A DNA stretch of 64,000 bases from Oscillospiraceae bacterium (GTDB taxonomy: Bacteria; Bacillota; Clostridia; Oscillospirales; CAG-272). Location of the stretch: the NCBI GenBank assembly GCA_015064505.1, contig SVSB01000001.1, forward strand, positions 1 to 64,000, given 5' to 3'. Below the pieces are notes generated by a model. It searched no databases. It was not told the origin of the DNA and worked only from the letters and a program-made list of their open reading frames with translations. Below are positions 1 through 64,000 of this stretch, in pieces (the stretch's first letter is position 1; each line of letters starts with the position of its first letter). A program made the position numbers and the translations under genes.

Positions 1-102
1 CATCTTAAAATGCTTGCTCTTTGCGCCCCAATAACCCTTGGCGGCCTTCAGGATCTTATTTCTTCTCTTGCGAGTCGCCATGGCGCCCTTAATTCTTGCC
101 AT
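1..102 (-). CDS. rplT: 50S ribosomal protein L20, N-terminal part (cut by window edge)
   Basis: The first 34 codons are visible and read [20 protein letters not shown] and onward to KSKHFKM; the basic stretch and the [12 protein letters not shown] motif are typical of L20, which binds 23S rRNA early in large-subunit assembly. The gene continues past coordinate 1. It lies directly downstream of rpmI and infC on the same strand, the usual order. In Firmicutes L20 also represses this operon through the infC leader, and a matching attenuator is present here (951-1074). Confidence 0.95.
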
Positions 103-138
103 TTTATATATTCCTCCGTATTTTCGTTATGTTTGGTC

Positions 139-333
139 TTACTTCTGGATAAGAGTTCTGTAGATAGGTGCAAAGCTCTCGCTGAGAGTGGTGCCCTTAC
201 GCAGATTTCTCTTACGCTTCTGAGTCTTGAGTCCGAGGTTGTGGCGATGCTGAGAGTGGTTGCACTTAACCTTGCCGCTTCCGGTTACGGAAAAACGCTT
301 TGCGGAAGCCTTATGAGTTTTGATCTTTCCCAT
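139..333 (-). CDS. rpmI: 50S ribosomal protein L35
   Basis: 64 residues, beginning MGKIKTHKASAKRFSVTGSG, which is the conserved L35 start; the rest is Lys/Arg rich (KRKRNLRKG) as expected for an rRNA-binding protein of the large subunit. The length equals the usual 63-66 residues. The ATG is preceded by GGAGATATACC, a good ribosome-binding site. It sits 29 bases after infC and 36 bases before rplT in the same operon, so it should be co-transcribed and share the L20-responsive control of the leader. Confidence 0.97.
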   Translation of the reverse strand: MGKIKTHKASAKRFSVTGSGKVKCNHSQHRHNLGLKTQKRKRNLRKGTTLSESFAPIYRTLIQK

Positions 334-362
334 GGTATATCTCCTTGAAAATTATTAGCTTT

Positions 363-935
363 TTAGTTTTCCTTGTTTTCTGTATTCTGCTCGGGCTTTT
401 CCTTTTTAGCCTTCACGGGAGTGTTCTTGAGAGGTGCGAGAACGACGGACATGAATCTGCCCTCCATGACCGGCTTTTTGTCGGCGGCGCCGAATTCGGA
501 AACTGCGTTCTCAAAGCGCTCGATAAGCTCGCGTCCGATCTCCTGGTGGGTCATTTCCCTTCCGCGGAACACAACGATGACCTTGACCTTATCCCCATCG
601 GTGAGAAAACGCTTTGCGTGGTTCACACGGGTGTCAAAATCGTGAGTGTCGATACGGCAGGAAAGCTTAACTTCCTTAACCTTGATGACCTGCTGCTTCT
701 TGCGGGCTTCCTTTTCCTTCTTATCACGCTCAAAGCGGAACTTGCCGTAATCCATTGCGCGGGCAACGGGAGGCACTGCCTGAGGAGCGATAAGCACAAG
801 ATCAAGTCCTCTGTCGTAAGCGTAGGTCTTTGCGGAGTCAAGGCTCTTAACGCCAAGCTGCTCGCCCTCTTCACCGATAAGGCGAACCTCTTTTGCCTTG
901 ATGCTGTCGTTGATAAGCAATTCTTTAGTGCTGAT
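363..935 (-). CDS. infC: Translation initiation factor IF-3, apparent AUC start
   Basis: IF-3 binds the 30S subunit, prevents subunit joining and checks the start codon. The protein carries the N-domain motif LINDSIKAKEVRLIGEEGEQLG, the central VARAMDYGKFRFE linker and a C-domain ending in a Lys/Glu-rich tail. The family N-terminus normally has a few residues before LIN; reading upstream in frame gives ATC AGC ACT AAA GAA TTG, and a GGAGG at 945-949 lies 9 bases before the ATC at 933-935. An AUC start matches the known use of rare start codons in infC for autoregulation. A TTG at 918-920 is the only downstream alternative and has no ribosome-binding site. About 190 residues, near the family norm of 170-185 with a longer tail. 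Confidence 0.93.
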   Translation of the reverse strand: MSTKELLINDSIKAKEVRLIGEEGEQLGVKSLDSAKTYAYDRGLDLVLIAPQAVPPVARAMDYGKFRFERDKKEKEARKKQQVIKVKEVKLSCRIDTHDFDTRVNHAKRFLTDGDKVKVIVVFRGREMTHQEIGRELIERFENAVSEFGAADKKPVMEGRFMSVVLAPLKNTPVKAKKEKPEQNTENKEN

Positions 936-950
936 GGTTTGGCACCTCCA

Positions 951-987
951 AAGAAAAATAAAAATGTGCGAAAAACATTCCGCACAT
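951..987 (-). terminator. Attenuator terminator in the infC leader
   Basis: On the minus strand ATGTGCG (987-981) pairs with CGCACAT (970-964) and is followed by a T-rich run (963-951). It stands between the promoter and infC, so full termination would silence the operon. This is the expected position of the L20-dependent attenuator of Firmicutes. Confidence 0.8.
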
Positions 988-1074
988 CAACACAAACAGT
1001 CCGCAGACTGTGAAAGTATTGGACCGAGCTCGCTGTGCGGCACGGTGAGAACGGAGCGTTCTTCTTCATTTACG
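988..1074 (-). promoter_or_regulatory. Leader RNA of infC-rpmI-rplT with antiterminator (L20-leader-like)
   Basis: The leader segment CCGCACA (complement of 1034-1040) is an exact complement of TGTGCGG (complement of 980-986), which forms the 5' arm of the terminator. The two pairings exclude one another, the logic of an attenuator. A small hairpin CAGTC/GACTG lies between. The assignment to the Rfam L20 leader class is by position and logic; I did not run a covariance model. Confidence 0.65.
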
Positions 1075-1080
1075 TGGCAG

Positions 1081-1109
1081 ATTATAACACCCTTTTTGCG
1101 GCTTGTCAA
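1081..1109 (-). promoter_or_regulatory. Consensus sigma-A promoter of the infC operon
   Basis: TTGACA (complement of 1104-1109), a 17-base spacer and TATAAT (complement of 1081-1086): a perfect match to the vegetative consensus. Confidence 0.9.
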
Positions 1110-1193
1110 GAGCTTTTTTTGATTTTTTTGCCCCTTTATTCAAAATCGTGAGAATCGACAAAGTTTTTGTCGTTTTTTCGTCTCTTTTGCGGC

Positions 1194-1222
1194 TTTACTT
1201 TTCCGTGCGCCGTTGGTATAAT
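1194..1222 (+). promoter_or_regulatory. Extended -10 promoter reading into a possible small RNA
   Basis: TTTACT at 1194-1199, 17 bases, then TGGTATAAT ending at 1222. It faces away from infC but lies 250 bases upstream of lon, with a termination signal in between. Confidence 0.5.
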
Positions 1223-1228
1223 ATCTTC

Positions 1229-1327
1229 ACACTTGCGGCACGGGTCGCCGTCCGCATAAAGCGCAAGCCCTATCCACAGGATCAAGCTTATGATTCGCTC
1301 GGGAACGGTGCTTGTGCTTTTTTCTTT
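1229..1327 (+). ncRNA. Candidate structured small RNA between infC and lon
   Basis: No convincing protein is encoded here. The roughly 100-base stretch starts after an extended -10 promoter, contains a hairpin (1236-1256, GCGG..ACGG with CCGT..CCGC) and closes with a long-range stem GCGCAAGC (1261-1268) with GCTTGTGC (1310-1317, one G-U pair) followed directly by TTTTTTCTTTT. Promoter, folded body and terminator together suggest an independent RNA. It does not show the SRP, tmRNA or 6S motifs I would recognise. It could instead be a long 5' leader of lon that terminates early. Confidence 0.35.
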
Positions 1328-1407
1328 TGTCTTAACCCGTATTTTTGACTTAAATATTAAATTATTTTAAATAATTGTAAAAAACTATAGAATTTTTCGG
1401 TACGCCG

Positions 1408-1416
1408 TGATATAAT
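1408..1416 (+). promoter_or_regulatory. Extended -10 element upstream of lon
   Basis: TGATATAAT (TATAAT at 1411-1416), 56 bases before the lon ATG. The -35 region is weak, so the TG extension probably matters. Confidence 0.55.
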
Positions 1417-1471
1417 GTAACATCTATAGCTATGCTCAGCTGTAGTACCCAAATGAAGAAAGGAACCCATA

Positions 1472-3898
1472 ATGTCCGCAACCGTAGAAACCGTAGATAA
1501 ATATATATTACCCGCAGTTCCCCTCCGCTCCATTGCCGCATATCCCGGTATGCCCATATCCCTGGAGCTTGGGCGCAAGCGCTCTATTGCCGCCCTTGAG
1601 GAAGCAAACGCAACCACGGGTAAGCTTTTCCTTATCCCTCAGAAGGATCCCAACACCGAGCGCCCCTTTGCCGACGATCTTTTCGACGTGGGCTGCATTG
1701 CCAAGATAAAGAGCGTGTCCAAGACCAAGGAAGGCACCGCAAGAGTGCTTTTTGAGTGCGAGGACCGCGCAATGATCACGAACGTTATTCAGCGCAAGGG
1801 CTACATCGCCGCAGAGGGTCTCGTTAAAAAGGTAGCTCTCAAAAGCAACGGCGTGAAATCCGAGGCGCTGATGGGGGAGGCAAGAAAAGCCTTCCAAAGA
1901 ATGGCGGAGCTTACGAGCGGCCTGCCGGATGAGATCAAATTTGCCGTTGACACCGTAAAGGATCCGGGGCTTCTTGCTGATTTCATCGCCGCAAACGCCT
2001 TGAACCGCTTTGAAAGCAAAATAAAGATTCTTTACGAATTCGATCCCATCTGCCGCATTGAAATGCTTCTCCTTTGCATGGAGGAGGAGATCAAGGTGCT
2101 GGAGTACGAGGCAGACATTGCCCGCAAGGTACGCAGTGCCATAGACGATAATCAGCGCGATTACTATCTGCGCGAGCAGCTGAACGTTATCCGCGACGAG
2201 CTTGGCATGAACGACGACGACGAGGACTTCGAGCAGCGCATACGTTCCGCAAAGCTGCCCGAGGAGGTGGAAAGCAAGCTCCTCAAGGAAAATCTCCGTC
2301 TTTCCAAAACTCCCTTCGGCTCTGCCGAGGGCAACGTGCTTCGCAACTACATAGAGACCTGCCTTGAGCTGCCCTGGGGCGTTACCACACCCGAAAGAAA
2401 GAGCCTGAAGCAGGCGCGCCGCATCCTTGACCGCGATCACGAGGGCATTGAGGACGTTAAAAAGAGAATACTTGAATATCTGGCGGTAAGAGAGCTTACC
2501 GATAAGCCCGCAAGCCAGATAATATGCCTTGTTGGCCCTCCCGGTGTTGGTAAGACCAGCGTTGCCCGCTCCATTGCCGAGGCACTTAACCGCAAATACG
2601 TACGCGTTGCTCTGGGCGGCATCAGAGACGAAGCGGATATCAGAGGTCATCGCAAGACCTACGTCGGCGCCATGCCCGGCAGAATTATTGAAGCCATCGG
2701 CCGTGCCGAAACCTCCAACCCCCTTATTCTCCTTGACGAAATAGACAAGCTTGCAAACGATTTCCGCGGAGACCCCGCTTCCGCACTTCTTGAGGTGCTG
2801 GACAGCGAGCAGAACAAATTCTTCCGCGATCATTTCCTTGAGCTGCCCTACGATCTTTCCGGCTGTATGTTCATTGCAACCGCAAACGATCCCTCGGGCA
2901 TCCCCGCTCCCCTTTACGACCGTATGGAGATAATCGAGCTGAAGACCTATACCTACAGCGAGCGTCTTGCCATTGCCAAGCACCACCTTATCCCCAAGCA
3001 GCTTGAAAAGCACGGACTTACCTCCGCACAGCTGAAGATCACCGACGCGGCGATTAACAAGATCATCCGCAGCTACACGAGAGAGGCGGGCGTGCGTAAT
3101 CTGGAGAGAGAGATCGGAAGCATCTGCAGAAAGTGTGCCGCAGGTATAGTGGGCAAGGAATACGAAAAGCTCACCGTTAAGCCCGATAATCTTGCAGAGC
3201 TTCTTGGTCCCGAGAAGCTCATCCCCGAGATGATCCCCGAGAAGGATACCGTTGGTCTCGTAAACGGACTTGCATACACCGAGAGCGGCGGAGCCATGCT
3301 CCCCATCGAGGTCGCTCTGCTTCCCGGCACGGGAAAGATAGAGCTTACGGGCTCGCTCGGTGACGTTATGAAGGAAAGCGCTCATATTGCCGTAAGCTTC
3401 ATCAGAAGCCGCGCGGAGATACTGGGCATAGACCCCGATTTTTACAAAACGAAGGATATCCATATTCACGCCCCCGAGGGAGCGATCCCCAAGGACGGCC
3501 CCAGTGCGGGTATTGCCATGACCGTTTGCCTTGCAAGCGCCCTGACGAACAGACCCGTTGACCGCACCGTTGCAATGACGGGCGAGGTTTCCTTGCTTGG
3601 GCGCGCCATTGCCATCGGCGGCCTTAAGGAAAAATCCCTTGCCGCCCTTCGCGCAGGCGCCAAGACCGTGCTTATCCCCAAGGATAACGTAAGGGATATG
3701 CAGAGATTACCAGATGAAGTAAAGCGCGGCATCTCCTTTATACCCGTTGAAGACGCTGATACGGCCATTGAGCTCGCTCTGCTTTCCGCGGCGGCAAAAA
3801 AGGAGCGCACGGAAAAAAGGGGCGAAACAGATTTTGCTCCCATCCCCTCGAAAAAGAATTACGTACCCCTTAACTGCTCCGCAAAAAATAACGAATAA
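1472..3898 (+). CDS. lon: ATP-dependent protease Lon
   Basis: Cytoplasmic AAA+ serine protease that degrades misfolded and regulatory proteins. The 808-residue protein has the N-terminal LON substrate-binding domain (about 10-210), a coiled helical region, the ATPase with Walker A GPPGVGKT at 355-362 and the Walker B LLDEIDK, and the C-terminal protease domain. The catalytic Ser is in KDGPSAG (Ser678) and the Lys in GGLKEKS (Lys721), matching the Ser/Lys dyad spacing of Escherichia coli Lon (679/722). Length is normal. The ATG follows AAAGGAACCCATA. It is the first gene of a plus-strand run with yihA 12 bases behind, a common arrangement in Firmicutes. Confidence 0.98.
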   Translation: MSATVETVDKYILPAVPLRSIAAYPGMPISLELGRKRSIAALEEANATTGKLFLIPQKDPNTERPFADDLFDVGCIAKIKSVSKTKEGTARVLFECEDRAMITNVIQRKGYIAAEGLVKKVALKSNGVKSEALMGEARKAFQRMAELTSGLPDEIKFAVDTVKDPGLLADFIAANALNRFESKIKILYEFDPICRIEMLLLCMEEEIKVLEYEADIARKVRSAIDDNQRDYYLREQLNVIRDELGMNDDDEDFEQRIRSAKLPEEVESKLLKENLRLSKTPFGSAEGNVLRNYIETCLELPWGVTTPERKSLKQARRILDRDHEGIEDVKKRILEYLAVRELTDKPASQIICLVGPPGVGKTSVARSIAEALNRKYVRVALGGIRDEADIRGHRKTYVGAMPGRIIEAIGRAETSNPLILLDEIDKLANDFRGDPASALLEVLDSEQNKFFRDHFLELPYDLSGCMFIATANDPSGIPAPLYDRMEIIELKTYTYSERLAIAKHHLIPKQLEKHGLTSAQLKITDAAINKIIRSYTREAGVRNLEREIGSICRKCAAGIVGKEYEKLTVKPDNLAELLGPEKLIPEMIPEKDTVGLVNGLAYTESGGAMLPIEVALLPGTGKIELTGSLGDVMKESAHIAVSFIRSRAEILGIDPDFYKTKDIHIHAPEGAIPKDGPSAGIAMTVCLASALTNRPVDRTVAMTGEVSLLGRAIAIGGLKEKSLAALRAGAKTVLIPKDNVRDMQRLPDEVKRGISFIPVEDADTAIELALLSAAAKKERTEKRGETDFAPIPSKKNYVPLNCSAKNNE

Positions 3899-3910
3899 GA
3901 GCCTTATAAA

Positions 3911-4513
3911 ATGATAAAAATCAACGTACAAAACTCAAAGCTTGCCATAACCGCAGGACTTCCCAAGCAGTTTCCCGCTTCGGCAATGCCCCAGATAGCC
4001 TTCTCGGGCAGATCGAACGTGGGAAAAAGCTCCCTTATGAATACCCTTTTGGGCAGGAAGTCTCTTGCAAGAGTTTCCTCCACCCCCGGCAAGACCATTA
4101 CCGTAAACTTTTACGATATCGACGGAAAGCTTTTTCTCGTTGACCTGCCGGGCTACGGATACGCAAAGCGCAGTCCCGAGGACAAAAAGCGCTGGTCACA
4201 GCTTACGGACGGTTTTTTCACCCGTAATCCCCGCATAGATCTGCTTTGCGGAGTTATTCAGCTTGTGGACTGCAGAAGCGGTGCAACCAACGACGATCTG
4301 ATGATGATCGACTTTCTCCGTCAATCGGAGATCCCCTTCGTTATCTGCGTTACGAAAACCGATAAGCTGGGAAAAACCGCCCTAAGTGAAGCCCTTGACC
4401 GTATTGCCGAGGACTGCGAGGTTGCAAGAGAAGAGCTGGTGCCCTTTTCCTCCCTTTCGGGCGCGGGCAAGACCGAGCTCTGGAACCGCATTTATAAGCT
4501 TCTTGAAAGGTAA
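3911..4513 (+). CDS. yihA: Ribosome biogenesis GTPase YihA/YsxC (EngB)
   Basis: TrmE-Era-EngA-type small GTPase needed for late assembly of the 50S subunit. The 200 residues show G1 GRSNVGKSS (about 31-39), the G2 threonine in STPGKT, G3 DLPGYGYA, G4 VTKTDK and a G5-like SSLSGAGK near the end. Length matches the 195-210 norm. It starts 12 bases after lon, with no clear ribosome-binding site, so translational coupling to lon is likely. Confidence 0.96.
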   Translation: MIKINVQNSKLAITAGLPKQFPASAMPQIAFSGRSNVGKSSLMNTLLGRKSLARVSSTPGKTITVNFYDIDGKLFLVDLPGYGYAKRSPEDKKRWSQLTDGFFTRNPRIDLLCGVIQLVDCRSGATNDDLMMIDFLRQSEIPFVICVTKTDKLGKTALSEALDRIAEDCEVAREELVPFSSLSGAGKTELWNRIYKLLER

Positions 4514-4518
4514 CCGAT

Positions 4519-5208
4519 ATGCTTTTAGATCTTTTGCAGGGCGGCTTTGACAGGATGGATATCCTCCGTCTCCTCATATCCCTTCCCTGCATTATGCTGG
4601 CACTTACGGTGCACGAGGTAAGCCACGGCTACGCCGCCTACCGCCTCGGAGACCCCACGGCGCACAACTTGGGCAGACTCAGCCTTAACCCCTTAAAGCA
4701 TCTGGATCCTATAGGCTCCCTTTTTATGCTTCTTGTGGGCTACGGTTGGGCAAAGCCCGTACCCATAAACGTAAGATACTTTAAAAATTACCGCCGCGAT
4801 ATGGCAATAACGGCAGCTGCAGGCCCCTTATCCAACCTTCTGATGGGTATTATCGGCTCTCTTCTGCACGGGTTAAGCGATTCTCTCTTTAATCATCTGC
4901 TTTATCTGCACCCGACGGAGGCACTTTATAACTTCGGCCTTGCCTGCTCCATGCTGCTTTACGTTTTCTCATTCCTTAATTTTTCTCTTTGCTTCTTCAA
5001 TCTTATTCCCATCCCGCCCTTTGACGGAAGCAGGATACTTTTCGTTTTTCTGCCCGACAGGCTCTACTTTGGAATAATGAAGTACGAAAGAATTATTATG
5101 ATAGTCCTTTTGGGACTTATCTGGGCAAATATTATCCCCCTGCCCATCGGAGGCATCTCCGCATCCCTCCACGGCGTGCTCTACGACCTTGCGTACATTC
5201 TTGATTAA
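4519..5208 (+). CDS. Site-2 protease family (peptidase M50) membrane protein
   Basis: 229-residue multi-pass membrane protein with the zinc-binding HEVSH motif at residues 32-36 inside the first membrane helix and the second metal site in NLIPIPPFDGSRI near residue 165, the NPxxPxxDG-like signature of the family. It is the short, PDZ-less form common next to scpA in Clostridia. The substrate is unknown; the family does intramembrane cleavage of regulators or processing of membrane peptides. It starts 5 bases after yihA and ends 11 bases before scpA. Confidence 0.88.
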   Translation: MLLDLLQGGFDRMDILRLLISLPCIMLALTVHEVSHGYAAYRLGDPTAHNLGRLSLNPLKHLDPIGSLFMLLVGYGWAKPVPINVRYFKNYRRDMAITAAAGPLSNLLMGIIGSLLHGLSDSLFNHLLYLHPTEALYNFGLACSMLLYVFSFLNFSLCFFNLIPIPPFDGSRILFVFLPDRLYFGIMKYERIIMIVLLGLIWANIIPLPIGGISASLHGVLYDLAYILD

Positions 5209-5219
5209 AGGACGACGAT

Positions 5220-6026
5220 ATGCAACAGCCAACCCTGAAGCTGGAGATATTTGAAGGCCCCCTTGACCTTCTGCTATCCCTTGTTCACAAAAACAAAATG
5301 AATATCAACGACATCGTCATTTCCGTTATTTGCGAGCAGTATCTTGACTATCTCTCGCAGGCGGAGGCGATGGACGTGGAGCTTGCTTCCGAGTTTATCG
5401 TTATGGCAAGCGAGCTGATGCTTATTAAGAGCAGGATGCTTCTTCCCCGCAAGGAGGAGGACGAGGATCCCCGTGCTCCCCTTGCTGAAGCTCTCCTTCT
5501 TTACGAGCGTGCAAGAGAGGCGGCAAAGGTCATGCTTCCCCTTTACGCGGAGTTTTCGGGCCGCATGGTAAAGGACGAGGACGAGCTTCTTCCCTTGAAC
5601 GAGCTTCCTACGGGTCTTGACCCCGACAGGCTCACCGCCGCTTTTCTTAAGATGCTTGCCCGTATGAAAACAAACGAGACAAGCAGCGAAACGCTTATCT
5701 CCCCCATAGTTAAGGCAAAGCCCGTTCCCGTAAGGAAGATGGCAAATAACATACTTGATCACGTGCGCCAAAGGAAAAAGGCGTCGGTGGTCACGCTTCT
5801 TGCGGGAGCCACCACGAGAGGAGAGCTGGTTGCCTCCTTCATCGCTCTGCTTGAGCTTATAAAGCAAAAGGTACTGCTTCTTTGCGAAACGGAGGAGCAG
5901 GCGGAGAGAGGCGACATAGACTATTCCATATCCCTTATGCTGAATCCCGATGCTGACGGAGATACGGTAATGACCGAATACGACGGCGACGAAGCCGAAA
6001 AGGACCCGGAGGACGAAAATGAGTGA
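5220..6026 (+). CDS. scpA: Segregation and condensation protein A (kleisin)
   Basis: 268 residues beginning with LKLEIFEGPLDLLLSLVHKN, the ScpA signature that binds the SMC neck. ScpA bridges the SMC ATPase heads and, with ScpB, forms the condensin that organises and separates chromosomes. The middle has the usual acidic low-complexity region and the C-terminal winged helix (about 195-245). Unlike many homologues it has an added acidic tail rich in Asp/Glu. Its end overlaps the scpB start by 8 bases, the standard coupling. Confidence 0.96.
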   Translation: MQQPTLKLEIFEGPLDLLLSLVHKNKMNINDIVISVICEQYLDYLSQAEAMDVELASEFIVMASELMLIKSRMLLPRKEEDEDPRAPLAEALLLYERAREAAKVMLPLYAEFSGRMVKDEDELLPLNELPTGLDPDRLTAAFLKMLARMKTNETSSETLISPIVKAKPVPVRKMANNILDHVRQRKKASVVTLLAGATTRGELVASFIALLELIKQKVLLLCETEEQAERGDIDYSISLMLNPDADGDTVMTEYDGDEAEKDPEDENE

Positions 6027-6690
6027 ACAGACCGTAAGTGAAAAAGCAATAGATTGCACCGATGAGGAATTACCCGACATAAACGGTGCTGAAGCGGAGA
6101 ACATAATAGAAGCGGTGCTTTTTGCCGCAGGACATCCCCTTGAATACGCAAAGATCGGCAAGCTTTTCGGCGTAACTCCCACGGAAACGAAAAAGCGCGT
6201 TGCCGCCGTTGCGGAAAAATTCAATGAAAGAAGCGGCGCACTCACTATGCTTGCCCTTGACGATTGCGCACAGATATGCACCCGCGAGGAGTTTGCCCCC
6301 TATATCCGCGACGCTCTCGGCATCCGTAAGGGCGGCAATCTTTCCAACTCCTCCATAGAGACCCTTGCCATCGTTGCATATAATCAGCCCGTTACCCGCG
6401 TTTACGTGGATACGGTGCGCGGCGTTGACTCCTCTTATGCGGTAAATTCCCTTTTGGAGCGCGGCCTTATTGAGGTAGTGGGCAGACTTGACCAGCCCGG
6501 CAGACCCATGCTTTACGGTACCACCCCCGACTTTTTGCGTTGCTTCGGTCTTTCTTCTCTGAAGGATCTGCCCGAGGTGGACGGTGCGGGAAGCGCCCCC
6601 GCCGTGCTGCTTAACCTTACCATTGACGATATGTTGAACGAAACCGAGAATCCCGATACCGCCGAGAACAGCGGCGAAAAAACGGAATGA
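6019..6690 (+). CDS. scpB: Segregation and condensation protein B
   Basis: 223 residues with two winged-helix domains and the conserved block SIETLAIVAYNQPVTR (about 113-128) followed by VNSLLERGLIEVVGR. ScpB dimers hold the ScpA kleisin in the SMC complex. The overlap with scpA and the next gene (4 bases) indicates one translationally coupled operon. The N-terminal and C-terminal extensions are acidic and less conserved. Confidence 0.96.
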   Translation: MSEQTVSEKAIDCTDEELPDINGAEAENIIEAVLFAAGHPLEYAKIGKLFGVTPTETKKRVAAVAEKFNERSGALTMLALDDCAQICTREEFAPYIRDALGIRKGGNLSNSSIETLAIVAYNQPVTRVYVDTVRGVDSSYAVNSLLERGLIEVVGRLDQPGRPMLYGTTPDFLRCFGLSSLKDLPEVDGAGSAPAVLLNLTIDDMLNETENPDTAENSGEKTE

Positions 6691-7379
6691 AGATCTTTTT
6701 GATAATTCTTTACGCCCTGCTGTTTCTTCTGCTGTGCGTTTTCCTCACGAAGGTCAGCTTCCGGATCAAAGCGTCAAGCGACGTTACGATGACCCTTGAG
6801 GTACTATTCCTCAAATTCCCCATTTTTCCGAAAAAGGAAAGCCGACCGAATGCGCGCCGCTTTACAAAAAAAGGACTTGAAAGGCAGATACTGAAGGAAC
6901 GGAAAAAAGCGGACAAGCAAAAAAGAAAAAAAGCGGATAAGGCGGCAAAAAAGGATGCAAAAAAGCAAGCCGCCCCCAAAAAAGGAGCAGAAAAAAAGCA
7001 GAAAATGAGCGTTATCGAAATAATAGAGCTCGTTACTCTGCTCGTAAGAAAGCTGCTTAACCACCTTTCCCGCCGTCTTAAGATAGACGTGAAGCGGTTG
7101 AACGTTACGGTGGCAACGGGGGATGCGGCAAGCACCGCCATTCTCTACGGCGCCGTAAGCGCCGCCGCGGCAGGACTTACGGAGCTGCTTTACACTGCCG
7201 CAAAAACCAAGCTTCCCGATGAAAAAAACGGCGGTGTTTTTGCCGATTTTACGGGCAACAAGACCACCGTTGACATAGAGCTCGTGCTCTCCATGCGCGT
7301 TTATAACGCATTTATCACACTGGTTTCCCTTGCTTATCATTATTTAAAAAAACAATTCTTCGGTAATATGAAAGGATGA
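6687..7379 (+). CDS. DUF2953-type membrane protein
   Basis: 230 residues: an N-terminal membrane helix (about 1-21), a very basic Lys/Ala-rich linker (about 65-105, with runs of KKADKAAKK type) and a C-terminal region that includes the LKIDVKRLNVTVATGDAASTA and YGAVSAAAAGL segments. Clostridia and Bacillus keep a DUF2953 protein next to ytfJ, where a link to sporulation has been suggested; its biochemical role is unknown. Start overlaps scpB by 4 bases and its end overlaps ytfJ by 4 bases. The family assignment is from memory of the sequence pattern and neighbourhood. Confidence 0.7.
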   Translation: MKIFLIILYALLFLLLCVFLTKVSFRIKASSDVTMTLEVLFLKFPIFPKKESRPNARRFTKKGLERQILKERKKADKQKRKKADKAAKKDAKKQAAPKKGAEKKQKMSVIEIIELVTLLVRKLLNHLSRRLKIDVKRLNVTVATGDAASTAILYGAVSAAAAGLTELLYTAAKTKLPDEKNGGVFADFTGNKTTVDIELVLSMRVYNAFITLVSLAYHYLKKQFFGNMKG

Positions 7380-7861
7380 AAGCCATGCCAGACACCACCT
7401 CTACCGGAAAAATAAACGAAATTATGACCGCAGCCCTTGATAAGATCCGCTCCCTCGCGGACGCCCAGACCATCATAGGTGCGCCCATCTCCACCCCCGG
7501 CGGAACCACCGTCATCCCCGTTTCCAAGGTTTCCGTAGGCTTTGCCTCCGGCGGACTTGATTACAACGGTAAAGCACCCGAGAAGGCAAAGAATTTCGGC
7601 GGAGGAGGCGGAACGGGCATCAGCGTTACTCCCGTTGCCTTCCTCGTTATCTCCCCCACGGGCGCCGTTGAGATGCTCTCCGTGAACACGGCGGCTGACC
7701 CCGTTGAGAAGATCGCTTCTCTCGTTGACAAAACACCAGACATAGTGGAGCGCCTCAAGGCAGTTTTTGCAAAGAAAAAGGACGGAAGCGCACCTTCCGC
7801 AGAGGCTACCGCAACGGAAGCACCCGCGGATACCGCCGCAACGGAAAACCCCGTAGCTTAA
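7376..7861 (+). CDS. ytfJ: GerW/YtfJ family sporulation protein
   Basis: 161 residues with the family core IIGAPISTPGGTTVIPVSKV followed by VGFASGGLDY and a Gly-rich GGGGGTGISVTPVAFLV segment. In Bacillus YtfJ/GerW is made in the forespore and is needed for germination by some receptors. The C-terminus is an Ala/Thr/Glu-rich tail beyond the core. Two in-frame starts are possible, at 7376 (overlapping the previous stop) and 7385; neither has a strong ribosome-binding site, so coupling is likely. Confidence 0.88.
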   Translation: MKAMPDTTSTGKINEIMTAALDKIRSLADAQTIIGAPISTPGGTTVIPVSKVSVGFASGGLDYNGKAPEKAKNFGGGGGTGISVTPVAFLVISPTGAVEMLSVNTAADPVEKIASLVDKTPDIVERLKAVFAKKKDGSAPSAEATATEAPADTAATENPVA

Positions 7862-7863
7862 GC

Positions 7864-7896
7864 GTATGAGTACTCCCCTTTGGGGCATACTCGTAC
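7864..7896 (+). promoter_or_regulatory. Stem-loop ending at the start codon of the carboxypeptidase gene
   Basis: GTA-GAGTA-CCCC pairs with GGGG-TACTC-TAC around a TTT loop, with small internal mismatches. The stem ends 1 base before the ATG at 7898 and contains the only GGGG that could serve as ribosome-binding site. No T-run follows, so it is not a terminator; it may limit or time translation. Confidence 0.45.
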
Positions 7897-7897
7897 T

Positions 7898-9019
7898 ATG
7901 AAAAGATTTAATAGTTTAATTATCATTTTGCTGTGCGCACTGCTTGCGTTTCCCCGCGGGGTAATTGGGGCAGATGAAAGCACACGGGTATCTGCCCGCG
8001 CCGCCGTGCTTTACGATCCCCTCGGCGGCAAATGGCTTTATGAAAAAAACGCGGATACTCAAATGCCCATGGCAAGCACCACCAAGGTAATGACCGCCAT
8101 GGTTGCTCTCCGCCTTCTGGATCTTGACGCTGTATACGAAATACCGCCCGAGGCTTGCGGAAAGGAGGGTTCTTCCCTCTATCTTCAAAAAGGCGACAAA
8201 TTAAGCGTGCGGGATCTGTTGTACGGGCTTTTACTGCGCAGCGCAAACGACGCCGCCTCCGCTCTTGCCGTTCTTGCCTGCGGCTCCGAGGAGGCGTTTG
8301 CAAAGGAAATGAACGCCGAGGCGCGCCGTCTGGGTCTTAAGAACACAAGCTTCAAAAATCCCCACGGACTTGACGCAGAGGGGCATTACAGCTGTGCGAG
8401 AGATCTTGCCCTTATCCTTTCTGCGGCAATGGAGGACGAACGCTTTGCCGAGATCTGCAAATGCACGAAGTACACCGTTACACTTGAAGGGCGTGCGCAG
8501 GTGCTTTACAATCACAACAAGCTGCTTAATATGAGCGGCGACGTAGTGGGCGGCAAGACCGGCTTTACCAAAAAAAGCGGCAGATGTCTCGTTTCCGCCG
8601 CAGAGCGGAACGGAGTGCACCTTATTGCCGTCACCTTATCGGCGCCCGACGATTGGAACGATCATCTGCGGCTTTTTGATATGGGATTTGCCTCCCTTGA
8701 AAGGCGGCAGATAATTTCGGTAAACGACGCCCTGTACGTTGACGTGGCGGGCGGCACCAAGGACAAGCTACGCTGCAGACCCACGGACGATCTTTTTGCC
8801 GTTACGGAAAAGAACGCTACCGTTACCTGCGACGTACTGCTTCCCTCCGTTATCTTTGCACCCGTAAAAAAGGGCGATACCGTGGGCATCATCGTTGCGT
8901 ACGACGGCGACGTGATATTAGGCAAAATATGCCTTGCGGCAGACGAGGATACAGAAACAAAGGAAGATATCAAGCCCCGTTCCCTTTTAGACAAATTGCG
9001 GGAGCTTTTCAAAAAATGA
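7898..9019 (+). CDS. D-alanyl-D-alanine carboxypeptidase (DacF/PBP5 family)
   Basis: Secreted or membrane-tethered enzyme that removes the terminal D-Ala of peptidoglycan stem peptides. I chose the ATG at 7898 because it gives a clean signal peptide (MKRFNSLIIILLCALLAFP); an upstream TTG at 7880 would put charged residues ahead of it. Active-site motifs are all present: STTK (60-63), SAN in LLRSANDAAS and KTG in GGKTGFTKKSG. The C-terminal beta domain (about 270-370) ends in a basic amphipathic LLDKLRELFKK, typical of membrane anchoring. 373 residues, normal. The position behind ytfJ fits DacF, a sporulation-associated member, but a vegetative PBP5 role is equally possible. Confidence 0.92.
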   Translation: MKRFNSLIIILLCALLAFPRGVIGADESTRVSARAAVLYDPLGGKWLYEKNADTQMPMASTTKVMTAMVALRLLDLDAVYEIPPEACGKEGSSLYLQKGDKLSVRDLLYGLLLRSANDAASALAVLACGSEEAFAKEMNAEARRLGLKNTSFKNPHGLDAEGHYSCARDLALILSAAMEDERFAEICKCTKYTVTLEGRAQVLYNHNKLLNMSGDVVGGKTGFTKKSGRCLVSAAERNGVHLIAVTLSAPDDWNDHLRLFDMGFASLERRQIISVNDALYVDVAGGTKDKLRCRPTDDLFAVTEKNATVTCDVLLPSVIFAPVKKGDTVGIIVAYDGDVILGKICLAADEDTETKEDIKPRSLLDKLRELFKK

Positions 9020-9032
9020 GGATATATCACCT

Positions 9033-9752
9033 ATGGAAAAAATGAGATTGCAAAAATTCTTCAGCGAGTGCGGCGTGATGTCACGCCGCGCCGCCGAAGC
9101 CGCCATTCTTGACGGCAGAGTCAGGATAAACGACCGCGTGGCCGAACTCGGGGAAAGCGTGGATCCCCGCAAGGACACCGTATATCTTGACGGCGAGCCC
9201 GTGGAACGCCGCACGGCGGAATATTCCTACTATATGCTCCACAAGCCCCGCGGCTACATAACCACCCTTTCCGACGAAAAGGGCAGAAAATGCGTAACCG
9301 AGCTGCTTGAGGATATTGAGGAGCGAGTCTACCCCGTTGGCAGACTTGACTATAACTCCGAGGGGCTTCTTATATTCACAAACGACGGTGCCCTTGCAAA
9401 CAAGCTTATGCATCCCGGTCACGGAGTAAAGAAGACATATATCGTGGTATCCGACTCCGCCATAGACGACGTTAAGGCAATGGAGCTTGCAAAGCCCGTT
9501 GAAAGCGACGGTGAGAAGCTGAAGGCGGATTCCGTTGAGCTTATCTCCCCCGGGGATAAGCATTCGGTGCTTAAGATCGTTCTCTCCGAGGGCAAGAACC
9601 GCGAGATCCGACGCATTTTTGAAGCAAACGGGCTTACGGTTCGCCGTCTTAAGCGCGTTGCAATGGGCAAGCTGGAGCTTGGCGAGCTGAAGAAGGGCGA
9701 AGTACGCCCCCTGACCGCCAAGGAGATCGCATATCTGAAGTCTATTAAGTGA
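9033..9752 (+). CDS. rluB: Pseudouridine synthase, RluB/RsuA family
   Basis: 239 residues: an S4 RNA-binding domain (MRLQKFFSECGVMSRRAAEA, about 4-50) and the RsuA-type catalytic domain with the active-site Asp in VGRLDYNSEGLLIFTNDG (about 106-123). It isomerises a uridine in rRNA, probably of helix 90 region if it is RluB; the exact target cannot be told from sequence. A second start (ATG at 9042) would remove three residues. It follows the carboxypeptidase by 13 bases. Confidence 0.92.
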   Translation: MEKMRLQKFFSECGVMSRRAAEAAILDGRVRINDRVAELGESVDPRKDTVYLDGEPVERRTAEYSYYMLHKPRGYITTLSDEKGRKCVTELLEDIEERVYPVGRLDYNSEGLLIFTNDGALANKLMHPGHGVKKTYIVVSDSAIDDVKAMELAKPVESDGEKLKADSVELISPGDKHSVLKIVLSEGKNREIRRIFEANGLTVRRLKRVAMGKLELGELKKGEVRPLTAKEIAYLKSIK

Positions 9753-9761
9753 GGTATAAAA

Positions 9762-10169
9762 ATGTTTGACATATTAAGCGTTCAGAATAAAGACGAGCAA
9801 AAAAATTACGCCGCGCTTTGCGGCACCGAATATCTTGCGGATGCCCTTGCTTACTCCCTTACGGTGGACGGCGTTTTCGCGGGCGTTTGCCAATTCCGCA
9901 TCGGCGCGGGCGTTGGCGAGATCGTCAGCCTTGATAAGGTGGCGTCCTTTGAAGGCAACGCAGACGGCTCTGCCGATCAGTATCTTGCGGCGCTTTGCCG
10001 CACCGCTCTCTCCTTTTTGGAGCTTATAGGCATTACCGACGCAGTATACGCAGGTGCCGAAAAGAGCCGCGCGCTGATGCTTATGTCCGGCTTCAAGGAA
10101 GCGGAGGACGGCAAATGGCGCACCAATCTGAAGGAGCTTTTTGCTCACTGCCCCTCAGAAGGTAAATAA
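9762..10169 (+). CDS. Unrecognised small protein, possibly GNAT-like
   Basis: 135 residues. The central segment with two predicted beta strands (FAGVCQFRI, GVGEIVSLDKVASF) and the C-terminal LMSGFKEAEDGKWRTNL look like the last strand and 'GF' turn of acetyltransferase (GNAT) folds, but the acetyl-CoA loop motif (R/Q-x-x-G-x-G/A) is not seen, so activity is doubtful. It follows rluB by 9 bases and is the last gene before a strong terminator, so it belongs to the same transcript. Confidence 0.55.
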   Translation: MFDILSVQNKDEQKNYAALCGTEYLADALAYSLTVDGVFAGVCQFRIGAGVGEIVSLDKVASFEGNADGSADQYLAALCRTALSFLELIGITDAVYAGAEKSRALMLMSGFKEAEDGKWRTNLKELFAHCPSEGK

Positions 10170-10177
10170 CAAAAAAC

Positions 10178-10216
10178 GACCCGAAGAAACAAGCTTCTTC
10201 GGGTCATTTTTCTTTT
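10178..10216. terminator. Bidirectional intrinsic terminator
   Basis: GACCCGAAGAA (10178-10188) pairs with TTCTTCGGGTC (10195-10205). A T-run follows on the plus strand (10207-10216), and an A-run precedes it, so it also works for the convergent RNase gene. Confidence 0.9.
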
Positions 10217-10674
10217 GCGCCGTACAGAAGCTGAAAGCTTCCGTAATGATCGTCCGTGTAAAATATCAATCCGTCGTTGGAATATACTATCCGCCTTGCT
10301 CCGCGGCTGTCTTTTCTCAGGGTGCCGATATCGCATTCAAAATACTGCCTGCCGCTTTTTTCGGGCAAACGTCCCTCGCGGTTATTAAAAACGTCGCCGC
10401 CGATGCATTTTCCGGGGGCGTATTCCTCAAGCCCTCCGCCGCGCCAGCCAAGCTCGTAGGCCTCTGCCTTGGTTATAAAATTGTCGGGCAATCTTCCGTA
10501 AACGTGAATGTAGAGGGCAACCTCGTCCCTCTCCGTGTAGCTTCCGTCCTCGTCAATTGCGCAAACAACGCCGTAAAAATCCTCCGTAGCGGCATCTCTG
10601 CCGCATGAAAACAGAGCGCCAACAAGGCACAAAAGCGCAAGTAAAAGCGCCGCAAATCTGAAACTCTTCTTCAT
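10204..10674 (-). CDS. Secreted barnase-family ribonuclease, lipoprotein signal
   Basis: 156 residues with a lipoprotein signal (LVGALFSCG), then a domain very close to barnase: ITKAEAYELGW, APGKCIGGDVFNNREGRLP, KSGRQYFECDIG, RRIVYSNDGLIFYTDDHY. The three catalytic residues of barnase (Glu73, Arg87, His102) have counterparts in FECDIG, RRIVYS and TDDHY, so it should be an active guanyl-preferring RNase. I chose the ATG at 10672-10674 behind an AGGAG; a longer reading would run into unrelated sequence. Clostridial homologues are often annotated simply as ribonuclease. No barstar-type inhibitor gene is visible in this window. Confidence 0.92.
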   Translation of the reverse strand: MKKSFRFAALLLALLCLVGALFSCGRDAATEDFYGVVCAIDEDGSYTERDEVALYIHVYGRLPDNFITKAEAYELGWRGGGLEEYAPGKCIGGDVFNNREGRLPEKSGRQYFECDIGTLRKDSRGARRIVYSNDGLIFYTDDHYGSFQLLYGAKEK

Positions 10675-10693
10675 ACCGTCTCTCCTTTCGTTT

Positions 10694-10722
10694 ATTTTAT
10701 CACACTGCGTTTGCCAAATCAA
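10694..10722 (-). promoter_or_regulatory. Promoter of the barnase-like gene
   Basis: TTGATT (complement of 10717-10722), 17-base spacer, TAAAAT (complement of 10694-10699), 20 bases before the start codon. Confidence 0.7.
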
Positions 10723-10786
10723 TAAGCTGATAAAAAATGTACTTTTCCACCCCTTGGAAACATAGATTATATCCAAGAGGTAGAAT

Positions 10787-12403
10787 ATGAACAAAACGAA
10801 AAAATTCCTTGGGGATGCCTTGGTAATGACGGCGGTATCTCTTATTATGCGCACCGTTGCCGTCAGCTTCAATTCCTATATCACCGCAAAGATAGGCTCT
10901 GCAGGTATGGGGCTTTATACCCTTATAACAAGCGTATACACCTTCTCTGTGACCTTTGCCACCTCGGGCATAAATCTGGGCGTTACTCGTACCGTAGCGG
11001 AGGCGCTTGCGGGAAAAAGATCCGTAAAAAAGGAAATGGGACGGGCGCTGCTTTACGCGCTGTTCTTCGGTTGCGTTGCGTTTTTTGCCCTTTTCTTCGG
11101 TGCTTTTTTCATCGGCAATACTCTTTTGGGAGACGTCCGCACTGTGAAAAGTATAAGGGTATTCGCCATCAGTCTCCCTTTTATTTCCCTCTCCTCCTGC
11201 TTTAACGGGTATTTCTGCGCCGTGCGCCGCACCTGGAAGAACGCCGCCTCCATGCTTTTTGAGCAAGGACTGAAAATATTTCTCTCCGTTGCATTGCTTA
11301 CGGTGCTTCTGCCCGCAGGCATAGAATACGCCTGCCTTGCGCTGGTGCTGGGAGGTGCCATTGCGGAAAGCGCCTCGGTGCTTTTTGCGTGGCTTTTTTA
11401 CCTTGGAGATAAAAGCAGACGTGAAAAAACCGCGGGAGACGAAGGAAGTCTAAAAAAGCTTTTTTCCATTGCCTTTCCCGTTGCTTTATCCGCGTACGTG
11501 CGCTCCGCTCTCGTTACCGTGGAGCACATGCTGATTCCCAGAGGACTGAAAAAATACGGAATGGCGGGGGATAACGCCCTTGCCGCATACGGAGTGCTTC
11601 AGGGCATGGCTCTCCCCGTGGTACTGTATCCCGCCGCATTTTCCACCGCCTTTGCGGGTCTGCTGGTACCGGAAATGACGGAATGCTACGCGTTTGCCAA
11701 TAAAAAACGCCTTGCCCGCCTTACGGAGAGGGCAATATATTCCATTCTTATCTTTGCCGTCTGCGCCTCGGGCATTATCGGAGCGGAGGCGTACAATATT
11801 GCCGATCTGCTGTACCCCGCAACGGATGCGGGGCGTTATATCCGCTGTCTTGCTATGCTTATTCCCGTTATGTACTGCGATACGGTGTGTGACGGAATAT
11901 TAAAGGGCACGGGGAAGCAGGTATATTCCATGGGCGTTAATATATTCGATGCGTCACTGAGCGTGTTGCTGGTTGCACTTCTCGTGCCGCGTTACGGAAT
12001 AAACGCGTATATGTACATCATAATCGGCTGCGAGGTACTTAACACCGCCTTAAGCCTTTCCTGCGTGCTGTATACCACCAACGCGAAGATAAACCCGTTT
12101 GCGGCTATAATGCCACCCTTTTGCGCCGTTTTTCTGGCAACGCGGGCGGTAAGAGAGTATTCTCTTGTGCTTACCCCCCTTTCCGATGGGGCGGAGCTTT
12201 TTTTGCGCATCACCGCCTCCGTAATTATCTACAGCGTAATAATATCCCTGTGGTCCCTTATTAAAAAAGCCTTGCCAAAGATAAGCGGATATGGTAAAAT
12301 AATAAGGATATCAACAAAAAGGCGGAGCACAGATGATCCTGATAATTGCGGAAAAGCCAAGCCTTGCGCGGAACATTGCGGGGGCTATCGGCAATTCAAA
12401 TAA
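10787..12403 (+). CDS. spoVB: SpoVB/MurJ-like polysaccharide flippase
   Basis: 538 residues with about fourteen hydrophobic segments, starting MNKTKKFLGDALVMTAVSLIMRTV, the pattern of the MOP-superfamily exporters. SpoVB moves lipid-linked peptidoglycan precursors during spore cortex formation; related YtgP/MurJ proteins do so in growth. Upstream, CTTGGA and TCCAAG arms (10762-10786 region) flank the expected promoter position. The 3' end overlaps topB by 71 bases in another frame, and the last 25 residues are hydrophilic and probably dispensable. Whether it is the sporulation or vegetative paralogue cannot be settled here. Confidence 0.88.
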   Translation: MNKTKKFLGDALVMTAVSLIMRTVAVSFNSYITAKIGSAGMGLYTLITSVYTFSVTFATSGINLGVTRTVAEALAGKRSVKKEMGRALLYALFFGCVAFFALFFGAFFIGNTLLGDVRTVKSIRVFAISLPFISLSSCFNGYFCAVRRTWKNAASMLFEQGLKIFLSVALLTVLLPAGIEYACLALVLGGAIAESASVLFAWLFYLGDKSRREKTAGDEGSLKKLFSIAFPVALSAYVRSALVTVEHMLIPRGLKKYGMAGDNALAAYGVLQGMALPVVLYPAAFSTAFAGLLVPEMTECYAFANKKRLARLTERAIYSILIFAVCASGIIGAEAYNIADLLYPATDAGRYIRCLAMLIPVMYCDTVCDGILKGTGKQVYSMGVNIFDASLSVLLVALLVPRYGINAYMYIIIGCEVLNTALSLSCVLYTTNAKINPFAAIMPPFCAVFLATRAVREYSLVLTPLSDGAELFLRITASVIIYSVIISLWSLIKKALPKISGYGKIIRISTKRRSTDDPDNCGKAKPCAEHCGGYRQFK

Positions 12404-14438
12404 GAAGAACGGTTACCTTGAATGCGGTGAATACCTTATTACCTGGGCATTCGGTCACCTTTTTTCCTTATGCGATATAGAGGAATACACCCCCGGCACG
12501 GAGGGGCAACGCTGGACCATGGATAATCTGCCCTGCTTTCCCGAGGAATTCAAGTTCCGCATCAGAAGCGGCGCCGATAAAAAGCCCGATGCGGGAGTTG
12601 AGAGGCAGTTTGGCGTTATACGCGCCCTTTGCAGAAGGAGCGACGTTACCACCATAGTAAACGCTGGCGACTCCGACCGCGAGGGAGAGATAATCGTGCG
12701 TCTGTGCGTAGATAACGCCATGCGCGACGCAGAAAAAAAGCCCGTGTGCCGTCTTTGGCTTCCCGACCAGACCCCCCAGACCATCAAGGCCGCCATTGAG
12801 GAGATGCGCTCTGACAGTGAATACGACAATCTGGCAAACGAGGGCTTTGCCCGCACCTATATAGACTGGCTCTACGGCGTTAATCTCACCCGTTACGCAA
12901 CCCTGAAAACGGGATCTCTTCTGCGCGTCGGCAGAGTTATCGTGCCCATCGTTAAGGCGATATACGACCGCGACATGGCAATACGCAACTTCGTGCCCGA
13001 GAAATACTTCGTGATCCGAAGCTGCGAAAAGACCAACGGCGAGGACGTGGAGCTTGTCAGCAAGGAGAAATTTGCGGGCGACAAGCTTGGGGAGGCACAG
13101 GCGGCGTGCGACAGATACAACGCCGAAACCGCAGTTGTCACCTCCGTCAAAAAGAAACGCGACGTGCTTCAGCCCGGTAAGCTCTATTCCCTCTCAAAGC
13201 TCCAGAGTATGCTTGGCAAAAAATACAAGATGCCCATGGAAAAAAGCCTTGAGGTACTGCAAAAGCTTTACGAGGACGGATACGTAACCTATCCCCGTAC
13301 CAACTCCGAGTATCTGGCGACGGCGGAGCAGGGCAAGATGAAGAAGATAATCGAGGGCGTCAGCAAGCTGGGATATCCCGTACAGTTCCGCTTCTCAAAG
13401 ACTATCTTTGACGATAAGAAAATAGAAAGCCACTCTGCCCTTACCCCTACCTATAAGATACCCGACGTAAAAAGTCTTACGGAGGACGAAAAGAAGGTAT
13501 ATTCCGCCATATTCCGCCGCTTCGTTGCGGTATTCTGCGCAGAGGAATGCAAGGTGGACAAGACCACCATCACTATCGCCGTCGGGGAGCTTGAGGAGTT
13601 TACCCTCAAGGGAATGATGATAGCGGAGCCCGGCTGGACGAAATACGACGATTACGATAAAAAGGACAAGGTGCTTCCCTCTCTAAATAAGGGAGATACG
13701 GTAAATATCTGCTTCAAGCCCCAGGAAAAGGAAACCACGCCCCCGAAGCACTATACCATAGAAACCCTGAACAATTATCTGAAAAACCCTTTCCGCGAAG
13801 AAAAAGCGGCTGCCGAAACGGAAAACGACGAGGAGGAATACCGCGCCGTTTTTGAAGGTCTTGAGCTTGGCACGGAGGCGACTCGCACGTCCATTATCGA
13901 CAACGCAAAGAAAAGCGGCTACATAGAGCTGAAAAAGGACGTTTACCGCATTCTGCCCGGCGGAGAATTCCTTATTGAATCCCTTATCCGTATGGGCATT
14001 TCAATGGATAAGTATAAGACCGCCGAGCTCGGCAAGGCGCTGAAAAAGGTATTTCGAGGGGAAATCGAGGTAAAGGACAGCGTTAAGATAGCGGAGGACG
14101 AGATCGCCGCAGTATTTGAGCACAAAAACCTCCCCACCGACAGTGATGACGGTATTATGGGCGATATTGCAGGCAGATGCCCCCTTTGCGGAGGTGAGGT
14201 TCGCCGTACCACGTTCGGCTACGGATGCGCCAATTACCGCGAAAAAGGCTGTAAATTCGGCTTCAGGAACGTTATCTGCAAGCGTACCATTTCCATAGAA
14301 AACGCACGTCTGCTTCTCTCCGAGGGAAAGACCGCCCTTATAAAGGGCTTTATCTCCAAGGCAGGCAAGCCCTTTGATGCGTTCCTCACCCTTAAGGACG
14401 GAGAAGTGAAATTCGAATTCCCGCCCCGCGGATATTGA
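12333..14438 (+). CDS. topB: DNA topoisomerase III
   Basis: Type IA topoisomerase that decatenates DNA by single-strand passage. The 701 residues start with the Toprim strand MILIIAEKPSLARNIA; the metal site appears as NAGDSDREGE, and the active tyrosine is Tyr320 in YVTYPRTNSEYL. The C-terminal region has a zinc-finger-like CPLCGGEV..GYGCANY..GCKFGF (about 612-640), present in many clostridial TopB. The ATG follows AAAGGCGGAG and lies inside spoVB, so the two are co-transcribed. Confidence 0.96.
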   Translation: MILIIAEKPSLARNIAGAIGNSNKKNGYLECGEYLITWAFGHLFSLCDIEEYTPGTEGQRWTMDNLPCFPEEFKFRIRSGADKKPDAGVERQFGVIRALCRRSDVTTIVNAGDSDREGEIIVRLCVDNAMRDAEKKPVCRLWLPDQTPQTIKAAIEEMRSDSEYDNLANEGFARTYIDWLYGVNLTRYATLKTGSLLRVGRVIVPIVKAIYDRDMAIRNFVPEKYFVIRSCEKTNGEDVELVSKEKFAGDKLGEAQAACDRYNAETAVVTSVKKKRDVLQPGKLYSLSKLQSMLGKKYKMPMEKSLEVLQKLYEDGYVTYPRTNSEYLATAEQGKMKKIIEGVSKLGYPVQFRFSKTIFDDKKIESHSALTPTYKIPDVKSLTEDEKKVYSAIFRRFVAVFCAEECKVDKTTITIAVGELEEFTLKGMMIAEPGWTKYDDYDKKDKVLPSLNKGDTVNICFKPQEKETTPPKHYTIETLNNYLKNPFREEKAAAETENDEEEYRAVFEGLELGTEATRTSIIDNAKKSGYIELKKDVYRILPGGEFLIESLIRMGISMDKYKTAELGKALKKVFRGEIEVKDSVKIAEDEIAAVFEHKNLPTDSDDGIMGDIAGRCPLCGGEVRRTTFGYGCANYREKGCKFGFRNVICKRTISIENARLLLSEGKTALIKGFISKAGKPFDAFLTLKDGEVKFEFPPRGY

Positions 14439-14501
14439 CTCCCGTAGGGGACGGCTCCCAAGACGTCCCGCAGATACCTCCAAAGTTGATGCCGCTATAT
14501 A

Positions 14502-14530
14502 TTGACAAGTTCACAGATTAATGCTAAAAT
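14502..14530 (+). promoter_or_regulatory. Consensus promoter of asnA
   Basis: TTGACA (14502-14507), 17 bases, TAAAAT (14525-14530), 31 bases before the asnA ATG. Confidence 0.88.
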
Positions 14531-14561
14531 ATCCCCGTATTTTATTTTTTGGAAGTGTATT

Positions 14562-15566
14562 ATGAAAAACCTCTATATCCCCGAGGGCTACACGCCCGCA
14601 CTTGATTTGCGTATGACGCAGGTGGCTATTAAAAAGGTAAAGGACTTTTTTGAGCGCGACCTTGCCATAGCCATGAACCTTACCCGTGTTTCCGCGCCTC
14701 TCTTCGTTGAGGGCAACAGCGGACTTAACGATACTCTGAACGGCGTTGAAAGACCCGTGGGATTTGATATTTTCTCCGGCGAGAGCTTTGAGATAGTACA
14801 AAGCCTTGCAAAATGGAAGCGTATGGCTCTGCAGAGCTACGGCTTTGAAAAAGGCGAGGGCCTTTATACCGATATGAGCGCCATCCGCCGCGACGAGAAT
14901 CCCGATAATATCCACTCTATCTACGTTGACCAGTGGGACTGGGAGAAGGTGATCACCGAGGAGGATCGCACCCTTGATTACCTCAAGCGTGCCGTTCGTC
15001 ATATCTACGGCGCTCTTCACCACACGGAGATATATATTGCACAGGAATATAAGTTTATCGACCGTCTGCTCCCCGATCATATTTTCTTTATTACATCCCA
15101 AGAGCTTGAGGACGAGTACCCCGACCTCACCCCCAAGCAGAGAGAATACGAGATAACCAAGAAGCACGGCGCGGTGTTCATTGCCCAGATAGGCGGCAAG
15201 CTGAGATCGGGCAAGCCCCACGACGGACGCGCCCCCGACTACGACGATTGGTCCTTAAACGGCGATATCCTCGTTTACTACCCCGTGCTTGATATAGCTC
15301 TTGAGCTTTCCTCCATGGGTATCCGCGTTGACCGCAATTCCCTGCTTTCCCAGCTTGAGGAACGCGGCTGTATGGAGAGAACGGAGCTTCCCTTCCACAA
15401 GGCACTGCTGGAAAACAAGCTGCCCCTTACCATCGGCGGCGGCATCGGTCAGTCCAGAATGTGTATGTTCTTCCTCCGCAAGGCACATATAGGCGAGGTT
15501 CAGTCCTCCTATTGGTCTCCCGAGGTAAGAGCCGAATTCTTAAAGCGCGGCGTGGAATTGCTGTAA
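14562..15566 (+). CDS. asnA: Aspartate-ammonia ligase (asparagine synthetase A)
   Basis: Cytoplasmic enzyme making asparagine from aspartate, ammonia and ATP; related to class II aminoacyl-tRNA synthetases. 334 residues; recognisable blocks are ITRVSAP-like [37 protein letters not shown] and the nucleotide-binding end [17 protein letters not shown]. The ATG at 14562 is preceded by GGAAGTG and by a consensus promoter; an ATG in frame 60 bases upstream lies inside the -35 box and is rejected. It is followed after 4 bases by a small HTH gene. Confidence 0.96.
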
Positions 15567-15570
15567 ACAA

Positions 15571-15780
15571 ATGATAGTTTTTGATAGACTATGGAAGACG
15601 ATGGAGCACAAAGGAGTAAGCACCTATGTGCTGCGGGAAAAATGCGGCATTGACAGCAAAACGATCCGCAGATTGAAATCGAACGAAAATATCGAAACAA
15701 AAACCATCGACAAGCTCTGCACCTTTCTTGAATGCGGCATCGACGATATTGCCGAGTTTATAAAAAGCGAAAACAAATAA
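15571..15780 (+). CDS. Small Cro/CI-type helix-turn-helix protein
   Basis: 69 residues composed almost wholly of one HTH domain: GVSTYVLREKCGIDSKTIRRLKSNENIETKTIDKLC (about 14-49), ending in CGIDDIAEFI, the pattern of YozG-like XRE regulators. The start, immediately after asnA, may be ATG or the internal ATG at residue 11. Placement between asnA and a strong terminator suggests co-transcription with asnA; its target is unknown. Confidence 0.82.
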   Translation: MIVFDRLWKTMEHKGVSTYVLREKCGIDSKTIRRLKSNENIETKTIDKLCTFLECGIDDIAEFIKSENK

Positions 15781-15784
15781 TATT

Positions 15785-15812
15785 GCGCCCCGTGAGAAAA
15801 CTCACGGGGCGC
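15785..15812. terminator. Intrinsic terminator after asnA-HTH
   Basis: GCGCCCCGTGAG pairs perfectly with CTCACGGGGCGC around an AAAA loop; the plus-strand tail is CGCTTTATCTTT, only moderately T-rich. It also faces the end of hprK. Confidence 0.7.
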
Positions 15813-15853
15813 CGCTTTATCTTTATCTATTTTCTTTTATCTTGGGTCTCCCC

Positions 15854-16795
15854 TTATCTTTCCTCGCTCTTGCCCTCATAAATGCCCATAAGGCGCTTAT
15901 TGAACTCCTCTGCGGTGTTATAGCCCATCTTCTTCTGGCGGTTGTTCATTGCCGCTATCTCAAGAATTACAGCAAGGTTACGTCCGGGACGGACGGGAAT
16001 GGTGATGGTGGGGATATTGATTCCCAGAATATCAGTCGTTTCGTTATCAAGGCCGAAGCGGTCGTACATCTTATTCTGATCCCAATGCTCCAGCTTGATG
16101 ATAAGGTCGATCTTCTCCGTCATCTTTACGGCACCCATACCGAATATACGGCGCACGTCCACGATTCCGATACCGCGAAGCTCTACGTAGTGGCGGATTA
16201 TCTCGGGCGCGGAGCCGACGAGGGCCTTTGCTGACACGCGCTTTATCTCCACGGCATCGTCGGCAATAAGACGGTGACCGCGCTTTACAAGCTCAATGGC
16301 GCACTCGCTTTTTCCGATGCCGCTGTCGCCGAGGATAAGTATACCCTCGCCGTATACCTCCACCAGCACTCCGTGGCGGGTGATGCGGGGCGCAAGGGCA
16401 ACGTTAAGATACGCAATAAGCGCCGCAAGGAACTGCGTTGTGGGTGAGGAGGTGCGGAGCAAGGGCACCTCGTAGGCCTTTGCCGCATCCATAAGCTCGG
16501 GATAAATGGAAAGATCCGTGGATACCACTACGGCAACGGGCTTGTGTGCAAAGAATTCGTTTAATCTGGTTGCCCGCTCCTCTTTGCTCATATTGCCGAG
16601 ATAATCGTGCTCTACGTGACCGATTATCTGCACTCTTTCCTCTTCAAAATGGTCAAAATATCCCGTTATCTGCAAGCCGGGTCTGTTCACTGCGTTGCAT
16701 TCAACGAAAATATCCTTTGCTTCACGGGGAAGATAGATCTCCTCCAGCGAAAACTCGGAAATAATATGATCAAGAGAAACTTTGATTTTTTCCAT
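15854..16795 (-). CDS. hprK: HPr kinase/phosphorylase
   Basis: Bifunctional enzyme that phosphorylates HPr on Ser46 and removes the phosphate, the sensor of carbon catabolite repression in Firmicutes. 313 residues: N-terminal regulatory domain (1-130), Walker A GDSGIGKS near 155, the catalytic capping loop and the signature VELRGIGIVDVRRIFG (about 200). The ATG at 16793-16795 has GGAGG 8 bases upstream; a GTG three codons earlier overlaps the ribosome-binding site. Preceded by a consensus promoter. Confidence 0.96.
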   Translation of the reverse strand: MEKIKVSLDHIISEFSLEEIYLPREAKDIFVECNAVNRPGLQITGYFDHFEEERVQIIGHVEHDYLGNMSKEERATRLNEFFAHKPVAVVVSTDLSIYPELMDAAKAYEVPLLRTSSPTTQFLAALIAYLNVALAPRITRHGVLVEVYGEGILILGDSGIGKSECAIELVKRGHRLIADDAVEIKRVSAKALVGSAPEIIRHYVELRGIGIVDVRRIFGMGAVKMTEKIDLIIKLEHWDQNKMYDRFGLDNETTDILGINIPTITIPVRPGRNLAVILEIAAMNNRQKKMGYNTAEEFNKRLMGIYEGKSEER

Positions 16796-16823
16796 TATCT
16801 GCACCTCCGTAGGTTATACTTAT

Positions 16824-16852
16824 ATTTTACATCATCACGTGCCCACTGTCAA
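16824..16852 (-). promoter_or_regulatory. Consensus promoter of hprK
   Basis: TTGACA (complement of 16847-16852), 17 bases, TAAAAT (complement of 16824-16829). Confidence 0.85.
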
Positions 16853-16917
16853 CCGTATGTTTTCCGCTAAAATACTAAACCGTTCGTTTATTTGGGGGCT
16901 TATTATACGAAAAAACC

Positions 16918-16946
16918 TTGAAATGTTCACATAAATGTTATATTAT
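16918..16946 (+). promoter_or_regulatory. Promoter of the foldase lipoprotein gene
   Basis: TTGAAA (16918-16923), 17 bases, TATTAT (16941-16946). Confidence 0.75.
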
Positions 16947-16997
16947 ATACAATGTATTATTATGTTCAAAAACTCCCATACGGGAAGGAGCGATAAA

Positions 16998-17987
16998 ATG
17001 AATAAACTTTTTAAGGTCTTTGCCATTTTGCTGCTGGCGGCTACCCTGCTTTCCTTTGCGGGCTGTTCGGGCGCGGAGCTTCCCCCCGAGGATGACCGCA
17101 CCGTTGCCACCGTAAACGGCAAGCACAACGTATCCTACGATCTTTACAAGTATTTTTATCTTAATTACGCCGCATCCTACAAGGCAGAGGAATTTGAGGG
17201 AGAAAAGCGCCTTGAGACCGATGCCGAGATACGCACCCTTTGCAAGAACGCCCTCGTTAACGTTTTTGCCGTTGTGGATCTTGCGGCAGAATACGGCATT
17301 ACCGTAAACGACGCCTCCGTTAAGGAATCCGCAGATCTGGTGGTAAAGGAAGCCATTGACGAATTCGGTGGCAAGGCTGAATACGCAGAGGCTCTCACCT
17401 CCTTCCATATGACAGATTCCGTATTCCGTTTTATGATGGCGGTGGATGCCTGCGAGGACGAGCTTTACTCCGTGCTTACCACGGGTCTCGGCGTTATAGA
17501 CAACTCCGACGAGACCGTTAAGAACGCAATAAAGGGCGACGAATTCGTGCGCATCGTTCAGGTGCTCGTGGCTCACGATAACGGCTTCTCGGACGATAAG
17601 AACCGCAAGACCGCGGAAAAGGTACTGCAGCTTGCAAAGGACGGCGAGGATTTTGACAAGCTTATTGCCAATTATTCGAACGATTATTCCATGACCAAGG
17701 ACGGTTATTACTTCACCTACGGCTATATGCTTGACGAGATAGAGGAGGCCGCCTTTGCCCTTAAGGTAAACGAGATCTCCGACATAATCGTTACACAGAA
17801 CGGCTACCACATCATCAAGCGCCTTGAAAAGGACGATGACTTCCTGGCAACCAATTACGCCTCCCTTAAGGCGCAATACGAAAGCTGTAAGTTCTACGCT
17901 CTTATCGATGCGCGCGCCGCCGAGCTTGACGTCACCCTTGACGCTCTTGCAAACGAAATAGACCACACCTTACTTACAGAAGAATGA
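16998..17987 (+). CDS. PrsA/SurA-like peptidyl-prolyl isomerase lipoprotein
   Basis: 329 residues: lipoprotein signal with lipobox LSFAGC (Cys about residue 25), a SurA-type helical chaperone region, and a parvulin domain near 200-290 with YSNDYSMTKDGYYFTYGYM and FALKVNEISDIIVTQNGYHIIKRL, where the usual parvulin GGxxG is replaced by DGYYF. Such proteins help fold exported proteins on the outside of the membrane. The ATG has GGAAGGAG upstream; an earlier in-frame start lies within the promoter. It overlaps the next gene by 4 bases. Confidence 0.88.
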   Translation: MNKLFKVFAILLLAATLLSFAGCSGAELPPEDDRTVATVNGKHNVSYDLYKYFYLNYAASYKAEEFEGEKRLETDAEIRTLCKNALVNVFAVVDLAAEYGITVNDASVKESADLVVKEAIDEFGGKAEYAEALTSFHMTDSVFRFMMAVDACEDELYSVLTTGLGVIDNSDETVKNAIKGDEFVRIVQVLVAHDNGFSDDKNRKTAEKVLQLAKDGEDFDKLIANYSNDYSMTKDGYYFTYGYMLDEIEEAAFALKVNEISDIIVTQNGYHIIKRLEKDDDFLATNYASLKAQYESCKFYALIDARAAELDVTLDALANEIDHTLLTEE

Positions 17988-19030
17988 AGCTGAAGAAAAA
18001 CAGGATCTCATCCGTATATAAAAGGCCCAAGGACCGCCGTCTTATTCTGAACATAACGGTTATCGTCCTTGTGCTCGTTGCATCCGTGGTAATAACCGCC
18101 GCGTACGGCAACGAGCTGAAGAAGAGGGCGGGAAGCTTTGATAGCTCTCCTCCCCCTCAGCTTCCTGCTGACACCGCCTCCTCCGTTAGCGACGAGCCAA
18201 ACGAGGAAAACGCAATAAGCACCCTCTATCTCCCCTCTGCCGCTTTTGCCGGCAAGGAGGAATTTTCTGCCGCCGTTGAGGCTCTGCCCGATAGCTGCAC
18301 CGCCCTCTCCCTTCTGCTTTACACGGCAAACGAGGGCGCAAGATGGCAGGCAAGCTCTGCCTCCATCATTTCCGCCGAAACGGGAACGAGCACCCTTACG
18401 GCGCCCGATATGTTCTCTCTGCTGAAGGAAAAGGGTATATACAGCTCCGCGGTTTTTGAAAGCCGCGCCTTTGCAGAAGGTCTTGCCCCTGCGGAAAAGG
18501 CAGCCCTTGCCTCCTACGAGCAGTTGCTTATTACGGAGCTTTACGCCTCCGGCTGCAACGAGATACTTATTTACAATGCAGGAGTAACCGCAGATACGGT
18601 GGATGAGATAACCGAATACTGCAAAACCTTAAAAAAGCTCTGCAACGGCATTACCGTCGGCATTTCCCTGCCCCGCGGTGCGGATATATCCGAAAACGGT
18701 TCTCTTGTTTACAGCCGACTTGCTTCAAGCTTTGATTTCCTTTGCCTTGATCTTACCGCCGCGCTGTACGCGGATATTAACAACACGTTAAACCCTTTGC
18801 TTCCCGATGTCGGCTCGGCTGACGGCACCGAGGAAACGGAGGATAACGCGATCGACTTCCCCACAGTGAGGGAAACGGTCGAATATGAGCTGCTGCACAT
18901 CTCCCGTTACGGGATGCGCGTGCTTTTCAGAATATCGGATAACGCATCGGTCGAAGGCTGCAGCACCGTACTGCTTCCCTTCCTTGCGGACCTTTCGCTT
19001 CACTCCGTATCTCTCGTAAGCGAGCAGTAA
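17984..19030 (+). CDS. Single-pass membrane protein with an extracytoplasmic domain, unknown role
   Basis: 348 residues. A basic N-terminus is followed by one membrane helix (about 24-42), a Pro/Ser-rich linker and a large outer domain. The domain has alternating strand-helix patterns (TALSLLLYT, GIYSSAVFES, CNEILIYNAG, ITVGISLPRGA, FDFLCLDLTA, GMRVLFRIS) that resemble a TIM barrel such as in glycoside-hydrolase-like proteins, but I see no catalytic residues I can name. Overlap with the foldase gene suggests one operon and perhaps a shared cell-envelope role. Confidence 0.6.
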   Translation: MKLKKNRISSVYKRPKDRRLILNITVIVLVLVASVVITAAYGNELKKRAGSFDSSPPPQLPADTASSVSDEPNEENAISTLYLPSAAFAGKEEFSAAVEALPDSCTALSLLLYTANEGARWQASSASIISAETGTSTLTAPDMFSLLKEKGIYSSAVFESRAFAEGLAPAEKAALASYEQLLITELYASGCNEILIYNAGVTADTVDEITEYCKTLKKLCNGITVGISLPRGADISENGSLVYSRLASSFDFLCLDLTAALYADINNTLNPLLPDVGSADGTEETEDNAIDFPTVRETVEYELLHISRYGMRVLFRISDNASVEGCSTVLLPFLADLSLHSVSLVSEQ

Positions 19031-19074
19031 CGCAAAAGGACAAAAGTCCGAAATAAGACAACGAGTAAAAACAA

Positions 19075-20904
19075 ATGAATAAAAGAAAGCAATTAACCAA
19101 AACAGGGATGATAATGAGCTTTCTTAAAAACAGCAAGCGCTGGTTCGTGCTATCCACGGTCAGTGCTTTGCTTGTGTCCGTATGTGAGCTCATTTCCCCG
19201 CAGATAGTCCGATTCACCGTGGACTCGGTCATCGGCAACGAGCCGCCCGATCTGCCCGCCCCCATCCCGGCGATGGTGGAAAGCGCAGGCGGCGCTCATA
19301 TATTCAGAGAACGGCTGTGGATCGTTGCCCTTGCGGTGGTGGTCACGGCTGTATTCAACGTTATTTTCAAGTACTGCTTTTCCGTAAGTAACACAAAGGG
19401 CGCGGAGACCCTCGTTAAAAGAATGCGCGATACCCTCTTTGCCCACATCGAGCGTCTCCCCTTTGCATGGCATATGAAGAACCAGACGGGTGATATCATA
19501 CAGCGCTGCACCTCGGACGTGGACACCGTAAAGCGATTCCTCTCCGAGCAGCTGACGCAGGTATTCCGCATCGTTTGCCTGCTTACCATGTCTCTTATCT
19601 TTATGTTCTCCATGAACGCCACACTCTCCCTTATCGCCCTTTGCTCCATTCCCGTTATATTCGGCTACAGCCTGCTTTTTCATAAGCGCATCAGCGGCTC
19701 ATTTGGCGAATGCGACGAGAACGAGGGCAAGCTTTCCGCCATTGCACAGGAAAACCTGACGGGAGTGAGAGTTGTGCGCGCCTTCGGACGCGAAAAGTAC
19801 GAAAGGGATCGCTTTGAGGAGCAGAACAACAAATACTGCTCTCTGTGGACCCGTCTTTCCATGATATTCTCCGTTTTCTGGGGCACTGCCGATCTTATAT
19901 CGGGAATTCAGGTGATGCTTATCATCGTCGTTGGTGCTTATCTTGCCATAAACGGAGATATTACCGCAGGAGAATACATTACCTTTATCTCCTATAACTC
20001 CATGCTTATCTGGCCCGTGCGTATGCTTGGCAGAATGATCGCCAACGTAAGCAAGGCGGGCGTATCCCTTGACAGGATACACTACATTATGGCAAGTGAG
20101 GAGGAAAGGGACAGGGATAACGCCCTTACCCCCGATTTTAAGGGCGCCGATATAGTTTACGAGAACGTAAGCTTTGCCTACGAGGGCTGTCCCGAGCTTC
20201 TGCACGACATAAACGTGCGTATCAAAGCAGGCTCCACCGTGGGTATTCTCGGCGGCACGGGAAGCGGCAAATCCACTCTTATCCATCTGCTTGACCGTCT
20301 TTACGAGCTCCCCGAGGGGTGCGGCAGAATTACCGTTGGCGGCGTTGATATCGCCGATATCAAGGGGGATCATCTGCGCAAGAATATCGGCATCGTGCTT
20401 CAGGAGCCGTACCTTTTCTCCCGTTCCATCAAGGATAATATCGGCATCGCCCTTGAAAACGCCTCCATGGATGAGGTCCGTGAGGCTTCCGCCACCGCCG
20501 CCTTTGAAGAAACGGCAGACTCCTTTGCGGAAGGCTTTGACACCTTCGTTGGTGAGCGTGGCGTTACCCTATCGGGCGGACAGAAGCAAAGGGCGGCCAT
20601 CGCCCGTATGCTGACGGGCAAGACCCCCGTTATGATATTTGACGATTCCATGAGCGCCCTTGATACGGAGACGGATGCAAAGATCCGCACCGCCCTCCGC
20701 GAGAAGCTTGCAGATTCCACGGTGATCATAGTCAGCCACCGTATAACCACCCTTATGCAGGCAGACTGCATACTGGTGCTGGAGGACGGCAGAATTACCG
20801 AAAGAGGCACTCATGCGGAGCTTGTGAAGAACGGCGGACTCTACTCCAGAGTTTACGAGCTGCAAAGCAAGCGCGAAAGCGACGAGGGGGAGGTGACGGC
20901 GTGA
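19075..20904 (+). CDS. ABC exporter half-transporter, degenerate-site subunit
   Basis: 609 residues: six-helix type IV exporter membrane domain (about 15-330) and a nucleotide-binding domain with Walker A GGTGSGKS, intact signature LSGGQKQR and Walker B MIFDDSMSALD. The catalytic Glu after Walker B is Asp, a known mark of the non-hydrolysing site in heterodimeric exporters such as TM287/288 or BmrCD. The partner is the next gene, overlapping by 4 bases. Substrate unknown (drugs, lipids or peptides are possible). The start has a poor ribosome-binding site; ATG at 19108 is an alternative. Confidence 0.9.
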   Translation: MNKRKQLTKTGMIMSFLKNSKRWFVLSTVSALLVSVCELISPQIVRFTVDSVIGNEPPDLPAPIPAMVESAGGAHIFRERLWIVALAVVVTAVFNVIFKYCFSVSNTKGAETLVKRMRDTLFAHIERLPFAWHMKNQTGDIIQRCTSDVDTVKRFLSEQLTQVFRIVCLLTMSLIFMFSMNATLSLIALCSIPVIFGYSLLFHKRISGSFGECDENEGKLSAIAQENLTGVRVVRAFGREKYERDRFEEQNNKYCSLWTRLSMIFSVFWGTADLISGIQVMLIIVVGAYLAINGDITAGEYITFISYNSMLIWPVRMLGRMIANVSKAGVSLDRIHYIMASEEERDRDNALTPDFKGADIVYENVSFAYEGCPELLHDINVRIKAGSTVGILGGTGSGKSTLIHLLDRLYELPEGCGRITVGGVDIADIKGDHLRKNIGIVLQEPYLFSRSIKDNIGIALENASMDEVREASATAAFEETADSFAEGFDTFVGERGVTLSGGQKQRAAIARMLTGKTPVMIFDDSMSALDTETDAKIRTALREKLADSTVIIVSHRITTLMQADCILVLEDGRITERGTHAELVKNGGLYSRVYELQSKRESDEGEVTA

Positions 20905-22724
20905 AGAAGCAAAAGGAACAGGAATACGTTAAGCTTCCCATGTTCGGAATCCCGAAGCTTATCCCCTATATGCGCCCCTACGGCAGGATACTGCTTATTA
21001 TGATCCTTTGCGGTCTTGGGGGAAGTGCCACAGACGTGCTGCTTCCCTTCTTCCAGAAATACGCACTGAACCACTTTGTTGAGCTTGGCACGCTGGATAC
21101 TCTTATTCCCTTTATTCTGCTCTACCTTGCATTTCTCGTGGTGCAGATGGCGGTGAATTTTATCTCCACTTACTTTGCCGCCCGCATAGAGCACAGCGTA
21201 AGCCGCGATCTGCGCCGCGCCGCGTTCAATCATCTGCAGACCCTTTCATTCTCTTATTTCAATCAGAACAGCGTGGGCTACATCCACGCAAGAGTAATGA
21301 GCGATACCTCCCGAATAGGAGAAATGGTATCCTGGTCGCTCATGGACGGAGTATGGCATATCTCCTACATCGTTGGCGTTATCGCCGTTATGTTCTCCAT
21401 GAACCCGCGCCTTGCGTTGCTTGTGGTGGCGGTAATACCATTTACGGTGATCTGCATCTGGATATTCCAATCAAAGCTTTCCGACTTCCACCGCAAGATA
21501 AGAGAGATCAACTCCAGGATAACGGGCAACTTCAACGAGGGAATTACGGGCGCAAAGACCGTCAAGACCCTTGTGATCGAGGAAAAAATGTCACGGGACT
21601 TTAACGTGGACAGTGCGGAAATGAAGCGCACCTCCATCCGCGCCTCCCGTCTGAACGCAATGTTCGGCTCCGTTATTACCTTTGCATCCTCCCTGGTGCT
21701 TGCGCTGGTGCTTTTGCGCGGCGGCAAGCTTACCATGGAAAACGCAATGCTCATCGGAACCCTTTCGGTATTTATGTCCTACGCTCTCGGCGTTATGGAG
21801 CCAATCCGCTGGCTTATAGACGCGCTCTCCACCCTTATAAACGTTCAGGTAAACATTGAGCGCTTCACGAAGCTGATGGAGACCAAAAGCGACGTTGCGG
21901 ACAGCGCAGAGGTAGTTAAAAAATACGGCGACAGCTTTGAGCCAAAGCGCGAAAATTGGGAGGAGCTGCACGGGGATATTGAATTCTGCGACGTTACCTT
22001 CAAGTATCCCGACGGCGAGGAATACATCCTTGAGCATTTTGATCTGAAGCTTCCCCGCGGCAGCAGCGTTGCAATCGTTGGAGAAACGGGCGCGGGAAAA
22101 AGCACCCTCGTTAACCTTGTGTGCCGCTTCTTTGAGCCCACCGAGGGAAGGGTGCTTATAGACGGCAGGGACGCAAGAGAACGCTCCCAGCTCTGGCTGC
22201 ACTCCAATATCGGCTACGTACTGCAAACGCCTCATCTGTTCTCCGGCACCGTTGCGGAAAATCTGCGCTACGGCAATCCCAATGCAACGGAAGAAGAGAT
22301 AATGGCGGCGCTTAAGCGAGTAAGCGCCGACGATATCGTTGCAAAGATGGAAAAGGGGCTTGAAAGCCAGGTGGGAGAAGGAGGCGACCTGCTCTCCACG
22401 GGCGAAAAGCAGCTGCTTTCCTTTGCCCGTGCCATCCTTGCGGATCCCCGTATTCTGGCGCTTGACGAGGCGACCGCCTCCGTTGACACCATCACCGAGG
22501 GAAAGATACAGTCCGCCATCAAGGAGATAACCAACGGCAGAACCTCTCTCGTTATCGCCCACAGGCTTTCCACCATCAGAAACTCCGACCTCATACTTGT
22601 TGTAAGTGCCGGAAAGATAATCGAGCGCGGCACTCACACGGAGCTGATGAAGGCAAGGGGACATTACTATTCCCTCTACACCAAGCAGTTTGAGGAAGAA
22701 GCCACGAAGGCGTTGCTTCAATAA
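20901..22724 (+). CDS. ABC exporter half-transporter, catalytic-site subunit
   Basis: 607 residues with the same exporter fold. Walker A is GETGAGKS and Walker B LALDEATASVD keeps the catalytic Glu, but the signature is LSTGEKQ instead of LSGGQ. Thus its Walker motifs pair with the intact signature of the preceding subunit to form the active site, while its altered signature completes the degenerate site. This complementarity supports a heterodimer. A strong terminator follows. Confidence 0.92.
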   Translation: MKKQKEQEYVKLPMFGIPKLIPYMRPYGRILLIMILCGLGGSATDVLLPFFQKYALNHFVELGTLDTLIPFILLYLAFLVVQMAVNFISTYFAARIEHSVSRDLRRAAFNHLQTLSFSYFNQNSVGYIHARVMSDTSRIGEMVSWSLMDGVWHISYIVGVIAVMFSMNPRLALLVVAVIPFTVICIWIFQSKLSDFHRKIREINSRITGNFNEGITGAKTVKTLVIEEKMSRDFNVDSAEMKRTSIRASRLNAMFGSVITFASSLVLALVLLRGGKLTMENAMLIGTLSVFMSYALGVMEPIRWLIDALSTLINVQVNIERFTKLMETKSDVADSAEVVKKYGDSFEPKRENWEELHGDIEFCDVTFKYPDGEEYILEHFDLKLPRGSSVAIVGETGAGKSTLVNLVCRFFEPTEGRVLIDGRDARERSQLWLHSNIGYVLQTPHLFSGTVAENLRYGNPNATEEEIMAALKRVSADDIVAKMEKGLESQVGEGGDLLSTGEKQLLSFARAILADPRILALDEATASVDTITEGKIQSAIKEITNGRTSLVIAHRLSTIRNSDLILVVSAGKIIERGTHTELMKARGHYYSLYTKQFEEEATKALLQ

Positions 22725-22754
22725 AAGTGCAAGTATTTCATAGGTAAAAGAAAA

Positions 22755-22786
22755 CCGCGGCTGTCCGTTGGACAGCCGCGGTTTTT
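22755..22786. terminator. Strong intrinsic terminator, works both ways
   Basis: CCGCGGCTGTCC and GGACAGCCGCGG around a GTT loop, with TTTTT on the plus side and an A-run (TTTT on the minus strand) before it; it also ends the small minus-strand gene at 22798. Confidence 0.92.
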
Positions 22787-22797
22787 ATCGTACTATA

Positions 22798-22902
22798 TTA
22801 ACCGCAGATGCAGGAGATGAAAAGGATAGCAAGAATGGCAATAATAAGCCAAGTGCAAGCGCAGTTGTTGTTATTACCGAGTACGTTGTTAAGGCAATCC
22901 AT
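22798..22902 (-). CDS. 34-residue Cys-rich hydrophobic peptide
   Basis: A very short gene that is easy to overlook: the peptide begins MDCLNNVLGNNNNCACTW and continues with one hydrophobic helix ending SCICG. It has five cysteines flanking the helix (positions 3, 14, 16, 31, 33). A perfect GGAGG lies 7 bases before the ATG and the stop is 12 bases before a terminator stem, so it looks like a real monocistronic gene. Short Asn/Cys peptides with one helix are common and uncharacterised in Clostridia. Function unknown; a membrane peptide or secreted bacteriocin-like product are open possibilities. Confidence 0.72.
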   Translation of the reverse strand: MDCLNNVLGNNNNCACTWLIIAILAILFISCICG

Positions 22903-22972
22903 AATTGTTCCTCCAAGAGTTTACGGGGGCTTTTCGCCTCCCATATCATCTTATGAATCGCCGCCGATTGTG

Positions 22973-23674
22973 TTACTTGTTTTTGCCGTACTCAAAAATG
23001 GCGCGGAAAGCCTCAACGCCCCTGTCGTAAAACTCGCCCGACTCGCTTTCTCCCACCATCGCGCTGTAATTGGAGCTGCGGCGCATACAAAGCAGCGTAT
23101 CCTCGGGCAGATAGGAAAAGAAGGTCTTTCCGAATTCCGTTTCAAGCAGGCGCACGCTGTATTGGTCAAAGCTTCCGTCGGGCAGGTCTGCGGTAAAGCT
23201 GCGCCAAGCCTCCGTATCAAGCACCTCAAGCATGGATACCCAATCGTCGGTCTTTGCGTACTCCGCGTAAAGGGCAGGGTCAACGAACCAGATGACCGTA
23301 TCTCCCGCCTCAAACTCGCGGCAGAACTTTTCAAAGTTGCCCTCCTGGGAGGGAACGCTGAAGGTGGGGTCCTTCTCAAACTCCGCCCTTATCTGTTCGT
23401 TTGTCATATGAAATATCTTATTGAAGCTGACGCTTACCTTGCCGTCGCCGTTAAGATCCTTTCCTATTGCCGCGGCGGCGTATGCGGCGCCCTCCTCAAG
23501 CTGCTGCTCGTAAAGTCTGGCGGGTCCCGCATAGGTTATGTAAGTATCGTATTCCTCCGCGCCGGCGCATTGCACAAGGGCTGCAATGCACACCGCAAGT
23601 CCGAGAAGTCCCAAAAGCGTTTGATGCTTATAATGATACCAATAATTTTCCAGCTTCTTTTTTAATCTTTCCAT
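22973..23674 (-). CDS. Membrane-anchored extracytoplasmic protein, unknown role
   Basis: 233 residues: a basic amphipathic start, one membrane helix (about 20-36) and an outer domain. DLNGDGKVSV (about 75-84) matches an EF-hand-type or dockerin-type Ca2+ loop (D-x-N-x-D-x-K). The rest, with FEAGDTVIWFVDPALY, looks like part of a periplasmic-binding-protein-like fold, but I cannot place it in a family. It lies alone between the small peptide gene and feoA, transcribed away from feo. Confidence 0.62.
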   Translation of the reverse strand: MERLKKKLENYWYHYKHQTLLGLLGLAVCIAALVQCAGAEEYDTYITYAGPARLYEQQLEEGAAYAAAAIGKDLNGDGKVSVSFNKIFHMTNEQIRAEFEKDPTFSVPSQEGNFEKFCREFEAGDTVIWFVDPALYAEYAKTDDWVSMLEVLDTEAWRSFTADLPDGSFDQYSVRLLETEFGKTFFSYLPEDTLLCMRRSSNYSAMVGESESGEFYDRGVEAFRAIFEYGKNK

Positions 23675-23779
23675 AACAGCCTCGCAATTATCTTTTATAC
23701 ATTAAGTATAACATTGTTTTGTGAATATGGCAAGTATTTTGTGCAAAGGGGAAATGAATAAGAAAATTCCAAAAAGCTA

Positions 23780-23806
23780 TTGACAAATGGCGCATTTTGG
23801 TATAAT
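23780..23806 (+). promoter_or_regulatory. feo promoter
   Basis: TTGACA (23780-23785) and an extended -10 TGGTATAAT (TATAAT at 23801-23806). The spacer is 15 bases, short of the usual 17, compensated by the TG extension. Confidence 0.65.
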
Positions 23807-23816
23807 ATATACGAGT

Positions 23817-23834
23817 GGTTAGCAGAAGCTAACC
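23817..23834 (+). promoter_or_regulatory. Palindromic operator, copy 1, before feoA
   Basis: GGTTAGC-agaa-GCTAACC, a perfect 7-base-arm palindrome placed just after the transcription start. The TTAG/CTAA core resembles DtxR/IdeR/MntR-family metal-repressor boxes. A second copy lies before feoB. Confidence 0.75.
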
Positions 23835-23861
23835 CCGACAGTGTATTTAAAGGTGGAAGCT

Positions 23862-24077
23862 ATGAACCTGACTAACGCCGTTGAGGGCAAGGAATACGTT
23901 GTAAAGGAAATAGCCACGGACGACGAGGAGCTTGATGCGTTCCTCTTTTCTCTCGGTTGCTACAGCGGAGAGAAGATAACCGTTATCAGCCGCCGCAAGG
24001 GCGGATGCGTGGTGTCCATCAAGGACGGCCGTTACAATATGGACGATCAGCTTGCCGCCGCCATTATCGTGGAATAA
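23862..24077 (+). CDS. feoA: Ferrous iron transport protein A
   Basis: 71-residue SH3-like protein (MNLTNAVEGKEYVVKEIATD... LGCYSGEKITVISRRKGG...) of the FeoA family, a cytoplasmic partner of FeoB. The start at 23862 has GGTGG upstream; an in-frame GTG seven codons earlier is less likely. It is the first gene of the feo operon, behind a metal-repressor-like operator. Confidence 0.93.
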   Translation: MNLTNAVEGKEYVVKEIATDDEELDAFLFSLGCYSGEKITVISRRKGGCVVSIKDGRYNMDDQLAAAIIVE

Positions 24078-24119
24078 CACGGTAAGGCAGCGGGCGATGC
24101 TGTTTGTTTTTTGCCCGTT

Positions 24120-24136
24120 GGTTAGCGGTTGCTAAC
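24120..24136 (+). promoter_or_regulatory. Palindromic operator, copy 2, between feoA and feoB
   Basis: GGTTAGC-ggtt-GCTAAC, same arms as copy 1 with a different 4-base centre; 27 bases before the feoB ATG. No clear separate promoter is visible, so it may act as a roadblock or serve an unseen promoter. Confidence 0.65.
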
Positions 24137-24163
24137 TTCCATTTCAAGAGAAGGAGAGAACTT

Positions 24164-26164
24164 ATGCGCATTGCATTTGCAGGAAATCCCAACAGCGGAA
24201 AGACCACGATGTACAACGCTCTTACAGGCCGCAACGAAAAGGTCGGCAACTGGGCGGGTGTTACGGTGGATAAAAAGGAGGCACGCATCAAAAAGAGCTA
24301 TGCGGGGGAACACGAGCTTATCGCCGTAGACCTTCCCGGCGCGTACTCTATGTCGCCGTTCACCTCCGAGGAGAGCGTTACCAGCGCGTACGTAAAGAAC
24401 GAAAAGCCCGACGTTATCATCAATATCGTTGACGCTACTAACCTCAGCCGTTCCCTGTTCTTTACCACACAGCTGCTTGAGCTTGGTATCCCTATGGTGG
24501 TTGCCCTTAACAAAGCAGACGTAAACAAGAAGAAGGAAACGGAGATAGATACCGCAGCTCTCTCCAAGGCGCTGTGCTGTCCCGTTGTGGATACCGTATC
24601 CACCAACTCCAAGGGCCTTGGCGAGCTTATAAAGGCCGCCGTAGCTCAGCACGGTCTTTCCCAGAAGGCTCCCTATATTCAGGAGGGAGTGGATCTTACG
24701 GATAAGAAGGCAGTTGAAATCGCAGACCGCAAGCGCTTTGAATTTGTAAACGGCATAGTAGATAAAGTTGAAACGCGCAAGGTTTTCACCAAGGATAGAA
24801 ACGCGCAGGACAAGTTCGACTCCGTAATAACTAACCCCATCGTCGGTCTTATTCTGTTTGCGGGCGTTATGTTCCTTGTATTCCAGATATCTCAGGCTTG
24901 GCTCGGTCCCTGGATCGCGGACGTCTTCGTTGGTTGGATAGACGCGTTCAAGGAATGGGTAGCAGGCGCCCTTGAGGGCGGCAACGATTTTCTGGTTGCT
25001 CTGCTCACCGAGGGAATTATCGGCGGTGTAAGCGCGGTTGTAGGGTTCCTCCCCCTCGTCATGGTAATGTATTTCATGATCGCACTCCTTGAGGATTGCG
25101 GTTATATGGCCCGCGCTACCATCGTCCTTGACCCCATCTTCAAGAAGGTCGGACTTTCCGGCAAATCGGTTATTCCCTTCATTATCGGCACAGGCTGTGC
25201 CATTCCCGGCGTTATGGCCTGCCGCACCATCCGCAACGAGCGCGAGCGCAACGCCACCGCAATGCTCGCTCCCTTTATGCCATGCGGCGCCAAGCTCCCC
25301 GTTATTGCCCTCTTTGCGGGCGCATTCTTCCCTGAGGCTTCCTGGGTAGGTACTCTTATGTACTTTGCGGGTATTGTTATCATCTTCCTTGGTGCACTGC
25401 TCGTAAATAAGATCGCAGGTCACAAGGCAAGAAAGTCTTACTTCATTATGGAGCTGCCCGAATACAAGGTTCCCAGCCTTAAGCGCGCGGCACTCTCCAT
25501 GCTCTCCCGCGGTTGGGCATACATAGTTAAGGCAGGTACTATTATTCTGCTGTGCAACGCAATAGTATATATTATGCAGTCCTTCGATTGGAGCTTCGCT
25601 CTCGTTGAGGAAGGTATGGAGAGCACCTCCATCCTTGCTTCCATTGCACAGCCCATTGCAGTACTCATTCTCCCCATCATCGGCATTAAGGCCTGGCAGA
25701 TGGCTGCAGCAGCCGTTACCGGCTTTATCGCCAAGGAAAACGTTGTCGGTACTCTTGCGGTCTGCTACGGCATCTCCAATCTTATTGATACCGAGGCTCT
25801 TGAGATGGTAGAGGGCGCGGGCACGGAGGTTGCCGCAGTATTCGGCATCACCAAGGTTGCGGCTCTTGCATACCTTATGTTCAATCTCTTCACTCCTCCC
25901 TGCTTTGCGGCTCTCGGCGCTATGAACGCGGAGATCAAGGATAAAAAATGGTTCTGGGGCGGTATCGGTCTTCAGCTCGGCACCGGCTATTCCGTAGGCT
26001 TCCTCGTATTCCAGATCGGAACTCTTATTACCACGGGTTCTCTCGGCGCAGGCTTTGTTGGCGGACTTATTGCCGTTCTGGTATTCGCAGGCATCCTTAT
26101 TGCCCTCTGCGCACGCTCCGATAGAAAGCTCAAGGCAGAGTACGCTCTGAAAGGTAACAAATAA
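24164..26164 (+). CDS. feoB: Ferrous iron transporter B
   Basis: 666 residues: N-terminal G domain (G1 GNPNSGKTT at about 8-16, G3 DLPGAYS, G4 NKAD) with its helical insertion, then the polytopic iron channel with the two Gate repeats, including IGTGCAIPGVMACRTI and TPPCFAALGAM. It imports Fe2+ across the cytoplasmic membrane. The ATG follows AAGGAG; upstream starts would precede the operator. It overlaps the next gene by 1 base. Confidence 0.97.
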   Translation: MRIAFAGNPNSGKTTMYNALTGRNEKVGNWAGVTVDKKEARIKKSYAGEHELIAVDLPGAYSMSPFTSEESVTSAYVKNEKPDVIINIVDATNLSRSLFFTTQLLELGIPMVVALNKADVNKKKETEIDTAALSKALCCPVVDTVSTNSKGLGELIKAAVAQHGLSQKAPYIQEGVDLTDKKAVEIADRKRFEFVNGIVDKVETRKVFTKDRNAQDKFDSVITNPIVGLILFAGVMFLVFQISQAWLGPWIADVFVGWIDAFKEWVAGALEGGNDFLVALLTEGIIGGVSAVVGFLPLVMVMYFMIALLEDCGYMARATIVLDPIFKKVGLSGKSVIPFIIGTGCAIPGVMACRTIRNERERNATAMLAPFMPCGAKLPVIALFAGAFFPEASWVGTLMYFAGIVIIFLGALLVNKIAGHKARKSYFIMELPEYKVPSLKRAALSMLSRGWAYIVKAGTIILLCNAIVYIMQSFDWSFALVEEGMESTSILASIAQPIAVLILPIIGIKAWQMAAAAVTGFIAKENVVGTLAVCYGISNLIDTEALEMVEGAGTEVAAVFGITKVAALAYLMFNLFTPPCFAALGAMNAEIKDKKWFWGGIGLQLGTGYSVGFLVFQIGTLITTGSLGAGFVGGLIAVLVFAGILIALCARSDRKLKAEYALKGNK

Positions 26165-26328
26165 TGAACGCAACGGATATCGTAATTATCGCCATAATCG
26201 TCGCAATAATAGGCTTTGCCGCCTTTTACGTATACAAATCGAAGAAAAGCGGTAAGAAGTGCATCGGCTGTCCCGACGGATGTTGCTGCAGCGATGCTCA
26301 GAAAAAAAGCTGCGGCTGCGGTAAATAA
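26164..26328 (+). CDS. FeoB-associated Cys-rich membrane protein
   Basis: 54 residues starting at the A of the feoB stop codon (TAATG overlap): one membrane helix (about 5-24), a basic stretch, then CIGCPDGCCCSDAQKKSCGC with seven or more cysteines. This matches the FeoB-associated Cys-rich family found only beside feoB in Firmicutes, thought to bind or hand over iron. It is too short for many gene finders. Confidence 0.88.
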   Translation: MNATDIVIIAIIVAIIGFAAFYVYKSKKSGKKCIGCPDGCCCSDAQKKSCGCGK

Positions 26329-26336
26329 TGATAAAA

Positions 26337-26371
26337 AATCGGCTGTGAAGACCACGTCTTCACAGCCGATT
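26337..26371. terminator. Terminator hairpin, copy 1 of an identical pair
   Basis: CGGCTGTGAAGAC and GTCTTCACAGCCG around CAC, flanked by A-run and T-run so it can end both feo and the convergent RHH gene. The 29-base core hairpin is repeated exactly at 27027-27055. Confidence 0.88.
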
Positions 26372-26375
26372 TAAT

Positions 26376-26570
26376 TTAACTTTGCGCGTCGTCGTTTGCG
26401 GGCATAACTATCTCGCCCTCGCTTTGCTCAAAGGCTTTTATCTCCTGCCTTATCAAATACAGGATCTCCCCGTTTGCGGAGCGTCCGTAATACTTTGATA
26501 TATAGTGCAGCTTATAATGAAGCTCCGGATCTATCTCTATACCAAGATGCTTGTTTTTCTTATTTCTCAC
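26376..26570 (-). CDS. Ribbon-helix-helix (Arc/CopG-like) regulator
   Basis: 64 residues: a short strand region (KNKHLGIEIDPELHYKLHYIS) followed by two helices with YYGRSANGEILYLIRQEI, the typical pattern of Arc-type RHH DNA-binding proteins. It starts on GTG with GGAG 7 bases upstream. It is divergent from the SLOG protein gene, and palindromic sites lie in the shared control region, so autoregulation and control of the neighbour are likely. It resembles antitoxin-type regulators, but the partner is not a known toxin. Base composition in this module is clearly more AT-rich than the neighbours. Confidence 0.75.
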   Translation of the reverse strand: MRNKKNKHLGIEIDPELHYKLHYISKYYGRSANGEILYLIRQEIKAFEQSEGEIVMPANDDAQS

Positions 26571-26590
26571 AAATATACTCCAAATAATCT

Positions 26591-26603
26591 TACTTTAAGT
26601 ATA
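26591..26603. promoter_or_regulatory. Secondary RHH half-site
   Basis: TACTTTAAGTATA contains the TACTT/AAGTA arms found in the main palindrome; it lies between the two divergent starts. Confidence 0.4.
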
Positions 26604-26619
26604 TTTTAAGATTATTTTA

Positions 26620-26659
26620 TGTTATAATGTTGTTAGTATACTTATTTTAAGTATACTAA
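26620..26659 (+). promoter_or_regulatory. Promoter -10 and 27-bp perfect palindromic operator
   Basis: Extended -10 TGTTATAAT (26620-26628), then 26633-26659: arms TTAGTATACTTA and TAAGTATACTAA around TTT, 12 bases each with no mismatch. A protein bound here would cover the transcription start of the SLOG gene. Confidence 0.75.
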
Positions 26660-26679
26660 ATTCATATATGGGAGTTTTT

Positions 26680-27012
26680 ATGAAAATAGCAATCATTGGG
26701 TCAAGAGATCTTTCGATAAGCAACTTGGGAGATTACGTATCCGAAAATGACGAGATAGTATCGGGGGGCGCTAACGGAATAGACCGTTGCGCGGCAGAAT
26801 ACGCAAAAACGCACGGAATAAAGCTTACGGAATATTTGCCGGAATACGATCGTTACGGTCGCGCCGCGCCGATAATCAGAAACAAAAGGATAGTAGACTG
26901 TTCAGATGCCGTCGTTGCCTTTTGGGACGGAAGCTCAAAAGGCACTCTCTCCGTAATAAAATACGCGGAAAAGATCAAAAAGCCCTGCAAGGTGATAATA
27001 ATTCAAAAGTAA
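26680..27012 (+). CDS. SLOG-fold (YspA/DUF2493-like) nucleotide-binding protein
   Basis: 110 residues with the motifs of small SLOG/DprA-like Rossmann proteins: KIAIIGSRDL at the N-terminus, the loop SGGANGIDRCAAEYA (about 28-42), an Arg/Asn element IIRNKRIVDCSD and VVAFWDGSSKGT near the end. Such domains bind nucleotides or nucleotide derivatives and appear both in DNA uptake and in phage-defence or conflict systems. I chose ATG 26680 because GGGAG stands 5 bases before it; ATG 26668 overlaps that site. It is the partner of the divergent RHH gene. Confidence 0.78.
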   Translation: MKIAIIGSRDLSISNLGDYVSENDEIVSGGANGIDRCAAEYAKTHGIKLTEYLPEYDRYGRAAPIIRNKRIVDCSDAVVAFWDGSSKGTLSVIKYAEKIKKPCKVIIIQK

Positions 27013-27026
27013 AAACATCCTAAAAG

Positions 27027-27066
27027 CGGCTGTGAAGACCACGTCTTCACAGCCGATTTTATTTTT
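27027..27066. terminator. Terminator hairpin, copy 2 of an identical pair
   Basis: Same CGGCTGTGAAGAC-CAC-GTCTTCACAGCCG hairpin as at 26337-26371, followed by a T-run. It also faces the end of the large lipoprotein gene. Confidence 0.88.
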
Positions 27067-30000
27067 ACGGAAGCGTTATCCTTATCCACTTCCACTCGCC
27101 ATTTACTATCTGGCAAATGTTCTGTGTATTCTTGGTTATGCCCGCAGGCTTTCCCTCGCTGTTATAAAGCACGGAGCGCTGTGTCATAACTATATAACCT
27201 GCGCTGCGGAAAGTAATAACGTATTCCGATGTCCCGTTGAAGGAATAGCCATCACGCTTTGCGATTTCCTCGTCTCTTGCTGCGTAGAACAGATCCGCAA
27301 GCTCACGCAAAGTGATGCCTTCGCCGTTCCAGCCGCTTTCGTCTGACCATGCGGAGTACTCGTCCTCCGTTACCTCGCGGGTCTCCTCCTCATCCTCGGG
27401 ATCCACGATCTGAGAGCCGCCGGAGCCGTACCATCCGAGACCGTCCGTGGTATAATCGGTCTTTACCGCATTCCACACACCGCCCGTGTAGGTCCACTCG
27501 TATACATTGTTCTGCAGCGAGTAATTCACGGTTTCCCAAACGGATATACGAACGCGGGACGAGCTTATCCACTGGAAGAACTCAATATTGTTCGCACTCG
27601 TTCTGCTGCCGTAGAGGCTCTGAGAGAGCTTTTGAGTCTTTCCCGTTGCAAGATCGAGAGCGTAATATTCAGCGGAAAGCTTGTTCACGCCGTCGCTTAC
27701 AAGATACAGAATGCGAGAGCCGTTTGCGGAAGCGCCAAGAAAGCGCGCTCCGTAATAGGGGTAACTGCTTCCCGCCTTCTGCATCGCCGCAATCTCGGCG
27801 GAATAGCCGTTAAAGCCCGTTTTTCCGCTAAGCAGTCGGGTCTCGCCCGAAGCCATATCAACGTACAGAATATCGTGAACGCCGAATCTGCTGACAGATA
27901 TCACTGCCTTGGAGCCGTAGAGATATACGACTCCGAACGCAAGCTCGCCGTTGCGGTATTCATATCCCTTACCGTCTCTGAGCACGGGAGTGATGTTGCC
28001 GCCCGCGGGAGAATCGTTTATGGGATAATAAAGCTTGCCGGGTCCCTTTTCCACTGCGTACCACAGGGGCGCGTACTTAACTCCGTCCAGCTCAAAGCGG
28101 GGGAGATTGTCCCTTACGTTAAGGCTTACGGATACGGAAATTGCGGTTATTCTGTAATAATCGTTCACAGCCTCCAGAGAATACTCCGCATTCATACGGG
28201 TACCGTCCGGTGCTACGAGCACGGTCTTCACCGTCAGCTTGTTCGTATTATGAGCTATTACGGTGCCGCCCGTCTCTATGCTCCAGCCTGATGGAGTATC
28301 CGATCCCGGAATAAAATGGAACAGACCCGTTTCGCGATCGTATCTGTCCTCGCCCTCAAGACCTATATAGGCGTTCTCGGGCTTTTTCTCCTCGGGCTCC
28401 TCGGGCGCGACGGTTTCTGCGGGCACCTCCGTAACGTCCGTGGGTGCGGCTGTTCCGTCGGGTGTTGCATCGTTGGTATCAACGGTATCGGAATCTTCGG
28501 GGATATCCGTCGTCTCCACGCCCGTTACCGTCTCCTCGGGAATCTCCGGAACGGGATCGGTGATACGGTCCTCAAAATAATCCTCCGTTATACCGAGAAG
28601 CTCCCAGGCAAGCTTTTTCAGCGTGTAGATCGGAACTCTGTATCTTTGCACCTCGATGATCTGCTCGATCATCTCGGGGCCCGTGGTGATCGGCTCGGCA
28701 GTCACTCCGTCGGTCACATCATCCGTAATCTCGCCCGTTGCCGTATCCGTATCCTCGGGTACCTCCGCCGTAGTCTCCACGGAAACGGTAACGTCCTCCG
28801 TCTCGCTTGAGGTGGTTTCTGCATCGGCGGTTTCGGCAGGTGCCTCCGGGGTGCCGTCGGTGCTTACCGCATCGGCGGTGATCTCCTCCGCAGGCTTTTC
28901 AACCATTATCTTCACGTAATCCGTGTATTCCTCGCCAAGGCCTTTTTCGGCGGCGTAATTGAGAAGATAATAGATGATATTGCCGGAAGCAAAGGAGCTT
29001 GCCCCCTTTGCGGGTCTGTACAGATAGGGCGCAGAATAACGGATAAGCTCCAGCACCTCCTCGTAATCGGGTTCGTAGTTGGGAGTTTCCTTAACGCTTT
29101 CATGGTCAAAGCTTCCGCCGGGTGTGGTCTTTTCCGGCAGATCGATCGTGTAAAGATTTCCCCAGCCCTGAGTTCCCACGATTATCTGCTTATCAAGGGA
29201 GATGACCTCCGAGATATGGGGAACGGGGGTGGTATAGATGCACTTAAAGGTGTGCGCGCTGAACAGAGATATTCTTGAGGCGTCGTCTGCGGGGAACAGC
29301 ACGAAATAGGTTCCGCTGCTGTTAAGAGTTATGCGGCTTTCAAAGAAGATATCCTCGTAATTATCAAAGAAACCTTCCTTGCGCTCTCCTCCGCGCACGT
29401 ACATTGATTCCGTTTTATCGGGGGTGTCCAGCTCTGCGCGGCATATCTCCACGGGCTGACCGTCTCTGTACCTCATAAGCCACACGGCGGTTGCGGTACA
29501 GCCGATGGGCGCAAGACCGTTTTCGTAAGCGCTTACCGCATTGCTTGCCGTATTGAACACGCCGAATCCCACGGTGCCCGCAGGTCCGTCAATGCGGAAT
29601 ATAAGTCTGTCGTCCTTTGAGAAGCAAATAAGCTCCGCCCGTCTTTCCTCGCCTGCAGTAACCGACTCGGTACGGGGAGAATATACCACCGTGCTGGTTC
29701 CCGTGGAAAGATCCTCCACGATCACGTTGCCGCCTGCCGCCTGAACGTAGGCGCGGTAATTTCCGTCATCCGAATACAGCGCATCGGAGAACGTGCGGGT
29801 TATAAGCTGCATCTTCAGGCTGTCGGGTGCTCCCGTAACGGAATAATACTTTCCGTAAGCGGGAGAAACGATAAGCCCGTTCTCTGCGGCAAAAACGTCG
29901 CAGGCCGCGGCGTTATCGTAGATCCTTTGCCAACCGCCCTCAAGGGTATTCGTTATATAATTAAAGAAGCTGACGTAGAGAGCCTTTGCCTTATCCCTTG

Positions 30001-30832
30001 CAAATACCGCCAGAAGATCCTCCGTATAAGGAACTATATCCGCAACGGAATACCCGTCCGGCAGATTATCGTAAAGAGAGAAGTTACGGCTTACAAGTCC
30101 GTCTGCAAGCTGAATTGCAAAATTATCCTCGTGAACGGTCACGGTTGCGGCGATCTCACGTACCCTTGCCCTTACCTCGGCATCGCGGAATGCGGTAAAG
30201 CCTTCAAATCTGCAAACGAAGGGGAAAACGGACATACCGTCCTCCGCAAGCAGATAGCAGTACGCCTCGTATCTTCCGCCGTTTCCTTCCTTAACGAAGG
30301 TATAGAAAACGGAAAGCGCCCTGCCATCCTCAAGGGTGAGCTTTTCCGAATCCATAAGGGTAAAGCCCTCGTCCGCAAGATCGGGGCGAAGGGTTGAGAG
30401 AGTGGATTCGGTGGTCTGGATGGCGAGATACTTGGAATTGAAGGCAATCAGATCCTCTGCGTAAATAAGGGAAAAGCCCGTCCTCTCCGCCACGGCGTTG
30501 CTTTGTGCCGCAAATTCACGGTAACCGCCGCCCATGCCCTCGGGCACGCCCATGGTAATATACACCGTCTCGCCCGAATCCTCAAAGGGACCGGGGATAT
30601 CGCCCTTGAGAAGGGCGGAGGTAAACACGGTGTTTACAAGCTTTACCTCCTCCTGCACGGGATCATCCGTAACGGGAGGCACGGTGGTGGTAATACCCGT
30701 GCCGTCTGTAGTGTCGGAGGGTATTTTACCCGGCTGACAGGACGTAAGTCCCCAGACTGCCAAAACGACGAGCAGGAGCGCAGTCAGCCGCGCTCCTCCC
30801 GTATATGTGCTTTTTCTATAGTTTCTGAACAT
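27065..30832 (-). CDS. Very large lipoprotein of unknown function
   Basis: 1255 residues. The start at 30830-30832 has AGGAG before it and gives a lipoprotein signal with Cys32 in WGLTSC, so the protein should be anchored outside the membrane. The first half (to about 590) has repeated beta-strand patterns with TolB/WD-like 'Y-x-D-x-G-x-Y-x-A' phrases (GNYRAYVQAAGGNVIVEDL), a long Thr/Glu/Asp/Val-rich linker (about 660-860, likely disordered) follows, and the second half has more strand-rich repeats. A beta-propeller-like receptor is plausible but I recognise no family. Stands alone downstream of the ACT gene, 34 bases away. Confidence 0.7.
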   Translation of the reverse strand: MFRNYRKSTYTGGARLTALLLVVLAVWGLTSCQPGKIPSDTTDGTGITTTVPPVTDDPVQEEVKLVNTVFTSALLKGDIPGPFEDSGETVYITMGVPEGMGGGYREFAAQSNAVAERTGFSLIYAEDLIAFNSKYLAIQTTESTLSTLRPDLADEGFTLMDSEKLTLEDGRALSVFYTFVKEGNGGRYEAYCYLLAEDGMSVFPFVCRFEGFTAFRDAEVRARVREIAATVTVHEDNFAIQLADGLVSRNFSLYDNLPDGYSVADIVPYTEDLLAVFARDKAKALYVSFFNYITNTLEGGWQRIYDNAAACDVFAAENGLIVSPAYGKYYSVTGAPDSLKMQLITRTFSDALYSDDGNYRAYVQAAGGNVIVEDLSTGTSTVVYSPRTESVTAGEERRAELICFSKDDRLIFRIDGPAGTVGFGVFNTASNAVSAYENGLAPIGCTATAVWLMRYRDGQPVEICRAELDTPDKTESMYVRGGERKEGFFDNYEDIFFESRITLNSSGTYFVLFPADDASRISLFSAHTFKCIYTTPVPHISEVISLDKQIIVGTQGWGNLYTIDLPEKTTPGGSFDHESVKETPNYEPDYEEVLELIRYSAPYLYRPAKGASSFASGNIIYYLLNYAAEKGLGEEYTDYVKIMVEKPAEEITADAVSTDGTPEAPAETADAETTSSETEDVTVSVETTAEVPEDTDTATGEITDDVTDGVTAEPITTGPEMIEQIIEVQRYRVPIYTLKKLAWELLGITEDYFEDRITDPVPEIPEETVTGVETTDIPEDSDTVDTNDATPDGTAAPTDVTEVPAETVAPEEPEEKKPENAYIGLEGEDRYDRETGLFHFIPGSDTPSGWSIETGGTVIAHNTNKLTVKTVLVAPDGTRMNAEYSLEAVNDYYRITAISVSVSLNVRDNLPRFELDGVKYAPLWYAVEKGPGKLYYPINDSPAGGNITPVLRDGKGYEYRNGELAFGVVYLYGSKAVISVSRFGVHDILYVDMASGETRLLSGKTGFNGYSAEIAAMQKAGSSYPYYGARFLGASANGSRILYLVSDGVNKLSAEYYALDLATGKTQKLSQSLYGSRTSANNIEFFQWISSSRVRISVWETVNYSLQNNVYEWTYTGGVWNAVKTDYTTDGLGWYGSGGSQIVDPEDEEETREVTEDEYSAWSDESGWNGEGITLRELADLFYAARDEEIAKRDGYSFNGTSEYVITFRSAGYIVMTQRSVLYNSEGKPAGITKNTQNICQIVNGEWKWIRITLP

Positions 30833-30866
30833 AGCTTCTCCTGCGCTAAGCGATATTTTTACAGGC

Positions 30867-31298
30867 TTAAAGCTGTGCGATTTCCTCCTCGGAAGCAAGG
30901 GTATAGCCCTTATCAAGAAGGATCTGCTCCGCCGCGGAATTATCCTCTGCGCGGATAACGAGATATGCGTGCCTGCGGGATACCGCTACAAACGCGTATA
31001 CGTATTCAATATTTACTCCCGCATCGGAAGCGTCACGAATGACCTTTGCCATACTGCCGGGAACGTCGGGCATTTCAACTGCAATGACCTTGGTGATGGA
31101 AACGAGATGCTGCCCCGCCTCAAGCGCCGCCTTTGCCTTGGGCGCGTCGCTCACTATCATACGGAGAACCCCGAAATCGGAAGAATCTCCGATGGAAAGG
31201 GCACGGATATCCACGCCGCTTTCAGCAATAAGCTCGGTGATGGCGGCAAGCTTGCCGCGGCTGTTTTCAACGAAAACGGAAATTTGACTGATAGCCAT
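30867..31298 (-). CDS. Tandem ACT-domain protein
   Basis: 143 residues made of two ACT domains: SQISVFVENSRGKLAAITELIAESGVDIRALSI and a second starting VIAVEMPDVPGSMAKVIRDASDAGVNIEYVYAF. ACT domains bind amino acids to control enzymes. Proteins of this type commonly stand beside paaK and iorAB in Clostridia and probably sense an aromatic or branched amino acid. Separated from paaK by about 50 bases, same strand, so probably same transcript. Confidence 0.85.
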   Translation of the reverse strand: MAISQISVFVENSRGKLAAITELIAESGVDIRALSIGDSSDFGVLRMIVSDAPKAKAALEAGQHLVSITKVIAVEMPDVPGSMAKVIRDASDAGVNIEYVYAFVAVSRRHAYLVIRAEDNSAAEQILLDKGYTLASEEEIAQL

Positions 31299-31349
31299 TT
31301 CTATTCCTCCTATTTGTCGTTTAAAATCACGGAAAGGTTCCGTATCTGC

Positions 31350-32654
31350 TTACTTTTTTCTGTTATCAATAACGCGCTTTGCCTTACCCTCGGAGCGGGC
31401 AATGCTGTTGGGAGCGCAAAGGATGACCTTGGCGGAAACGCCGAGCAAGGATTTAAGCTCGTCCGCAAGCTCCTTTTCTCTGCGGGTTATCTCCTTAACC
31501 ACGTCGTCAAAATGCTGTTCGCCCATCTCTACCTTGACGGCAAGAGTGTCCATATTATCCTTGGTATCAACGATTATCTGATAGTTAGGCAGATAACCCA
31601 TCTTTATGAGCACGGTCTCTATCTGAGAGGGGAATACGTTCACTCCGCGGATAATAAGCATATCGTCCGTTCGTCCGCAAGGCTTGGACATACGGGCAAG
31701 CGTACGGCCGCAGCTGCACTTTTCATACTTAACGGAGCCGATATCACGGGTGCGGTAACGGAGAATGGGGAAAGCCTCCTTGGTGATGCAGGAGAACACG
31801 ATCTCGCCCTGCTCGCCCTCAGCCACGGGCTCGCCCGTTTCTGGATTGATGACCTCGATAATGAAGTGGTCCTCGTTCACGTGCATACCGTCGTGAGCGT
31901 GACAGCCAAAGGAAACGCCGGGGCCGATGATCTCCGTAAGTCCGTAGATATCGAAGGCTTCAAGGCCGAGTCTTTTCTCTATCTCGTGGCGCATCTCGTC
32001 GGTCCAGGGTTCGGCACCGAAGATACCCGCCTTAAGCTTGAAGTCTGCGGGGGTAAGCCCCTGCTTTTCCGCGGTTTCCGCAAGATACATTGCGTAGCTG
32101 GGGGTACAGCAAAGGACGGTACTGCCGAAATCCTGCATAATGGTAAGCTGGCGCTGGGTATTACCGGAGGATACGGGAATGGTGGTAGCGCCCATACGGT
32201 GCGCGCCCTCGTGCATTCCAAGACCGCCCGTGAAAAGTCCGTAGCCGTAGGAAACGTGTACTATCGCGTTCTCGTCAGCACCCGTTGCCGCAAGCTGACG
32301 TGCGGCGCAGTCGCCCCAGATCTCCAGATCCTTTCTGGTGTAGCCGACTACTATCTGCTTACCGGTGGTACCGCTGGAGGCGTGCAGTCTTACCACGTCC
32401 TTCATAGGTACCGCAAACAAACCGTAGGGGTAAGTATCCCGCAGATCCTGCTTGCAGGTAAAGGGCAGCTTTACGATATCCTCGCGGCTTTTGATGTCCT
32501 CGGGCTTTACTCCTGCCTTGTCCATCATATCGCGGTAATAGGGCACGTTTTCGTAAACTCTCTTTACCGTGGCAACCAGGCGCTCGCTCTGCCATGCCTC
32601 TATCTGCTCGCGGGACGCCGTTTCTATTTCTTTTTGCCAATAACGCTCTTCCAT
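31350..32654 (-). CDS. paaK: Phenylacetate-CoA ligase
   Basis: 434-residue adenylate-forming enzyme that activates phenylacetate or a similar aryl acid to its CoA thioester. Motifs: SSGTTGKQIVVGYT (ATP-phosphate loop, about 90), YGLTEIIGPGV (about 240), the RTDDMLIIRGVNVFPSQIE hinge and a C-terminal domain ending VIDNRKK. Together with IorAB it completes conversion of aromatic amino acids to aryl acids, giving ATP when run as an acyl-CoA synthetase in reverse. Some clostridial members use other acids. Confidence 0.93.
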   Translation of the reverse strand: MEERYWQKEIETASREQIEAWQSERLVATVKRVYENVPYYRDMMDKAGVKPEDIKSREDIVKLPFTCKQDLRDTYPYGLFAVPMKDVVRLHASSGTTGKQIVVGYTRKDLEIWGDCAARQLAATGADENAIVHVSYGYGLFTGGLGMHEGAHRMGATTIPVSSGNTQRQLTIMQDFGSTVLCCTPSYAMYLAETAEKQGLTPADFKLKAGIFGAEPWTDEMRHEIEKRLGLEAFDIYGLTEIIGPGVSFGCHAHDGMHVNEDHFIIEVINPETGEPVAEGEQGEIVFSCITKEAFPILRYRTRDIGSVKYEKCSCGRTLARMSKPCGRTDDMLIIRGVNVFPSQIETVLIKMGYLPNYQIIVDTKDNMDTLAVKVEMGEQHFDDVVKEITRREKELADELKSLLGVSAKVILCAPNSIARSEGKAKRVIDNRKK

Positions 32655-32701
32655 TGTTTTTTCCTCTCGCTCTTATAAGAATTGTTCAAGAATTTCAAAA
32701 A

Positions 32702-33283
32702 TTATTCAAGACCGTAGCCGAGGTTAAACGCCTTAACGTTCACGTCAATGAACTGCGGTTTTACACATGCTTTGATGGCATCAAGCCATTTTTCCGCGGG
32801 GATATCCGTCTGCTTCGCAAACTTTCCGAGCAAAACGATATTCACCGCTCTTGCGGTGCCTGCCTCTGCGGCAAGAGAGAGTGCGTCGAACTCAAATACA
32901 TCCGCTCCGTTTGCCTTTAATTTTTCAAGCACGTCGGAAGGATATTCGCACGCGCCTGTAATAACGGGCATAGGATCGGTTTCGCGATTGTTGGTGATTA
33001 TTTTCCCGTCCTTCTTAAGGCAGGATGCGTATCTTGCCGCCTCCAGCTTTTCAAAGGAAAGGATATAGTCTGCCTCGCCCTCCGTAACCACGGGGGAATA
33101 TACCTTATCTCCCCATCTTACGTAGGTGACCACGCTTCCGCCGCGCTGGCTCATTCCGTGAACCTCGCTTACCTTAACGTCGTATCCTTCACCAAGAACC
33201 ACTCTGCCGAGCACCTTGCTTGCAAGCAGAGTACCTTGACCTCCGACACCCACGATAAGCGCGCTTTTTACGTTGTTGTTCAT
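32702..33283 (-). CDS. iorB: Indolepyruvate ferredoxin oxidoreductase, beta subunit
   Basis: 193 residues of the pyruvate/ketoisovalerate oxidoreductase gamma type: VGVGGQGTLLASKVLG near the start, then EVHGMSQRGGSV and LLGKFAK. It pairs with IorA to oxidise aryl pyruvates (from Trp, Phe, Tyr) to aryl-acetyl-CoA with reduction of ferredoxin. Its ATG directly adjoins the iorA stop codon with no gap. The end is 47 bases before paaK. Confidence 0.95.
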   Translation of the reverse strand: MNNNVKSALIVGVGGQGTLLASKVLGRVVLGEGYDVKVSEVHGMSQRGGSVVTYVRWGDKVYSPVVTEGEADYILSFEKLEAARYASCLKKDGKIITNNRETDPMPVITGACEYPSDVLEKLKANGADVFEFDALSLAAEAGTARAVNIVLLGKFAKQTDIPAEKWLDAIKACVKPQFIDVNVKAFNLGYGLE

Positions 33284-35026
33284 TTACTTATCCTCCCCGT
33301 CGGTAATGGCGTCGAACGCGCAAAGCTGCTTGCATACTCCGCAGCCAACGCAAAGGGTTGCGTCTATTTTTGCCTTGCCGTTCTTCATGCTGATGGCGGG
33401 ACAGCCAAGCCTCATGCACGCCTTGCAGCCTCTGCACTTTGCTTCGTCCACGATAAGAGGCTTCTTTGCCTTAACGGTCTTAAGCAGCACGCAGGGACGG
33501 CGGCTGATGATAACGGAAGGCTCGCTTACCGCAAGCTCCTCCTTTACGGCCTCGTTGCACGCCTTAAGATCGTAAGGATCGACCACGCGCACGCGGTTGA
33601 TACCCACGGCACGGCACAGCGCCTCCAGATCTATCTTTGCCGCAGGCTCTCCGCGCAGGTTCATACCCGTTGCGGGGTTCTGCTGGTGACCCGTCATACC
33701 CGTGATGGAGTTATCAAGGATAATAACGGTGCTGTTGGTTGCGTTATAAGCGATATTGATAAGACCCGTAACGCCCGAATGCAGGAAGGTGGAGTCGCCG
33801 ATTACGGCAACGCTCTTCTTTTCCGCCTCCTCGCCGCCCGCAAGGTTAAAGCCGTGCAGACCCGATACGGAAGCGCCCATGCAAAGGGTGGAATCTATGG
33901 CAAACAGGGGCGCCTGTGCGCCGAGAGTGTAGCACCCAATATCACCGAGTACGGTTACTTTGTTCTTTGCAAGAGTATAGAACATTCCTCTGTGAGGACA
34001 GCCTGCGCACATAACGGGAGGACGCATGGGGATATCGCCCACGTTTGCGTCAACGGATGCGCCGATCTCCTTTCCAAAGGCAGAGGCGATAAACTGTTGA
34101 GAAAATTCTCCGATGGGCGGGAACATATCCTTGCCGCCGTCAAGCTTAACGCCGATACTCAGGCAATGCTCCTCTATAACGGGATCAAGCTCCTCAACCA
34201 CGTAGAGCTTTTCAACGGAGGCGGCAAAGTCCCTTATAAGCTTAACGGGCATGGGATTAACGATACCCAGCTTAAGGATCTTCACGTCGTCGCCGAACAC
34301 TTCTTTGACGTACTGATAGCAGGTACCCGAGGTAATAATACCCATTGTGCCGTTACCCTCAATGCGGTTGAAGGGGCAGTTTTCCGCATATTCCGCTATG
34401 GCTGCCGTGCGCGCCTCCACAACGGGGTGGCGCTTCTTGGCGTTACCGGGCATCATTATGTACTTTGCGCCGTTCTTTTCGTACTTTATATTCTCTCTGT
34501 TCTCTCGTTCTCCAAGCTCCACCAGGCTCTGTGCGTGAGCGATGCGGGTGCAGAGACGGAGCATAACGGGAGTATCGAATCTTTCGGAAAGCTCAAAAGC
34601 TGCCTTTGCAAACTCCTTGCACTCGGTACTGTCTGCGGGCTCAAGCATAGGCACCTTTGCGGAAACTGCGTAATGACGGCTGTCCTGCTCGTTCTGGGAT
34701 GAGTGCATTCCGGGGTCGTCGGCAACGCAGATAACGAGACCTCCGTTAACGCCCGTATAGGAAAGGGTGAAGAGGGGGTCAGCCGCAACGTTCATTCCCA
34801 CGTGCTTCATTGCGCAGGCACTTCTTGCGCCCGCAAGAGAGGCGCCGAAGGCAACCTCCAAAGCCACTTTTTCATTGGGCGCCCACTCGCAATGCATCTC
34901 GGGATAATCGGCGGCGTATTCGGTTATCTCCGTGCTGGGGGTGCCGGGGTAAGAGGATATGACGGTACAGCCCGATTCAAAAATACCGCGGGCAACCGCC
35001 TTGTTTCCTATCATCAGATCTTTCAT
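33284..35026 (-). CDS. iorA: Indolepyruvate ferredoxin oxidoreductase, alpha subunit
   Basis: 580 residues: pyrimidine-binding domain first (MKDLMIGNKAVARG...YPGTPSTEI), a thiamine-diphosphate domain near 380-450 (GDIGCYTLG, then GDSTFLHSG), and a C-terminal ferredoxin domain with CRGCKACMRLGC and CVGCGVCKQLC, which can hold two [4Fe-4S] clusters. I chose the ATG at 35024-35026 with AAGGA upstream, because the longer reading runs through the promoter. First gene of iorAB-paaK-ACT. Confidence 0.96.
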   Translation of the reverse strand: MKDLMIGNKAVARGIFESGCTVISSYPGTPSTEITEYAADYPEMHCEWAPNEKVALEVAFGASLAGARSACAMKHVGMNVAADPLFTLSYTGVNGGLVICVADDPGMHSSQNEQDSRHYAVSAKVPMLEPADSTECKEFAKAAFELSERFDTPVMLRLCTRIAHAQSLVELGERENRENIKYEKNGAKYIMMPGNAKKRHPVVEARTAAIAEYAENCPFNRIEGNGTMGIITSGTCYQYVKEVFGDDVKILKLGIVNPMPVKLIRDFAASVEKLYVVEELDPVIEEHCLSIGVKLDGGKDMFPPIGEFSQQFIASAFGKEIGASVDANVGDIPMRPPVMCAGCPHRGMFYTLAKNKVTVLGDIGCYTLGAQAPLFAIDSTLCMGASVSGLHGFNLAGGEEAEKKSVAVIGDSTFLHSGVTGLINIAYNATNSTVIILDNSITGMTGHQQNPATGMNLRGEPAAKIDLEALCRAVGINRVRVVDPYDLKACNEAVKEELAVSEPSVIISRRPCVLLKTVKAKKPLIVDEAKCRGCKACMRLGCPAISMKNGKAKIDATLCVGCGVCKQLCAFDAITDGEDK

Positions 35027-35076
35027 AATACATCCTTGGTCTACTTGAGATTTTTGATCAAAATAATATATGCAAT

Positions 35077-35107
35077 ATTCTACCACAGCATCTTGCAAAT
35101 TGCAAGG
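35077..35107 (-). promoter_or_regulatory. iorA promoter with a palindrome over the -35 box
   Basis: TTGCAA (35100-35105), 17 bases, extended -10 TGGTAGAAT (complement of 35077-35082). The -35 box lies in the perfect palindrome CTTGCAA-A-TTGCAAG (35092-35106), a likely regulator site. Confidence 0.7.
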
Positions 35108-35138
35108 TGATGAAGAACATTTAAGGGGTATTTTAAGG

Positions 35139-35435
35139 CTAAAACGCCAAAAAAATGAAGGATGCCGCCGATGCGGACAGCGCAACCAGCACCATTGGCA
35201 CGCGGAAGAAGGCAAGCACGCAGGCAACGGCACAGCCGACGGCTGAGGCAAGAGTGCTTGACGTTGCGTAAAAAACCGATGGAAAAGTCAATGCCGCAAG
35301 CACCGTATAGGGCAAGTAGGTAAGCAGACTGATAATAAAGCGGGAGCGTATCTTTTCTCTGATCAGAGCAAGAGGAAGCATACGGGTGAGATACGTTACC
35401 GCCGCCATAATGAGGATATAAACGATTACCGTCAT
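35139..35435 (-). CDS. azlD: Branched-chain amino acid exporter small subunit AzlD
   Basis: 98 residues, four predicted membrane helices, with MAAVTYLTRMLPLAL near the start and TYLPYTVLAALTFPS, both characteristic of AzlD. With AzlC it exports branched-chain amino acids. The start overlaps the azlC stop (ATGA). Last of a four-gene coupled operon. Confidence 0.9.
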   Translation of the reverse strand: MTVIVYILIMAAVTYLTRMLPLALIREKIRSRFIISLLTYLPYTVLAALTFPSVFYATSSTLASAVGCAVACVLAFFRVPMVLVALSASAASFIFLAF

Positions 35436-36190
35436 TTTTCCGCCTCCTCTTTTACGGGGCGCACCGCCGCACAAACGGCAGCCGCCGCCACTGCGCATAT
35501 TATAACGCGGAAGCCCGCGCTTAAAAAGTCGAATATCGGAAGAAAGAAAAGCAAGCAGGAGAGCGCGGCGGAAAATAAGACCGCCAGACAAACCGCCCGC
35601 TTTTCTCTTGCGGGAGGCACGATTATTGCAAGGAACATTCCGTACAGCGCGATACCAAGGGCATCCCCCACGGCACCGGGCAGAATATTACCCGCAAGAG
35701 CACCGCAAAGAGTGCCAAGCGCCCATGAAAAATATGGTACCGTGGCAAGGCCGTACCAATACCTCGGCTCAATATCTCCCTTTCTGGTCACGCCAACGGC
35801 GTAAATCTCGTCCGTGATGAAGGCAGACGCAATAAGCCGCTGAAGCATATTAAACCTTGGGGAAAGCTTTTGGGAGAGGGATACCGCCATAAGGGAATAG
35901 CGCAGATTGATGACCAGCTGTGCAAGGGCAAGCTCTCCCGCTGTAAGCAGGGAGAACACGAGTGCTCCTCCTCCCTTTGAAAGCGCCTCTCCGATTATCT
36001 CTATACCCGCCGCCTGCCCTGCGGAGGTAAGATTGGTTGCAGACATAACAAGTGCCGCAAGGGCGGTAAAGCCTTTGGTGGTGGCAAGTATTCCCATACC
36101 GAAGGAAACGGAAAAATATCCGAGTCCTATGGGAATACCGTCCCTTACACCGTCGGCGTAGAAAAGGCCCTTGCCTTTATTTGAATTCAT
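35432..36190 (-). CDS. azlC: Branched-chain amino acid exporter large subunit AzlC
   Basis: 252 residues, seven or eight helices. Family features: GIPIGLGYFSVSFGMGILA near residue 20, ALVMSATNLTSAGQ and the AFITDEIYAVG motif near 120. AzlC is the main permease of the AzlCD exporter. Overlaps the ABC gene upstream by 4 bases (ATGA) and azlD downstream likewise. Confidence 0.93.
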   Translation of the reverse strand: MNSNKGKGLFYADGVRDGIPIGLGYFSVSFGMGILATTKGFTALAALVMSATNLTSAGQAAGIEIIGEALSKGGGALVFSLLTAGELALAQLVINLRYSLMAVSLSQKLSPRFNMLQRLIASAFITDEIYAVGVTRKGDIEPRYWYGLATVPYFSWALGTLCGALAGNILPGAVGDALGIALYGMFLAIIVPPAREKRAVCLAVLFSAALSCLLFFLPIFDFLSAGFRVIICAVAAAAVCAAVRPVKEEAEK

Positions 36191-37962
36191 TCCAGTTCTC
36201 CGTTTTCTGCGGCGGCGTTTACAAGTGCCGCGTATCCTCCTCCCAGAGCCATCAGCTCTCCGTGGGTGCCGCGTTCCACGATCACCCCGCGGTCAAGAAG
36301 GAAAATAATATCGCAATCTCTGATGGTGGAAAGCCTGTGGGCAATGAACACGCAGGTGCGCCCGCGGGATATTTCTCCTATGGCGCTCTGTATCCTTTCC
36401 TCCGTAACGCTGTCAATATTTGCCGTTGCCTCGTCAAGAATAAGTACTCCGGGGTCCGTTGCCACGGCACGGGCAAAGGAAAGAAGCTGCCGCTGACCCG
36501 TGGAGAAATTAAGACCCTGCTCGTATACTCTTGCGTCAATTCCGCCGATCTCGGATACAAACTCGTCCGCGTTTGCGGCAACGAGAGCTTCGGTGATTTT
36601 TTCATCCGTAAGGGAAGCGTGCATATCTATATTATCCCGCACGTTGCCGTCAAAAAGAAATACGTTCTGCATAACAGCCGAAATACCGCGCCGCAGATCA
36701 CGAAGCTTCCATTCCCTTATATCGGTGCCGTCCACCAGTATGCGTCCCGAATCGGGCACGTAGTAGCGGCAAAGCAGGCTTATGACCGTTGTCTTTCCCG
36801 CACCCGTAGCGCCAACGAAGGCGGCTTTGGTTCCCGGCTTCAGGTGGAAGCTCACGTTCTTCAGCACGGGGGTCTTGCCGTCGTAGGAGAAGCACACGTT
36901 ATCGAACTCTATATCCCCGATAACGGCACCGTCCCTCGTTCCCTCTTCAGGCATTTCGGTGCCCTCTGCGTCAAGTATCTCACCTATACGGTCCACGGAA
37001 ACGAAGGCGGACTGTACGCTTGTGTATTTTTCCGCAAGATCGTTTATGGGTTCAAAAAACTTTTTAACGTAATTGGTGAAGGCGTAAAGCACGCCAAGCT
37101 TCAGAGCGCCGTCGCTTATTCTGCCGAAGCTTGCAACGAGCAAAAGAGCGATAACCAGATTGTTTATTACCTCCATAGAGGGGTGAAGCACGGAGTTGAG
37201 CACTATCTGGGTCACGGTGCCCTTGAAATACCTGTGGTTAAGGGCAACGAACTCGCGGAGCTTGTGCTTCTGGCGGTTATAGGCCTTAACGATGCGCATA
37301 CCGCTGATGTTTTCCGCGATGAAGCCGTTTATCTGCCCCGTTATCGCCTTTACCTTCTTGAAGTTGTTTTTAATAAGCTTCTTAAGGGAAAAGGTGATAA
37401 GGAATATAAACGGTACTCCCGTAAGGGAAAGAAGAGCAAGGTATGGGTCGAAGGCTATCATAACCCCCGCAATACCGATAAGCAGGAAAACGTCCTTGAA
37501 CAGATTGATGAAGATATCGGAATAGAACTCGTTTACCGTTTCCACGTCGTTTGTTGCGCGGGTGATAAGTCTGCCCGTTCCGTTATCGTCTATCTGGGAT
37601 ATGGGCATATGAAGTATCTTATCAAAGACCTGCTCGCGCATGGTGTGCAGTATGGATTGTGAGATACGGGCAACGCGCCTCTGCTGCATCAGCCCGAAGA
37701 AGGAGCCCGCTATCTCCACCAGAAGATAAAGTATACCGAAGCCGAGAATGGAGTAAAGACCCCTTTGCTCCTTTCCCTCTCTTAAGAAATCATCGATAAT
37801 TACCGAAGCAACCGCAGGACTTGCAAGGGCGGCGGCATTGGCAAGAAGAGCGAATATCATGCAGAGGATAAGCTGTGCGGAATATGGGCGCATCAGCTGA
37901 AGCAGGCGGGAAACTGCGGATCGGGTATTTACCTTCGGTTCTTCACGTCCGTGATCTCTCAT
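36187..37962 (-). CDS. ABC exporter half-transporter, catalytic-site subunit
   Basis: 591 residues: membrane domain with six helices, then Walker A GATGAGKT, altered signature FSTGQRQ, Walker B LILDEATANID keeping the catalytic Glu. I chose ATG 37962 because it overlaps the preceding stop as ATGA with GGAGG upstream; an earlier start would add a Lys-rich stretch. Partner of the gene at 37959-39695, forming a heterodimer with one degenerate site. Substrate unknown. Confidence 0.92.
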   Translation of the reverse strand: MRDHGREEPKVNTRSAVSRLLQLMRPYSAQLILCMIFALLANAAALASPAVASVIIDDFLREGKEQRGLYSILGFGILYLLVEIAGSFFGLMQQRRVARISQSILHTMREQVFDKILHMPISQIDDNGTGRLITRATNDVETVNEFYSDIFINLFKDVFLLIGIAGVMIAFDPYLALLSLTGVPFIFLITFSLKKLIKNNFKKVKAITGQINGFIAENISGMRIVKAYNRQKHKLREFVALNHRYFKGTVTQIVLNSVLHPSMEVINNLVIALLLVASFGRISDGALKLGVLYAFTNYVKKFFEPINDLAEKYTSVQSAFVSVDRIGEILDAEGTEMPEEGTRDGAVIGDIEFDNVCFSYDGKTPVLKNVSFHLKPGTKAAFVGATGAGKTTVISLLCRYYVPDSGRILVDGTDIREWKLRDLRRGISAVMQNVFLFDGNVRDNIDMHASLTDEKITEALVAANADEFVSEIGGIDARVYEQGLNFSTGQRQLLSFARAVATDPGVLILDEATANIDSVTEERIQSAIGEISRGRTCVFIAHRLSTIRDCDIIFLLDRGVIVERGTHGELMALGGGYAALVNAAAENGELE

Positions 37963-39695
37963 TTCGCATCCTCCTCTCCCTTTTGCTCGCTTTGCTTTTG
38001 CCAAAGCTCCGCGTAATCTCCGCCGAGCGCAACCAGCTCCCCGTGGGTGCCGCGCTCGGTGATCTTACCGTCCTTCATATAGAGGATGCAGTCGCAATCC
38101 GCAATGGCGGAAAGCTTCTGGCTGATTATGATGGACGTTCTGCCCTCAAGCAAGGGGCGCAGACGGCTCTTTATGGTTTCCTCCGTTATGCTGTCAACGG
38201 CGGAGAGGGTATCGTCAAGAATAAGCAGCTGAGGCTTGCGGATAAGGGCGCGGGCAAGGGATATCCTTTGCTTCTGACCGCCCGAAAGATGAGTACCGCG
38301 CTCGCCAACCTCCGTTGCGTAGCCATCCGGGAAAACGGAGGTATCGGATGCGTCTATGCTTGCGGCGTGAGCGGCTTCTTCTATATCCTTCTCCGTAACG
38401 CCCTCGGTGTAAAATGCGATATTACCCGATATGCTGTCGGAGAAAAGAAAGCCGTCCTGAGGCACGTATCCGCAGGCCTTGCGCATGGAATATGCGGGCA
38501 TATGGCAGATATCCGTACCGTCAACGAAGATGCTGTTTTCAGGCGCTTCGTAGAGCTTCAGAAGCAAAGCGGCAAGGGTGGTCTTTCCGCATCCCGTCTG
38601 CCCCGTGATACCGATGGAGGAGCCTGCGGGCAGCTCAAAGCTGACGCCGTCAAGAGCGGGGGAGGATGCACCCTCGTATGTAAAGGTAAGATCTCTTACG
38701 CTTATTCCCTCTTTTATCTCGGCGGTAACGCCCTCGATCTCCCCCTCGTCAACGGAGGGCTCGTCGAATACCGCACGCAAACGCTTATAGGAAGCCGTAC
38801 CGCGCACGATGAGATTTATTATACGGCTGAGCATAACTATGGGGCGGCGCACGAGCTCAAGATAGAACTGATAAGCCACAAGGTCGCCGATGGACATTGC
38901 ACCGTCAAGCACCAGACCTCCGCCGTAAATAAGGCTTACCGCATAGCTTATGCCAAAGGAAACGGTAACGGCGGGTCCAAGGAGCGAGGTGACCTTAACG
39001 AGAGAGATATTCGCATCCCGCATTTCATCGGAAAGCTTGCCGTAATCCTCGTTCCATTCGTCCTCTCTTGCAAAGGATTTTATAATCTTTGCGCCCATGA
39101 TTGACTCGTTTACAAAGCCCGAGATACGGGCAAACATTGCCTGCACCTTGGTGAATCTGGTGCGGATCTTGCTTCCAAGCAAAATAACCGCGCCGCAGGC
39201 AACGGGCAACGGCAGAAGCACGAACAGAGTCATTCTGCCGTCTATATCGTTTGACATGGCAAAGATGGAAAAAAGTGCGGTAGCAATGCCGCGCACGCTC
39301 ATGGCAAGCACGGGGCCGAGAGTCATACGTACCGCGTTTATATCGTTTATGGCGTAAGCGATAAGGTCGCCCGTGCGCTGCTTCTGGAAGTATGAAACGG
39401 GAAGGCTCTGGAGCTTAGAAAAATAGCTTTCCCTCATAGCGCACTCAAGGCGGCGGGCGTTGCTCATTATGCAAACGCGCCACATAAACTGCGTGGCGAA
39501 TACGAGAATGCCCAGAAGCGCCACCTTGCCCGCGGCGTACAGCACCGCGTTCATATCCGCGGCACCCGATTCCACCACGTCTATGGCGGCACCAAGCGCT
39601 TCCGGCACTGCGGCGCTTATTTTGCTGTAAAGGAGCAGGAATATAAAGCCGGGAATATAGACCCAGGCATACCTGCGAAAAAAGTTACCGAACAT
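37959..39695 (-). CDS. ABC exporter half-transporter, degenerate-site subunit
   Basis: 578 residues; exporter membrane domain followed by Walker A GQTGCGKT, intact signature LSGGQKQR and Walker B LLILDDTLSAVD with Asp in place of the catalytic Glu. This mirrors the pair at 19075-22724 and supports a heterodimer with the next gene. First gene of the coupled ABC-ABC-azlC-azlD operon; the ATG follows GGGAGCTTTC. Confidence 0.92.
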   Translation of the reverse strand: MFGNFFRRYAWVYIPGFIFLLLYSKISAAVPEALGAAIDVVESGAADMNAVLYAAGKVALLGILVFATQFMWRVCIMSNARRLECAMRESYFSKLQSLPVSYFQKQRTGDLIAYAINDINAVRMTLGPVLAMSVRGIATALFSIFAMSNDIDGRMTLFVLLPLPVACGAVILLGSKIRTRFTKVQAMFARISGFVNESIMGAKIIKSFAREDEWNEDYGKLSDEMRDANISLVKVTSLLGPAVTVSFGISYAVSLIYGGGLVLDGAMSIGDLVAYQFYLELVRRPIVMLSRIINLIVRGTASYKRLRAVFDEPSVDEGEIEGVTAEIKEGISVRDLTFTYEGASSPALDGVSFELPAGSSIGITGQTGCGKTTLAALLLKLYEAPENSIFVDGTDICHMPAYSMRKACGYVPQDGFLFSDSISGNIAFYTEGVTEKDIEEAAHAASIDASDTSVFPDGYATEVGERGTHLSGGQKQRISLARALIRKPQLLILDDTLSAVDSITEETIKSRLRPLLEGRTSIIISQKLSAIADCDCILYMKDGKITERGTHGELVALGGDYAELWQKQSEQKGEEDAK

Positions 39696-39809
39696 GGAAA
39701 GCTCCCGAATTTTAGATTATATTGATATATTAACATATAATAAATCGCATTTCCATAGCTTGCCTGAAAAAATTAACAATTCCGTAATCTTTTTTACCCC
39801 TCCAAGTAT

Positions 39810-39838
39810 TGCCTGCGGCGGTTTTGTGTGATAGAATG
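39810..39838 (+). promoter_or_regulatory. Promoter of the lipid-kinase gene
   Basis: TTGCCT (39810-39815), 17 bases, TAGAAT (39833-39838), with TG three bases before the -10. Confidence 0.65.
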
Positions 39839-39868
39839 AGCGCAAGAAATACCAAAACGGAGAAAGCC

Positions 39869-40795
39869 ATGTCTAAGGAATTATTGCTCGTTATGAATCC
39901 CTTCTCGGGAACACGGCGCGCAAACAGATTTTTAACCGATATACTGATACTTTTCTGCTCCTACGGGTGGAATTGCCATACCCACATGACACAAAGCAAG
40001 GGCGACTGCCGCAATAAGGTGGAGGAATGCGCCGCGGGATGCGACCTCATCGTCTGCATCGGCGGTGACGGCACCTTCAACGAATGCGTGGACGGTCTGC
40101 TTACCGCAAACGCCAACATCCCTCTCGGATACATTCCCGCAGGAAGCACCAACGATTTTGCAAGCAGTCTTAAGCTCTCCAAAAACATTATGAGAGCGGC
40201 AAAGGATATTATGGAGGGCAAGGAGCGCTTCCTTGACGTGGGCTCCTTCGACGGACGGCATTTCACCTACGTTGCCTCCTTCGGCGCTTTCACGAAGGCG
40301 TCCTACGCAACTCCCCAGAACGTAAAAAACTCCCTCGGACACCTTGCTTACGTCCTTGAGGGAATAAACGATATTTCCGCCATCCGTCCCCATCATCTGC
40401 GCTTTGATACCCCCGAAAAGACCGTGGAGGGAGATTACATCTTCGGTGCCATATCCAACTCCACCTCCGTTGCGGGTCTGCTTACCATATCCCCGAAGAT
40501 TGTGGATATGAACGACGGAAGATTTGAGCTGCTGCTTATCCGCCATCCCGATAATATAGTTGATTTAAGCGAGATTATCCGGGCTCTCACAGCCGCGGAT
40601 TACAGCTCCTATATGCTTGACTTTTTCTCCGCAGCTGAAATAAAGATCCGCGCGGACAAGCAGATGGATTGGACTCTTGACGGCGAGTGGCAGCAGGGAG
40701 CTTCCGAAATAAAGGTGGAAAACATCCACAACGCCATCAGAGTAATAACGAACCCGGATGCAAGTAACAAAACTCCCCTTCAGTTAATAAAATGA
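39869..40795 (+). CDS. Diacylglycerol kinase family (DagK/YegS-like) lipid kinase
   Basis: 308 residues of the NAD/DAG-kinase fold: LLLVMNPFSGTRRANRF near the start, the ATP-binding CIGGDGTFNECVDGLL (about 67-82) and IPAGSTNDFA after it; the C-terminal beta-sandwich includes WTLDGEW. It should phosphorylate diacylglycerol or a related lipid at the membrane, returning it to phospholipid synthesis. ATG 39869 follows GGAGAAAG; the earlier in-frame start lies in the promoter. Followed by a PAP2 gene 21 bases downstream, a functional match. Confidence 0.9.
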   Translation: MSKELLLVMNPFSGTRRANRFLTDILILFCSYGWNCHTHMTQSKGDCRNKVEECAAGCDLIVCIGGDGTFNECVDGLLTANANIPLGYIPAGSTNDFASSLKLSKNIMRAAKDIMEGKERFLDVGSFDGRHFTYVASFGAFTKASYATPQNVKNSLGHLAYVLEGINDISAIRPHHLRFDTPEKTVEGDYIFGAISNSTSVAGLLTISPKIVDMNDGRFELLLIRHPDNIVDLSEIIRALTAADYSSYMLDFFSAAEIKIRADKQMDWTLDGEWQQGASEIKVENIHNAIRVITNPDASNKTPLQLIK

Positions 40796-40816
40796 GAAAA
40801 ACAGTAAAAGGCTGAA

Positions 40817-41524
40817 ATGAAAAAACACCTGACCTTTCTTCTCTCCCCCGATAGTCCCGCAAAGGGGCTGCTCTCCCGCCACGCAACGAAAAAAGAGCGC
40901 TTTGGCGCAATTCCGTGGCTTGCCGTTTTCCCCTTATATCTGCTTGCGTACTTTGCAGTGGAGGCAATAGTCCCTTTGGAAGACTATTGGGTCTCCTACC
41001 TGCCTCTTGACGATTACATCCCCTTCGTTGAGCAGTACGTGGTGTTCTACGTAATGTGGTACGCACTCCTTGCAATCACGGGGCTTTATCTGTTGCTGTT
41101 CAACGGCGAAGGACTCAAAAAATACTGTGCCTTTATCGGCATCGGTTTTTTCACCGTGCTTATATTTTCCCTGTTTTTCCCAAACGGGCAGGATCTGCGC
41201 CCCGACCTTGCCACCCTTGGAAGAGAGAACTTCTTTACGCATATCCTTGAGGGCATCTATTCGGCGGATACCAACACAAACGTTATTCCCAGTATGCACG
41301 TTATCGGATGCTTCGGTATAATGTTCGCCTTTTGGGATGCGCGGGAGCTTCGCCCCCTAAAATGGCCCGCACCGCTGATGACCTTCCTTTGCGTAAACGT
41401 TATCCTCTCCACCACCTTCGTAAAACAGCACTCCATCCTTGATACCTTCACCGCAATACCCTTCAGCATTCTTGTATATCTGTTGGTGTACAAGGTGATC
41501 TTCCGAAAAAAGAAAATGAAATGA
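40817..41524 (+). CDS. PAP2-family membrane phosphatase/phosphotransferase
   Basis: 235 residues with about six helices and the PAP2 motifs in reduced form: SMHVIGCFG (SxxH type, about 157) and FVKQHSILDTF (about 195), with the His-Asp pair expected for the active site. Such proteins remove phosphate from lipids or act as inositol-phosphoryl transferases. The pairing with a diacylglycerol kinase gene suggests lipid-phosphate turnover. Confidence 0.85.
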   Translation: MKKHLTFLLSPDSPAKGLLSRHATKKERFGAIPWLAVFPLYLLAYFAVEAIVPLEDYWVSYLPLDDYIPFVEQYVVFYVMWYALLAITGLYLLLFNGEGLKKYCAFIGIGFFTVLIFSLFFPNGQDLRPDLATLGRENFFTHILEGIYSADTNTNVIPSMHVIGCFGIMFAFWDARELRPLKWPAPLMTFLCVNVILSTTFVKQHSILDTFTAIPFSILVYLLVYKVIFRKKKMK

Positions 41525-41525
41525 T

Positions 41526-41559
41526 AATAGCCTTCCCCGGCGGGGGAAGGCTATTTTTT
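41526..41559. terminator. Intrinsic terminator
   Basis: AATAGCCTTCCCC pairs with GGGGAAGGCTATT around a 4-base loop, then a T-run; convergent to the MutS-like gene. Confidence 0.9.
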
Positions 41560-41563
41560 CGGT

Positions 41564-43075
41564 TCATTCCGCAAATTCCAAGCCGTATTTTTTTGCAATA
41601 TCGTAAGCGTGGCTGAGATCGTCCGATCTGCCGCGGATAATGCGGTAGGTACGCTCACCGTTCTGCATTTCCACGCACATGGGCATTACCCGCTCGCCGT
41701 TTTTGTTCAGCTCGTCCGTATAGGAGGTAAGCTCGTGGATATGAGTTGAATATATACAGCTGCATTTTTTGGAGATTATGTGCTTCAGCACCTGCGCCGC
41801 AACGGCGGCTCCCTCCGAGGAGGAGGTGCCGGAGAAGCTTTCGTCCATCAAAAGCATGGAGTCTTCCGTAAGCTTGGAAATAACCTCTCTCATAACGCGG
41901 CACTCGGCAACGAAGCGGCTCTCTCCGCTTCCGCCCTCCGGCGAAATATCCGCAGAAAAATGCGTGAAAATGCTTTTAACGGGGCACATATCCGCACTTT
42001 GGGCAGGGATGAATATCCCCAACTGAAACATAAGCGCGCAAAGTCCCACCGCCTGAATATACACGCTTTTTCCGCCGCTGTTGGCACCCGTCAGTATGTA
42101 GACGGAATACCCGTTTTTATCAAACTCCGCATCGTTTTGCACAACTTTATAATACGGCAAATGGGTAAGAAGCAAGGGAGAATAGGCTCCCGTGATCCTC
42201 ATGCGTGCGGTATCCGCTTTCGGGAAGCACAGTGCCGCGTTCTTTTCTTTCAAAGCAGCTGCCGCCTTGCACACGCGGCAAAGGAAGCGCAGATCGTTTT
42301 CTGCGGAAAGAAGCGCCATGGTTATATCGTCCGTATTCTTAAGAATATCCCTGAAGGCACGCTTCACAGCCTTGCAAAGATAATCGTTCATGGAAATATA
42401 CATGGATCTTTGCAACAGCTCGCTTTTGCCGGAAAAGGGCACCATCGGAGTAAGCTTCTTGTCCTTCATTCTTCCGCTTCCGAAAAGCTCGGTAAAAAAG
42501 TTTGAGGTAACGAAGGGCTCCGCGTTCATGGAGATGATACCTATCTCCGTGGGTTCAAGCTTCGTATTGAGATTTATGCCAACGGTAAAGCTTTTGACGG
42601 TTTGGGCATCCTCCAGACATTCTCTGACGTATTCGCCCATTTTTGCATAGCCTTCGCTGTGATATACCTGCGAAAACTCCGCAAGAAAGCCGTGCAGTCT
42701 TTCGGAGGTAAGCTTATCTCCGAATTCTTCAAAAAGATCGCTTGCGGCGGCAATGGCGTCCATATACTGCTCTATTATGCGCACGGAATAAAGGGTGCGC
42801 TCCATATCCGAGGAATATGCGCGCTCCTTTTCAAGTATCTCCTTAATGGAGTCTACGTACCACAGAAGCTTTTCAAGCCCCTCGGCAAGCGCGGGAAGCT
42901 TCATACAATCGGCTACCGTCTTTTGCCGTGCCGCTATCTCCTCTGCGTCATCGGTAAAATATTCGGAAATATCACGGGCGCTTATACCGAGAACCTTATC
43001 GCAGCGCAATGCTGTTACGGAGCTTATTAGCTCCCCATTCGTCGCCATACCGTCTTTTTTGATAAACAGTGCCAT
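41564..43075 (-). CDS. MutS-family ATPase without mismatch-recognition domains
   Basis: 503 residues. The C-terminal 200 residues are a MutS domain V ATPase: Walker A TGANSGGKS, then SRFVAECRVMREV, Walker B LLMDESFSGT and STHIHEL. The N-terminal part is helical, equivalent to the core/clamp domains, and the mismatch-binding domain I (with its Phe-x-Glu) is missing, so it is not the post-replicative MutS. Clostridia carry several such short MutS-related proteins with unknown targets. It lies 1 base after a small membrane protein gene. Confidence 0.85.
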   Translation of the reverse strand: MALFIKKDGMATNGELISSVTALRCDKVLGISARDISEYFTDDAEEIAARQKTVADCMKLPALAEGLEKLLWYVDSIKEILEKERAYSSDMERTLYSVRIIEQYMDAIAAASDLFEEFGDKLTSERLHGFLAEFSQVYHSEGYAKMGEYVRECLEDAQTVKSFTVGINLNTKLEPTEIGIISMNAEPFVTSNFFTELFGSGRMKDKKLTPMVPFSGKSELLQRSMYISMNDYLCKAVKRAFRDILKNTDDITMALLSAENDLRFLCRVCKAAAALKEKNAALCFPKADTARMRITGAYSPLLLTHLPYYKVVQNDAEFDKNGYSVYILTGANSGGKSVYIQAVGLCALMFQLGIFIPAQSADMCPVKSIFTHFSADISPEGGSGESRFVAECRVMREVISKLTEDSMLLMDESFSGTSSSEGAAVAAQVLKHIISKKCSCIYSTHIHELTSYTDELNKNGERVMPMCVEMQNGERTYRIIRGRSDDLSHAYDIAKKYGLEFAE

Positions 43076-43076
43076 A

Positions 43077-43418
43077 TCAACCTCCCGTAATAAGCCGTAT
43101 TACCGCGGTACGCAAAAGCACCGCCAAAGCCGCAACAACAGCGGAAGAAAAAACAAAAAACAGCGCAAACTTCCATTTTGAGAGCGAAAGCAAAGTAAAC
43201 AGCTTCATATAAAGCACGTAGCTGTAAATGAGATAAAATACCGCAAATACCGCAACTATAACGAAGGCGCCGTAAAAGAGCAAGGCGGCGAGAAACACGA
43301 AAAAGTAAAGGGTGAAAAGGCATCGCGCCATATAAGCCGTCGGAAAGGGCACGCGGGGACAACCGTCCTTTTCCCACAGCTTATAGGTCCTTATCATGCT
43401 CTTTGGGTCAAGCAACAT
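43077..43418 (-). CDS. Small multi-pass membrane protein, unknown role
   Basis: 113 residues with three hydrophobic segments (about 30-53, 55-72 and 82-106) and a basic N-terminus. No family recognised. It heads the operon with the MutS-like gene, separated from it by a single base, behind a consensus promoter. Confidence 0.7.
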   Translation of the reverse strand: MLLDPKSMIRTYKLWEKDGCPRVPFPTAYMARCLFTLYFFVFLAALLFYGAFVIVAVFAVFYLIYSYVLYMKLFTLLSLSKWKFALFFVFSSAVVAALAVLLRTAVIRLITGG

Positions 43419-43429
43419 ATTTTTTCTCC

Positions 43430-43458
43430 TTGCAATCCTTTGCGCAAAGTGGTAAAAT
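43430..43458 (+). promoter_or_regulatory. Promoter of the alaX-tex operon
   Basis: TTGCAA (43430-43435), 17 bases, extended -10 TGGTAAAAT (TAAAAT at 43453-43458). Confidence 0.7.
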
Positions 43459-43469
43459 ATACTGTAATT

Positions 43470-43498
43470 ATTTTAGCATAGCATAAAAACCTTGTCAA
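43470..43498 (-). promoter_or_regulatory. Consensus promoter of the small membrane protein/MutS-like operon
   Basis: TTGACA (complement of 43493-43498), 17 bases, TAAAAT (complement of 43470-43475); it lies face to face with the alaX promoter only 12 bases away. Confidence 0.85.
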
Positions 43499-43510
43499 CA
43501 GAAGGTACAA

Positions 43511-44683
43511 ATGGAACAGAGAAGCATAGACCACAGAAGATTATATTATGAAAACGGGATGCTCACGGAGTTTGACGCCGTGGTAAAAAGCTGCAAGGCG
43601 GCAAAGAACGGATTTGCCGTTACCCTTGACAGGACTGCGTTCTTCCCCGGAGGGGGAGGACAGGAAGCGGACACGGGCGAGATAAACGGCACGCGGCTCC
43701 TTTCGGTATTCGAGGAGGAGGGGGAGGTAGTTCACCTTCTACCCGCAGAGCTATCCGAGGGGATGGGCGTAAGCTGCCGCATTGACCGCATTCCCCGCCT
43801 GCGCAAGATGCAGGGGCACGGGGGGGAGCATATCCTCTCGGGCATTATGCACCGCCTTTTCGGCACCGTAAACGCAGGCTTCCATCTCGGGAAAAACGAG
43901 ATAGTAACCGTTGACACCCGCACCCCCGTTACCGATGGGCAGTTAAGACAAGCGGAGGCGGAAGCAAACCTTGCCATTGCGGAAAACATACCCATAAATG
44001 CATATTTCCCCACCCCCAAGGAGCTTGAGGCAATGACCTTCCGCTCCAAGATAGATTTTGAGGGAGAAGTACGAATAGTTGAGATCGAGGGAATCGACGT
44101 ATGCGCCTGCTGTGCTCCTCATTTTGCAAGCACGGGCAGTATCGGCTCCGTAAAGATCCTTGAAGCGATCCCCTGGAAGGGCGGCACCCGAATCACCCTC
44201 GTTTGCGGACTTGCGGCATTTGAGGATCACGTTGAAAAGCACGACTCCGTAAAGCGCATTTCCGTGACCCTTTCCGCAAAGACCGACGAGGTTGCGGAGG
44301 CGGTGGAGAACCGTCTTGAAAAGGCGGAGGAAGCCAAGAAAAGCGTTGCGGCGCTTTCCCGTGCAATGCGTGATATACGCATAGAGAATACGGCGGCTGC
44401 GGAAAAGTGCCTCTGCATTTTTGACGAGTACGCCGATGCGGAGGGCCTTCGGGATTATGCCAACCGTCTGGCGGAAAAATGCGCCGTTGCCGCCGCTTTT
44501 GCGCCCGCAAAAACGGGATTTACCTACGCCGCCGCATCCAAAAAGCACAATATGCGCACCCTTGCGCCCGTAATAAACTCTGCCCTCGGCGGAAAAGGCG
44601 GCGGAAGCGAAACCATGATATTCGGCTCAGTTACCGCAGAAAAGGAAGCCGTTGAGAGCTTCTTTAAGACTCTTGAACCTTGA
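43511..44683 (+). CDS. Alanyl-tRNA editing protein AlaX, long form
   Basis: Trans-editing enzyme that hydrolyses Ser-tRNA(Ala). 390 residues: an AlaRS-like editing domain with FFPGGGGQEADTG, the zinc ligands HGGEH (about 103-107) and CACCAPH (C-x3-H, about 199-205), followed by a coiled-coil and a DHHA1 domain ending NSALGGKGGGS, typical of AlaX-L. All metal ligands are present. First gene of alaX-tex-C_GCAxxG. Confidence 0.93.
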   Translation: MEQRSIDHRRLYYENGMLTEFDAVVKSCKAAKNGFAVTLDRTAFFPGGGGQEADTGEINGTRLLSVFEEEGEVVHLLPAELSEGMGVSCRIDRIPRLRKMQGHGGEHILSGIMHRLFGTVNAGFHLGKNEIVTVDTRTPVTDGQLRQAEAEANLAIAENIPINAYFPTPKELEAMTFRSKIDFEGEVRIVEIEGIDVCACCAPHFASTGSIGSVKILEAIPWKGGTRITLVCGLAAFEDHVEKHDSVKRISVTLSAKTDEVAEAVENRLEKAEEAKKSVAALSRAMRDIRIENTAAAEKCLCIFDEYADAEGLRDYANRLAEKCAVAAAFAPAKTGFTYAAASKKHNMRTLAPVINSALGGKGGGSETMIFGSVTAEKEAVESFFKTLEP

Positions 44684-44699
44684 GAAGGAGATAATCAAA

Positions 44700-46859
44700 A
44701 TGGACATTTTAGCAACTATTGCAAAAGAACTGAACATAAAGGAAACTCAGGTTGAGAACGCCGTCAAGCTTATTGACGAGGGCAACACCATTCCCTTTAT
44801 CGCCCGCTACCGCAAGGAAGCTCACGGAGGTCTGACGGATACCCAACTCCGCGATCTCTTCGACCGTCTTACCTATCTGCGCAATCTGGAGGAGGCCAAG
44901 GAAAAGGCGCGCACAGCCATTGAAGCCCAAGGCAAGCTTACCCCGGAGATAGAGGCCGCCCTTGAGGGTGCCGCAACCATGACAGAGGTAGAGGATATTT
45001 ACCGCCCCTACCGCCCCAAGCGCAGGACCCGCGCTACCATTGCAAAGGAAAAGGGACTTGAGCCCCTTGCCATGCTTTTGCTTGAAGAGGACGTAAAGAC
45101 CGTTCCCGCAAAGGAGGCGGAGGCTTATATAGACCCCGAAAAGGGCGTTGAGACCGTAGAGGATGCTCTTGCGGGCGCAAGCGATATCATTGCGGAGATA
45201 ATAAGCGACGATGCGGAGCTGAGGCGCCGCCTTCGCTACGTTTGCCGTATGAACGGCAAGCTCACCTCCAAGAAAGCAGAGGATGATGCGGGAGTTTACG
45301 AAAACTACGCCGATTACAGCGAGCCCATAGCAAGAATGGCGGGGCACCGTATACTCGCGGTCAACCGCGGTGAACGGGAGGACAAGCTGAAGGTAAGCAT
45401 TGATTTTGAGCGTGCAAAGGCGGAGAACATCATCTTCTCCATGTACGTGAAAAACGACGGCGATGCGGCAAATATCGTGCTTGCCGCCGCAAGAGATGCT
45501 TACGACCGTCTTATATTCCCCTCCATCGAGCGCGAAATAAGGAACGAGATGACCGACGGCGCAAGCGAGGCGGCAATAAGAGTATTCGGACTCAATCTCC
45601 GCCAGCTCCTTATGCAGCCGCCGATCAGAAACCGCGTTGCCCTTGGTATGGACCCCGGCTACCGCACCGGCTGTAAGCTTGCGGTGGTTGACGGAACGGG
45701 CAAGGTGCTTGACACGGGCGTTATCTATCCCGCCCCCCCTCACAGTAAGCTTGCGGAAGCAAGAAGCACCGTTATCCGTCTTGTAAAGAAGCACGGCGTT
45801 ACGGTCTTTGCCATCGGCAACGGTACCGCAAGCCACGAAACCGAGGAGTTTGCCGCCTCTCTCCTTTCCGAGCTTCCCGGAGTTTCATATATGGTGGTAA
45901 GCGAGGCAGGCGCATCCGTTTACAGCGCAAGCGAGCTTGCGGCAAAGGAATTCCCCGAATACGACGTTTCTCTCCGCAGTGCGGTATCCATTGCCCGCAG
46001 ACTGCAGGATCCCCTTGCGGAGCTTGTGAAGATAGATCCCAAGGCTATCGGAGTTGGTCAGTACCAGCACGATATGCCTCCGAAGGAGCTTTCCTCCACC
46101 CTTGACGGAGTTGTCGAGGACTGCGTAAACTCCGTTGGTGCGGATCTTAACACCGCCTCGGCGCCCCTGCTTTCTCACATTGCGGGTCTTGGCCCCGCTC
46201 TTGCGGCAAACGTAGTAAAATACCGCGAGGAAAACGGCGCGTTCAAATCCCGCACGGAGCTTAAAAAGGTTCCCAAGCTCGGCCCGAAGGCCTTTGAACA
46301 GTGCGCAGGCTTTTTGCGCGTTCACGACGGAAAGGAGCCTCTTGACAACACGGCGGTGCACCCCGAAAGCTACGCCGCCGCAAAGGAGCTTTTGAAGCTT
46401 TGCGGATACGAGGCAAAGGCGGCCGCAAAGGGACTTCCCGAAATCGGAGAAAAATGCGACGAAATGGGCAGAGCCGCCATTGCGGAGAAGCTGGGCATCG
46501 GTATCGAAACGCTGAACGATATCATCTCCGAGCTGACGAAGCCGGGGCGCGACCCCCGCGATTCCCTGCCCCCTCCCATGCTCCGCTCGGACGTTATGGA
46601 TATAGACAGCCTTATCCCCGGCATGGAGCTTACGGGCACGGTACGCAATCTGGTTGACTTCGGTGCATTCGTGGACATCGGCGTTCATCAGGATGGACTC
46701 GTACACATCTCCCGCATCGCGGGCAGAAGGATAAACCACCCCATTGAGGTGCTCTCCGTCGGCGACAGAGTTACCGTATGGGTGCTTGACGTGGATAAAA
46801 AGAGAGGCCGTATTTCTCTTACTATGCAAAAACCAAAAAACACGGAGGAAAAGAAATGA
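44700..46859 (+). CDS. tex: Tex-family RNA-binding protein with S1 domain
   Basis: 719 residues. N-terminal helical Tex domain (IPFIARYRKEAHGGLTDTQLR), a YqgF-like RNase H fold (LGMDPGYRTGCKLAVVDGTG, about 323), HhH motifs (HIAGLGPALAANVVKYREENG) and a C-terminal S1 domain (GMELTGTVRNLVDFGAFVDI, about 640-660). Tex binds nucleic acid and influences transcription; homologues are widespread. ATG 44700 follows AAGGAG; an ATG further upstream lies inside alaX. Overlaps the next gene by 4 bases. Confidence 0.95.
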   Translation: MDILATIAKELNIKETQVENAVKLIDEGNTIPFIARYRKEAHGGLTDTQLRDLFDRLTYLRNLEEAKEKARTAIEAQGKLTPEIEAALEGAATMTEVEDIYRPYRPKRRTRATIAKEKGLEPLAMLLLEEDVKTVPAKEAEAYIDPEKGVETVEDALAGASDIIAEIISDDAELRRRLRYVCRMNGKLTSKKAEDDAGVYENYADYSEPIARMAGHRILAVNRGEREDKLKVSIDFERAKAENIIFSMYVKNDGDAANIVLAAARDAYDRLIFPSIEREIRNEMTDGASEAAIRVFGLNLRQLLMQPPIRNRVALGMDPGYRTGCKLAVVDGTGKVLDTGVIYPAPPHSKLAEARSTVIRLVKKHGVTVFAIGNGTASHETEEFAASLLSELPGVSYMVVSEAGASVYSASELAAKEFPEYDVSLRSAVSIARRLQDPLAELVKIDPKAIGVGQYQHDMPPKELSSTLDGVVEDCVNSVGADLNTASAPLLSHIAGLGPALAANVVKYREENGAFKSRTELKKVPKLGPKAFEQCAGFLRVHDGKEPLDNTAVHPESYAAAKELLKLCGYEAKAAAKGLPEIGEKCDEMGRAAIAEKLGIGIETLNDIISELTKPGRDPRDSLPPPMLRSDVMDIDSLIPGMELTGTVRNLVDFGAFVDIGVHQDGLVHISRIAGRRINHPIEVLSVGDRVTVWVLDVDKKRGRISLTMQKPKNTEEKK

Positions 46860-47332
46860 CCATCGAAGAGCGCAAAAACAGAGCCGCAGAACTGTTCACC
46901 GCGGGATATAATTGCTCCCAGGCGGTGTTTGCAGCCTTCTGCGACGTAACGGGATATGAGGAAAAGGCGGCACTTCGTCTTGCCTCCTCCTTTGGCGGCG
47001 GAGTTGCCCGCCACCGCGACGTATGCGGTGCAGTCAGCGCCTGCGCAATGGTTCTCGGCATTCTTTACGGACACGACGAGCCGGACAGAGAAAAATGCAT
47101 GGAGCATTACGCAAGAGTAAGCAATCTTTTGAACCGCTTTGCGGATGCAAACGGCTCCATCGTGTGCCGCGAGCTTCTGGAGCTTACGGCAGAAAAGGTA
47201 AAAGCAGACGAAAAAGAGCCCACCCCCACGGAACGCAACGAGGCGTTCTATAAGGACAGGCCCTGCACGCGCCTTGTTATCAGCGCCGTTGAGCTGCTTG
47301 CAAAGGAAATTGAAGAGATAGAAGGCAAATAA
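46856..47332 (+). CDS. C_GCAxxG_C_C family protein
   Basis: 158 residues with the family signature: YNCSQAVFAAFC, then FGGGVARHRDVCGAVSACAMVLG, later IVCRELL, and a Cys near DRPCTRLV. The conserved Cys residues may bind metal or a redox cofactor; the function is unknown. ATGA overlap with tex. Confidence 0.9.
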   Translation: MTIEERKNRAAELFTAGYNCSQAVFAAFCDVTGYEEKAALRLASSFGGGVARHRDVCGAVSACAMVLGILYGHDEPDREKCMEHYARVSNLLNRFADANGSIVCRELLELTAEKVKADEKEPTPTERNEAFYKDRPCTRLVISAVELLAKEIEEIEGK

Positions 47333-47334
47333 AG

Positions 47335-47377
47335 AAAGCGGATGTGAAGAACCGTACGTTTCTTCACATCCGCTTTT
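47335..47377. terminator. Intrinsic terminator of the tex operon
   Basis: AAAGCGGATGTGAAGAA pairs with TTCTTCACATCCGCTTT over a loop CCGTACGT; T-runs follow. The stem sequence is related in layout (GCGG-TGTGAAGA) to the twin terminators near 26340 and 27030. Confidence 0.85.
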
Positions 47378-47387
47378 AATCTTTTTG

Positions 47388-47478
47388 AAAACCGCACGGC
47401 GGTTTTCTTCCTTAACGTTTTGCGCAGCAAAACATATGGCTTTAAACAGAGGCGCAGTCAAATTTGACTGCGCCTCTG
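47388..47478. repeat. Cluster of three further palindromes
   Basis: Three inverted repeats in 90 bases: AAAACCGC-ACG-GCGGTTTT (47388-47406), GTTTTGC-GCA-GCAAAAC (47416-47432) and a perfect 32-base palindrome with arms CAGAGGCGCAGTCAAA and TTTGACTGCGCCTCTG (47447-47478). Only the first is followed by Ts. No protein is encoded. Confidence 0.85.
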
Positions 47479-47506
47479 CTTAAAATATCGCACGCACAAG
47501 ATGTTG

Positions 47507-47566
47507 CGTACGTCGAGGTCGTGCCTGTTGCACTTTCCGAAGTATGCGGAAGAATTTTTAGGCTTA
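47507..47566. repeat. 60-bp direct repeat, copy 1
   Basis: Begins CGTACGTCGAGGTCGTGCC and ends TTTTTAGGCTTA; copy 2 lies 127 bases further on and differs at one base (47528 versus 47655). Confidence 0.9.
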
Positions 47567-47633
47567 CTCCCCAAGCCGCGAAAATTGTTTCGCAGGCGAG
47601 GAAAGAAGATAGGCACGGGCGACGGCGTACTTA

Positions 47634-47693
47634 CGTACGTCGAGGTCGTGCCTGTCGCACTTTCCGAAGTATGCGGAAGAATTTTTAGGCTTA
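47634..47693. repeat. 60-bp direct repeat, copy 2, overlapping the glk stop codon
   Basis: Second copy of the repeat; its last three bases are the stop codon of the glucokinase gene on the minus strand. On the minus strand the repeat plus the 67-base gap can form a stem GGCAC..GACG with CGTC..GTGCC. Confidence 0.9.
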
Positions 47694-48659
47694 TGAAATC
47701 AATGCGGCAGCCCCAATAATCCCCGCATCGTTTCCCAGCTCCGCTATCTTCAGCTTCGTCTGCACTCCGAAATCGCGGGTATATTGCTCGTGCTCTATTA
47801 TGGGCAGGAGAGGCTTCAAGAGATAATCTCCCTCGCCGCTGATGCCGCCGCCGATGGAGAGCACCTCGGGCTGGAAGGTGTTTATCATATTGGTAAGGCC
47901 GCAACCAAGGTTCTTTACGTATTCGCAAACGAGCTTCTGCGCCTCGCTATCGCCGTTTTTTGCGCACTCAAAGGCGGTGCGGGTATCGGCGTTCTCGGGA
48001 TCTCCTCCCACGGCGCTTATCATCTCCGTTTCGATATTCAGGGCAATGGCGCGCTTTATTGCATCTCTCGTCTGTCTTTTCAGTGCAGTTGCGCTGGAAT
48101 ACACCTCAAAGCATCCTCTTCTGCCGCAGGAGCAAAGCTCGCCGTCGGTTTTTACAACGGTGTGACCAAGCTCCGCCGCCGCGCCGTTGATACCCGTAAG
48201 TATCTTGCCGTCAAGGATAACTCCGCCTCCCACTCCCGTGCCGAGAGTTATCATAACGGAGCTTTTCGTACCCTTTGCGGCACCCGCCACAGCCTCGCCG
48301 AGGGCGGCGGCGTTGGCATCGTTTGCTATTTCTATCTGCTTGCCGTCCGTAAGCTTCTTCAGCTCCTCGGTAACGGATAAAAACTTAAAGGTGGGCAGAT
48401 TGCAGGAATAGACCACAACTCCCGTTTCGGGCACTACCGCTCCGGGAATGGCAATACCGATCCCCTCCACGGATGCAAAGTCAACTCCGTTCTTTTCGCA
48501 CACCTCGCGGCAAAGGGCGGCAAGATCCCCAAGAATAGCGCCGCTTTCTCTTTCCGCGCCCGTGAGAGCGCGAAGCTTATCTATTATCTTGTAGTCTTCA
48601 TCAACAAGACCCGCGCACATTTTCGTGCCGCCGAGGTCAACGCCAATACGGTATTTCAT
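47691..48659 (-). CDS. glk: ROK-family glucokinase
   Basis: 322 residues of the ROK type: ATP-binding IGVDLGGTKMCAGLVDE at the N-terminus, sugar-binding NDANAAALGEA (about 118), the motif GTGVGGGVILDG, and zinc ligands in CSCGRRGCFE (about 187-196). It phosphorylates glucose for glycolysis. I chose the ATG at 48657-48659 behind GGAGTAGCT; a TTG five codons earlier overlaps the ribosome-binding site. The gene ends inside a 60-bp repeat. Confidence 0.93.
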   Translation of the reverse strand: MKYRIGVDLGGTKMCAGLVDEDYKIIDKLRALTGAERESGAILGDLAALCREVCEKNGVDFASVEGIGIAIPGAVVPETGVVVYSCNLPTFKFLSVTEELKKLTDGKQIEIANDANAAALGEAVAGAAKGTKSSVMITLGTGVGGGVILDGKILTGINGAAAELGHTVVKTDGELCSCGRRGCFEVYSSATALKRQTRDAIKRAIALNIETEMISAVGGDPENADTRTAFECAKNGDSEAQKLVCEYVKNLGCGLTNMINTFQPEVLSIGGGISGEGDYLLKPLLPIIEHEQYTRDFGVQTKLKIAELGNDAGIIGAAALIS

Positions 48660-48689
48660 AGCTACTCCGTTCAAGTGTTATTTTAGGAT

Positions 48690-48719
48690 ATTTTACCCCG
48701 ATATCCCTCGCAAAGTCAA
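48690..48719 (-). promoter_or_regulatory. Promoter of glk
   Basis: TTGACT (complement of 48714-48719), 18 bases, TAAAAT (complement of 48690-48695). Confidence 0.75.
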
Positions 48720-48788
48720 TAGATATGCAAAAAATACGGCGAGTTAGCACAAGCTTACCGATTTTACAAAAATTTAACATTTGCCCCA

Positions 48789-48817
48789 TTGCATAAAGGC
48801 GAAAATAAGTATACAAT
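48789..48817 (+). promoter_or_regulatory. Promoter of nifS-nifU-mnmA
   Basis: TTGCAT (48789-48794), 17 bases, TACAAT (48812-48817), 39 bases before nifS. Confidence 0.7.
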
Positions 48818-48856
48818 AATGCTGAATGAAAATAATCCCTTATATGGAGAAGATAA

Positions 48857-50029
48857 ATGAGAAGAATTTACGCGGACAACGCGGCAACCACAGCGGTAAG
48901 CCGTGAGGTCCTTGAGGCTATGCTCCCCTATTTCTGCGAGAGCTACGGCAACCCCTCCAGCCTGCACGCAGTAGGCAGAGAGGCAAAGAAGGCACTGGAC
49001 GCATCCCGTGCTACCCTTGCCGCCGCACTGAATTGCGACGCAAGCGAGATCTACTTCACCTCCTGCGGAAGCGAAAGCGATAACTGGGCGATCCGCGGCG
49101 GTGCCCACAGCAAAAAGGGCAAGAAGCATATTATCACCACTAAAATAGAGCATCACGCGGCGCTCCACGCCTGCAAGGCGCTGGAAAAGGAGGGCTACGA
49201 GGTCACTTACGTGGGCGTTGACGAAAACGGCTACGTTGATCCTGCGGATATTGCCGCCGCAATGCGCCCCGATACCGCGCTTGTTTCCGTTATGATGGCG
49301 AATAACGAGATCGGCACCATTCAGCCCATCAAGGAGATCGCAGAGATCGCCCACAAGGGCGGCGCCCTTATGTTTACCGACGCCGTACAGGCAGTAGGTA
49401 ATATTCCCGTTGACGTTAAGGAGCTGGGCGTTGATATGCTTGCCCTCTCCGGACACAAGATCCACGCCCCCAAGGGCATCGGCGCTCTCTACTGCAAGAA
49501 GGGCGTGCGCCCCGACGTGCTTATTGAGGGCGGCGGACAGGAAAGAGGCAGACGCGGCGGTACCGAGGCACTTGCCTCCATCGTTGGCCTTGCAAAGGCG
49601 GCAGAGATCGCAAACGCCGAGCTTTCCGAGATGGACAAGGTGGCCGCTCTCCGCGATAAGCTTATCGACGGCATTCTTGAAAAGATCCCCTATTCACGCT
49701 TGAACGGCGGCAGAAGCCCCCGCCTTCCCGGCAACGTGAACGTTGCATTTGAGTTCATCGAGGGCGAGAGCCTTCTCCTGCTCCTTGATATGGAAGGCAT
49801 CTGCGCCTCCACAGGCTCCGCTTGCTCCTCTAACTCTCTGGAGCCCTCCCACGTACTGCTTGCAACGGGACTTCCCGTTGAAAAGGCACACGGCTCCCTC
49901 CGTCTTTCCATCTCCAAGGAAACCACCGAGGAGGACGTGGACTATATTCTTGAAAAGCTTCCCGCCATCGTACAGAGGCTCCGTGATATGAGCCCCCTCT
50001 ACGAGGAAGTTACAAAAAACAACAAATAA
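48857..50029 (+). CDS. nifS: Cysteine desulfurase, NifS/IscS type
   Basis: PLP enzyme that takes sulfur from cysteine for Fe-S clusters and tRNA thiolation. 390 residues: [11 protein letters not shown] at the start, the PLP lysine in [16 protein letters not shown], and the active-site Cys loop STGSACSSN (about 320). All hallmarks are present. It begins a three-gene operon with nifU and mnmA. Confidence 0.96.
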
Positions 50030-50051
50030 CCCAAACCGAAAGGATATAAAA

Positions 50052-50519
50052 ATGGATTACAGCGAAAAGGTAATGGAACATTTTGCCCATCCCCGTAACG
50101 TGGGCGAGATCGAGGACGCAAACGGCGTTGGTACCGTTGGTAACGCCAAGTGCGGCGATATTATGAAGATGTATCTGAAGGTTGACGAGAACGAGATAAT
50201 CACCGACGTTAAGTTCAAGACCTTCGGTTGCGGTGCGGCTATCGCAACCTCCTCCATGGCTACCGAGATGATCAAGGGCAAGAGCATAAACGAAGCGCTT
50301 TCTCTGACGAACAAGGCGGTTATTGAGGCTCTCGGCGGTCTGCCCGCAGTTAAAATCCACTGCTCCGTGCTTGCTGAGGAGGCAGTAAAGTCCGCTATTG
50401 CAGACTATTACAAGAGAAAGGGCATCGAAAACGAGCTCACCCGTTCCCTTGAGTGCGACGGATGCTGTGGCTGCGACCACGACCATCATCACCACGATCA
50501 GGACGAGGACGAGGAATAA
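50052..50519 (+). CDS. nifU: Fe-S scaffold protein IscU/NifU type with His-rich tail
   Basis: 155 residues. The three scaffold cysteines lie in NAKCGDIMKMY, KTFGCGAAIATSS and KIHCSVLAEEA, the NifU/IscU pattern on which clusters are assembled with sulfur from NifS. The end is unusual: CDGCCGCDHDHHHHDQDEDEE, with extra cysteines, a His run and an acidic finish, likely a metal-binding appendage. It lies 22 bases after nifS. Confidence 0.93.
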   Translation: MDYSEKVMEHFAHPRNVGEIEDANGVGTVGNAKCGDIMKMYLKVDENEIITDVKFKTFGCGAAIATSSMATEMIKGKSINEALSLTNKAVIEALGGLPAVKIHCSVLAEEAVKSAIADYYKRKGIENELTRSLECDGCCGCDHDHHHHDQDEDEE

Positions 50520-50550
50520 TTGCCGCGGGAAGCATCCCGAAGGAGCGTCT

Positions 50551-51576
50551 ATGAATAAGGAAACCGTACTTCTGGGTATGAGCGGAGGAATGGACAGCGC
50601 CTGTGCCGTCAGCCTGCTTCGAGCAGACGGGTACGAGGTCATCGGCTCCGTCCTTGCCATGCACGGATATTCGGACACCGCGGGCGCTTTGGATGCGGCA
50701 AGTGCCCTCGGCATCAACATAACTACAGTAAACTGTGCCGCAGACTTCACGCGTGAGGTCTGCGGTCCTTTTTGCCGCGAGTATTCCCTTGGCAGAACGC
50801 CGAACCCCTGCATCATCTGCAACGAAAGGGTAAAATTTGCAAAGCTTTTGGAAGAAGCGGACAGGCTGGGCATTGAAAAAATAGCCACGGGGCATTACGC
50901 AGGCATTGAAAGGCTTGAAAACGGCAGATATTGCGTTATAAAAGCAAAGGACGAAAAAAAGGACCAGAGCTATATGCTCTGGCGCCTTTCTCAGGAAACT
51001 CTTGCCCGTACCGTTTTCCCGCTTTACACGCATATAAAGACCGATCTGCGGGAAGGCGCGCGGAAAATGGGACTTGCCGCCGCAGATAAGCCCGAGAGCC
51101 AGGAGATATGCTTTATCCCCGACGGAAACTACGCGGCGTATATTGAAAACGCCCTTGGAAGAACGTTTCCCGAGGGAGATATCTGCGACGAAGCGGGCAA
51201 TATTGTGGGCCGCCACAAGGGGCTAATCCGCTACACGGTTGGTCAGCGCAAGGGCATCGGTGCTTACGGCAAGCCCATGTTCGTTAAAAGAATAGACGCG
51301 GAAAAGAACCGCCTTATTCTGGGCGTATCGGGTGAAGAATACGACAGCACCCTTGAAGCCGACGGGCTTGTTTTTTCGGGCGCAGAGCCCTTTGAGGGTG
51401 AGCTGTGCTGTGAGGTAAAGCTGCGCTACCGCGCACCTGCAGTTCCCTGCACCGTAAGGGTGGAAAAGGGCGTTGCAAGGGTTGCTTTAGACTCCCCCGC
51501 CCGCGCAATCACCCCGGGGCAAAGCGCAGTGTTCTATAAGGACGGGCGCATCCTCTTCGGCGGGTTTATAAGATAA
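50551..51576 (+). CDS. mnmA: tRNA 2-thiouridylase MnmA (TrmU)
   Basis: 341 residues. It thiolates U34 of Glu, Gln and Lys tRNAs with sulfur from the desulfurase encoded upstream. PP-loop GMSGGMDSACAV at about 9-20 (usual SGGVDS), catalytic Cys in RTPNPCIICNERVKF and the second Cys in ESQEICFIPD, and a C-terminal beta-barrel. ATG 50551 has AAGGAG; a longer reading would overlap nifU. Slightly shorter than the usual 360. The gene order nifS-nifU-mnmA gives an enzyme-scaffold-user set. Confidence 0.93.
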   Translation: MNKETVLLGMSGGMDSACAVSLLRADGYEVIGSVLAMHGYSDTAGALDAASALGINITTVNCAADFTREVCGPFCREYSLGRTPNPCIICNERVKFAKLLEEADRLGIEKIATGHYAGIERLENGRYCVIKAKDEKKDQSYMLWRLSQETLARTVFPLYTHIKTDLREGARKMGLAAADKPESQEICFIPDGNYAAYIENALGRTFPEGDICDEAGNIVGRHKGLIRYTVGQRKGIGAYGKPMFVKRIDAEKNRLILGVSGEEYDSTLEADGLVFSGAEPFEGELCCEVKLRYRAPAVPCTVRVEKGVARVALDSPARAITPGQSAVFYKDGRILFGGFIR

Positions 51577-51628
51577 CAAAAAAAGGACTTGCTTAAAAGC
51601 GCATCCTCAATAAAGAATTGATCTTGGT

Positions 51629-51667
51629 ATATACCCGGAAGTCGTAAAGGCTTCCGGGTATATTTTT
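51629..51667. terminator. Terminator between mnmA and the LuxR-type gene
   Basis: ATATACCCGGAAG pairs with CTTCCGGGTATAT over a 9-base loop, then TTTTT on the plus strand; the minus gene converges on it. Confidence 0.88.
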
Positions 51668-51700
51668 ATGCTTTTCAGTGTCGCCAACGGTATCCCGCCG

Positions 51701-53407
51701 TCAGTCTTCGGACTCCTCCCTGTGATTTCGCATGACCTCTGCGTAACGAAGCATTTGTTTACGGGAGGATACGCCCAGCTTACCCAAAATATTGTGATTA
51801 TGATATTTCAGCGTGCTTTCCTTGATGCCCGTCAGCGCAAGGATCTCTTTTGCGCTTTTTCCCGCAAGGTAATATTCAAAAACATTTCGCTCGGCTTCCG
51901 TAAGAGTCTGAAGTCCGGCAAGGAAATAACGGTAATCCTCAGGGTCTATCTCCGTTTTGCGTGAGTAGGCAAGCCGTTCAAGCTCCGTTTGTATCCTTCT
52001 CAGCTCGCTTTGCGCGTTGCCGTATTCCTCTTCGATCCTGTGAAAATCACTTAAGGCTCTTTCGTAATCCGTCTGCAGGCGGATTTTTTCACTTTCAGCC
52101 GCCTCGTGCTTACGGGTAAGGGCACTCAACGTCTCACCGTGTTCTTTATCCTGACGGTCAAGATATTCAATAAGGTCAAGGATCTCGGGAATATCGGAGC
52201 CTGCCTCATTCCGCTTGTCCGACTTGATATGCTCAAGTGCGGAAAGCAACGGAGACAGAAACCGCTTGCTGAAATATCGGCAGAAGCTCAGCGTGAAAAA
52301 CAGCAGCAGAACCAGAAGCAGGACCGTCTGAGTGATGCTTTCAAACCGTGCACGGTCATAGTCCGCCCTCGGAACCATAACGGCAAGAATATGCTCGGCG
52401 GAACCGGCAGAAAGCGAGAGCCTTTTGGTTATTCCGATATAAGTATACGTATCCGACCTGAAATCCATAAGTCCGCTGTCAAGCCCGGTGACCGAGTAAT
52501 CCTCCGTCAGCTCATGGAAATACCCGTTTGATCCGCCGCAGCTGAGGGATTCGGAGGTGATCAGAACGTTTTCATGCGCCACTGTCAGAATACAGCTGAG
52601 ACGCTCCAGCTTTGACGGCTGCGAGTGATAGGTCATGAAATAACTGGCGCTGATCTCATATCCGCAGATACCGTAAAAGGTCCCGTCCTGCCCAAGCAGG
52701 GGAACGGTCAACAGAATTGCGTTTTCGGAGGTTCCGGGCAGGACGAACGGATCGGTGATCCGATACGCCTTTTCAAGCGGAAACGCCGCTCCGGACGTGA
52801 TATCGGCATAATTGGGGAAAATGTCGGTACGGAATTCCAGCTTCCATTTACGGTGCGGCATGATACCGTGTTTTTTGGCGATATCGGCGGATCCGCGGTA
52901 CATCAGCACGTCGGCATCCGACGGATGATAGCCGTTGATCTGCAAATACAGCCCCGTTCGCGAAAAAGCCGATTCAGGAAGTGAAGAATTAACGGTGGCG
53001 TTCAGCAGCACGAACGCACCGGAGCAGTTTGTTCCAAAGAGCTTCTGCCGCAGCGGCTCGATCATTGCTTCCTGTACGTTTGCGGTATGGGCTCCTGAAT
53101 CGTTAAGAGCGACAAACGCAAGACCGTTTTTCTGCAAATACTCCTCCAGAACGGCGGTCATATCCTCAGAAAGAGTGATCGCCGAGGCAGCAAGATGATC
53201 AAAATGGGCGCAGACGTCCTTCTCAAAGACCTCCATCTGAATGTCAAGCGCCTCGGAAAACGCTTCTTCCGTGCTTGTCGTGCGCCCGAACGCGATCAGT
53301 CCCACGGTGAGTATCAAAAGAAGCAGAAGCGCAAGAAGGAGCATATAAACGAATAATTTGCTTTTAAGAGACCACGCGGTATATGGGGAATGGGAATTTT
53401 TTCGCAT
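51701..53407 (-). CDS. Membrane-bound LuxR-type transcription regulator with outer sensor domain
   Basis: 568 residues. Layout: N-terminal membrane helix (about 17-40), an extracytoplasmic domain (about 45-335) in the style of dCache/CHASE sensors, a second helix (about 345-365), a HAMP-like and long coiled-coil linker (about 370-490, heptads with ETLSALTRKHEAAESEKIRLQ) and a C-terminal LuxR HTH (LTEAERNVFEYYLAGKSAKEI to KYHNHNILGKLGVSSRKQ). It lacks kinase or receiver domains, so it should pass a signal from outside directly to DNA. It is co-transcribed after a solute-binding protein gene, 13 bases apart, which may be its sensor. Confidence 0.85.
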   Translation of the reverse strand: MRKNSHSPYTAWSLKSKLFVYMLLLALLLLLILTVGLIAFGRTTSTEEAFSEALDIQMEVFEKDVCAHFDHLAASAITLSEDMTAVLEEYLQKNGLAFVALNDSGAHTANVQEAMIEPLRQKLFGTNCSGAFVLLNATVNSSLPESAFSRTGLYLQINGYHPSDADVLMYRGSADIAKKHGIMPHRKWKLEFRTDIFPNYADITSGAAFPLEKAYRITDPFVLPGTSENAILLTVPLLGQDGTFYGICGYEISASYFMTYHSQPSKLERLSCILTVAHENVLITSESLSCGGSNGYFHELTEDYSVTGLDSGLMDFRSDTYTYIGITKRLSLSAGSAEHILAVMVPRADYDRARFESITQTVLLLVLLLFFTLSFCRYFSKRFLSPLLSALEHIKSDKRNEAGSDIPEILDLIEYLDRQDKEHGETLSALTRKHEAAESEKIRLQTDYERALSDFHRIEEEYGNAQSELRRIQTELERLAYSRKTEIDPEDYRYFLAGLQTLTEAERNVFEYYLAGKSAKEILALTGIKESTLKYHNHNILGKLGVSSRKQMLRYAEVMRNHREESED

Positions 53408-53420
53408 ATTCCCACCTCAT

Positions 53421-54761
53421 TCAATCGATGCTGCAGAAGAATTCCCAAAGCTCCTCGGTCAGCGCGGCGATGCTTTCACCATTTTCGGCACGCTCCGCGA
53501 GGGAGGGCTGCATTTTTCTAAGCCCTGCGTACAGTGCGTTCGTTTTGTCATAAAATCCCGCAAAATCCGGACGGACGACGGGAACATATTCGTCGTACAT
53601 CGTTTTGATGGCGGTATAGAGGCTTTCGTAGCCCGCATCGTCAAAGTCATAATCTTCGATCGCTTCAAACGCGCCGTTCGTCACCGGCATATAGCCCGTA
53701 CTGACCACAAAATCCAGATTCCGTTCACCTTCGGTAAACCATCTTACAAATTCATATGCGGCTTCCGCCTTTTGATCGGTCGTTTTGAAAGCACACAAAC
53801 CAACGCCGGTCTGGGGCATATATTCGTTTTCCCCACCCGTTCTCGGCAAAGGAAGCACCTTCAGCTCCATGGCCTCGGAGGTATTGTCGGGATAAGTGAC
53901 GGTATCGTTATAATATCCCACCGCCGCCGAGGAGCCGATGCCCGAAAGCACCTCGCCGGTCATGACCTGGGTGTTTGCGTACAGATCGGATACGACGATA
54001 TGTCCCTTGGCAAGCGCTTCGGCAAACATGGAGAAGGATTCCTTGATGGCGGGATCGTTCTCGTCATACCAGCCGTTTTCCGTGTATTCAAGCTTTCCGT
54101 AACGGGAGAGAATATCAAGCTCCATGTGGCGGATCAGGTAGTCAAGGGCGCAGAATGCACTGCCTCCCGACCACTCATAGTATTTTTCTGCGGCAGCAAA
54201 GAAAGAGTCCCAATCGGACAGGCTTTCATAGGTTACGCCGGTATCCGCTGAAAAGCGCGCAAACTGCGAGCCGTTTACAAACAGCGCGTAGGTAGATTTA
54301 GACACGGGAAAAACAACGAGCTTTTCTTCGATAACGCCGCTTTCTATAAACTCGGGCACGTAATTATCCAATTCCTTTTCGGCAAACCACTGGCTCCAGT
54401 CCAGCAGATTCTCAATGCCGAACGCCTGTGCGTTCTGCGTGTGGCAGGAAAAGAGATCGGGAAGTTCGGGAGCTCCCGGCTTGCCTGCCTGCGCATCCAG
54501 AAGCTGCGCCTGAATTTTTGACGTGCTCGTTACGTTGGTAACCTGAACACGAATGCCCTTCTCACGTCCGACCGTTTCGTTGAATTCTTTGATCAGCAGA
54601 TTCATGGGCGCGTCTGCCTGCTCGCCGTAAACGTGCCAAACGGTAAGTGTGACGGGGTCGCTCGGGTCAAGCAGTGACTTGTCGGAGCAGGCGCAAAGCC
54701 CTCCGAGTGCAAAGGCCAAAAATAGAATAACCGAGAAGATGCGTACAAGTGTCTTGTTCAT
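53421..54761 (-). CDS. Extracellular solute-binding lipoprotein, no permease nearby
   Basis: 446 residues. Lipoprotein signal (LGGLCACSD, Cys about 25) and the cluster-type fold of sugar-binding proteins (TLTVWHVYGEQADAPMNLLIKEFN; LSDWDSFFAAAEKYYEW; EAAYEFVRWFTEGERN). Such proteins normally feed an ABC importer; none is next to it. Instead a membrane LuxR regulator follows 13 bases downstream, which suggests a role in signalling. An approximately 230-base leader precedes it. Confidence 0.87.
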   Translation of the reverse strand: MNKTLVRIFSVILFLAFALGGLCACSDKSLLDPSDPVTLTVWHVYGEQADAPMNLLIKEFNETVGREKGIRVQVTNVTSTSKIQAQLLDAQAGKPGAPELPDLFSCHTQNAQAFGIENLLDWSQWFAEKELDNYVPEFIESGVIEEKLVVFPVSKSTYALFVNGSQFARFSADTGVTYESLSDWDSFFAAAEKYYEWSGGSAFCALDYLIRHMELDILSRYGKLEYTENGWYDENDPAIKESFSMFAEALAKGHIVVSDLYANTQVMTGEVLSGIGSSAAVGYYNDTVTYPDNTSEAMELKVLPLPRTGGENEYMPQTGVGLCAFKTTDQKAEAAYEFVRWFTEGERNLDFVVSTGYMPVTNGAFEAIEDYDFDDAGYESLYTAIKTMYDEYVPVVRPDFAGFYDKTNALYAGLRKMQPSLAERAENGESIAALTEELWEFFCSID

Positions 54762-54993
54762 GATTTTTCCTCCGTTTTTCAGAATTTCATCAAAAATTCA
54801 GAAAAAATTTTTCGCTTTTCCCCACCTTTTTCCCTTTTGGGTGGGGGACAAAACTCCGAAAATCTGTAAAATGATTCTTGAGGTAGATTCAAGGAGGGTA
54901 TAGATCTTGCCTTCGGCCAAAAAGTTTTGGGGTACCTTATATCAAGTCTCCGCAAACGCGCCAACGGATCCGGAGACCGCCCCATTACTTATG
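54762..54993 (-). promoter_or_regulatory. Long structured leader of the solute-binding-protein mRNA
   Basis: From the likely transcription start to the ATG are about 230 bases. Potential stems: GTCTCCG with CGGAGAC (around 54949-54979), a small CTTGA/TCAAG hairpin (around 54880-54895) and CCCCACC with GGTGGGG (54820-54846). No family I can name and no U-run after the last stem. It could be a riboswitch or an RNA stability element. Confidence 0.4.
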
Positions 54994-54998
54994 AGTAT

Positions 54999-55029
54999 AT
55001 TATAGCACGAAACGTTGAAACAGTCAACG
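54999..55029 (-). promoter_or_regulatory. Promoter with palindromic site, divergent control region
   Basis: TTGACT (complement of 55022-55027), 17 bases, TATAAT (complement of 54999-55004). CGTTGA-AACAG-TCAACG (55013-55029) covers the -35 box and lies between this promoter and the plus-strand genes; a TATAAT for the plus strand stands at 55043-55048. The site could serve the LuxR regulator on both sides. Confidence 0.7.
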
Positions 55030-55099
55030 GTGTACGGCTATTTATAATACGAGCGTTGGATACCCACATCAGTATTTTTTTGAAGGAGGTAAACGTTTT

Positions 55100-55468
55100 A
55101 TGCCGAAAAAGCAAACCGCGGCGTATAAGATCATCTCGGATTCCGGCGGAAACCGCTATAAGTTTTACTGCGACCTGACCGGGGCGCTTTTATGTACCAC
55201 GAAGCCGTACCGTGCGGACACACCCGAGAAAGAGCTTGAGCTTGCATGGAATAACGAGGGCAAAGCGCATTTTAATTTGTGCCACAAATGCGGCAGATGG
55301 GTAATCGATGCGATGTATAACGCAGACGCGCTGGAATGCGTTTCCTGCTCGCCTTGGGAAAACACGCCCGAATTCTGCAAGTTCTGCGGCACGAAAGTAT
55401 CTTTCTCCGACGCAGTATGTCCGATGTGCGGAAAACAACTTATTTACGGGGGGTGCTTTGATGATTGA
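55100..55468 (+). CDS. Zinc-ribbon protein, first gene of the Cys-rich cluster
   Basis: 122 residues without a signal peptide. The middle and end hold CxxC pairs in FYCDLTGALLC, LCHKCGRW, LECVSCSPW, FCKFCGTKVS and VCPMCGKQL, enough for two zinc ribbons. The ATG follows a textbook AAGGAGGT. Shares the divergent control region with the solute-binding-protein operon. The next gene starts inside its last codons. Confidence 0.75.
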   Translation: MPKKQTAAYKIISDSGGNRYKFYCDLTGALLCTTKPYRADTPEKELELAWNNEGKAHFNLCHKCGRWVIDAMYNADALECVSCSPWENTPEFCKFCGTKVSFSDAVCPMCGKQLIYGGCFDD

Positions 55469-55745
55469 TACCACGGAAAGTCCGAAATACGTCCGTCTGG
55501 AAGCCTTCGGCATGGGCCCTTACGCCATGAAAAAGATCAAGATATGTCCGAGGTGCGGTCAGATAGCGAAAAGAACTTCTTTGGTGTGTTATGCGTGCAA
55601 AAAAATACTGACGCGCAAAACGCTCTTTGACGAATACAAAATGATGCATTTCTGCTGTCCTTCGTGCGATATTCCCCTTACGTTGGATACGCAGTATTGC
55701 CCGCATTGCGGCAGAAAAGTAAGCTTTAGCTCGGGCGAACAATAA
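55461..55745 (+). CDS. Second zinc-ribbon protein
   Basis: 94 residues, overlapping the previous gene by 8 bases. CxxC pairs: ICPRCGQIA, VCYACKKI, FCCPSCDIPL and YCPHCGRKVSF, that is, two zinc ribbons. The KVSFSSGEQ end resembles KVSFSDAV in the first protein, so they are relatives by duplication. The ATG has GGGGGGTG upstream. Cytoplasmic location is suggested by the lack of a signal. Confidence 0.75.
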   Translation: MIDTTESPKYVRLEAFGMGPYAMKKIKICPRCGQIAKRTSLVCYACKKILTRKTLFDEYKMMHFCCPSCDIPLTLDTQYCPHCGRKVSFSSGEQ

Positions 55746-55771
55746 TTCTTTACAGCAAGGAGAATCAAATA

Positions 55772-58522
55772 ATGAAAAAGATCAAATGCTTGAACCGAAT
55801 ATTCGCTATGGCGATAGCAACCGTTTTGCTTATCGGTTCCTTTTCCACGTCGGTTTTCGCGGCGAAGGAGAATTTTACAACATATCAGATCGATGACGTT
55901 ACCATTACCGGAATCGATGCTCCCGAAGCGGGCAAACCGTTCGATTTTACAGCAGAAGAGAGCTCGCAGAAATATAACGTTATCAAGGTTGCCTGGAAGT
56001 CGCAGTTCGGCAACAATTACATAACCGACACCTCTGTATCTGCAACTGCAGGAACGCAATACACGGTGTACGTGGTTCTTGAGGTTGCAACGGCTGATCA
56101 TTATTTCCATACCGACAGCGGAAGAATGCCTGCAGTTTCAAGCGTCACCGTAAACGGCTATACTGCAAACGCAAGCAATTCAATGGATTACAGCCTTTTC
56201 TCGGTAGACGCGTCCAAATACGAGCACGATACCACGTATCAGAAATATCTGGTCGTTACGTATACCTTCCCGGAAACCGAAGCTGCTCCTATCACAAGCA
56301 TAGATTTTAACGTTCCCACCCTTGTGCTCGGACAGCTCATTCCCACCACCTGGCAAGCTTCGGGAATAAGCATTGAAGGCATAAACGGAAACGCGAACAA
56401 CGGCCAGGTCAGCGTCAACAAGATCGAATGGTCTTTGCAGGACGGCACTAGTCTGCCGGGCAACTCAGCCTTTATATTCGGACAGACGTACTCGCTGAAG
56501 CTTACGCTGAGTCCGCTCTACGGCGCAAGCTTCGCTACCGATCCGAACCATTTTCTCTCTCAGCCCGGCAAGCCCTTCCCCGCCGTTACGGTGACCATGA
56601 ACGGAAAAACGGCCACCGTGCTTCCGACTTACGATAACTATTCCAATATGTACTTAGTCGCATCATGCGTATTCAGCTGCGACACGCCGTCAAAAATAGC
56701 GAAGATCGATCTCACCGACATTGATGCGCCCGTTGCGGGAAAAGCGCCCGATTATACCTTCATAGGCGGCGGTGGATATGAGCACAACGGCAGAAGCGAC
56801 GCCTATTACAAGAACGGTGTGTGCTGGTCCGAGGTGGGCAGCTCGTACGTTCTCTCCGACGGCACGCAGGCATTCCTGCCCAACAAGGCGTATCAGGTAG
56901 ATATCCGCATCAAGGCAAAGACGGGATATGAATTTGCCACTGATTCTTTCGGCATCGTTTCCACGGCTGTCACCGTCAACGGTAAGAGCGCATCCGTCTC
57001 CGGAAACAAGAACGAAATTCTCATTACCTGCGAGTTCCCCGCTACGGGTAACCTGGCCATTGGCAAGATAGGAGTTACGGACATTGAACTACCCGCCGAG
57101 GAAAGCACCCCCGATTACAACGTAACTTACTTAAACGTCAACTACGGCGCCGCCAATTACAACAACGCAACCACGAAGAACGGTATTTCCTGGTACAACG
57201 AAACTGATAGCAAGGTCATGTCCACCACCGACAAGTTTGAGGCAGGCAAGACCTATACTGTGCAGATCACGATCTGGACCAACGAGGGCTATGAGTTCCT
57301 ATATGATTTGGGCGAGGTAAACGTGGACGGTACCGTCAACGGCGAGAAGGCCGAGGTAAGCTCGCGCCACAACGAGGAAGTTACGCTTTCCTACAGCTTT
57401 CCGAAGGTAGTTAAGCACAAGCACTCTCCCATAAAGGTGGACGAAGTGAAAGCAACCTGTAAGGAAGAAGGCAAAAAGGCGTATTACTACTGTTCCGAAT
57501 GCGGCAAGATCTTCGAGGATAGCAAGTGTACCATCGATATCTACGACGTCAACACTTGGGGAACGATCGAAAAGCTTGAGCATACCGGCGGCAAGGCGAC
57601 CTGCGACACCCGTGCGATCTGCAAAAACTGCGGTGAATACTACGGCGATCTTGCGGAACACAACTTCGGAAGCACGTGGGATTATAAGGACGCATTGGGC
57701 CACGCACACAAATGTAAGGTTTGCGGCGTCATCGATACCGTTATTCCTCACGGCGGAGGAACCGCAAAGTGCGGAGAACTGGCAAAATGCGCAGAGTGCA
57801 AGACCGAATACGGCGAAGTGATGCAGCATCAGTGGAGCAAAACTCCCGAATACACCGATTCCAAGGGACACGCATATATATGCACCGTTTGCGGCGATCA
57901 CGACGATATCGTGAAGCACTCTCCCGGCCCGGAGGCAACCGAGACCTCCTCCCAAAACTGCACCGTGTGCAATTACGTGATCACTCCCGCAAAGCAGCAT
58001 AAGCACACCCTTACCAAGGTTGAAAAGACCGATGCCACCTGCACGACAGCAGGCCAAGAACAGCACTACGTCTGCGACGGATGCGGCAAGCTTTTCAGCG
58101 ACAGCAAGGGAAACACGGAGATCACGGACAAGGACAGTCTGGTCATCCCCGCCACAGGTCACAAGGATTCCGCGTGGAAGTCCGATGCTGACGTGCATTG
58201 GAAAGAATGCACCGTTAAGGGCTGCGGTGAGCTGACCGTAGAAAAAGGATCACACGAATTCAACAAGGCAGGCAAATGTACCGTTTGCGGATACGTTTCC
58301 GAAGATGAAACCGACGAGCCCAAGACAACGGACAGCGCCGCCGAAGACGATACGACCGTCCCCGACGAACCCGATGATACCACGGAAGTAAATGACCCCG
58401 CAGACGATAACGAAAGCAACGCGGTAATGTGGATCGTTCTTATTGCTTCCGGTGTATTAGCCGTTGCTTGTATCGCTATCGTTGCAATAGTGCTCGTGAA
58501 AAAGAATAAGAAAAAATCATGA
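55772..58522 (+). CDS. Surface protein with beta repeats, Cys-rich stalk and C-terminal anchor
   Basis: 916 residues. Signal peptide (about 1-29, cleaved near VFAAKE). Then four related beta domains (about 30-545), each opening with a ITxIDAP or ITDIELP phrase and closing with a 'AKTGYEFATD' type turn. From about 550 to 850 come His/Cys repeats: KHKHSPIKVDEVKATCKEEG, CSECGKIFEDSKC, CKNCGEYYG, CKVCG, CAECKTEYG, CTVCGDHDD, HKHTLTKVEKTDATCTTAG, CDGCGKLFSDSKG, CTVCGYV. An acidic Asp/Thr region and one membrane helix (about 888-910) with a KKNKKKS tail anchor it. Related sequences occur in large surface proteins of gut Firmicutes, role not established. Confidence 0.8.
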   Translation: MKKIKCLNRIFAMAIATVLLIGSFSTSVFAAKENFTTYQIDDVTITGIDAPEAGKPFDFTAEESSQKYNVIKVAWKSQFGNNYITDTSVSATAGTQYTVYVVLEVATADHYFHTDSGRMPAVSSVTVNGYTANASNSMDYSLFSVDASKYEHDTTYQKYLVVTYTFPETEAAPITSIDFNVPTLVLGQLIPTTWQASGISIEGINGNANNGQVSVNKIEWSLQDGTSLPGNSAFIFGQTYSLKLTLSPLYGASFATDPNHFLSQPGKPFPAVTVTMNGKTATVLPTYDNYSNMYLVASCVFSCDTPSKIAKIDLTDIDAPVAGKAPDYTFIGGGGYEHNGRSDAYYKNGVCWSEVGSSYVLSDGTQAFLPNKAYQVDIRIKAKTGYEFATDSFGIVSTAVTVNGKSASVSGNKNEILITCEFPATGNLAIGKIGVTDIELPAEESTPDYNVTYLNVNYGAANYNNATTKNGISWYNETDSKVMSTTDKFEAGKTYTVQITIWTNEGYEFLYDLGEVNVDGTVNGEKAEVSSRHNEEVTLSYSFPKVVKHKHSPIKVDEVKATCKEEGKKAYYYCSECGKIFEDSKCTIDIYDVNTWGTIEKLEHTGGKATCDTRAICKNCGEYYGDLAEHNFGSTWDYKDALGHAHKCKVCGVIDTVIPHGGGTAKCGELAKCAECKTEYGEVMQHQWSKTPEYTDSKGHAYICTVCGDHDDIVKHSPGPEATETSSQNCTVCNYVITPAKQHKHTLTKVEKTDATCTTAGQEQHYVCDGCGKLFSDSKGNTEITDKDSLVIPATGHKDSAWKSDADVHWKECTVKGCGELTVEKGSHEFNKAGKCTVCGYVSEDETDEPKTTDSAAEDDTTVPDEPDDTTEVNDPADDNESNAVMWIVLIASGVLAVACIAIVAIVLVKKNKKKS

Positions 58523-58539
58523 AACCGCGAGGTGAACCC

Positions 58540-59106
58540 ATGAAATGGCTTTTCCTCGGGCTTGGAGTCGCATTTGCCGCCCTGATCTGCGGCATCGCGG
58601 CATTCCGCCGAAACCTTCCCGAAAAAACCAGCGAAGATATAGACGGCGGCGTTGTCAAACGCTACCGGACCGATATGCCGAAGGTAATTGAATCTACCGA
58701 AATCGTGAGCTTCCAATGCGTGATCTCTTTGATTGCCGCGTGTGAAGCAGAAGGCTTGGGACACCGCGTATATAAGCTTGCCGCCGAAGTGCGTGACGGC
58801 GAGGTGCTTGTAAAATACGATTGGCGTGAGCGCGGCGGCAAAAGCGACAGGGCTGAATATACGGCTGAGGCGGATTTTATGGTGCGCCTGCAAAAAATCG
58901 TTTCCGATTACGATCTTGCAAGTCAAAACGGATATTACCATAACGTCAGCGGTCTGCCCGATATGTACGGAGGAAGTTTGGATATCGTATACGCCACCGA
59001 CGAACGAATTCATATCCACGATAACCAGAGTGGGATTCTGCCGCCCGAAGCCGAAAGGGAGCTTATTTTGCTGTTCGGCGCGGCAACGAAGCTTGAACGC
59101 GAATGA
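58540..59106 (+). CDS. Unrecognised membrane-anchored small protein
   Basis: 188 residues from the ATG behind GAGGTG (an earlier ATG overlaps the previous stop as ATGA and would add seven residues). One N-terminal membrane helix (about 3-20), then an outer or inner domain of mixed strands and helices (EIVSFQCVISLIAACEAEG, VRDGEVLVKYDWRERG, DERIHIHDNQSG). No family recognised. Middle of the Cys-rich cluster. Confidence 0.7.
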   Translation: MKWLFLGLGVAFAALICGIAAFRRNLPEKTSEDIDGGVVKRYRTDMPKVIESTEIVSFQCVISLIAACEAEGLGHRVYKLAAEVRDGEVLVKYDWRERGGKSDRAEYTAEADFMVRLQKIVSDYDLASQNGYYHNVSGLPDMYGGSLDIVYATDERIHIHDNQSGILPPEAERELILLFGAATKLERE

Positions 59107-59122
59107 ATAAGGAGGAATCTGA

Positions 59123-59686
59123 ATGTCAATTTTTGATAAACTGAAGAAAAACGTACAAACTGCGGTGAGATCTGCCGCAACGGCTGCTTTTGCAAGCGAG
59201 GAGACCTTCACGTTTGCGGCACTTCCCGAAAGTCTTGCCGAGATGAAGGCATTGCCGGAAGCATCCCTTGCCAGCCCCTTTGCAACGGCGGCTCTTACCG
59301 TTTGCGCGCTGTGCGCGTATGCTGCAGATAAGTCCATCGGCACGGAAATGCTCAATTATCTGCGCGGTCCCCGTCCGCTGTCCAATCACGATATCTCTTT
59401 CCTGAACGATCGCTTCAGCGAAGTGCGCTACGTTCCCTTCTCCTACTTCAAGGGTGCCGTTCCCGCCAACGATTACACGCCCGACACACCCTTTACCGTC
59501 ACCGTCACAAGCGGTCCCTATTCCGACGCAAACGAAGGCTATAAGAAGCTCTATATAAAAAGCGGCGGCGCTGACAGCCCGCGCGAGATAGTCCTGAGAA
59601 GGCTTGGGGACGGAAGATGGATGCTGTGGGATCAGTTTCTGCTTGTGAGCATCCGCAAGTCGGGATCCGACGATCCGTGGGCGTGA
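59123..59686 (+). CDS. Conserved domain protein (DUF6935-like, from memory)
   Basis: 187 residues, soluble, beginning with an amphipathic helix. Conserved-looking core: FAALPESLAEMKALPEAS, TVCALCAYAADKSIGTEML, YLRGPRPLSNHDISFLNDRF, VPFSYFKGAVPANDYTPD, YIKSGGADSPREIVLRRLG. I recall this pattern as DUF6935 in gut Clostridia but could not check. No catalytic residues evident. Its stop overlaps the next start (GTGA). Confidence 0.7.
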   Translation: MSIFDKLKKNVQTAVRSAATAAFASEETFTFAALPESLAEMKALPEASLASPFATAALTVCALCAYAADKSIGTEMLNYLRGPRPLSNHDISFLNDRFSEVRYVPFSYFKGAVPANDYTPDTPFTVTVTSGPYSDANEGYKKLYIKSGGADSPREIVLRRLGDGRWMLWDQFLLVSIRKSGSDDPWA

Positions 59687-60156
59687 GAATACGGATACTG
59701 ACGGCCGTTATGATATTTACTGCGCTGTTTGGTTTGTTCGGATGCAACGGAGGGGGCAAAAAGACGGTCACTTCCGTAGAGGCGGTGACGCTCGTCCTGC
59801 AAACGATGCGAGGGAGCTGCGTATACAAGGTTGAGGGCAACGGAGACGCAAAGGAGCTGAGGCGATATCGGGAAATCTACCGCAGCGAAGCAGTGGAGCT
59901 TGTGCTTGAGCTGAGCGTTCCCTGCGATGCGCAAAAGCTGACCGAGCTTATGAATGCCTGCGGTATCCTTCGTTGGGACGGCTTTCACGGCAAGCATCCA
60001 AAAAACGTCTCCGACGGAACCTCGTTCCGCTTTGAAGCCACGGTAAACGGCGGACAGACGATCCGCGCTGAAGGTTCTGCGAATTTCCCCAAAGGCTACA
60101 ACGAATTTGTCAGCGCTCTGAATGCGATGCTTGCAGAGCACGAAAAGACCGAATAA
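59683..60156 (+). CDS. Small lipoprotein of unknown function
   Basis: 157 residues starting on GTG that overlaps the previous stop. The start choice gives a lipoprotein signal with lipobox LFGLFGC (Cys about 20); a longer reading upstream would have no signal. The mature part is mixed alpha/beta with no motif recognised. Followed by hairpins at 60229 and 60248. Confidence 0.68.
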   Translation: MRIRILTAVMIFTALFGLFGCNGGGKKTVTSVEAVTLVLQTMRGSCVYKVEGNGDAKELRRYREIYRSEAVELVLELSVPCDAQKLTELMNACGILRWDGFHGKHPKNVSDGTSFRFEATVNGGQTIRAEGSANFPKGYNEFVSALNAMLAEHEKTE

Positions 60157-60228
60157 CGGAGCTGCGGCAACGGGTAATTTCTGCTCAAATGCGGAAAGCC
60201 GCGCAAGTAACGAATAAAATACGGAAGC

Positions 60229-60292
60229 GGGGAACCTCGGTTCCCCCCTTCTCAAAGTCCTTCTCTCCCAATGAGAGGAGGACTTTGAGAAG
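60229..60292 (+). terminator. Two adjacent hairpins, the second with a 20-bp stem
   Basis: GGGGAACC-TC-GGTTCCCC (60229-60246), then a stem of 20 pairs (60248-60267 with 60273-60292, one G-U) around CCAAT. Neither is followed by a T-run on the plus strand (AAAATTCTTC), so it may be an RNA processing or stability element rather than a true terminator. Confidence 0.5.
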
Positions 60293-60340
60293 GAAAATTC
60301 TTCAAAGCAAACACAAATCACAAATAAGGGGGCATATACG

Positions 60341-60775
60341 ATGCGTTATGTTGGAAAATGGGTCTTTCACTCCATTGGAGCGGTGACGGATGCCGATGAA
60401 CCGGTATATCTTAATGCCGAGGAGTATCTGAAATCTCCAATGCCGTATATCGACGAAACGGATGAAGAAGCGGTTGCAGGCGAGCTTCGGGAGAGAAAAT
60501 CCATGATCGGAATGCAAATAGAGATCTGCGAGGACGGAAAGCTGTACACGCTGATGCCTCTTCCCGAAGGCGTTACCAAAGAGGAGGTCGATGCAGCCGT
60601 TGCCGCCGGTGAGATAATGCTGCGAGGAGGCATGATGACTAACGGTCCCGCATCGTGGGAGGAACGGGACGGCGTGCTGTGGTATACCACCGAGCTCAGC
60701 GAGGACGGGTGGACGAGAGGCTCGGACGACGGCTTTGTTTTCTTCATGACCGTACGGTTTGCAAAAGCCGAATGA
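60341..60775 (+). CDS. Unrecognised small protein
   Basis: 144 residues, no signal peptide or membrane helix. The start MRYVGKWVFHSIGAVTDA and the mid-strand VLWYTTELSEDGWTRG suggest an all-beta, lipocalin-like small barrel (GKW-type opening), but this is a weak resemblance. ATG after AAGGGGG. Next gene begins 15 bases later. Confidence 0.65.
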   Translation: MRYVGKWVFHSIGAVTDADEPVYLNAEEYLKSPMPYIDETDEEAVAGELRERKSMIGMQIEICEDGKLYTLMPLPEGVTKEEVDAAVAAGEIMLRGGMMTNGPASWEERDGVLWYTTELSEDGWTRGSDDGFVFFMTVRFAKAE

Positions 60776-60790
60776 TCAAGGTGGCGGCTT

Positions 60791-61216
60791 ATGAGTGTTT
60801 TCGATACCAAAAAATTCCGCGTGACGGTGCCTGAGGGCTGGATGGCGTTCTGCGGCACCGACAGCGGCGGAAAAACCACACCTAAGAAGGTACATATTTA
60901 TAAAGGGATATCCCTTCAAACGGATATTTTTACCCACGCGGGCATTACGGTCTGCTACTTCGGTAAGGAGGACCCTTACCTTTCACCGAAGAGCTTTTAC
61001 GAAAACGTTACGGATATGGAGCCGCTCTCCCTCGGACCGTATATCTGGAACGGATATACCTGCACGAGTATCGGATATCCGTATACGATGTTAGACGCAA
61101 AAAAGGACGGATGCGTCCTTCAGGTAATGATCCTCATGAAAAACGGAGATCATGAAATCTCACTTAACGATGCGGACGTGAGACTCATAATCGGGAGTCT
61201 TGCGCTGTCTGAATAA
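60791..61216 (+). CDS. Unrecognised small protein
   Basis: 141 residues, soluble. MSVFDTKKFRVTVPEGW opens a strand-rich fold (FCGTDSGG, VHIYKGI, HAGITVCYFG, GYTCTSIGYPY), close to the pattern of PsbP- or DUF1795-like small domains that begin with a 'F-V-P-x-W' strand; no functional residues known. Lies just before the large Cys-rich gene. Confidence 0.65.
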   Translation: MSVFDTKKFRVTVPEGWMAFCGTDSGGKTTPKKVHIYKGISLQTDIFTHAGITVCYFGKEDPYLSPKSFYENVTDMEPLSLGPYIWNGYTCTSIGYPYTMLDAKKDGCVLQVMILMKNGDHEISLNDADVRLIIGSLALSE

Positions 61217-61265
61217 CGTCTTTTAAAACACACGGACGAGGAGTGAGGGTTTTTGCGGTTTTGCG

Positions 61266-61309
61266 GTAACACAGATCTCCCTGCGGCGGAAAAGCCCAAC
61301 GGGAGTTAC
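61266..61309 (+). promoter_or_regulatory. Stem-loop just upstream of the Cys-rich gene
   Basis: GTAA pairs with TTAC and CTCCC with GGGAG, with a 6-base bulge and an inner GGC-GGAAAA-GCC hairpin. Its 3' arm lies next to the ribosome-binding site GGAAGGAG. A translational control element or small ligand-binding RNA is possible. Confidence 0.4.
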
Positions 61310-61323
61310 GGAAGGAGAACAAA

Positions 61324-64000
61324 ATGAATCAGAAAATGAGAAGAATATGGAGTATACTGCTCTGCTTTTTGCTGTTGATCGGAATATTTCCGAGATATAC
61401 ACAGCATAACGAATTTCACAGTCTTGCCGAGCTGGAATTATCTTTCGACGGTCACGACGGTCACGGTCACGAAGATCACGGTCACGACGGTCACGGTCAC
61501 GAGGATCACGATCACGAAGGTCACGGTCACGGTGATCAAGACGACCACGACCGTGAGGAGCTTGATTCCCGCGCTGCGTTCGATCTGTTATCGGTTTTCG
61601 AGGATATTCTTGAGTTTTCGCTGTCACTTTTTGCAACGCCCGTATACGCCGCCTACGAGGACGGCGTGGAGTGCGAATACTGCGGCGGCTGGCGTTACGA
61701 CGATTGGAAATGTGACAACGGCGACCACTGCGGCGAGGGTGCCGACGGCGACTGCTACGAGGAGCATCACTGCGGATACTGCGGTGCCTGCGAGGATGAT
61801 AACGAGCTGTGCGACGATTGCGGCAACTGTCTTGACGAATGCTGCGAGTGCGACGAAAAGTGCCGCGGATGCTATTCAACGAGCGGCGACGTGTGCGACG
61901 TATGTGGAGAAAAATGCACGGAATGTGTGGATTTCATCTGCGATGACTGCGGCATCTGTGCCGATTGTGCGGGCAACGACCTGTACTGCTCCGAATGTAT
62001 GCTGTGTATCGGCTGTGCCGATTGGATATGCTACTGCGGCGGTGGCTGCTCGGAATGCACAACGGGCTGCGAGCAATGCTATGAAAAGTGCATGGTCTGT
62101 GCAGAAGACGAGATCTGTGGCGACTGCGGAACCTGCTTTGACTGTCTCGGCGGTGACGGTAACTACTGCTCTGAATGTCTGCTGTGTAAATTCTGTGTTG
62201 AATACATATGTGAATGCGGCAGAGGCTGTTCCGAATGTGTACTGATCTGTGAGCAATGCCAGGAAAAGTGCGAGCAATGCGCCGACGGCGGAATTTGCCA
62301 GGACTGCGGTGTTTGTTTTGACTGCGTGGGCGGTGACGGCAACTTCTGTCAGAACTGTGAGCTTTGCAAATTCTGCGTTGAATACATCTGCACCGGCTGC
62401 GGTGAGGGTTGCTCGGAATGTGCCATAATCTGTTCGGAATGCGGCGAGAAGTGCGAAAGCTGTGCGGACGACGAGCTGTGCGGCGAGTGCGGGGTATGCT
62501 TTGCTTGCCGCGGAGGAGAGGGTAATTACTGTTCTGACTGCGGTTTATGCAAAATGTGCGTGGATTACGTCTGCGCCTGCGGAAACGGATGCTCGGAGTG
62601 CTCCTACGTATGCCCCGAATGCGGCGAAAAATGTTCAGCCTGCGCCGAGGAAGAGATCTGCATAGAATGCGGTACCTGCTTTGACTGCGTGGGCGGTGAG
62701 GGCAACTTCTGTTCCTCATGCGGCTACTGTAAAAACTGCGTCGACTACATCTGCTACTGCGGCGAAGGATGCTCGGAATGCGCTATTATCTGCGTGGCGT
62801 GTAACGAAAAATGTGAAAAATGCGCCGATGACGAGCTGTGCGCCGATTGCGAGCGCTGTTTTGATTGCGCAGGCGGCGACTTCTGTGCCGAATGCGGCTT
62901 ATGCGGTGAATGCGTTGAGGTTCTGTGCGCCTGCGGCAACGGATGTAATAATTGTGCAGAAGTGATCTGCGAGAGCTGCGGTGAAAAATGCTCAAACTGT
63001 GCCGAGGATGAGCTGTGCACGGAATGCGGCACCTGCCGCGATTGCGTGGGCGGCGACGGCAACTTCTGCGACACCTGCTCAATTTGTAAAAACTGCGTGG
63101 ATTATATCTGCGTGGGATGCAGCGAGGGCTGCTCCAATTGCGCGGAGATCTGTCCCGAGTGCGGCGAAAAATGCGAAAACTGCGCAGCGGATGAGCTTTG
63201 TGCAGACTGCGGCGTCTGCCGCGACTGCGTGGGCGGCGACGGCAACTTCTGCGACACCTGCTCTCTCTGCAAAAACTGCGTGGACTACGTCTGCTCCGAG
63301 TGCGGTCAGGGCTGCTCCAATTGCGCGGAGGTCTGTCCCGAGTGCGGTGAAAAATGTAATCAATGCGCAAACGACGAGATGTGCTCGGATTGCGGAATCT
63401 GCGTGGATTGTGTCGGTGCGGAGAATTTTTGCGTGATGTGCTCACTCTGCCATGAATGCGTGGAGGCGGTGTGCGCCTGCGGAGAGGGCTGCTCCAACTG
63501 TGCCACCGTATGCTCGGATTGTAACGAAAAATGCTCTAACTGCTCCGACGGTGAGGTGTGCACGGAATGCGGCAAGTGCGTTGACTGTGCGGGTGCGGAC
63601 AGCTTCTGCATAAACTGCGGACTCTGCTCGGACTGCGGCGTTATCTGCCCTTGCGGCGAGGGATGCGAAAACTGTGCGGATCTCTGCCCTGACTGCGGCG
63701 AAAAATGCTCCAACTGCACGGACGAATTCTGTGTGTCCTGCGATATTTGCCGTGAATGTGCGGAGGATATCTTCTGCGAGGATTGTTATCAGTGCGGCGA
63801 ATGCACGGAAATATGCGATGACTGCGGCACCGTCTGTGCCGACTGTGCCGAGAGCGTGTGCGAGGAGTGCGGCAAATGCTCCGGATGTATTGATGAATTC
63901 TGTCCCGACTGCGGCGTCTGCATTGACTGTGCCGACAGCATGTGCCGCGACTGCTATTACTGCGGCGACTGTACCGATAACATCTGCGTTGACTGCGGTG
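61324..64000 (+). CDS. Giant secreted protein of His-rich segment and about fifty CxxCxxCxxC modules, truncated by window end
   Basis: The frame opened by ATG 61324 (after GGAAGGAG) stays open to the end of the window: 892 codons, no stop. Residues 1-24 form a signal peptide (MNQKMRRIWSILLCFLLLIG). Residues 42-76 hold twelve histidines mixed with Gly and Asp (DGHDGHGHEDHGH, EGHGHG). A second hydrophobic stretch (LEFSLSLFATPVYA, about 96-109) leads into the Cys region from about 117. Its basic module is hydrophobic-C-x2-C-x2/3-C-x2-C, about 14-18 residues; four modules make a 58-61-residue unit, for example LCADCGVCRDC, FCDTCSLCKNC, VCSECGQGCSNC, VCPECGEKCNQC. Each unit has about sixteen Cys, roughly one in four residues. 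CPECGEKC-type knuckles suggest zinc ribbons; iron-sulfur or disulfide use is not excluded. Confidence 0.9.
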   Translation, partial: MNQKMRRIWSILLCFLLLIGIFPRYTQHNEFHSLAELELSFDGHDGHGHEDHGHDGHGHEDHDHEGHGHGDQDDHDREELDSRAAFDLLSVFEDILEFSLSLFATPVYAAYEDGVECEYCGGWRYDDWKCDNGDHCGEGADGDCYEEHHCGYCGACEDDNELCDDCGNCLDECCECDEKCRGCYSTSGDVCDVCGEKCTECVDFICDDCGICADCAGNDLYCSECMLCIGCADWICYCGGGCSECTTGCEQCYEKCMVCAEDEICGDCGTCFDCLGGDGNYCSECLLCKFCVEYICECGRGCSECVLICEQCQEKCEQCADGGICQDCGVCFDCVGGDGNFCQNCELCKFCVEYICTGCGEGCSECAIICSECGEKCESCADDELCGECGVCFACRGGEGNYCSDCGLCKMCVDYVCACGNGCSECSYVCPECGEKCSACAEEEICIECGTCFDCVGGEGNFCSSCGYCKNCVDYICYCGEGCSECAIICVACNEKCEKCADDELCADCERCFDCAGGDFCAECGLCGECVEVLCACGNGCNNCAEVICESCGEKCSNCAEDELCTECGTCRDCVGGDGNFCDTCSICKNCVDYICVGCSEGCSNCAEICPECGEKCENCAADELCADCGVCRDCVGGDGNFCDTCSLCKNCVDYVCSECGQGCSNCAEVCPECGEKCNQCANDEMCSDCGICVDCVGAENFCVMCSLCHECVEAVCACGEGCSNCATVCSDCNEKCSNCSDGEVCTECGKCVDCAGADSFCINCGLCSDCGVICPCGEGCENCADLCPDCGEKCSNCTDEFCVSCDICRECAEDIFCEDCYQCGECTEICDDCGTVCADCAESVCEECGKCSGCIDEFCPDCGVCIDCADSMCRDCYYCGDCTDNICVDCG
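62098..63714 (+). repeat. Nine in-frame tandem units of 174-183 bp inside the Cys-rich gene
   Basis: Unit starts (first Cys of the CADDELC-like phrase) at 62098, 62278, 62461, 62641, 62821, 62998, 63181, 63364 and 63541, with the next at 63715. Lengths are 58-61 codons and always multiples of three. Units around 63045 and 63228 share a 38-base identical block, a sign of recent duplication or gene conversion. Confidence 0.88.

Follow-up and report, generated by a model that had tools for sequence, protein, structure and literature searches.

The nine genes that begin at base 55100 of the analysed stretch form a real, undescribed system. Judging from sequence features, it is best explained, with a probability of roughly 0.7, as a cell-surface operon that would be controlled by a divergently encoded sensor and preceded by a cis-acting leader RNA, and the operon is probably switched on by the outward-facing sensor. 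This reading, in which the leader RNA is new, replaces the metal or redox capture suggested by the first-pass annotation. There is an even chance that this leader is the first representative of a new class of cis-acting RNAs that gate interchangeable surface operons together with membrane LuxR sensors in gut Clostridia. What was a list of unknown proteins can now be tested as a system of sensor, operator, folded RNA and exchangeable surface cargo, in gut Clostridia that have received little study. The RNA field gains an orphan structure that is well supported and whose genomic context is clear, and DUF6935, which has no known fold, gains a functional setting.

Gene order and recurrence of the cluster

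The window, meaning the whole stretch of 64,000 nucleotides that was analysed, corresponds to bases 1-64000 of a contig of 132,601 bases. The cluster spans 55100-65334 on the (+) strand; g9 crosses the window end, and the genes after it lie on the opposite strand, which places the end of the operon at 65334. The nine head-to-tail genes with short gaps or overlaps described in the first-pass annotation were all found as open reading frames, with mostly good Shine-Dalgarno sites. The pairs g1/g2 and g5/g6 overlap, and the widest gaps are those between g6 and g7 (184 nt) and between g8 and g9 (107 nt).

55100..55468, + strand: g1, zinc-ribbon protein of 122 aa, first gene of the operon, representing a family of 50 sequences
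55461..55745, + strand: g2, double zinc-ribbon protein of 94 aa, partner of g1 (DZR, E 7e-8; eight invariant Cys)
55772..58522, + strand: g3, surface protein of 916 aa with a signal peptide, an Ig-like part, His/Cys repeats and a C-terminal TM
58540..59106, + strand: g4, N-anchored protein of 188 aa of no known family, with homologues in operons of the same kind
59123..59686, + strand: g5, DUF6935 protein of 187 aa with a conserved C-terminal WA (PF22043, E 3.2e-54)
59683..60156, + strand: g6, lipoprotein with a GTG start overlapping g5 (open reading frame and lipobox; relatives at few loci)
60341..60775, + strand: g7, small protein of 144 aa, with a 62% identical homologue adjoining g5 and g8 at locus L040
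60791..61216, + strand: g8, small protein of 141 aa, with a 68% identical homologue at L040
61324..65334 (window part 61324..64000), + strand: g9, giant secreted Cys-rich protein, complete in the contig

A GTDB scan with the g1 profile retrieved 56 loci, mostly from metagenome-assembled genomes of ruminant-gut Clostridia and additionally from isolates, including Clostridium porci and Eisenbergiella porci. In the standard layout, the sensor gene and the gene for a solute-binding protein (SBP) face away from g1, g2 and the cargo, with the SBP gene nearer to g1. A locus from a roe-deer metagenome (L129) contains nine of nine genes in the window order, and a genome of the same order and a different family (G055) carries SBP and sensor divergent from g1, g2, g3, g4, g5, a DUF4428 protein and g9, with identities of 75% for g1, 63% for g3, 72% for g5 and 58% for g9. 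This recurrence of the same order elsewhere, with all nine genes at L129, makes the cluster more than a product of chance and bears out the proposal of an undescribed cluster, with many surface proteins, that is co-inherited and probably regulated.

Confident Pfam families are missing for six of the nine cluster genes. Both proteins originally read as zinc ribbons proved to be such: g2 by its DZR match, and g1, which has no curated family at cut-off, by a DZR match below it (E 4e-4) and by a family alignment in which eight of 14 invariant columns are Cys. In nearly all loci where g1 is clear, the two genes are direct neighbours. The predicted model of g1, weaker than that of the DUF6935 protein, gave no Foldseek match at E<=0.001, and a search for PDB sequence relatives returned none of significance. 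The g5 protein is a member of DUF6935, scoring 183.7 bits against the curated PF22043 cut-off of 27 bits; its C-terminal WA is conserved in an alignment of 21 sequences. Its model (pLDDT 87.8) matched no PDB fold (Foldseek, E<=0.001), no PDB sequence relative was significant, and literature searches on DUF6935 returned nothing. The start of g7, with its GKW, gives an impression, and only that, of a lipocalin. A defence-system reading was dropped after an anti-phage check in which none of the nine proteins matched a PADLOC model.

The divergent sensor

51701..53407, - strand: membrane regulator of 568 aa (GerE, E 5.5e-11)
53421..54761, - strand: solute-binding lipoprotein of 446 aa (Pfam SBP_bac_8, E 2.4e-24)

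The first-pass annotation described a divergent sensor pair. The divergent sensor genes stand, but they are not a two-component system: one encodes an SBP_bac_8 lipoprotein and the other a membrane LuxR-HTH protein arranged as TM, extracellular region, TM, coiled coil and LuxR HTH, in which a search of the 568 aa found no kinase domain. With a TM sensor part joined to a LuxR HTH, the regulator belongs with the membrane LuxR one-component proteins, and the lipoprotein is likely to present a ligand to it. Full-length homologues of the regulator occur in 15 of 295 genomes of the order, mostly adjoining g1 or the leader RNA, and the SBP was found at 36 of the 56 g1 loci. At several loci the SBP-regulator pair is replaced, at the same place, by a 7TM-LuxR protein (HisKA_7TM plus GerE). 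The conservation of the layout with either of two sensor types in the divergent position supports a sensor-controlled operon, and the divergent layout together with a palindromic operator suggests that the membrane regulator controls the adjacent g1 operon.

Putative operator and facing promoters

54820..54846, no strand: putative palindromic operator CCCCACC-N13-GGTGGGG, a 27-nt inverted repeat beside the -35
54845..54872, + strand: predicted promoter P+ of the g1 operon, GGGACA-16-TAAAAT, with a weak -35
54999..55027, - strand: predicted promoter P- of the SBP-regulator operon, TTGACT-17-TATAAT with an extended -10 (TG), 11/12 consensus matches

When the window's sequence between the SBP gene and g1 was aligned with the same region of seven relatives, an unusually conserved block emerged. 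Inverted repeats of the same 27-nt geometry recur at many loci, P+ recurs too, and P-, which lies between the RNA and g1, is kept in most loci. This recurrence supports the sensor-controlled operon. P+ and P- flank the leader RNA and point toward each other. At the 7TM-LuxR loci another palindrome, CCCATACT...AGTATGGG, occupies the operator position, which fits the idea that each regulator would have its own operator. The first-pass annotation had missed these facing promoters and the operator, as well as the structured leader RNA.

A structured leader RNA supported by covariation

54870..54986, + strand: structured leader RNA of the predicted transcript (model R2, 101.5 bits, E 9e-23)

The element follows P+ and is about 100-150 nt in size, the leader with the conserved structure measuring 117-145 nt; the first gene usually begins 70-120 nt further downstream. 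The fold comprises a P0 hairpin with the loop AAGGAGGGUAUA, followed by P1, which closes a three-way junction with P2 and P3, and a pseudoknot formed by the P0 loop. GGAGGGUAU and CGCGCCAACG, the latter being the P3 loop, are conserved unpaired blocks, and P2 is highly variable in length and sequence, being absent or minimal in the window and at some other loci but full in the leaders of L164 and L155. The 26-pair model replaced an automatic structure of 15 pairs. A conserved leader peptide was rejected as well: an SD-like AAGGAGG and a TTG are present without conservation of the reading frame.

Covariation was computed on the alignment of the 41 RNA copies that the R2 search found within the 56 loci; this alignment was fitted to the R2 model and favours it. 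Changes on both sides occur in 22 of the 26 nested pairs. Compensated cells number 162, against 50.4 +/- 5.8 in shuffled alignments, a value reached by none of 500 shuffles; 88.5% of cells are paired, against 71.3% in shuffles, and slid controls collapse. In an unfitted check of each sequence by itself, the P3 arms still match across many distinct sequences. The pseudoknot of GGGUA in the P0 loop with UACCC after P1 is paired in 94.5% of cases and shows compensated changes in three of its five pairs. The element thus has the two attributes of a cis-regulatory RNA, a structure supported by covariation and a 5' leader position on the sense strand of a predicted transcript. Rfam 15 contained no family matching the element in any locus scanned; the single hit above its gathering score was RNase P, elsewhere. 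The literature consulted describes no such RNA, though an unnamed prior listing among the 16,482 microbiome RNA candidates of PMC8040213 is possible.

Linkage of the RNA to sensor and cargo

The leader RNA precedes the operon in 13 of the 295 genomes of the order, a count that leaves out one weak 60-nt match. Co-occurrence, a check put forward in the first-pass annotation, was found for two pairs in genome counts uncorrected for phylogeny: g1 and the full-length sensor share eight genomes (12 and 15 of 295, Fisher 2e-9, the g1 count taking in two weak but sensor-linked matches), and DUF6935, present in 59 of 295 genomes, accompanies the RNA in 12 of 13 (p 2e-8). Physical linkage is a stronger argument than such counts. 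In 10 of these 12 genomes DUF6935 lies <=11 kb downstream of the RNA on the same strand, and 36 of 43 RNA copies have a divergent sensor immediately upstream. Part of the remaining seven are truncated contigs or misses of the ORF caller, as at L217, where a homologue search found the sensor; L218 has the RNA and no neighbouring sensor. Sampling 391 genomes of the class turned up three more strong RNA hits in orders other than this one, each adjoining a 7TM-LuxR gene.

Downstream of the 43 RNA copies, g1 was counted 23 times, g2 21 times, DUF6935 17 times and g3-type surface proteins 11 times. Further recurrent cargo comprises g4, His/Cys surface, TFIIB-ribbon, TPM, DUF4428, S-layer-type and SPFH/YdjI-like proteins, these labels coming from similarity to seeds and in some cases from the analyst's own reading. 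Signal peptides, TMs and family context point to an envelope role for most of the cargo.

The sister locus L165 retains the promoters and flanks and has lost exactly the RNA segment by comparison with L164 and L168; its SBP is reduced to a fragment. This clean absence, together with the linkage of the RNA to the sensor and DUF6935, supports the explanation that joins sensor, operon and RNA. The RNA is not essential, since some 7TM-LuxR loci have operator and P+ without it.

Proposed mechanism and alternatives

In the sensor-controlled operon proposed here, the SBP lipoprotein would bind an outside ligand and present it to the membrane regulator, both proteins being made from the strong P-. The LuxR HTH of the regulator would then bind CCCCACC-N13-GGTGGGG and activate P+ with its weak -35. 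The folded leader may subsequently act in cis on the long operon, either as a ligand switch or as an RNA-only element for antitermination or stability. Finally, the pair of zinc-ribbon proteins, together with surface and envelope proteins that vary between operons, would remodel the cell exterior, with the giant CxxC/His-rich g9 as one optional, membrane-anchored cargo.

For the leader itself, a metabolite or ion riboswitch controlling the downstream operon is a tentative possibility, in keeping with its junction and pseudoknot, its conserved unpaired blocks, its 5' leader position and occasional tandem copies, as in G019, where the downstream of two copies has its own palindrome and promoter-like sequence. 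However, no expression platform was recognised, as neither an intrinsic terminator nor an obvious ribosome-site switch was found directly after the RNA, and genomes with the element mostly have one or two copies of it, always with one operon type and never with metabolic genes. Slightly less probable is a processive antiterminator or mRNA stabiliser acting through RNA only; the RNA heads operons of ~10 kb, and the operon of the window contains a 21-bp hairpin at 60247-60293, in a stretch with a z of -7.4. Yet this hairpin has no U-tract, the window shows no excess of terminator-like sites over shuffles, and a search for a LoaP-like NusG paralogue found a single NusG in each of the 13 RNA genomes, which makes LoaP-type antitermination unlikely.

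Metal capture or redox buffering by g9 as the purpose of the whole system is doubtful. In favour of the idea, the protein (1336 aa, 238 Cys) has 131 CxxC in repeats of ~60 aa and, close to its N-terminus, a His-rich stretch, and two zinc-ribbon proteins accompany it; its C-terminal TM terminates in RKKK, and neither Pfam nor PDB gave a sequence match. However, its cysteines could be disulfides, no metal transporter is among the mapped operon genes, and the protein is missing from most operons of this type. A search with g9 hit 114 genomes, mostly at a generic His/Cys repeat (residues 960-1150), and only G055, G157 and G214 match its Cys repeats strongly, so that strong homologues are confined to four of the 295 genomes (these three and G000) and a few GTDB loci. 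The G157 homologue lies with a g3 homologue (46% identical to g3) away from the RNA, and that of G214 ends in a dockerin and lies downstream of the RNA and a 7TM-LuxR gene. Since g9 is thus accessory, it was rejected as the core of the system, and the metal or redox purpose originally suggested for the cluster is unsupported.

The intergenic block is very unlikely to act as DNA or, through its opposite strand, as an SBP-regulator mRNA leader: P- would read through the block and an antisense element would fall in the SBP leader, but the wobble counts favour an RNA acting on the g1-sense strand (G-U versus A-C cells, 60 vs 32; at interior pairs, 34 vs 13), and conserved loops with covarying stems are unlike the pattern of a DNA site.

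Comparison with known systems

Long operons with an RNA element in the leader include the eps operons, whose leader carries the EAR RNA, and the surface operon described here resembles them in this respect. The dfn leader, a further example, has a small hairpin that requires LoaP (PMC12691694), whereas the RNA here is larger, has a junction and a pseudoknot, and occurs in 13 genomes lacking a NusG paralogue. With orphan riboswitch candidates and Rfam leader families it shares a conserved multi-stem 5' leader with a pseudoknot, but it is tied to surface operons rather than metabolic genes and has no Rfam 15 counterpart.

The g9 protein may be compared with the variant surface proteins of the gut organism Giardia, which are CxxC-rich and membrane-anchored. 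It shares with them very many CxxC motifs and a membrane anchor and differs in its bacterial 60-aa repeat without a Pfam or PDB sequence match; any likeness would be convergence.

Membrane LuxR-type one-component regulators of Eggerthellaceae have 10-12 TM and control enzymes, for example beside catechol dehydroxylases (PMC11585353). The regulators described here likewise fuse a membrane sensor to a LuxR HTH and adjoin their expected target genes, but they are SBP-coupled or of the HisKA_7TM type and stand beside surface operons, usually followed by the structured leader RNA. Weak matches to this RNA also occur in related operons of cultured strains, such as Clostridium porci and Eisenbergiella porci, which renders the system testable.

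Giant Cys-rich protein and tandem DUF6935 proteins

P0001, the giant Cys-rich secreted protein encoded by g9, finds matches in 114 of the 295 genomes of the order, the majority of which are due to its His/Cys surface repeat (residues about 960-1150), a segment with no match in Pfam. Residues 40-110 form a His/Asp-rich stretch, conserved also in relatives, which is preceded by an N-terminal hydrophobic segment and followed by a second signal-peptidase-like AxA site, located in P0001 and its relatives immediately upstream of the Cys repeats. A g9-like Cys-rich protein of 1346 aa with 313 Cys (L124, G214:C21, 7487-11527) carries a dockerin domain at its C-terminal end in place of the membrane anchor.

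DUF6935, the domain of g5, is present in at least four tandem copies within single proteins of about 1000-1270 aa (contigs G042:C12, G066:C52, G084:C172 and G180:C90).

Intergenic hairpin

A hairpin lies within the operon:

Window 60247-60293: near-perfect hairpin, 21 bp, in the gap between the lipoprotein gene g6 and the small-protein gene g7

Its z of -7.4 was computed over a 196-nt stretch, and no second close copy occurs within the window. Since the hairpin lacks a U-tract, it is not a typical terminator.

Variant operon heads and leader RNAs

In Clostridium porci and Eisenbergiella porci (L150 and L152), another divergent set, comprising 544-aa, 444-aa and LuxR proteins and perhaps a two-component variant, stands at the operon head; the leader RNA match is weak, and the solute-binding lipoprotein (SBP) and sensor genes lie farther upstream. 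At L118, two SBP-sensor pairs flank a single 212-aa ORF (9533-10171) that is apparently a fusion of the zinc-ribbon genes g1 and g2.

At three loci the leader RNA stands in tandem, in complete or partial copies, and the operator and promoter recur with it:

L039 (G019:C28): 6156-6295 and 6508-6648
L036: 9137-9447
L218: 2600-2981

In L036 and L218 the leader RNA is minimal, with P2 almost missing.
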